Notes under the pieces: generated by a model
What the model was told of the DNA's origin: nothing
What the model saw: only the letters and a program-made list of their open reading frames with translations
Databases searched by the model: none
Shown here: positions 1 through 20,137 of the stretch, piece by piece
Position numbering within the stretch: the first letter of the stretch is position 1
How the letters are laid out: every line of letters begins with the position of its first letter
Origin: a virus
Length of the DNA stretch: 20,137 bases
Reading direction: 5' to 3' (one strand)
IMG/VR virus record: IMGVR_UViG_3300018080_000699
Span: 1-20,137 of that record
Made by a program: the position numbers and the translations under genes

Positions 1-1
1 G

Positions 2-361
2 GCTGCCGCAGCCGCCACGTTCGCCGTGGGTGTCTTCACGGCGTCCGCCTCGCCCACGACCGGAGGCGCCACGGCCGCCGCAGCGGCCACGTTCACCCCG
101 CCCGTCTACACGGCCAGCGCCGCACCGACCACCGGCGGCACCAGCGTGGCGATCGCCGCGACCTTCACCGCGCCGGTTTACACCGCCACGGCCGCCGCGA
201 CAACGGGCGGAGCCACGGCTGCCGCAGCCGCCACGTTTGCCGTGATCGCCAGGGCTACCGTAGCGGTGGAAACCGGCGGGGTAACGATGGTGGCGTCGGC
301 AACGTCGACCGTCCAGGGCACACTCATCCTCGCTCAACAGACTCTCATGCTTGCAATCTAG
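2..361 (+). CDS. Ala/Thr-rich tandem-repeat protein, 3' part only
   Basis: The reading frame is open from base 2 to the TAG at 359-361, so the gene begins upstream of the window. The visible 119 residues consist mostly of 24-residue repeats of the pattern ATF-xPPVYTAxAxxTTGG followed by an Ala-rich run. Three to four copies are visible, the last one degenerate (TFAVIARATVAVETGG). The C-terminus leaves the repeat and ends in QQTLMLAI. The composition suggests an extended or beta-structured surface protein, for example a fibre or decoration shaft, but no family is recognised. The DNA repeat is also good: nearly the same stretch occurs at 1-27 and 218-244. The next gene has its Shine-Dalgarno-like GGAG right at this stop codon, so the two are probably co-transcribed. 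Confidence 0.6.
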   Translation, partial: AAAAATFAVGVFTASASPTTGGATAAAAATFTPPVYTASAAPTTGGTSVAIAATFTAPVYTATAAATTGGATAAAAATFAVIARATVAVETGGVTMVASATSTVQGTLILAQQTLMLAI

Positions 362-371
362 GAGCCAATCA

Positions 372-800
372 ATGGCCAGCAATTTTAAGATTTCCACCGC
401 GGCGCGGAACGCCGCCTGTGATGGCCTCGTCAATCGCATCGACGGCGGTACGCCGCCGGGGACAATTCCGATTCGCACAGGTGCGCCTCCGTCCAACGTC
501 TCAGACGCCAGTTCCGGGACACTGTTGGGAACCTGCACATTCGGCAATCCGGCCTTTGGCGACTCGGCCTCCGGTACCGCAACGGCCAACTCCATCACCT
601 CCGACACCGACGCCGACGCCTCGGGAGACGCCGGGCATTTCCGCTGCTATCAGGGAGCCGCTGGCGACACAGCCGCGGACTGGCAGGGCACGGCCGGCGA
701 AGCGGCCGACTCGCCCGACATGGAATTTGACAACAAGACGATCGTCGCTGGCGGCACGATCGCCATTTCGAGTTTCACACTCACGGTCCCCATCCAATAA
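372..800 (+). CDS. Small phage structural-type protein, 142 aa
   Basis: The start ATG at 372 is chosen over an in-frame ATG at 351 because GGAG at 361-364 lies at proper spacing and because 351 would overlap the preceding gene. The protein starts MASNFKISTAARNAACDGLV, continues with a Gly/Thr/Ser-rich region, and ends with the hydrophobic beta-like IAISSFTLTVPIQ. An N-terminal helix (AARNAACDGLVNRID) followed by short beta strands and a GGTxxISSFTLTxP end resembles small hypothetical proteins that recur in head and tail operons of many phages. I know no defined function for them. No signal peptide or membrane segment is visible. A palindromic array begins 5 nt after the stop codon. Confidence 0.7.
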   Translation: MASNFKISTAARNAACDGLVNRIDGGTPPGTIPIRTGAPPSNVSDASSGTLLGTCTFGNPAFGDSASGTATANSITSDTDADASGDAGHFRCYQGAAGDTAADWQGTAGEAADSPDMEFDNKTIVAGGTIAISSFTLTVPIQ

Positions 801-805
801 CCAAA

Positions 806-894
806 TATGCGGAACTCGCTCCGCGAGTTCCAACCCAATGTGGGAGACTCGCTCCGCGAGTCTCAACCTACGACTTGCAGAGCGAGTCGGCCAC
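806..894. repeat. Palindromic array R1, 3 units
   Basis: The first unit (hairpin 811-831) has arm GGAACTCGC, loop TCC and the exact complementary arm. The second (840-864) carries a GAGACTCGC arm with the matching GCGAGTCTC. The third (871-894) is inverted, has a slightly degenerate arm (ACTTGC against GCGAGT), and closes with GGCCAC, the complement of the GTGG that opens forward units. The ribosome-binding site of the next gene lies immediately after it. Confidence 0.95.
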
Positions 895-917
895 CTTTCC
901 AAGGACGGAGTTCTAAC

Positions 918-1313
918 ATGCCTTCGCACATTGGCGGCAGCTTCGCGCCGCCCCTCGACGCAGACACGCTTGCGGACTACAAGTCGCTCGCGGCAACCGC
1001 CCCCGAGCAAGTCGGCGAGTACATGCGGGACCTGATCCAAATGCTGAAAGTGTTCCGCGAGACACCGGACTCCGAGCAGCCCGGCAAACCCCACCCATCC
1101 GGGCGCGGCACGATCGTGCCGCTGGAAGATGCGGAGATCAAACGTATCTGGGACGTCGTACCCTGGAAAGAAGAACTCGACGTCATGGGTGGCGTGTTCG
1201 ACAACATCGATCCTCTCACACAACGCGAGCTGCGCAACGCCGCCTTCCACCTGCTGTGGTTCGGCCGCGAACTGTGCGCGGATCGCGAACCGATCACCAC
1301 CGACAAACTGTGA
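918..1313 (+). CDS. Unrecognised acidic phage-type protein, 131 aa
   Basis: The start is set at ATG 918 because AAGGACGGAG at 901-910 is a good ribosome-binding site. The frame is open upstream to 807, but that extension only translates the palindromic array and is rejected. The product is soluble, helical and acidic. It begins with a Pro/Ala-rich segment (GGSFAPPLDADTLADYK), followed by helices around EQVGEYMRDLIQMLKVF, a linker rich in Pro/Gly (PGKPHPSGRGTIVPLED), and a C-terminal helix pair around LTQRELRNAAFHLLWFGREL. No known fold is recognised. It sits 9 nt upstream of the next gene, which suggests one transcript. The position before the small W-like and portal genes is compatible with a packaging accessory or structural role, but that is only context. 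Confidence 0.65.
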   Translation: MPSHIGGSFAPPLDADTLADYKSLAATAPEQVGEYMRDLIQMLKVFRETPDSEQPGKPHPSGRGTIVPLEDAEIKRIWDVVPWKEELDVMGGVFDNIDPLTQRELRNAAFHLLWFGRELCADREPITTDKL

Positions 1314-1322
1314 GGCCCGGAC

Positions 1323-2207
1323 ATGGACGTCCCCGCCGGATCCACCGACGTCTCGGTTCCCATCCGCTGCCTGACCGGCGCCGGAGCGGCGCTGACCGGC
1401 AAGGTGGCCGCCGATTTCACGCTCTGGTACCGCCGCGACGGTGCCAAGACCGCGATCGCCTTGTCCGACCTATCGGCCCTGACGGACGCTCACGACGACG
1501 GCGGGCTGTTCGAGATCGGCGACGGTTGGTACCGGCTCGATGTGCCGGACGCGGCCTTCGCGGCGGGCACCCATTTTGCGGCCATCGGTGGCTCGGTCAC
1601 CGGCGGCGTCGTGATCACCGCGCCCCTTTCTCTGTTGGACGTCGGCAGCACGGGCACCGGGGCCCGCTCCGTGACCGTGACGGTCGACGACGGCGCCGAC
1701 CCGATCGCAGGGGCCACGGTCCGTGCTACGTTGCAACCGGGTGGTGCCAGCCGCAAGGGTACCACCGACGGCAGCGGCCAGGTTGCGTTGAGTTTGGACG
1801 ACGGCACCTACACGATCAGCATTACCAAACCCGGCTATTCGTTCACGCCGGAAAGCCTGGTTGTGGACGGCACGGAAACGCCCACCTATTCGATGACTTT
1901 GGAAGTCACCCCGCCGGCCGATCCGGACCTCTGCACCGGGTACCTGTACTGTTACGACGAAAACGGCGCCGCCGAGCAAAGCGTGACGGTCACCGTGACC
2001 GCCAAGTTGCCGCAGTCGACCGCCGGTTTCGCGCTGGACGATGCGGCTCAGACGGACACCTCCGACGCCGACGGCCTGGTGGAGTTCACGTTGTTCAAAG
2101 GGGCGACCTATTTTGTGAAACGGGGCACGGGCGACCGTCAACAATTCACGGCCCCCACCGACGAGGACACCTTTGCGATTGAAAGTTTAGTCGGGACGGA
2201 CGCTTAA
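1323..2207 (+). CDS. Multi-domain beta-sandwich protein with carboxypeptidase-regulatory-like domain
   Basis: The product has 294 residues. Residues 1-110 form a beta-rich N-terminal domain of the type seen in phage fibre or sheath-associated proteins (VSVPIRCLTGAGAALTGKV, later GGLFEIGDGWYRLDVPD). Residues about 118-195 match the carboxypeptidase-regulatory or Ig-like pattern: TVTVDDGADPIAGATVRA, then a Thr-Asp-Gly-Ser-Gly turn, then DGTYTISITKPGYSF. A second beta domain follows (residues about 198-294) beginning DLCTGYLYCYDENG. These domains occur in phage virion decorations and in bacterial surface proteins. No catalytic residues and no signal peptide are seen, which fits a cytoplasmically assembled virion protein. 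The stop TAA is followed after one base by array R2. Confidence 0.7.
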   Translation: MDVPAGSTDVSVPIRCLTGAGAALTGKVAADFTLWYRRDGAKTAIALSDLSALTDAHDDGGLFEIGDGWYRLDVPDAAFAAGTHFAAIGGSVTGGVVITAPLSLLDVGSTGTGARSVTVTVDDGADPIAGATVRATLQPGGASRKGTTDGSGQVALSLDDGTYTISITKPGYSFTPESLVVDGTETPTYSMTLEVTPPADPDLCTGYLYCYDENGAAEQSVTVTVTAKLPQSTAGFALDDAAQTDTSDADGLVEFTLFKGATYFVKRGTGDRQQFTAPTDEDTFAIESLVGTDA

Positions 2208-2208
2208 C

Positions 2209-2264
2209 GTGGGCGACTCGCTCCGCGAGTCGCAACGGAACTCGCTGAGCGAGTTCCCCACATT
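2209..2264. repeat. Palindromic array R2, 2 units
   Basis: A forward unit opens with GTGG one base after the TAA of the preceding gene and has a perfectly complementary CGACTCGC arm pair. It is followed by an inverted unit (2237-2262) with loop TGA in place of GGA and a CCCCACATT end. The following 120 nt up to the next start hold no gene I can support. Confidence 0.95.
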
Positions 2265-2384
2265 TGATTGGAGCAAGTTCGCACATTACAGGATCTGTAC
2301 ACCACGCATAGCGGTCGGCGGGTTCGGTCGTCTAATGATGAGTTCACGCGTCGTCCCGGGACAACACCGCACCACGGAATTCAC

Positions 2385-2600
2385 ATGGCCGTTATTGACT
2401 TGAGCATCTCGACCAGCGCCGCCCAGCCGAAGAAGGCGGCCGTGGACGGCGTCAACGTGGAAACGCATTCTCTGCCCGATCTGATCGCGGCTGAGCAACA
2501 CCTGCAGGCCAAAGCGGCCGGCGCCAATCCCGCCTTCAACCTCAATTTTTTGAAGCTCAAACCTGGCAGCACCGGCAGCTACGAGGGCGAATCGGACTGA
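2385..2600 (+). CDS. Small W-like head-tail joining protein, 71 aa
   Basis: The start at ATG 2385 (MAVIDLSISTSAAQPKKAAV) is preferred to an in-frame ATG at 2268. The 2268 extension encodes a low-quality basic sequence, while the stretch from 2385 looks protein-like and has GGA about ten bases upstream. The product has a helix LPDLIAAEQHLQAKAA followed by a short strand region (NLNFLKLKPGSTGSYEG). In lambda-type head operons a small gene of this size (W or a functional equivalent) sits directly before the portal gene and helps join head and tail. The TGA overlaps the portal ATG as TGATG, indicating translational coupling. The functional label rests mainly on position and size. Confidence 0.65.
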   Translation: MAVIDLSISTSAAQPKKAAVDGVNVETHSLPDLIAAEQHLQAKAAGANPAFNLNFLKLKPGSTGSYEGESD

Positions 2601-4129
2601 TGCCCAGCATGATTGTGGACCAATTCAACCGGCCCTATCCGTCGGCCCGCGAGCGGGCCCAAGAGATGGTCCGCGCCCGCTGGGACGCCGCCCAAACGAC
2701 CACCGACAATCAAAACCACTGGCTCGGCGCCGACGCCCTCTCGCCCCAGGCGGCGGCCACACCCTGGATTCGCCGCACGCTTCGCAACCGCTGCCGATAC
2801 GAATGCTATCAGAACAATTGCTTCGGCAGCGGGATTGTGCGGTCGATCGCTTACAGCGTGGTGGGCACGGGCCCGCGGCTGCAGCTGCTCACGCCCAACG
2901 AATCGCACAATCAGGAGGTGCAGGCCAAGTTCCACGCCTGGGCCAAAACCGTCAAGTTGGCCCGCACGCTCCGCACGGCCCGCTCCGCCCGCGCTGTGGA
3001 CGGCGAAACAATCGTCCTGCAATCGATCAACCGCCGGCTGCGGACCCCGGTCAAGCTCTGGCCCCGCGCCATTGAATGCGATCACCTGACCGATCCGGAG
3101 GGCCTCTTTCAGTCGACCAGCGAAAACGACGACGGCGTGTTTTTCGACGGGGCATTTCCCGCCCGCTACCGCATCACGGATCGCCATCCGGGCGACCTCG
3201 ACGCGGCTGTGCTGACCTACAAAGACCTCGACGCGGAGTACGTGATCCACTGGTTCCGTCCCGACCGGCCTGGCCAGCAACGCGGGATCCCTGAACTGGC
3301 CCCCGCCCTGCCGCTGTTCGCCGATCTCCGCCGCTTTACGCAGGCAGTTATCGCAGCCGCCGAGACCGGCGCTGACCTGGCGGGCGTGATTGAGACGCAG
3401 GGTCTGGGCACCGAGGAGCAACCCAGCGAAAACATCCGCACCATGGAGCCCATCCCGATTGAACGCCGGGCCCTGCTGGCGTTGCCCAAGGGCTGGAAGG
3501 CGCAGGCGTTCAAGACCGAACAGCCTGCGACCACATACGCGATGTTTCGCGACGCGATCCTTAACGAAATCGCGCGGTGTGTCCTGATGCCTATGAACCT
3601 GGCCTCGGGCAATTCGTCCAACTACAACTTCGCCAGCGGACGCTTGGACCACAAGGCGTGGGCCAACCTCGTGGCGATCGAACGCGATGAGATCGAAACG
3701 GACATCCTGGACACCATCTTCCTGTGGTGGCTGGAGGAAGCCATGTTCGTCGACAGCTACCTGCCCGACGACCTGCCCGCCTTCGCTGACCTCTCGTACC
3801 GCTGGCTGTGGGATAAAGAGGAATACGTGGATCCGGCCAAGGAAGCCACCTTCACCGAGAAAATGTGGAACATGGGTTTCTTGTCTGACGACGAATACCT
3901 CGCCAGCCGCAAGATCGATCCGAAGCAACACTTTGAACGGTTGGCGCGTGACCTGGAACGTCGCCGCCGGCTGGGGCTGCCGCTGCCCGGTGCTGTGACA
4001 GCCGATAGCCTGACGGACATGGAAGATGAAGACGAGAAGGAAGAAGCCGCCGGCGTCGCCGCTCGCATGCAGCGGATTCTGGACGCCTACAACGGACAGC
4101 ACGGGACAACGTACGCTTTAGCCAATTGA
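2600..4129 (+). CDS. Phage portal protein, lambda family
   Basis: At 509 residues the length is typical for the lambda-B type portal, the dodecameric ring at the capsid vertex through which DNA enters and leaves. Recognisable family features are the N-terminal block ending in RTLRNRCRYECYQNNCFGSG at about residues 60-80, SIAYSVVGTGPRLQL shortly after, VIHWFRPDRPGQQRGIPELA at about 215-235, and MPMNLASGNSSNYNFASGRL at about 330-350. A conserved Trp-rich region (WWLEEAMF, LSYRWLWDKEEYVDP) and a charged C-terminal tail with DMEDEDEKEEAA follow. It starts inside the stop codon of the W-like gene. The prohead protease comes next, as expected for a head operon. I have high confidence in the family. 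Confidence 0.95.
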   Translation: MPSMIVDQFNRPYPSARERAQEMVRARWDAAQTTTDNQNHWLGADALSPQAAATPWIRRTLRNRCRYECYQNNCFGSGIVRSIAYSVVGTGPRLQLLTPNESHNQEVQAKFHAWAKTVKLARTLRTARSARAVDGETIVLQSINRRLRTPVKLWPRAIECDHLTDPEGLFQSTSENDDGVFFDGAFPARYRITDRHPGDLDAAVLTYKDLDAEYVIHWFRPDRPGQQRGIPELAPALPLFADLRRFTQAVIAAAETGADLAGVIETQGLGTEEQPSENIRTMEPIPIERRALLALPKGWKAQAFKTEQPATTYAMFRDAILNEIARCVLMPMNLASGNSSNYNFASGRLDHKAWANLVAIERDEIETDILDTIFLWWLEEAMFVDSYLPDDLPAFADLSYRWLWDKEEYVDPAKEATFTEKMWNMGFLSDDEYLASRKIDPKQHFERLARDLERRRRLGLPLPGAVTADSLTDMEDEDEKEEAAGVAARMQRILDAYNGQHGTTYALAN

Positions 4130-4130
4130 C

Positions 4131-4200
4131 CACGGGGAACTCGCTCCGCGGGTTCCCTTGGCAGGCATGGACGCCTGCGACACGGGCCAGGGAAGGCCCA
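4131..4200. repeat. Palindromic element R3, divergent composite
   Basis: One unit at 4135-4157 has arms GGGAACTCGC and GCGGGTTCCC (one mismatch) around loop TCC. It is followed by two further small inverted repeats: GCAGGC at 4161-4166 with GCCTGC at 4173-4178, and GGGCC at 4184-4188 with GGCCC at 4195-4199. The block ends in GGGAAGGCCCAC. The purine-rich AGGGAAGG at its right end is the only plausible ribosome-binding site for the protease gene at 4205. Confidence 0.8.
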
Positions 4201-4204
4201 CTTT

Positions 4205-4957
4205 ATGATTCGCACAGCACAACATCACCACCCGGAGTGGTATCTGGCTGGCGCCGCCGCCCCGGGCTTCCACGTCTATGGCGGCCTGGGTAGCGCGGAG
4301 GTGCTCGAACCGGACGCCGATCTGTTCACCGCGGCTGCCGCCCCGGCTGCCGGCAACACGGCCGCCCGCTTCCGTATGGCCGCCTACGACGGCGGGCTGC
4401 TGCTGGGGATCCGCGGCTACCCTTATCCAGTTGTCGTTGACCTGGATAGCCTGAGATTCGCCCAGCGGAAGCCCGTCTTTCGGGAACACGATCGGCTGCG
4501 GATCGTTGGTCACACCGAACAGATCCAGCTGCAGAAGTACCGGATTGGCGCCGCCGGCATCATCTCCGGCGTGGGCCAGGACGCCCTCGACGTCCGCGGG
4601 TCCGGAGCGAACGGTTTCCCGTGGCAGTCTTCCATCGGCGTCCGTCCCGGTTTGGTCGGGTTCGTGTCCCAGGGCGAAGTCGTCCGCGTCAATGCCCGGG
4701 TCTTCAAGGGGCCCGTGTACATTGCCCGCAGCGGCGCCTTGATGGAAATCTCCTTCGTCTCGATCGGCGCCAACGCCGCCGCCACCGCCAAGGTTCTCGC
4801 CGCTCATCAAATGTGGCGCAAGTTCCAAGCTAACGTGGGGAACTCGCCCCGCGCATTTCAACCGAATGTGGGGAACTCGCTCCGCGAGTTCCGTCACGAC
4901 TCGCCAAGCGGGTCGCCCATTGCACCGCACCCACACTCCTTTTCCTTGCAAGGATAG
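4205..4957 (+). CDS. HK97-type prohead serine protease, C-terminus encoded by repeat array
   Basis: The protease is expected to cleave scaffold and capsid termini inside the prohead. The family signature is seen as a beta-rich start (RFRMAAYDGGLLLGIRGY), a His region with two candidates (H95 in REHDRLR, H103 in VGHTEQ), a nucleophile region WQSSIGVRPG with S142 or S143, and the hallmark C-terminal strand EISFVSIGANAAATAKVL at about 181-198. Family members usually end near this point. Here the frame continues through array R4, adding about 47 residues (NVGNSLREF and relatives) that are not normal protease sequence. In related phages I recall the protease fused to the capsid protein; here they are separate and out of frame, with the array at the junction. 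Start ATG 4205 follows AGGGAAGG. Confidence 0.85.
   Translation: MIRTAQHHHPEWYLAGAAAPGFHVYGGLGSAEVLEPDADLFTAAAAPAAGNTAARFRMAAYDGGLLLGIRGYPYPVVVDLDSLRFAQRKPVFREHDRLRIVGHTEQIQLQKYRIGAAGIISGVGQDALDVRGSGANGFPWQSSIGVRPGLVGFVSQGEVVRVNARVFKGPVYIARSGALMEISFVSIGANAAATAKVLAAHQMWRKFQANVGNSPRAFQPNVGNSLREFRHDSPSGSPIAPHPHSFSLQG
4811..4920. repeat. Palindromic array R4, translated at the protease C-terminus
   Basis: Two forward units start at 4835 (degenerate, GCCCCGCGCATTTC) and 4868 (canonical), exactly 33 nt apart. An inverted degenerate unit follows at about 4897-4920. A faint copy may begin at 4811. The whole array lies inside the open reading frame of the prohead protease and encodes residues about 204-238. 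Confidence 0.9.
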
Positions 4958-4964
4958 ACGACCC

Positions 4965-6788
4965 ATGATCCCAGCCAACGATTGGACCCAGTACCTGACC
5001 CCGCAACAGGTCGACGATTACCTGGCCGCCGGCAACAACCCGCCGCCCATCGTCGCGCACGACCCGGGCGCCGTGCCGGACCCGTCTCTGCAGCCGCAGG
5101 CCGTGCAGGCCGCGGCCCCGGCAGCGCTGCCGTATCCGTACAACGTGATGCCGCAGCAGCTGCAACCCGCCCAACCCGTCGCGCCCCAACCCGCGGCCCC
5201 GGCTGCCGCTTTCCCGGGCCTTCCCCCCCAGGCTCCCGTGGCCGCCGCCGCGCAACCGCCCGCGCCATCTTACCCGGCGTGGCCCGGATACCCGCAGGCC
5301 ACGGCGTCCCCCCCGAGCCAACCGGGCGCGACGTCACCACCCGCCCCCCAGCCCGGGCAAGCGGCCCAGCCACCGGTTACCGCGGCCGAAGCGCAGCCAC
5401 TGACCGACGAGGAACGGAACGCGCGGGCCATCGAGTTGGAACATGGCCGACGCGAAATCTGCGCCCGCTACAACAACCCCACCATGACCGTGGGTGAAGG
5501 CGACGAGGCGCGGGACGTGCCCGTGCTGGCCCAGGCCGTCCGCGAGAATTGGGACCTGCGACGTACGGAGCTGGAAGCGCACCGCGCCGCGCGGCCCAGC
5601 GGTCCGGCGGTTCACGGCGTCACGCCACCGCACGAGACCGACCAGAGCATCCTCACGGCCGCGCTCTCGATCAACAACGGCTGCGCGCCCGACTTCGCCG
5701 CCGAGAGATTTGGCGAACGAACCATCGACGCCGCCATGACCGGACAGTTCCAGTCGTTCAACCTGGTAGCCCTGATGCACGCGACCCTGCAGGCCGCCGG
5801 CCGCTACGCACCCGCCGGCCAGCTGAATGACGGATTCATGGAAGCTGCCTTGATGGCCGACCGAGAAATCCGGGCCGCGGGCCAATTGTCCACCATTTCC
5901 TTGTCGAACGTGCTCAGCGGCGCGGCCAACACGCACCTGCTGGAAGCCTACCGCGGTGTGGCCGCGGTGTGGCCGCAGATTTGTGGCACGACCAGTCACA
6001 ACAACTTCCACTCCCACACGTACTACCGCCTGGGCGGCGACGGCGAGTACAAGGAAGTCAAACCGTCGGGCGACCTGGAACACGCCACCGTGACCGAAAC
6101 GGAGGTGTACAGCAACCAGGTCACCACCTATGGCCGCATTCTGTCGATCACCCGCGTGGACATGAAGAACGACTCGCTGGGCGCCTTTATGAAGCAGGTC
6201 CGCCACATGGGCCGCAACGGTGCCATGAAGCCCGACAAGGTCTTCCACCAGTTGCTGCTCAACGGGGTGACCAGCGGATTCTTCGTCTCTGGCACCAACC
6301 TGACGTATGGCACCGCCTACGTGCTGGGTGTCGATGCTCTGCGGTCGATCGTCACGGCCTTCAACAAGCAGACGGACGGCAACGGCGACCCCATCGGCGT
6401 GACCAACCCGCGACTGCTGGTACCGACCGAGCTGGGCGGGCTGGCCGACGATATGTACCGTCACGAGAAGGTGGACGTCTCGAGCGGTTCGAAGGTCCGC
6501 ACCACCGACAACCCGCACCGCGGCAAGTACCTGCCGGTCGAATCGCCCTGGCTGAGCAACACCCAGTTCAGCAACTACTCCACGACCGGCTGGTATCTCT
6601 GCAACGATCCGGCGGATTTGGCCGTGGCCGAGATCGCTTTCCTGGACGGCAACCGCACGCCCAAGATCTTCCGCGGCTACGCCAACATCGCCCAACTGGC
6701 AATGCAATTCGCCTTCGTGCACGACTTCGGCATCGCCCTGGCCGAAAGCAAGGCCGCCCACTTCGTGCCCGGCGTGGCCGCTCCGTAA
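4965..6788 (+). CDS. Major capsid protein with Pro/Ala-rich N-terminal extension
   Basis: The start ATG 4965 is supported by CAAGGA at 4949-4953; an open extension to 4866 only translates the array. Of 607 residues, about 35-145 are Pro/Ala/Gln-rich and probably disordered, 150-200 form charged helices (TDEERNARAIELEHGRREIC), and from about residue 229 (ILTAALSINNG) the capsid core follows. Core features include STISLSNVLSGAANTHLLEA, YYRLGGDGEYKEVKPSGDLE, the loop VYSNQVTTYGRILSITRVDM, PHRGKYLPVESPWLS, and the terminal FAFVHDFGIALAESKAA. This matches the capsid half of the prohead-protease/major-capsid fusions found in Mu-like and related phages, an HK97-fold subunit. The N-terminal region may act as a scaffold (delta) domain removed by the protease; that is an inference. 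Confidence 0.88.
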   Translation: MIPANDWTQYLTPQQVDDYLAAGNNPPPIVAHDPGAVPDPSLQPQAVQAAAPAALPYPYNVMPQQLQPAQPVAPQPAAPAAAFPGLPPQAPVAAAAQPPAPSYPAWPGYPQATASPPSQPGATSPPAPQPGQAAQPPVTAAEAQPLTDEERNARAIELEHGRREICARYNNPTMTVGEGDEARDVPVLAQAVRENWDLRRTELEAHRAARPSGPAVHGVTPPHETDQSILTAALSINNGCAPDFAAERFGERTIDAAMTGQFQSFNLVALMHATLQAAGRYAPAGQLNDGFMEAALMADREIRAAGQLSTISLSNVLSGAANTHLLEAYRGVAAVWPQICGTTSHNNFHSHTYYRLGGDGEYKEVKPSGDLEHATVTETEVYSNQVTTYGRILSITRVDMKNDSLGAFMKQVRHMGRNGAMKPDKVFHQLLLNGVTSGFFVSGTNLTYGTAYVLGVDALRSIVTAFNKQTDGNGDPIGVTNPRLLVPTELGGLADDMYRHEKVDVSSGSKVRTTDNPHRGKYLPVESPWLSNTQFSNYSTTGWYLCNDPADLAVAEIAFLDGNRTPKIFRGYANIAQLAMQFAFVHDFGIALAESKAAHFVPGVAAP

Positions 6789-6803
6789 GCCGCTTTTGTC
6801 CGT

Positions 6804-6827
6804 CCCTCTTCCCGCCAGGGAAGAGGG
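6804..6827 (+). terminator. Perfect 10-bp hairpin after the capsid gene
   Basis: The arms are CCCTCTTCCC and GGGAAGAGGG with a 4-nt GCCA loop, 15 nt after the capsid stop codon. The hairpin is strong enough for a terminator or mRNA-stabilising element, but no T-run follows, so intrinsic termination is uncertain. It does not belong to the GTGG palindrome family. It could instead be a member of another dispersed repeat family or protect the abundant capsid transcript. Confidence 0.45.
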
Positions 6828-6897
6828 TTCGGTTGAGTGGGAAACATAACCGCACTAGACCAAACCACGACACTCGAAAATCAGGAGTAAGACCCTC

Positions 6898-7674
6898 ATG
6901 TACACCAGTTCCTTCAAGCCTCGGTCGCGGATCACGGCCACCGTCGTCGGCGCCGCGGATGGCGGCGACCTGGTCCGACTCGGCGGCTGTGTCGCCGGCG
7001 CCTTCGATCGACCCGTCGCCGCCGCTGGCAGCGACGACTTTGCCGCACCCGCGGCTGGGGCCCGCAAGATCACCTGTGACGACGGCGAAACGTTCGCGGT
7101 CGGCGACGAGGTGTGGGTTGACGCTAGCACGGAACAGGCCGAACCGTTGACCGCCGATCTCGACTTCAGCGAGGACTACTGCGTCGGCATTTGCTGCCGC
7201 GCGAAGGTCGCCAGCAGCGGCGAACTTTACGTGGTCTACATGCCGCTGGAATACGTCGACCGACACAACGTGATCGCCCCGCTGGCCTACGAGTTCGACT
7301 GCGACGGCGACAACGGCGACACCGACGACCACCAGCTGATTCCCTCCTGGCAAAACCGCCACGGCCTGGTGTTGGAGCTGGCCTATGCCCGGGTGACGGA
7401 GCAGTTCGCCGGCACCACCGAAGACCAAGGTGTGGTCACCGTCTACGACGACGACGACAACGCCCTCTGCACGCTGACGCCCAGCGACGCCGGCGCCGAC
7501 GCGGTGGGAGACGTCGTGATTGGCACGAACCCGGTGATCGGCGGCAGCACGGGCGACGCCATCAAGACCGTGGCCGCCGGCAAGGGGATCTACGCCAAGG
7601 TCACCCAGCAGACGACGGGCGGTACGCCCGCCGGCAAGCTGGCCGTGCACCTGAAGGTCAGCCCGCTGATCTGA
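6898..7674 (+). CDS. DUF2190-like capsid decoration protein with C-terminal beta domain
   Basis: The 258-residue product directly follows the capsid gene. Residues 1-120 fit the DUF2190-type decoration pattern: ITATVVGAADGGDLVRLGG, then AAPAAGARKI, then FAVGDEVWVDAS and VGICCRAKVASSGELYVVYM. Such proteins coat or stabilise capsids. A short acidic linker (DCDGDNGDTDD) leads to a second domain, residues about 148-258, with HGLVLELAYARVTEQ, an acidic patch YDDDDNALC, and the end TPAGKLAVHLKVSPLI, which looks like a small beta-sandwich. A comparable pattern appears in the gene at 11284. The start is supported by CAGGAG at 6881-6886. Virion surface location is inferred from position and family resemblance. 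Confidence 0.72.
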   Translation: MYTSSFKPRSRITATVVGAADGGDLVRLGGCVAGAFDRPVAAAGSDDFAAPAAGARKITCDDGETFAVGDEVWVDASTEQAEPLTADLDFSEDYCVGICCRAKVASSGELYVVYMPLEYVDRHNVIAPLAYEFDCDGDNGDTDDHQLIPSWQNRHGLVLELAYARVTEQFAGTTEDQGVVTVYDDDDNALCTLTPSDAGADAVGDVVIGTNPVIGGSTGDAIKTVAAGKGIYAKVTQQTTGGTPAGKLAVHLKVSPLI

Positions 7675-7676
7675 TC

Positions 7677-7796
7677 GTGGGGGACTCGCTCCGCGAGTTC
7701 TGCCCGAATGTGGGAGACTCGCTCTGCGAGTTTACCCGAATGTGGGAGACTCGCTCCGCGAGTCTCAACCTCCGACTTGCGGAGCAAGTCGGGCAT
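7677..7796. repeat. Palindromic array R5, 4 units
   Basis: Forward units begin at 7677, 7710 and 7742, and an inverted unit occupies 7772-7792 with a CCGACTTGC/GCAAGTCGG arm pair. The array starts 2 nt after the TGA of the decoration gene. The second unit is decayed at its right arm (GCGAGTTTA), and spacing slips by one base between the second and third. Confidence 0.95.
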
Positions 7797-7825
7797 ATTA
7801 GCACCACCCAGGGGAGAACACCTCC

Positions 7826-7927
7826 GTGATCCGAAGCCTGGGCGGCGTCGCCTCGCGGCGCGCCGCCCGGGCGGGCACGGGCCTATGTGGGGAACTTGCT
7901 CCGCAAGTTCCAACCCAATGTGGGTGA
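7826..7927 (+). CDS. Possible 33-aa basic mini-protein running into array R6
   Basis: A GTG codon at 7826 lies 6 nt downstream of AGGGGAGAAC, a strong ribosome-binding site that otherwise serves no gene. The frame gives MIRSLGGVASRRAARAGTG and then reads the first unit of R6 in frame (CGELAPQVPTQCG) until the TGA created by a GGTGACTC-type unit. The 55 nt before the array can also fold, with GGGCGGCG at 7840-7847 pairing with CGCCGCCC at 7861-7868. The Arg/Ala-rich composition is similar to the tail of the gene at 13755. It may be a remnant or not a gene at all. Confidence 0.25.
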   Translation: MIRSLGGVASRRAARAGTGLCGELAPQVPTQCG

Positions 7928-7978
7928 CTCGCTCCGCGAGTCACAAGCGCCGACTTGCGAATTCGCAATTCGGCCACA
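7887..7978. repeat. Palindromic array R6, 3 units
   Basis: The first unit (7887-7911) has the compensated arm pair GGAACTTGC/GCAAGTTCC. The second starts 33 nt later at 7920 and has GTGACTCGC/GCGAGTCAC. The third (7950-7978) is inverted and has an imperfect stem with an AATT loop, CCGACTTGCG against CGCAATTCGG, closing with GGCCACA. Confidence 0.95.
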
Positions 7979-7993
7979 GCCAGGAAATACGCC

Positions 7994-8206
7994 ATGTCAC
8001 GTTGGGACGATTTGATCACCGACCTGGCGAACGCGGACCGCGAGCGGCAGCTCGCAGCGAGGTTAGCAGATGAACCTGTTTTCCGACGCGCTGGACTTCG
8101 TGGCCGACATGCGGGAGCAAGTGGCCGGCGAAACGATCACCTACCAGCGAATCAACGCCACGACGTCGCTAACCGCCACGAAGGGCAAGACGACCCACGA
8201 GGTTGA
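7994..8206 (+). CDS. Small ORF overlapping the connector gene, 70 aa
   Basis: ATG 7994 is preceded by CAGGAAA at good distance. The first 27 residues (MSRWDDLITDLANADRERQL and on) form a plausible charged helix. Beyond the start of the next gene at 8070 the frame becomes basic and shadow-like. Either the gene is a real small protein with a long overlap, or a once shorter gene has lost its stop codon through a frameshift just before 8070. Small helical proteins often occur at this place in head-connector regions. Confidence 0.35.
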   Translation: MSRWDDLITDLANADRERQLAARLADEPVFRRAGLRGRHAGASGRRNDHLPANQRHDVANRHEGQDDPRG

Positions 8207-8450
8207 CGATGAGAGCGGCGTTCGCACCCAAACCGACAGCCATGATTGGCTGTTACGAGCCACCGACCTGGTCATCGACGACGAACGTGTGCTGCCCGAA
8301 GTCGGTGACCGGATTTATTGGGAGGACCCTAACGGCGACACCCATGAATACGAGATCGCCTCCTTTGGGAATCCCGCCATCCATTACCGACCCAGCGACC
8401 CCCAGAACATTACTTTACGAATCCACTGCCAACACCTGGGAACGACGTAA
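8070..8450 (+). CDS. Head-tail connector (head completion) protein, FII-like
   Basis: The 126-residue product begins with a helix (MNLFSDALDFVADMREQVAG), followed by beta strands in the order ETITYQRI, SLTATKGKT, VRTQTDSHDWLLRATDLVID, then RVLPEVGDRIYWEDPNGD and YEIASFGN. The arrangement of a strand-turn-strand protein with a P-x-x-GD-x-I turn is typical of head-closure and head-tail adaptor proteins that seal the portal after packaging. Its place between capsid and tail genes matches. AGCAGATG offers only a weak ribosome-binding site, so translation may be coupled to the overlapping ORF at 7994. The stop TAA is followed after one base by R7. Confidence 0.68.
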   Translation: MNLFSDALDFVADMREQVAGETITYQRINATTSLTATKGKTTHEVDDESGVRTQTDSHDWLLRATDLVIDDERVLPEVGDRIYWEDPNGDTHEYEIASFGNPAIHYRPSDPQNITLRIHCQHLGTT

Positions 8451-8451
8451 C

Positions 8452-8505
8452 GTGGGGAACTGGCTCCGCGAGTTCCAGTTCCGACTCGCGGAGCGAGTCG
8501 GCCAC
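8452..8505. repeat. Palindromic array R7, 2 units
   Basis: A forward unit (8452-8476, arm GGAACTGGC with one uncompensated change) begins one base after the TAA. An inverted perfect unit at 8481-8505 has CCGACTCGC, loop GGA and GCGAGTCGG with a CCAC end. A partial copy, AGTCGGCCACATAAGG, follows at 8512 and runs into the next ribosome-binding site. Confidence 0.95.
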
Positions 8506-8533
8506 GTAACCAGTCGGCCACATAAGGAAACCC

Positions 8534-8989
8534 ATGGACATTCGCCAGAAGGAAGTCGCCGAAGCCGTTGTGACGCAACTCAACGCGCACAACGATTTCG
8601 TGATGGCCTTCAAGGCGAAACGATCCTACCGCCCGATCTACGACCTCAAACAGGATTCCGAGCTGGAAGTCAACGTGATCTGCCTCGAAGAAGAAGAGGA
8701 GGTGATGGATCGCGGCTTCACCAGCGAATTCCAGTTCGTGGTTGACATCGGCGTGCAGTACAAGTTTCCGCGCAAAACCACCGACGCCGAAGAACTGGAA
8801 CACACCGACAAGCTCGTCCAACTCTGCCAGGAAATCGGCGATCACCTACGCGACAACGAAAACGATACCCTGCCCGGTTTGGCGTACCGACAGAAACGTA
8901 CAGCGGCGCCCTTCAGCCCCGAGCTGCTCGACCGCCGCCAGTTTACCGGCGTGATCGAAATCCGCTACGACTACGACGACACCGTTTAA
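8534..8989 (+). CDS. Probable tail terminator or neck protein, 151 aa
   Basis: The protein opens with a helix (MDIRQKEVAEAVVTQLNAHN), then a strand pair containing SELEVNVICLEEEEEVMDRG, a strand FQFVVDIGVQYKF, a long amphipathic helix DTDKLVQLCQEIGDHL-like segment near 95-115, and a final strand GVIEIRYDYDDTV. A helix followed by strand, strand, helix and terminal strand at about 140-150 residues is the usual layout of tail terminator (gpU-like) and neck proteins that cap the tail tube. AAGGAAACCC precedes the start. It is the only gene in this slot besides the gp10-like gene, which supports the assignment by elimination. The family itself is not certain. Confidence 0.58.
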   Translation: MDIRQKEVAEAVVTQLNAHNDFVMAFKAKRSYRPIYDLKQDSELEVNVICLEEEEEVMDRGFTSEFQFVVDIGVQYKFPRKTTDAEELEHTDKLVQLCQEIGDHLRDNENDTLPGLAYRQKRTAAPFSPELLDRRQFTGVIEIRYDYDDTV

Positions 8990-8990
8990 C

Positions 8991-9014
8991 GTGGCTGACT
9001 CGCTCCGCGAGTCG
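8991..9014. repeat. Single palindromic unit R8
   Basis: One unit starts with GTGG one base after the TAA at 8987-8989. The inner arms GACTCGC and GCGAGTC pair around loop TCC; the outer positions (CT against GG) no longer pair well. The start codon of the next gene is only 8 nt away, and the only candidate ribosome-binding site overlaps the right arm. Confidence 0.9.
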
Positions 9015-9022
9015 GATAACCA

Positions 9023-9577
9023 ATGATCGCCCTCGACTTCAAAGCCGCGAAAGCCAACTTTCTCGACTCGCCGGCCGTGCTGGCCCGGGTCGAAAAAAAC
9101 GAACGGCGCACGCTGGCTCGGTCCGGGGGATTCATCCGCACCACCGCCAGAAGAAGCATCCGCCGCCGGAAGCGCGTCAGCCAGCCGGGCGAGCCACCCA
9201 GCGCGCACGCCGCGTCGGGCGACTTTGCTTCTCTGAAGACGATCTTTTTTGCCTTTGACTTTCGCACGCGGAGCGTCGTGATCGGCCCCGTGGGACTCAA
9301 TATCCACCATTACTACCAGGGGAAACTCAGCAAGGGCACCGTGCCCGAGGTGCTCGAAAAGGGCGGCACGATCGGCATCCGAGAGAAGCGAATGAAGGCC
9401 ACCCGCTACCGAGAAGCCGGCCGCTGGCGGACGGGCCGCCGAAAGCCGCGGCCGTGGGAAGAAACCAGAGTTCGTTTGGCCACCTACGCGCCCCGCCCGT
9501 TCATGGCACCTGCCCTGCAGGTGGCGATCGATCGAGGCGTGCTCCCCAAAAACACCCGCGGTTTACTCGCCGCTTAG
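9023..9577 (+). CDS. HK97 gp10-like tail completion protein
   Basis: The 184-residue protein is very basic. It has an N-terminal helix (FLDSPAVLARVEKNERRTLA) and the segment GGFIRTTARRSIRRRKRVSQPGEPPSAH, in which Arg-rich sequence followed by P-G-E-P-P is the recurring signature of gp10-like and gpZ-like tail completion proteins. A strand FAFDFRTRSVVIGPVGLN follows, then VLEKGG, and a C-terminal block ending RPFMAPALQVAI, also typical of the family (R-P-F-x-x-P). These proteins join the tail to the head connector. The start codon follows array unit R8 directly. Two further points fit: its basic charge and its place just before the tail tube gene. Confidence 0.8.
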   Translation: MIALDFKAAKANFLDSPAVLARVEKNERRTLARSGGFIRTTARRSIRRRKRVSQPGEPPSAHAASGDFASLKTIFFAFDFRTRSVVIGPVGLNIHHYYQGKLSKGTVPEVLEKGGTIGIREKRMKATRYREAGRWRTGRRKPRPWEETRVRLATYAPRPFMAPALQVAIDRGVLPKNTRGLLAA

Positions 9578-9586
9578 GAATCTGCC

Positions 9587-9721
9587 ATGTCCGCCGCACT
9601 TACCGCCCAACTGGCCCGCATCACCCACACCAGCACCCGCCTGGCCCTGACGGAAATCTTTACCAATTTGCTGGTCACCGGCGACGATGCCCTGATGGCC
9701 ACCAACGATCGCGGATGCTAA
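9587..9721 (+). CDS. Mini-gene, 44 aa, unknown function
   Basis: ATG 9587 is 9 nt after the preceding stop codon and has TAGGAA overlapping that stop at proper spacing. The product is MSAALTAQLARITHTSTRLA followed by a second hydrophobic helix (EIFTNLLVTGDDALM) and TNDRGC. It is amphipathic-helical and has no membrane segment. Codon use is like that of neighbouring genes. I do not recognise it. A short helical protein between the gp10-like and tube genes may be a truncated gene or a true small accessory protein. Confidence 0.5.
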   Translation: MSAALTAQLARITHTSTRLALTEIFTNLLVTGDDALMATNDRGC

Positions 9722-9756
9722 CTGGAAACGAGCCGCCGTCAGCACCTACTAACAAC

Positions 9757-9878
9757 GTGGGGAACTTGCTCCGCAAGTTCCAATTGAATGTGGGGAACTC
9801 GCTCCGCGAGTTCCAACCCAATGTGGGAGACTCGCTCCGCGAGTCTCAACCTCCGACTTGCGGAGCAAGTCGGCCACA
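9757..9878. repeat. Palindromic array R9, 4 units
   Basis: Three forward units start at 9757, 9790 and 9823, exactly 33 nt apart, with arms GGAACTTGC, GGAACTCGC and GAGACTCGC and matching complements. An inverted unit at 9853-9877 (CCGACTTGC, GGA, GCAAGTCGG, CCAC) ends the array. It shows the standard architecture most clearly, and its three forward units carry three different but each self-complementary arm types. Confidence 0.97.
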
Positions 9879-9902
9879 CTCACAAACGCAAGGAAGCCAA
9901 TC

Positions 9903-10370
9903 ATGCCCCGCAGTAAACTCGCCGTCTTCTGCAAGACGTACTACAACGCCGGCAGCTACGACACGCCCACCTGGACGGTCATTCCTCAGATCAACGACAC
10001 GCTCAACCTGGGCCTGTCGAAAGACGAAGTCGATACGACGGATCGGGAAGACGCCGGCTGGGAAACCGTGATGGGTGGTGTTCGCAAGTGCCCGGTCGAT
10101 TTCAAAATCCCCTGGACGCCGGCCGATTCCGTGTTCTCAGCGCTTTGGACCGCCTGGACGTCCGACGACGACAGCGCCGTGCTTGAAATGCTGATCATGG
10201 ACGGCGCCTATGACACGGCGGGGACGAAAGGCATTCGAGCCTACATGGAGATCCTCGACTTCAAACGGGTGGAGGAAAAGAACGGCAAGGTCAATGCCGA
10301 GATCACCATGAAACCGGCCAAGAGCGACACCGACTACGCCGCCCCGTCGGTCTTTACGGGCAGCGAATAA
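9903..10370 (+). CDS. Major tail tube protein
   Basis: The start ATG 9903 is supported by CAAGGAAGCC at 9889; the open extension upstream translates only array R9. The 155-residue product has the layout of small siphovirus tail tube proteins: an N-terminal Lys/Tyr strand (AVFCKTYYNAGSYDTPTWTV), a loop LNLGLSKDEVDTTDREDAGWE, the strand VDFKIPWTP, a helix DSVFSALWTAWTS, and the strands VLEMLIMDG, RAYMEILDFKRVEEKNGKVN, AEITMKPAKSD. The phrase dividing tube strands with F-K-R-x-E-x-x-x-G-x-V is characteristic of tube and V-like proteins. Hexamers of this protein would build the tail tube. Position immediately before the tail assembly chaperone is the normal one. Confidence 0.8.
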   Translation: MPRSKLAVFCKTYYNAGSYDTPTWTVIPQINDTLNLGLSKDEVDTTDREDAGWETVMGGVRKCPVDFKIPWTPADSVFSALWTAWTSDDDSAVLEMLIMDGAYDTAGTKGIRAYMEILDFKRVEEKNGKVNAEITMKPAKSDTDYAAPSVFTGSE

Positions 10371-10394
10371 CGCGGCCCACCGATGCGGCCCAAT

Positions 10395-10497
10395 GTGGCC
10401 GACCAATGTGGTCGACTCGCTCCGCGAGTCGGAATCGGAACTCGCGGAGCGAGTTCCCCACATTCGGCTGGAACTCGCGGAGCGAGTTCCCAACATT
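10395..10497. repeat. Palindromic array R10, one forward and two inverted units
   Basis: A decayed unit start (GTGGCCGAC at 10395) is followed by a forward unit at 10408-10432 and two inverted units at 10437-10464 and 10470-10497 with loop GGA and arms GGAACTCGC/GCGAGTTCC. Unlike most arrays it carries two inverted copies. The ends CCCCACATT and CCAACATT mark the outer border. Confidence 0.93.
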
Positions 10498-10532
10498 CCT
10501 CACAACCAACCTTAGATCACGGAGCACAAACC

Positions 10533-11045
10533 ATGGAACCGATCCACTTCTTCACCGACCTGCAGGGGCGCGACTGGGGCATTGCGCCCATGTCCTGGGG
10601 CATGATCGTCAAAATCCGTTCGCGGTTTCGAGGTGTCGACTTTTCCAAGATCGTCGAAAAGGACGATCGCACGTTCGAACGCCTGGCCATGGAACCAGAG
10701 CTGCTCGTCAACGTCCTCTGGTGCACCTGCGAAGCCCAGGCGGAAGAGTTGGGTGTCTCCGGTGAGGAGTTCGGCGAATCGCTCGGCGGCGACGTTCTCG
10801 ACCAGGCCGCCCTCGCCTTGGAAAGGGCGGCCATCGATTTTTTCCCGCCCCGGGTCCGCCGGACCCTGACGAAACTGGTGGAGAAACGCAACCAGGCCAT
10901 GGATCTGGCGATGGATCAGCTGATCGAGACGGTGGACGGTCCGGAGACGAACCAGGCGATCGACCGCTTGGTGAGCGGTGCGAAGACCTCGTTTATCAAC
11001 ACGCTGGAATCCTTGGGGGAATCTGTCCCGACCCCTACACCCTGA
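10533..11045 (+). CDS. Tail assembly chaperone, G-type short form
   Basis: The start is ATG 10533, with CGGAGCAC at 10520; the open upstream extension only translates R10. The 170-residue protein begins with MEPIHFFTDLQGRDWGIAPM, contains the acidic helix AQAEELGVSGEEFGESLGGD, a helix pair around FFPPRVRRTLTKLVEKRNQA, and ends after VDGPETNQAIDRLVSGAKTS with a Pro/Thr tail VPTPTP. In siphoviruses G and the frameshifted GT bind the tape measure protein during tail assembly. It follows the tail tube gene as expected. A second frame continues past its stop, described separately as the T extension. The function assignment rests on position, size and the presence of that extension. Confidence 0.75.
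   Translation: MEPIHFFTDLQGRDWGIAPMSWGMIVKIRSRFRGVDFSKIVEKDDRTFERLAMEPELLVNVLWCTCEAQAEELGVSGEEFGESLGGDVLDQAALALERAAIDFFPPRVRRTLTKLVEKRNQAMDLAMDQLIETVDGPETNQAIDRLVSGAKTSFINTLESLGESVPTPTP
11015..11021 (+). other. Candidate -1 frameshift site G GGG GAA
   Basis: In the G frame the codons read TTG GGG GAA near the 3' end. A slip back by one base keeps the Gly tRNA fully paired and leaves the Glu tRNA paired with one G-U at the second position. After the slip, reading continues as ICPDPYTLNRLDQM, which resembles the start of T domains. A strictly canonical heptamer is not present at this place. Confidence 0.5.
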
Positions 11046-11263
11046 ACCGACTCGACCAGATGGCCACGGCCTACGTGAGCCAGCAATGGAACCACACGGC
11101 CAGTTTACAGGCCACCTTAATCAACCTGCACACCACGGAAGATAGCGACCCCGTTACGCCGGAGGAACTCCACCCGCTGATCGACACGCCGGAAACTAGA
11201 CCACCCGACGTGCCCCAGGAAATGACTTTCAGCGTCCTGGCCGCCGCCTTCCTCCGTGATTGA
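11021..11263 (+). CDS. T extension of the tail assembly chaperone (made as GT by -1 frameshift)
   Basis: The frame one base back from G is open from 10766 to the TGA at 11261-11263. After a slip at 11015-11021 it adds 80 residues, ICPDPYTLNRLDQMATAYVS and on through QQWNHTASLQATLINLHTTE to FSVLAAAFLRD, giving a GT fusion of about 243 residues. The motif D-P-x-T-L-x-x-L-x-x-M followed by a Trp helix is what T domains of this kind show. An ATG at 11060 exists, but a separate start would cut off DPYTLNRL and is less likely. The T part normally recruits the tape measure protein. The downstream gene starts 20 nt after this frame ends. Confidence 0.65.
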   Translation: MCPDPYTLNRLDQMATAYVSQQWNHTASLQATLINLHTTEDSDPVTPEELHPLIDTPETRPPDVPQEMTFSVLAAAFLRD

Positions 11264-11283
11264 ACAATAGCAAGGAAGCTAAC

Positions 11284-11787
11284 ATGGCATCCGACCAACC
11301 CAGTGTGATTCGCGGAAAACAGCATTTCCTTGATGACTGTAGCTTCGCGGTCATCGTGTTGCCGTCGTCCTGCATCACCAACACCATGATCGCCGCCGCG
11401 GCTGCGATCGACGCCACCAAGCTCGAGCAGCAGTACACGCCGGAATATGCCCAGCCGTCGGGCCAGCCGGCCTATGCTGAAACGAAAAAGCTACACACCA
11501 CCTACGCCGCCGGCGACGTGATTGCTTTTGAAGCCGGGTCCGTGTTGCCAAACCTGGACGGGGCCACCGTCGACGTCGACCTCCAGGTGGACGGCGCCAG
11601 CATCCTCACGGCCGCCGTTGAACTCGACGACACGCACACCGCCTACGAGATCGTGTCCGGCACGATCGATACCGAAGACATCGCCGCAGGCAAGGTGCTC
11701 ACGGTTGTCATCACGCCCACCCCAGGCACCGGCTCCTGCGCCCAGGGCGTCTTCTGCCGGGCCATCGTCCGCGAAGCCGCGGAGTAA
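11284..11787 (+). CDS. Beta-rich virion-type protein, 167 aa
   Basis: The start is ATG 11284, with CAAGGAAGC at 11271. The N-terminal half (residues about 1-80) carries a cysteine pair (C19, C29) in FLDDCSFAVIVLPSSCITNT, an Ala-rich stretch and AQPSGQPAYAETKKLHTTY. The C-terminal half reads as a beta sandwich: AAGDVIAFEAGSVLP, ATVDVDLQVDGASILTAAVE, KVLTVVITPTPGTG and AQGVFCRAIVREAAE. The pattern of a strand with V-D-G-x-S-I-L-T followed by a late V-x-I-T-P strand recalls the C-terminal domain of the decoration protein at 6898 and other head- or tail-decorating modules. No enzyme motif and no signal peptide are seen. I assign a structural role with low certainty. It opens the block that separates the chaperone from the tape measure. 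Confidence 0.6.
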   Translation: MASDQPSVIRGKQHFLDDCSFAVIVLPSSCITNTMIAAAAAIDATKLEQQYTPEYAQPSGQPAYAETKKLHTTYAAGDVIAFEAGSVLPNLDGATVDVDLQVDGASILTAAVELDDTHTAYEIVSGTIDTEDIAAGKVLTVVITPTPGTGSCAQGVFCRAIVREAAE

Positions 11788-11828
11788 ACCGACGCCTACA
11801 CTCACACCACTCCACAAAGGATCACGCT

Positions 11829-12239
11829 ATGTATGCAGATCTGAAAGCGCTTTTTGAAGGCAACGGTCTAATCATGCTGATCGTCGGCCTGGTCATCGGC
11901 GGTCTTCCGCTATTCAACGGCAAGACAATCATCCAACTGCTATTGGGACTGATCCCCCAACCCGAGTCGTCCCGGACCATCGAACGGGCCCGCCGGCTGG
12001 CGGCCGACGACGCCGAGCGAAAGGCCCGCGCCCAACTGGCGCAGGCGAGGTTCGAGCAAACCAAGGCGGCCTTGCCCGACGGGTTGAGCAACGACGAGAT
12101 CTTCCGCGCATCTGGCCTCCACGGCGGCATCCTGGACATCATCAAAACCTTTCTGCCAAACGTGTCGCCGATCCTACTGATCGGCGGTGCAATTGTGGTC
12201 TTCCTGCTGTTTTCCGGAAGTTTCTCCGGCTGCACCTAA
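11829..12239 (+). CDS. Membrane protein with two hydrophobic segments, holin-like candidate
   Basis: The 136-residue protein has a first hydrophobic segment at residues 13-29 (GLIMLIVGLVIGGLPLF), a second short one at about 33-43, a highly charged helix at 49-82 (RTIERARRLAADDAERKARA and on), and a clear membrane segment at 113-130 (SPILLIGGAIVVFLLFSG) with only SFSGCT after it. No signal-peptidase site is apparent. AAAGGATCAC gives a good ribosome-binding site. Its size and hydrophobic-charged-hydrophobic layout could suit a holin or a membrane anchor, but no family is recognised. The adjacent papain-like peptidase and anchored protein make a membrane or envelope role plausible. R11 starts one base after its TAA. 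Confidence 0.6.
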   Translation: MYADLKALFEGNGLIMLIVGLVIGGLPLFNGKTIIQLLLGLIPQPESSRTIERARRLAADDAERKARAQLAQARFEQTKAALPDGLSNDEIFRASGLHGGILDIIKTFLPNVSPILLIGGAIVVFLLFSGSFSGCT

Positions 12240-12240
12240 T

Positions 12241-12360
12241 GTGGGTGACTCGCTCCGCGAGTCACAACCGAATGTGGGTGACTCGCTCCGCGAGTCACAA
12301 CCGAATGGGGGGGCTCGCTCCGCGAGTCCCAGACTCCGACTGACGGAGCGAGTCGGCCAC
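12241..12360. repeat. Palindromic array R11, 4 units
   Basis: Forward units start at 12241, 12274 and 12307, exactly 33 nt apart. The first two are identical GTGACTCGC/GCGAGTCAC forms; the third is GGGGCTCGC/GCGAGTCCC. An inverted unit, CCGACTGAC, GGA, GCGAGTCGG, CCAC, ends at 12360. The array begins one base after the TAA of the membrane protein gene. Confidence 0.97.
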
Positions 12361-12379
12361 CTTGTCCCGGGACAATCCC

Positions 12380-13696
12380 ATGCCGCGCAACACCCTGCTC
12401 TTGATCGTCCTGCTGATCGCCGCCGCCCTGGCCCTCACCCAGTGCCAGGGTCCGGACCCGGTCGACCCGGCCGGGCTGCCGCGGGTGATCCTCTGCCTGC
12501 GGCATTTGGGCCGCGGCACGCTCGACGACGTCCACCAGGCGTGGCAGATCCGGGAAGCTATCGACGCTAGCGCCGACCCCGACACGCCCGCCTTCTTCTG
12601 GCTGCCAGCCACGGCGAAAGACCAGCGGCTCCGCCCACACGGCGGAGTCGCTGCGTACGCCGCCCTGGGCAAGCCGCTGCCCTACTGCTGGGACATCGTG
12701 GTCACCGACACCGGCCCGCGAATCATCCACGAGGGGCCGCTGGACGCCGAGCAGGTGCTCAGTTGGGCCGGGCTGGTACCGCGAGCCCCTCCCGCGGGCG
12801 ACGCGTCGACAATCCCCGACGTGCCGCTAGACGTGGATTTCGCCGCGGAGGCCCCCGAGCTGTGCGGGTACCGGCCGACCCCCGAACTGTGCCGAGGCAT
12901 GGAGCAGGCCGCGGTCCGCAATATCCGCGAACTGCCGGGATTCGAGCCGATCCCCAAGGCCGATTGGCCTAAGTGGTGCGACCGCTTCCCCATCGAACGC
13001 CTGGCGGGCCCCGTCTACCACACCACCGAGCAGGTGATGGGCAGCTGCGTGGGCCATTCGGCCATGAACGGGATCGAGGGCCCCCGGGGCCTGATGTTCG
13101 GTCGCCGGGCCGAGACCTGGCTCTCTGCGATCAGCATGTACCACTTCATCGGCCGCAGTCCCGGGTCCGGGGCCTTTATCGGCGACGCGGCCGACCGGCT
13201 GGCGTCAATCGGTATCCTGCCCGCCGACAACAGCCCCGACGCGTCCGACTGGCGGCACGCGCACCAGGACGTGGGCGGGTTCTACGACGCCTTACCGGCG
13301 GGTTACGAAGCGACAGCGGAGTGTTTCCGGGCCGAGGTCTACTACGTCGACGACGAGGAAGCATGGTTTGCCGTCACCATGCGCGACGGCCTGCGGGTCC
13401 ATCTTGGCCGGTCGCAGCACGCCATCTCGGGCCTGGGGGTGGTCTGCGAACGTGGGAGACTCGCTCCGCGAGTTCCAACCCAACGTGGGAGACTCGCTCC
13501 GCGAGTCTTGACCTCCGACTCGCTCCGCGAGTCGGCCACACCTACCGCCCCGCGCTACCGCTGGGCCTACGAAAACAGCTGGGGCACGGACTGGGGCGCC
13601 CTGGGCAAATCGATCGGATTCGACAGCCGCATGTATCCGGGCCGCGTATACGTGCCCGTGGTGCATGACGGCATCCCGATACCGTCGGTGAACTAA
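12380..13696 (+). CDS. Papain-like cysteine peptidase with in-frame palindromic insert
   Basis: ATG 12380 gives 438 residues; a TTG at 12362 is possible but less likely. Residues 5-20 are a hydrophobic signal or anchor (TLLLIVLLIAAALALT) followed by Cys22, which lacks a canonical lipobox (Gln at -1). The C1-type catalytic set is visible: C223 in MGSCVGHSAMNG, H347 in RSQHAISGLG, and N399 in YENSWGTDWG. Residues about 24-200 form an unassigned N-terminal region. Residues about 358-388 (RGRLAPRVPTQ repeated, then SDSLRES) are encoded by array R12, between the His and the Asn, in frame and without a stop. The catalytic motifs on both sides of the insert are intact, so the enzyme may still be active. 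Such peptidases are rare in tail modules. An envelope or lysis role is only context-based. Confidence 0.82.
   Translation: MPRNTLLLIVLLIAAALALTQCQGPDPVDPAGLPRVILCLRHLGRGTLDDVHQAWQIREAIDASADPDTPAFFWLPATAKDQRLRPHGGVAAYAALGKPLPYCWDIVVTDTGPRIIHEGPLDAEQVLSWAGLVPRAPPAGDASTIPDVPLDVDFAAEAPELCGYRPTPELCRGMEQAAVRNIRELPGFEPIPKADWPKWCDRFPIERLAGPVYHTTEQVMGSCVGHSAMNGIEGPRGLMFGRRAETWLSAISMYHFIGRSPGSGAFIGDAADRLASIGILPADNSPDASDWRHAHQDVGGFYDALPAGYEATAECFRAEVYYVDDEEAWFAVTMRDGLRVHLGRSQHAISGLGVVCERGRLAPRVPTQRGRLAPRVLTSDSLRESATPTAPRYRWAYENSWGTDWGALGKSIGFDSRMYPGRVYVPVVHDGIPIPSVN
13452..13540. repeat. Palindromic array R12, inside the papain-like peptidase
   Basis: Forward units start at 13452 and 13485 (33 nt apart) and a final unit spans 13515-13539. 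The final unit ends with the inverted-type border GGCCAC but carries the forward-type loop TCC, so its loop is flipped relative to its arms. All units are read in the peptidase frame as RGRLAPRV-type sequence. Confidence 0.97.
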
Positions 13697-13697
13697 C

Positions 13698-13726
13698 GTG
13701 GGAGACTCGCTCCGCGAGTCGGCCAC
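13698..13726. repeat. Minimal palindromic unit R13
   Basis: A single 29-nt unit begins one base after the TAA of the peptidase gene. It carries the forward border GTGG on the left and the inverted-type border CCAC on the right, around GACTCGC, TCC, GCGAGTC. It is thus the shortest complete version of the element. Confidence 0.93.
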
Positions 13727-13754
13727 ACAGACGCCCATACCAACGGAGAACCAA

Positions 13755-14285
13755 ATGAACCGCCAAACCGTGATTGCTGTACTCAGCCTGGCCGCCGTGG
13801 GCGGCTACGCCGCCAACCAGACCCCGGGCGGACAGGCCCTGGCCACCCCCGAAGCACCGCTCATGGCCCCGGCCGCGATCGCCGACGACGACACGGAGAC
13901 CCCCGCGCCGATCGACACGGCCCGTCTGCAGCGGGTGAGCGACGAACAGACCCGCGTGCTAATCGCCCTGGCGGGCCGCCTGGACGATCTCCAGGCGACC
14001 GTCGATGACCTGGCAGAAGAACCAGGGGAACCCGCTCCGGAAGTTCCAACTGAACGTGGGGACGGTGAATGTGGGGAACTCGCTCCGCGAGTTCTCACCT
14101 CCAACTCGCGGAGCGAGTTGGCCACGTTAGGCCGCCTGCAATTTCACCGAGGCCAACCCGTGCGGAACGCTGGCCGGGCCGCCCTGCGAGCGCCGGCCCG
14201 GGCCGCTCGAGGCGTGTTTCGGGCCGCCCGCGCCGTCTTCCGCTGGCGACCGTTCGCCCGCATCCGTGCCCGGCGCTGCGGGTAG
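13755..14285 (+). CDS. N-terminally anchored protein with coiled coil and Arg-rich tail
   Basis: ATG 13755 follows ACGGAGAACC. The 176-residue product starts with a short signal or anchor (residues 3-20, RQTVIAVLSLAAVGGYAA), then a Pro/Ala/Thr linker, a heptad-like helix at about 53-88 (TARLQRVSDEQTRVLIALAG, continuing LDDLQATVDDLAEE), a segment at 89-125 encoded by array R14 (CGELAPRVLT, NSRSELATL), and a C-terminal 51-residue tail with 15 arginines and several aromatic residues (VFRAARAVFRWRPFARIRAR). The tail looks membrane-active or nucleic-acid-binding. It may once have been a separate small gene that was joined by the array. I recognise no family. The gene lies between two peptidase genes, so a partner role at the membrane is possible. 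Confidence 0.6.
   Translation: MNRQTVIAVLSLAAVGGYAANQTPGGQALATPEAPLMAPAAIADDDTETPAPIDTARLQRVSDEQTRVLIALAGRLDDLQATVDDLAEEPGEPAPEVPTERGDGECGELAPRVLTSNSRSELATLGRLQFHRGQPVRNAGRAALRAPARAARGVFRAARAVFRWRPFARIRARRCG
14022..14127. repeat. Palindromic array R14, inside the Arg-rich protein gene
   Basis: A decayed unit at about 14022-14047 (GGGGAACCCGCTCCGG, then AAGTTCC) is followed by a short disturbed stretch, a good forward unit at 14071-14095, and an inverted unit at 14101-14125 with CCAACTCGC, GGA, GCGAGTTGG and CCAC. The array is translated in frame. Confidence 0.93.
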
Positions 14286-14345
14286 GCAGTCTTTTGACAT
14301 CCAGCACTTGTACGAACCAAAAACCTGAACGCGGAGATCGAAACA

Positions 14346-15284
14346 ATGCGAATTTTTCTGCTGCCATCCGTCGTGTGTTTGGCGTGCCTCGCCAACATCG
14401 CTTTCGGCGACTCCGTCGGAACCAAGTTGCAGGCCGTGTCCGTCAACATCAAGGCACCGGGAAAATACGGCCAAGGCTCCCAAGGTTCCGGTACCGTGAT
14501 TCTCCGCCAGGTCGACGGCAAACAAAACGCCTTCGTGCTGACCGCGGCCCATGTCATTCGGGGTCTGCGGGATGTCTCCGACGCGATCGTCGACGGCAAG
14601 GAAAAGAAAATCGTCACCTACCGCGACGCCCAAATTGTGCAAGAGGTCGGCAATAACGACAACAGCCGGATCGTCGGCGATACCCGCTTAGACGCCAAGG
14701 TCATTGCGACCGACTACCGAAGGGACATTGCCCTGTTACGTGTTCGCGCGGTGGGAACGCTCAAGTCTTCCGCCAGGTTTTACGACGGACCGCTGCCCGA
14801 AGTCGGCACGGAGGTCTACCACTGCGGCGCTCCAGGTGGCCAGGATACCGGCGGCACGGCCACCCTAACGGCCGGCATTATCAGCCGTACCGGGGTGCGG
14901 ATCGCAGAATATGGCGGGGCGGAACACGGCATTTTCGATCAAACCGACACCGCGGCACTCCCCGGGTCATCGGGCGGGCTGTTGGCTACCCGGCAAGATG
15001 GCCATTGGATTGGAATGATCACCCTGGGGTTACGGGGCGGCGACAACTTCCACTGGTTCGTACCCATCCGCAATGTTCGTGAATGGTCGCAGGAGGCCAA
15101 GTGCGAATGGTTGCTCAAACACGACGGCAATGCCACCGAAAAGGCGGTCGGTGAAATCCCGCTGGAACTATCGCCTCCGGAAGTCAGTGGCGGCAACGCC
15201 GCGCCATCCGGGACGATGCGGAACGTCATCAGACACACTACAATTTTCAACCCGTTTTCCAGGCAGATCACCGCAAGCGACTAG
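14346..15284 (+). CDS. Secreted trypsin-like serine protease
   Basis: The 312-residue product has a Sec signal peptide at residues 1-21 (MRIFLLPSVVCLACLANIAF, ending near GDS) and a chymotrypsin-fold S1 domain. The triad is visible: H69 in FVLTAAHVIRG, D127 in YRRDIALLRV, and S209 in LPGSSGGLLA. The sequence VYHCGAPGGQDTGG before the Ser region and GWIGMITLGLRG-like strand after it fit S1C-type (HtrA-like) and glutamyl-endopeptidase-like proteases; no PDZ domain follows, and the C-terminal 60 residues are unassigned. GCGGAGATCG at 14332 is the likely ribosome-binding site. It carries no palindromic insert. An exported protease in the tail module is unusual; attack on host envelope proteins or processing of virion proteins are both conceivable. 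Confidence 0.88.
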   Translation: MRIFLLPSVVCLACLANIAFGDSVGTKLQAVSVNIKAPGKYGQGSQGSGTVILRQVDGKQNAFVLTAAHVIRGLRDVSDAIVDGKEKKIVTYRDAQIVQEVGNNDNSRIVGDTRLDAKVIATDYRRDIALLRVRAVGTLKSSARFYDGPLPEVGTEVYHCGAPGGQDTGGTATLTAGIISRTGVRIAEYGGAEHGIFDQTDTAALPGSSGGLLATRQDGHWIGMITLGLRGGDNFHWFVPIRNVREWSQEAKCEWLLKHDGNATEKAVGEIPLELSPPEVSGGNAAPSGTMRNVIRHTTIFNPFSRQITASD

Positions 15285-15287
15285 CCC

Positions 15288-15938
15288 ATGCTCTGGCGAT
15301 TCATCCACATTCCGAAGACCGGCGGCACGGCCATCCGCCGCGTCTATGGCCAGGGAAATTGTGGGGAACTCTCCCCGCAAGAATGTGGGGAACTCGCTCC
15401 GCGAGTTCCAACCTCCGACTCGCGGAGCGAGTCGCCCACATTAAACCTGCGCTGCGGTCACCTGCCAGCCTCCTGTTTCCCGCCTGACGTGTTTTGCTGG
15501 GCCGTGCTGCGGAACCCGTTCGACCGAGCTGTCAGCATCTGCGGGCACCTCTACCGAGGTCTGGGGGTCAAGATCACGCCGGGACTGTTCCGCCAATGGG
15601 TACGCGACGATTTCCCGACCTCCGTCAAGCAGGGCAGTGAAACCGTGGCCTTCATGGGCTACGCCTGCGACGCCTTGAAGCTGAAGGTCACCGACCCCCA
15701 GGCCCGTTGGATCGACGATCGTACGCAACTGTTGCCCTATTGGGATCTCGAAAGACACCTGCACGCTTTGGTGCGGCAATTGGGCCTCGAGCCGCAGGCC
15801 CTGCCGCGAGTCAACGAAAGCAACCGCGACCGCGGCTACCTGCACTACTACGACGACAAGACCCTGATTACCGTGCACGATCGCTACCGCCAAGACTTCA
15901 AATTGTACGACGCCCTAGCCGACAAAATCCCCGACTAA
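15288..15938 (+). CDS. Small sulfotransferase with in-frame palindromic insert
   Basis: The protein of 216 residues has the two PAPS-binding motifs of Sulfotransfer_2-like enzymes: HIPKTGGTAIRR at residues 7-18 (5'-phosphosulfate loop) and VLRNPFDRAVS at 73-83 (3'-phosphate-binding). A GHLP element at 57-60 and the late DRYRQDFKLYDAL at about 198-210 also fit the family. Residues about 25-51 (CGELSPQECGELAPRVPT, then SDSRSESPTL) are read from array R15 and do not belong to the family. The gene starts 3 nt after the protease stop. Its predicted role is transfer of a sulfuryl group from PAPS to a sugar or protein; the acceptor is unknown. Members are usually somewhat longer, even without an insert. 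A phage could use it to modify host surface glycans, which is inference. Confidence 0.8.
   Translation: MLWRFIHIPKTGGTAIRRVYGQGNCGELSPQECGELAPRVPTSDSRSESPTLNLRCGHLPASCFPPDVFCWAVLRNPFDRAVSICGHLYRGLGVKITPGLFRQWVRDDFPTSVKQGSETVAFMGYACDALKLKVTDPQARWIDDRTQLLPYWDLERHLHALVRQLGLEPQALPRVNESNRDRGYLHYYDDKTLITVHDRYRQDFKLYDALADKIPD
15361..15442. repeat. Palindromic array R15, inside the sulfotransferase gene
   Basis: A shortened unit at 15361-15382 is followed after 24 nt (33 minus 9) by a canonical forward unit at 15385-15409, then by an inverted unit at 15415-15441 with CCGACTCGC, GGA, GCGAGTCG and CCCACATT. The missing 9 nt equal three codons, so the frame is kept. Confidence 0.95.
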
Positions 15939-15956
15939 CCTAGCAGACTTGCAAAT

Positions 15957-16008
15957 GTGGCCGACTCGCTCCGCGAGTCGAATGGAACTCGCGGAGCAAG
16001 TTCCCCAC
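15957..16008. repeat. Palindromic array R16, 2 units
   Basis: A forward unit (15957-15980) with CGACTCGC, TCC, GCGAGTCG is followed by an inverted unit at 15984-16008 with GGAACTCGC, GGA, GCAAGTTCC (one G-T-type mismatch) and CCAC. It fills the gap before the tape measure gene. Confidence 0.95.
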
Positions 16009-16031
16009 CTTTTTAACCCGCGACTTTTATC

Positions 16032-18179
16032 ATGGCTTCCTCATCCGATGTCCGAGCCGGCCGCGCCTTTGTTGAGCTGTACCTCAAGAAGGGTCTCATG
16101 GTCAAAGGGCTGCAACAGGCGCAACGCCGCCTGGTCGCCTTCGGCGGCATGATTCGCGGCATCGGAACCAAGATTTTTGCGGCGGGCAGCGGTGTGGCCG
16201 GGTCGTTTGTCGCGGCGGCAAAACAATTTGCCGGGTCCGGTGCGGAGCTGGCCAAGCTATCCAGGCAAACAGGCGCCAGCGTCGACCAGCTCTCACGCCT
16301 CCGATCGATGGCCCAACAAACCGGAGTTGATTTTGAGGACGTCGCTGGCGCCACCGAAGAACTTAACATTCGTCTGGGCGAGGCGATCCAGGATAAAACC
16401 GGCCCCCTATATGAATCCTTTCAGAAGCTGGGACTGAGCGCTCAACAACTCGCCGACATGCCCGTGACCGAGCGTTTTGCCACGATTGGCGAAGCATTGC
16501 GGGGGATCCAAAACCAAGCAGAACGAGGATTTCTGGCGGACGAAATCATGGGCGGCGACGCCTTCAAAATGCTCCCCTTGTTGATGCGTGGCAGGGAAGG
16601 CTTCGCCGCGCTAAACCAGGAAGCCGAACGTCTCGGGTCTGTCATGTCCGAAGACGACGCCAACGCCGCGGTGGCGCTGACCAATGCCTGGACTGATCTG
16701 AAAGAGGTCATGGGAAACGCCGTCAATAAGGCCGGGGCAGCGGTCGCATCGACGATTACCGATGTCATTAACAAAATCGTGCACTTGGTTTCCTTGATCT
16801 CCAAGTGGATCAACGAAAATCGCGAGCTGGTGAAGACCATCTTCAAGGTGGGCGCCCTCGTGGCCGGTATCGGGGCCGGATTGATCTTGGCCGGTACCGG
16901 GATCATTTTCATTGGCACCGCCCTGGGCAGTCTGGCCAGCATCTTCAGCGGCATCGCCACCGTGTTGGGTTTCGTGCTCTCGCCCATCGGATTCCTGATC
17001 GCCGGTGTCACGGCCTTGACCGTCTACTTCTTCAAGTTCACCGAGACGGGACGCAAAACCGCCAGCATTCTGGGCGACGCCTTCAATCGAGTTGCCGACG
17101 TGTTCCGCGCAACCTGGGGCGGAGTCGTCGACGCCATCAAGGCCGGCGACCTGCAACTGGCCGGCAAAATCGCGGTGACTGGCCTCAAGCTGGCATTCAT
17201 CGACGGCATGCTCGCTTTGCGCGGCCTGGTGGGCGACGACGTGGTTGCCATCGCCGGCTACCTGGCCAGCGGCGACCTGTCCGGCGCCTGGAACCATACG
17301 CTCAAGAGCCTGGGCAAAATGTGGCATACGGTGTGGTCCGGGATGGTCAATGTGTTTAGCACTATTGCAAAACAGATTGTCGGTATTTGGTCGAAAGGCA
17401 TCGAACTGATTGGCAAGGGCATGACTCGCCTAGCCCACATGCCCGGCTTTCGCCAAGCGTTCAAAGCGTATTCGGGCGTCGACTTAGTCGAGCTGGAGGA
17501 AAAAAACCGGCAACAGCACATTGAGGCTCGAAAGAAGGATCAAGAAAACATTGCCAAATGGCAGGCCATCCGCGACAAGGCGCAGGCGGAAGGCAGAAAG
17601 GTGCAAGGCTACACGGCGGAAGAGGCACAACGTCACATCGACATGCTACGCGAGCACATGCAGACGCTGGGCGACAAGGGCCCGGACCTCCTCGCGGCGA
17701 TGGACAAGGCCATTGAAGAGGATGCAAAGCAGAAACAAGAAAAGCTAGAAGATTACCTTAATACGCTCGACGAGCAGGCCGCCGAGGCCGAAGCCTGGTC
17801 AGAACGCGAAGCCGACGACAGCCGCGAAGAGGGGCTCAAACGGCTGCGGGAGCAGGCCGCCCAGACACGAAAAGAACTCGGTTTGCTCCGCAAGGAAGCC
17901 GCCGACGCCGCCGCGGCGGCAGCCGCCGAGCGCGGAAAACTACCCGGCGGCGGTCGCGACGACCTCGCCCGTGGACTGATGGGCGCCGAATCCCGGGCCC
18001 GGACCGCCGTGACCTTTTCCGCCCAGGCCGCCAGCATGCTGGGGGCCAGTGGCGAGGGGGCCAAGATCGCCCAGGCCACCCAGGGCAGCTTCGCCATTCT
18101 CCGCAAGATCTGGGAAGAACGCCGCCGCAATCGCCAATACCTTCGCAAGCTGGCCAGGATGCCCGACGCTTTCGAATGA
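16032..18179 (+). CDS. Tape measure protein
   Basis: At 715 residues this is a short tape measure protein, which would set a tail of modest length. The N-terminus (residues about 8-75) is the usual amphipathic start with GLQQAQRRLVAFGGMIRGIG, and the block TGASVDQLSRLRSMAQQTGV, VDFEDVAGATEELN, LPLLMRGREGF is a recurrent tape measure pattern. A hydrophobic region at about 270-337 (VAGIGAGLILAGTGIIFIGT and on to PIGFLIAGVTALTVYFF) probably inserts in the host membrane during DNA ejection. Residues about 480-640 are long charged helices and coiled coil, rich in Glu, Lys and Gln. The C-terminus ends with RRRNRQYLRKLARMPDAFE. It contains no palindromic insert, in contrast to the accessory genes upstream. 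Confidence 0.92.
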   Translation: MASSSDVRAGRAFVELYLKKGLMVKGLQQAQRRLVAFGGMIRGIGTKIFAAGSGVAGSFVAAAKQFAGSGAELAKLSRQTGASVDQLSRLRSMAQQTGVDFEDVAGATEELNIRLGEAIQDKTGPLYESFQKLGLSAQQLADMPVTERFATIGEALRGIQNQAERGFLADEIMGGDAFKMLPLLMRGREGFAALNQEAERLGSVMSEDDANAAVALTNAWTDLKEVMGNAVNKAGAAVASTITDVINKIVHLVSLISKWINENRELVKTIFKVGALVAGIGAGLILAGTGIIFIGTALGSLASIFSGIATVLGFVLSPIGFLIAGVTALTVYFFKFTETGRKTASILGDAFNRVADVFRATWGGVVDAIKAGDLQLAGKIAVTGLKLAFIDGMLALRGLVGDDVVAIAGYLASGDLSGAWNHTLKSLGKMWHTVWSGMVNVFSTIAKQIVGIWSKGIELIGKGMTRLAHMPGFRQAFKAYSGVDLVELEEKNRQQHIEARKKDQENIAKWQAIRDKAQAEGRKVQGYTAEEAQRHIDMLREHMQTLGDKGPDLLAAMDKAIEEDAKQKQEKLEDYLNTLDEQAAEAEAWSEREADDSREEGLKRLREQAAQTRKELGLLRKEAADAAAAAAAERGKLPGGGRDDLARGLMGAESRARTAVTFSAQAASMLGASGEGAKIAQATQGSFAILRKIWEERRRNRQYLRKLARMPDAFE

Positions 18180-18181
18180 CC

Positions 18182-18334
18182 GTGGGTGACTCGCTCCGCG
18201 AGTCACAAGCCAACGTGGGGAACTCGCTCCGCCAGTTCCAACCTAACGTGGGGAACTCGCTCCGCCAGTTCCAACCTAACGTGGGGAACTTGCTCCGCAA
18301 GTTCCAATCCCGACTCGCGGAGCGAGTCGGCCAC
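18182..18334. repeat. Palindromic array R17, 5 units, with a recent duplication
   Basis: Forward units start at 18182, 18215, 18248 and 18281, each 33 nt apart, and an inverted unit ends the array at 18310-18334. The second and third 33-mers (18215-18247 and 18248-18280) are identical, including an uncompensated change in the right arm (GCCAGTTCC instead of GCGAGTTCC). The array begins 2 nt after the tape measure TGA. Confidence 0.97.
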
Positions 18335-18359
18335 AGACGACGCGCAAGGACGCGCCACC

Positions 18360-19154
18360 ATGCCCCGACAACTTATCGTCCAACCGATCGGCACCGAACG
18401 CTCGCATCTGAGCAGCGATGAAACGACCCGCGAGCTGGCGTGGCGGTTCACCGGTCTGGAAACGATCCTGGAAGCCGAGCAGGCCGCGCTGCTGGAAGCG
18501 CCGGAACCCTACAACAATCTGATCATCAAGGACCTGGACGCGCAGGAGGTCAGCTATCAAGTCTGGGACGTGACGGTCTTCTACGGCCGCTGGGAGGAAA
18601 AGGACGAACCGGAAGAAGGCACCGCCGAGGTCCAAATCACGATCGCCGGCGAAACGGAGCACATCACCCACGCCAAGGAGCACATCAAGACCTACCCGGC
18701 CGACGCCGACGAACACGACGGGGCCATCGGCGTGACGGGCGACGGCAGCGTGGAAGGGGCGGACATCATCGTCCCCAAGTATTCGTGGGTCGAAATTTAC
18801 CACATGTCCGACGCCGCCTTCACCGTGGCCTACCGGAAGAAGGTCAAGTCGTTGGTCGGCAAGACGAACGCCGCCGAGTTCAAGGGGTTCGCCGCCAACG
18901 AAGTACTCTTCCTGGGCGGCGGAGCGTCGAAGAAGGGCAAAGAGCTGTGGCGGGTCGAGTTCCAGTTTATCCAGTCGGACAACGTGGAGGGTCTCGCCAT
19001 CGCTGACATTTTGAACATCGCGAAGAAAGGCCACGAATTGCTGTGGGTCAAGTTCGCCGACGAAGAAGACACGGCCGTCCCGCAGCCCGAAGCCGTCCAC
19101 ATCGAACGCGTCTACGACGAAGGCAACTTCGGCGACCTGGGATTGCGCGACTGA
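18360..19154 (+). CDS. Unrecognised tail-region protein, 264 aa
   Basis: ATG 18360 has CAAGGA at 18345-18350 and a good spacing; the upstream extension translates only R17. The sequence begins MPRQLIVQPIGTERSHLSSD and has a beta-rich, acidic N-terminal half (VWDVTVFYGRWEEKDEPEEG, AEVQITIAGETEHITHAKEH), a middle segment IIVPKYSWVEIYHMSDAAFTVAYRKKVKSL, a GGGASKKGKELWRVEFQFI strand region, and a C-terminal helix (DILNIAKKGHELLWVKFADE) followed by VHIERVYDEGNFGDLGL. Directly after a tape measure gene one expects distal tail or baseplate proteins, so a role there is likely. Nothing in the sequence identifies a fold, and no transmembrane or signal segment is seen. Confidence 0.65.
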   Translation: MPRQLIVQPIGTERSHLSSDETTRELAWRFTGLETILEAEQAALLEAPEPYNNLIIKDLDAQEVSYQVWDVTVFYGRWEEKDEPEEGTAEVQITIAGETEHITHAKEHIKTYPADADEHDGAIGVTGDGSVEGADIIVPKYSWVEIYHMSDAAFTVAYRKKVKSLVGKTNAAEFKGFAANEVLFLGGGASKKGKELWRVEFQFIQSDNVEGLAIADILNIAKKGHELLWVKFADEEDTAVPQPEAVHIERVYDEGNFGDLGLRD

Positions 19155-19169
19155 TATGTCGAACCGAAT

Positions 19170-19223
19170 GTGGGGAACTCGCTCCCCGAGTTCCGTTGCG
19201 ACTCGCGGAGCGAGTCGCCCACA
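19170..19223. repeat. Palindromic array R18, 2 units
   Basis: A forward unit (19170-19194) with GGAACTCGC, TCC, CCGAGTTCC has one uncompensated change. It is followed by an inverted unit at 19199-19223 with CGACTCGC, GGA, GCGAGTCG and CCCACA. Confidence 0.95.
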
Positions 19224-19250
19224 CTTACCTTAAACCTTTGATTTCCGATC

Positions 19251-20137
19251 ATGTTTCACCAACGCCTGCCCGGCGAAAAATATGACATCGCCGCCACGGA
19301 AATCAACGCCTGGAACCGGGTCGCCGTGCGCGATTCGCTGGCCCGCCGCAAGACGGGCAATGCGCCGGCCGTGATCGACGACGACCCCGTGATCATCAAG
19401 ATCCGGAACGTCTCCGATTACGACGTCCCCCGCCACGGAATCATGGTGCCCGCCGACGGTGAAGATGGTTTCGTCTTTGACCCGGTCAACAACGCGAAGC
19501 AGTTTCGATCCTACCCGCGGGTGGCCTGCGTGACCCCCACGGCCGACGATCGCGGGCGGGCCGTGATTACCCTGCAACCGATCAAGACGGGCAAACATGG
19601 CCGGGCCGTGGTGGCGGGCGCTGCCGTTTGCCAGGTGGACATGCAAAACGAGTCGGATCAATGGGCCGACATCTTCGACGACAACGACCTGCCGGAAACC
19701 ACCCGCAACTCGCGGCTCAAATCCGGCCCGGCCGGGTTCGCCCAGATCATGTCTGTGCAGAGCGGCACGGGGGTCAAATGGGCCATCGTGCGGTTCCCCT
19801 ACCGCGCCACCCACCTGCCCGTCTCCCTCACGCTCAAGAAGCTGGTGTACGACACAACGGACCCGTTTGGCGCGGGAGTCGATCACAAGTTTTCGTTGCA
19901 GCATCCGGGTTCCTGTGTTTGGGACGACGACCCGACCACCCAGGTGGGCGATCTGACGGCCTCCGGCGTGGAGATCACCGACGACGAAACCTATGACGGA
20001 CCAAAGCTGAAACTTGCTAAGGGCCTCTGGGAAATTGAACCGCAGCTGATCTGCCTCGGCTTTGACTTCGCCGCCGGCGTCTCCAGTCACCGCACCTTGG
20101 CCACGTCGGTGACCGACGGACATACGCACAACTATGA
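19251..20137 (+). CDS. Tail-region protein, 5' part, open at window end
   Basis: The frame from ATG 19251 has no stop before the window ends, giving at least 295 residues. No strong ribosome-binding site is seen (ATTTCCGATC precedes it), so the true start could lie slightly elsewhere. The product begins MFHQRLPGEKYDIAATEINA and continues with ARRKTGNAPAVIDDDPVIIK, RNVSDYDVPRHGIMVPADGE, a compact beta region (VACVTPTADDRGRAVITLQP, KHGRAVVAGAAVCQVDMQNE), then KSGPAGFAQIMSVQSGTGVK and WAIVRFP. The VRNxSxxDxPRHGI and AGxxQI-type strands are frequent in beta-rich phage tail or fibre-associated proteins. Further domains probably follow outside the window. The function is unassigned. Confidence 0.7.
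   Translation, partial: MFHQRLPGEKYDIAATEINAWNRVAVRDSLARRKTGNAPAVIDDDPVIIKIRNVSDYDVPRHGIMVPADGEDGFVFDPVNNAKQFRSYPRVACVTPTADDRGRAVITLQPIKTGKHGRAVVAGAAVCQVDMQNESDQWADIFDDNDLPETTRNSRLKSGPAGFAQIMSVQSGTGVKWAIVRFPYRATHLPVSLTLKKLVYDTTDPFGAGVDHKFSLQHPGSCVWDDDPTTQVGDLTASGVEITDDETYDGPKLKLAKGLWEIEPQLICLGFDFAAGVSSHRTLATSVTDGHTHNY

Follow-up and report, generated by a model that had tools for sequence, protein, structure and literature searches.

REPs are canonically tagged by the tetranucleotide GTAG, and their association with RAYT, a Y1 tyrosine transposase, takes the form of a RAYT gene with repeats on its flanks; to our knowledge, this association is not universal among REPs. The part of the 2013 survey by Di Nocera and colleagues considered here describes GTAG-tagged REPs with GTGG as a frequent variant in Opitutus terrae, accepts GTGG and GTRG among the tag variants, and includes members in Planctomycetes (PMC3733652). 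It further reports that REPs cluster at gene 3' ends, where their termini often provide the stop codon, and that many intragenic REPs, occurring as dimers or groups, encode 20–30 residues, the Planctomycetes-Verrucomicrobia group included (PMC3733652). The RPE-4/6 elements of Rickettsia conorii are described there as CGTC-tagged, and GTAG and CGTC repeats are treated as two superfamilies of one kind (PMC3733652).

We analysed a DNA stretch of 20,137 bases (hereafter the window), an IMG/VR virus record whose phage genes (Pfam, PHROGs) include those for portal, Mu-gpT-like capsid, major tail and tape measure; the portal, capsid and tape measure are encoded intact. One of its genes, encoding a papain-like cysteine peptidase, contains an array of palindromic repeats (R12) that is very probably a planctomycete GTRG-tagged REP/BIME cluster, inserted in a gene of a tailed phage or prophage and tolerated as an in-frame loop; the host of this phage or prophage is probably a planctomycete. 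The likeness to the GTAG REPs and BIMEs in the compared text of PMC3733652, including the GTAG-20 elements of O. terrae with their tag mutated to GTGG, extends to the short hairpin with GTRG at one foot, to inverted pairs and clusters lying mostly just 3' of genes and frequently abutting stops, and to some copies within ORFs (encoding 20–30 aa). In contrast, the window tag is mostly GTGG, the exact 15-mer core ACTCGCTCCGCGAGT was found neither in the text compared nor in the wider literature text searched, the arrays are very dense in this phage record, and linkage to a RAYT gene was not found. Rickettsia RPEs (RPE-4/6) are likewise palindromes tolerated in frame within protein genes, but they are alphaproteobacterial, bear a CGTC tag and have a core unrelated to that of the GTRG-tagged window repeat.

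The array within the peptidase gene

The peptidase gene and the units of R12 lie at the following window positions.

12380–13696, plus strand: ORF of the papain-like cysteine peptidase (438 aa, counted from the ATG at 12380); its profile matches cathepsin K (E 8.8e-6)
13449–13542, plus strand: R12, in-frame REP cluster of two direct units and one inverted-tag unit, reading ERGRLAPRVPTQRGRLAPRVLTSDSLRESATPT
13452–13473, plus strand: direct unit 1, GTGG tag and hairpin core (13459–13473)
13485–13506, plus strand: direct unit 2, GTGG tag and core (13492–13506), 33 nt past unit 1
13518–13539, minus strand: closing unit, core (13518–13532) followed by CCAC, the inverted GTGG tag (13536–13539)

The encoded protein starts with a hydrophobic N-terminus with a lipobox-like ALTQC, followed by an N-terminal region of about 190 aa and the papain-like domain with C223 (13046–13048), H347 (13418–13420) and N399 (13574–13576; numbering from the ATG at 12380). 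The original prediction, that these three catalytic residues are intact and that the array lies between H347 and N399 without frameshift or stop, was confirmed: the frame stays open through 13696, all three R12 cores are exact copies of the 15-mer, and downstream of the array the frame retains ENSWGTDWG and further positions conserved with homologues. Folded as RNA, R12 reaches −48.3 kcal/mol (z = −5.0 against shuffles), and the palindromic array is not a product of chance.

Assignment of the peptidase relied on profile and fold comparison. As a single sequence it found no match in Pfam or PHROGs, its N-terminal half has no Pfam family match, and a tblastn search of phages returned no match for the peptidase, whereas the profile comparison with the PDB returned the cathepsin K match listed above. 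The catalytic Cys, His and Asn occur in this order with NSWG context and are invariant in the alignment of the homologues, except for one (L114) with Gln for Asn. The AlphaFold model of the repeat-free homologue L112 (mean pLDDT 54, pTM 0.60) has papain-family chains at the top of its list of PDB matches (Foldseek E about 2e-3, prob 0.99), and a second fold comparison gave Z up to 7.4 against papain-family enzymes, which is middling only. The papain-like call is thus supported by profile and fold comparison while escaping single-sequence detection. As the repeat-free homologues score 11–15 bits against PF00112, below the curated cut-off of 20.7, we label the enzyme papain-like and do not file it as a C1 member. 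With family C1 (cathepsin K, PF00112) it shares the Cys-His-Asn order and the NSWG motif and, through its homologues, the His-Asn spacing of 20 residues and the papain-like fold predicted by the L112 model; it differs in its remoteness below the Pfam cut-off, in the additional N-terminal region and in the repeat loop that places 32 residues between its His and Asn. The N-terminal extension (12380–12950) is possibly a fused, derived thioredoxin-like domain. The gene belongs to a cargo region (11260–15938) of peptidase, trypsin-like (PF13365) and sulfotransferase-like genes between the tail genes and the tape measure, a region that the syntenic G099 prophage has in much shorter form.

Insertion site relative to repeat-free homologues

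A search of 398 genomes of the class containing UBA4732 yielded three peptidase homologues, and further ones came from two scans of viral contigs with alignments. After removal of duplicates, six distinct homologues (L098=L106, L099, L100, L107, L112=L113 and L114) with 24–32% identity were retained; none carries the repeat, and the genomes with peptidase homologues contain zero cores. L098/L106 have a thioredoxin-like ORF (CIYC) apart from the peptidase gene, which it either overlaps or follows (L106 1500–1970). The Cys-to-His spacing is 124 residues in the window and 123–124 in the homologues, except for L114 with 133. In contrast, the His-to-Asn spacing amounts to 20 residues in all six homologues (counted to the Gln that replaces Asn in L114) and to 52 in the window, so that the net insert is 32 residues or 96 nt, within one residue of the approximately 31 originally predicted.

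In the cathepsin K profile alignment, R12 falls on the hairpin connecting the His and Asn strands, where cathepsin K has a hairpin of its own. AlphaFold modelled the window protein too poorly for use as evidence (mean pLDDT 42), so the structure around the loop was deduced from homologues. The L112 model shows a turn at residues 213–214 between strands 202–212 and 215–222 (local pLDDT about 70–80), and this turn corresponds to the window junctions C356/E357 and A390/P391. Alignment and homologue model together place the R12 insert at the tip of the hairpin that joins the two strands. The comparison with repeat-free homologues proposed in the original prediction therefore maps the insert to a hairpin turn, and at this site the homologues have a short turn only and not unrelated sequence of the same length. 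We infer that R12 was gained in the window lineage rather than lost in every relative.

The repeat family and its in-frame copies

A paired-core scan across 84,980 genomes of prokaryotes yielded 69 stretches, the majority in Planctomycetaceae or Gemmataceae. The planctomycete stretches have a GTAG or GTGG tag, a hairpin containing the core ACTCGCTCCGCGAGT and an inverted second unit, which is the same anatomy as in the window arrays. The window repeat is a short, hairpin-forming palindrome in many copies, as in REPs and BIMEs, with a GTRG tetranucleotide at one hairpin foot (GTGG in the window, GTAG or GTGG in the planctomycete genomes); its units form inverted or alternating clusters, most of them direct units with an inverted closing unit, and 14 of the 18 window arrays lie outside genes, in keeping with the mostly intergenic placement of REPs near gene 3' ends. 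Neither the CGTC tag nor the sequence of the Rickettsia palindromic elements was found. Judged from sequence, R12 belongs to a planctomycete-type, GTRG-tagged family and forms an intragenic REP/BIME cluster. The original prediction had regarded it as an unrelated phage or planctomycete analogue of the Rickettsia elements; a palindromic repeat tolerated in frame it is indeed, whereas the word unrelated does not hold, given the GTAG/GTGG REP anatomy and the standing of the two groups as sister superfamilies. Since intragenic GTAG/GTGG REPs are already described in the compared text of PMC3733652 from 2013, R12 is a fresh case of a known phenomenon.

A strict repeat pattern gave no match in viral and genome contigs, and a looser one returned mainly chance matches in viral contigs, plus L009. 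In this contig (4280–4360), one GTAG-tagged inverted pair with the same core stands directly after a TAG stop. A Chlamydiae MAG (MGLY; L054, L055, L080, L084) likewise has repeats in pairs, their core (ACTCGCAGAGCGAGT) being related and their flanks different.

The R12-type consensus unit of 33 nt (11 codons) is stop-free in all six frames, although individual arrays, R12 among them, have at least one closed frame. Two further window arrays are read in frame within genes.

15380–15444, plus strand: REP doublet in a sulfotransferase-like ORF (15288–15938, phrog_3347), in the R12 phase, GAA TGT GGG ... ECGELAPRVPTSDSRSESPTL
14018–14130, plus strand: partly degenerate REP array in a small ORF (13755–14285), in the R12 phase

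Like R12, both are read in the phase xAA YGT GGG. Outside the window, a Gemmataceae MAG (L051) has an MnmE that includes SLAPRVTVSGAFRNDDSRSESPTL, again in the R12 phase, with nothing comparable in homologues at 63–66% identity; here the GTAG tag falls across the codons AGT AGG, which takes its TAG out of frame. In UBA4732, a polytopic membrane protein (L037) carries a three-unit array of about 34 extra residues, and its homologues match both flanks with about 8 residues between. A relaxed codon-position filter for further in-gene arrays returned mainly shadow ORFs, and only these two cases were confirmed with homologues. With regard to a mobilising enzyme, Y1_Tnp was found in all repeat-bearing genomes (11/11), Y1 transposases are also present in three repeat-free genomes, and none of the 32 transposase loci examined for RAYT linkage has an adjoining repeat.

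According to the interpretation we favour, the peptidase gene of a tailed (pro)phage would have received a REP cluster with this core, which added a loop of 32 residues, hydrophilic and probably disordered, to the tip of the β-hairpin linking the His and Asn strands. It would be tolerated because its net length of 96 nt preserves the frame, the phase is stop-free and the added hydrophilic loop lies at a hairpin tip. The repeat most likely propagates as a REP, possibly spread in trans by a RAYT-type transposase, and most in-gene insertions would presumably be lost by selection, the survivors being those that keep the frame and land in loops. We expect the R12 loop to be disordered and harmless and the predicted enzyme activity to be retained. 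The main rival explanation is that R12 inactivated the peptidase and that the gene is a recent, still-open pseudogene in a prophage, its frame kept by chance (about 1 in 3). The three perfect cores suggest that the insertion may be recent, and both the position of the gene in a cargo stretch that is so much shorter in the G099 prophage and the lack of a family match for the N-terminal half would suit such decay. However, ENSWGTDWG and other conserved positions persist after R12, the portal, capsid and tape-measure genes of the record are intact, and MnmE retains a similar insertion in a repeat-bearing genome, which together make inactivation unlikely.

Far less probable still is a co-opted loop that alters specificity, anchors the enzyme or serves as a cleavable activation loop. 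The use of one phase (LAPRV...SRSES) out of six possible by the three in-gene window arrays and MnmE would speak for it, but the common phase may merely reflect which phases lack stops and hydrophobics, and the loop protein simply translates the repeat consensus, its cores are perfect, and adaptation at the protein level is not seen. The reading of the insert as an ancestral variable loop of the peptidase family that is merely repeat-like draws on the differing loop lengths of the papain family and on the low identity of the homologues; it is refuted by the DNA-level identity of R12 to 17 further window arrays, including exact 15-mers, and the spacing of exactly 20 between His and Asn in every homologue leaves it next to no credence. 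For the favoured REP insertion, R12 thus provides a well-controlled case of a cluster tolerated within a catalytic domain, its site resolved by six homologues to one hairpin turn.

Array density and possible remodelling of the phage record

Within 20.1 kb, the exact 15-mer occurs 28 times, with 0 occurrences read backwards, and allowing three mismatches or fewer raises the count to 47 units, grouped in 18 arrays that cover 1,562 bases or 7.8% of the record. The arrays (n = 18) consist of 33-nt direct units, most with an inverted closing unit, between GTGG and CCAC tags. The densest genome found, UBA4732, holds 109 exact cores in 6.8 Mb as compared to 28 in 20 kb of the record, the phage's host not being among the genomes searched; it is this density in a phage record that is unusual. 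Nearly every gene junction bears an array, as represented by the following examples.

4830–4925, plus strand: array between the prohead-protease and major-capsid domains, which are one ORF in relatives
12236–12365, plus strand: four-unit array (+++-) beginning at the stop codon of ORF 11829–12239, just 5' of the peptidase gene
13693–13731, plus strand: single unit, its tag beginning 1 nt past the peptidase stop TAA (13694–13696)
18177–18339, plus strand: largest array (++++-), beginning at the tape-measure stop codon

Eight of the 18 arrays begin 1–2 nt past a stop codon (e.g. 2204, 8447, 8986, 12236 and 13693), and nine of the ten asymmetric arrays are oriented with transcription. Where an array follows a TAA stop, the last two bases of that codon double as the leading AA of the unit (AAYGTGG), and the element may in this way contribute to the stop codon; R12 and the two other in-gene arrays read GAA (sense) at this point.

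No core was found in the syntenic relatives (the G099 prophage, L139 and L140), and some corresponding junctions are short, the G099 prophage, for instance, having 16 and 17 nt versus about 325 and 162 nt in the window; the arrays were therefore most simply gained in the window lineage. The region 4205–6788, encoding prohead protease and major capsid, is one ORF in L140 and in two G099 prophage regions, whereas in the window the two domains do not share a frame, a new start lies at 4965 and the 4830–4925 array separates them. Comparison with these relatives makes a repeat-associated fission of the protease-capsid gene possible; protease and capsid are perhaps separate in L139 too, so that either arrangement may be the ancestral one. 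Arrays at nearly every junction, a leading AA that regenerates stops, the prevailing orientation with transcription and the protease/capsid split prompt a tentative suggestion, which we hold to be less likely than not: the REP family would have expanded within the phage lineage itself, instead of merely drifting in from the host, and would be remodelling the viral genome while its enzymes tolerate it.

The density of the phage record and the array between the protease and capsid domains merit follow-up. Intragenic REPs, known before in genomes, are herewith extended to a phage record and, if the density is phage-specific, phages could carry REP families between planctomycete hosts.
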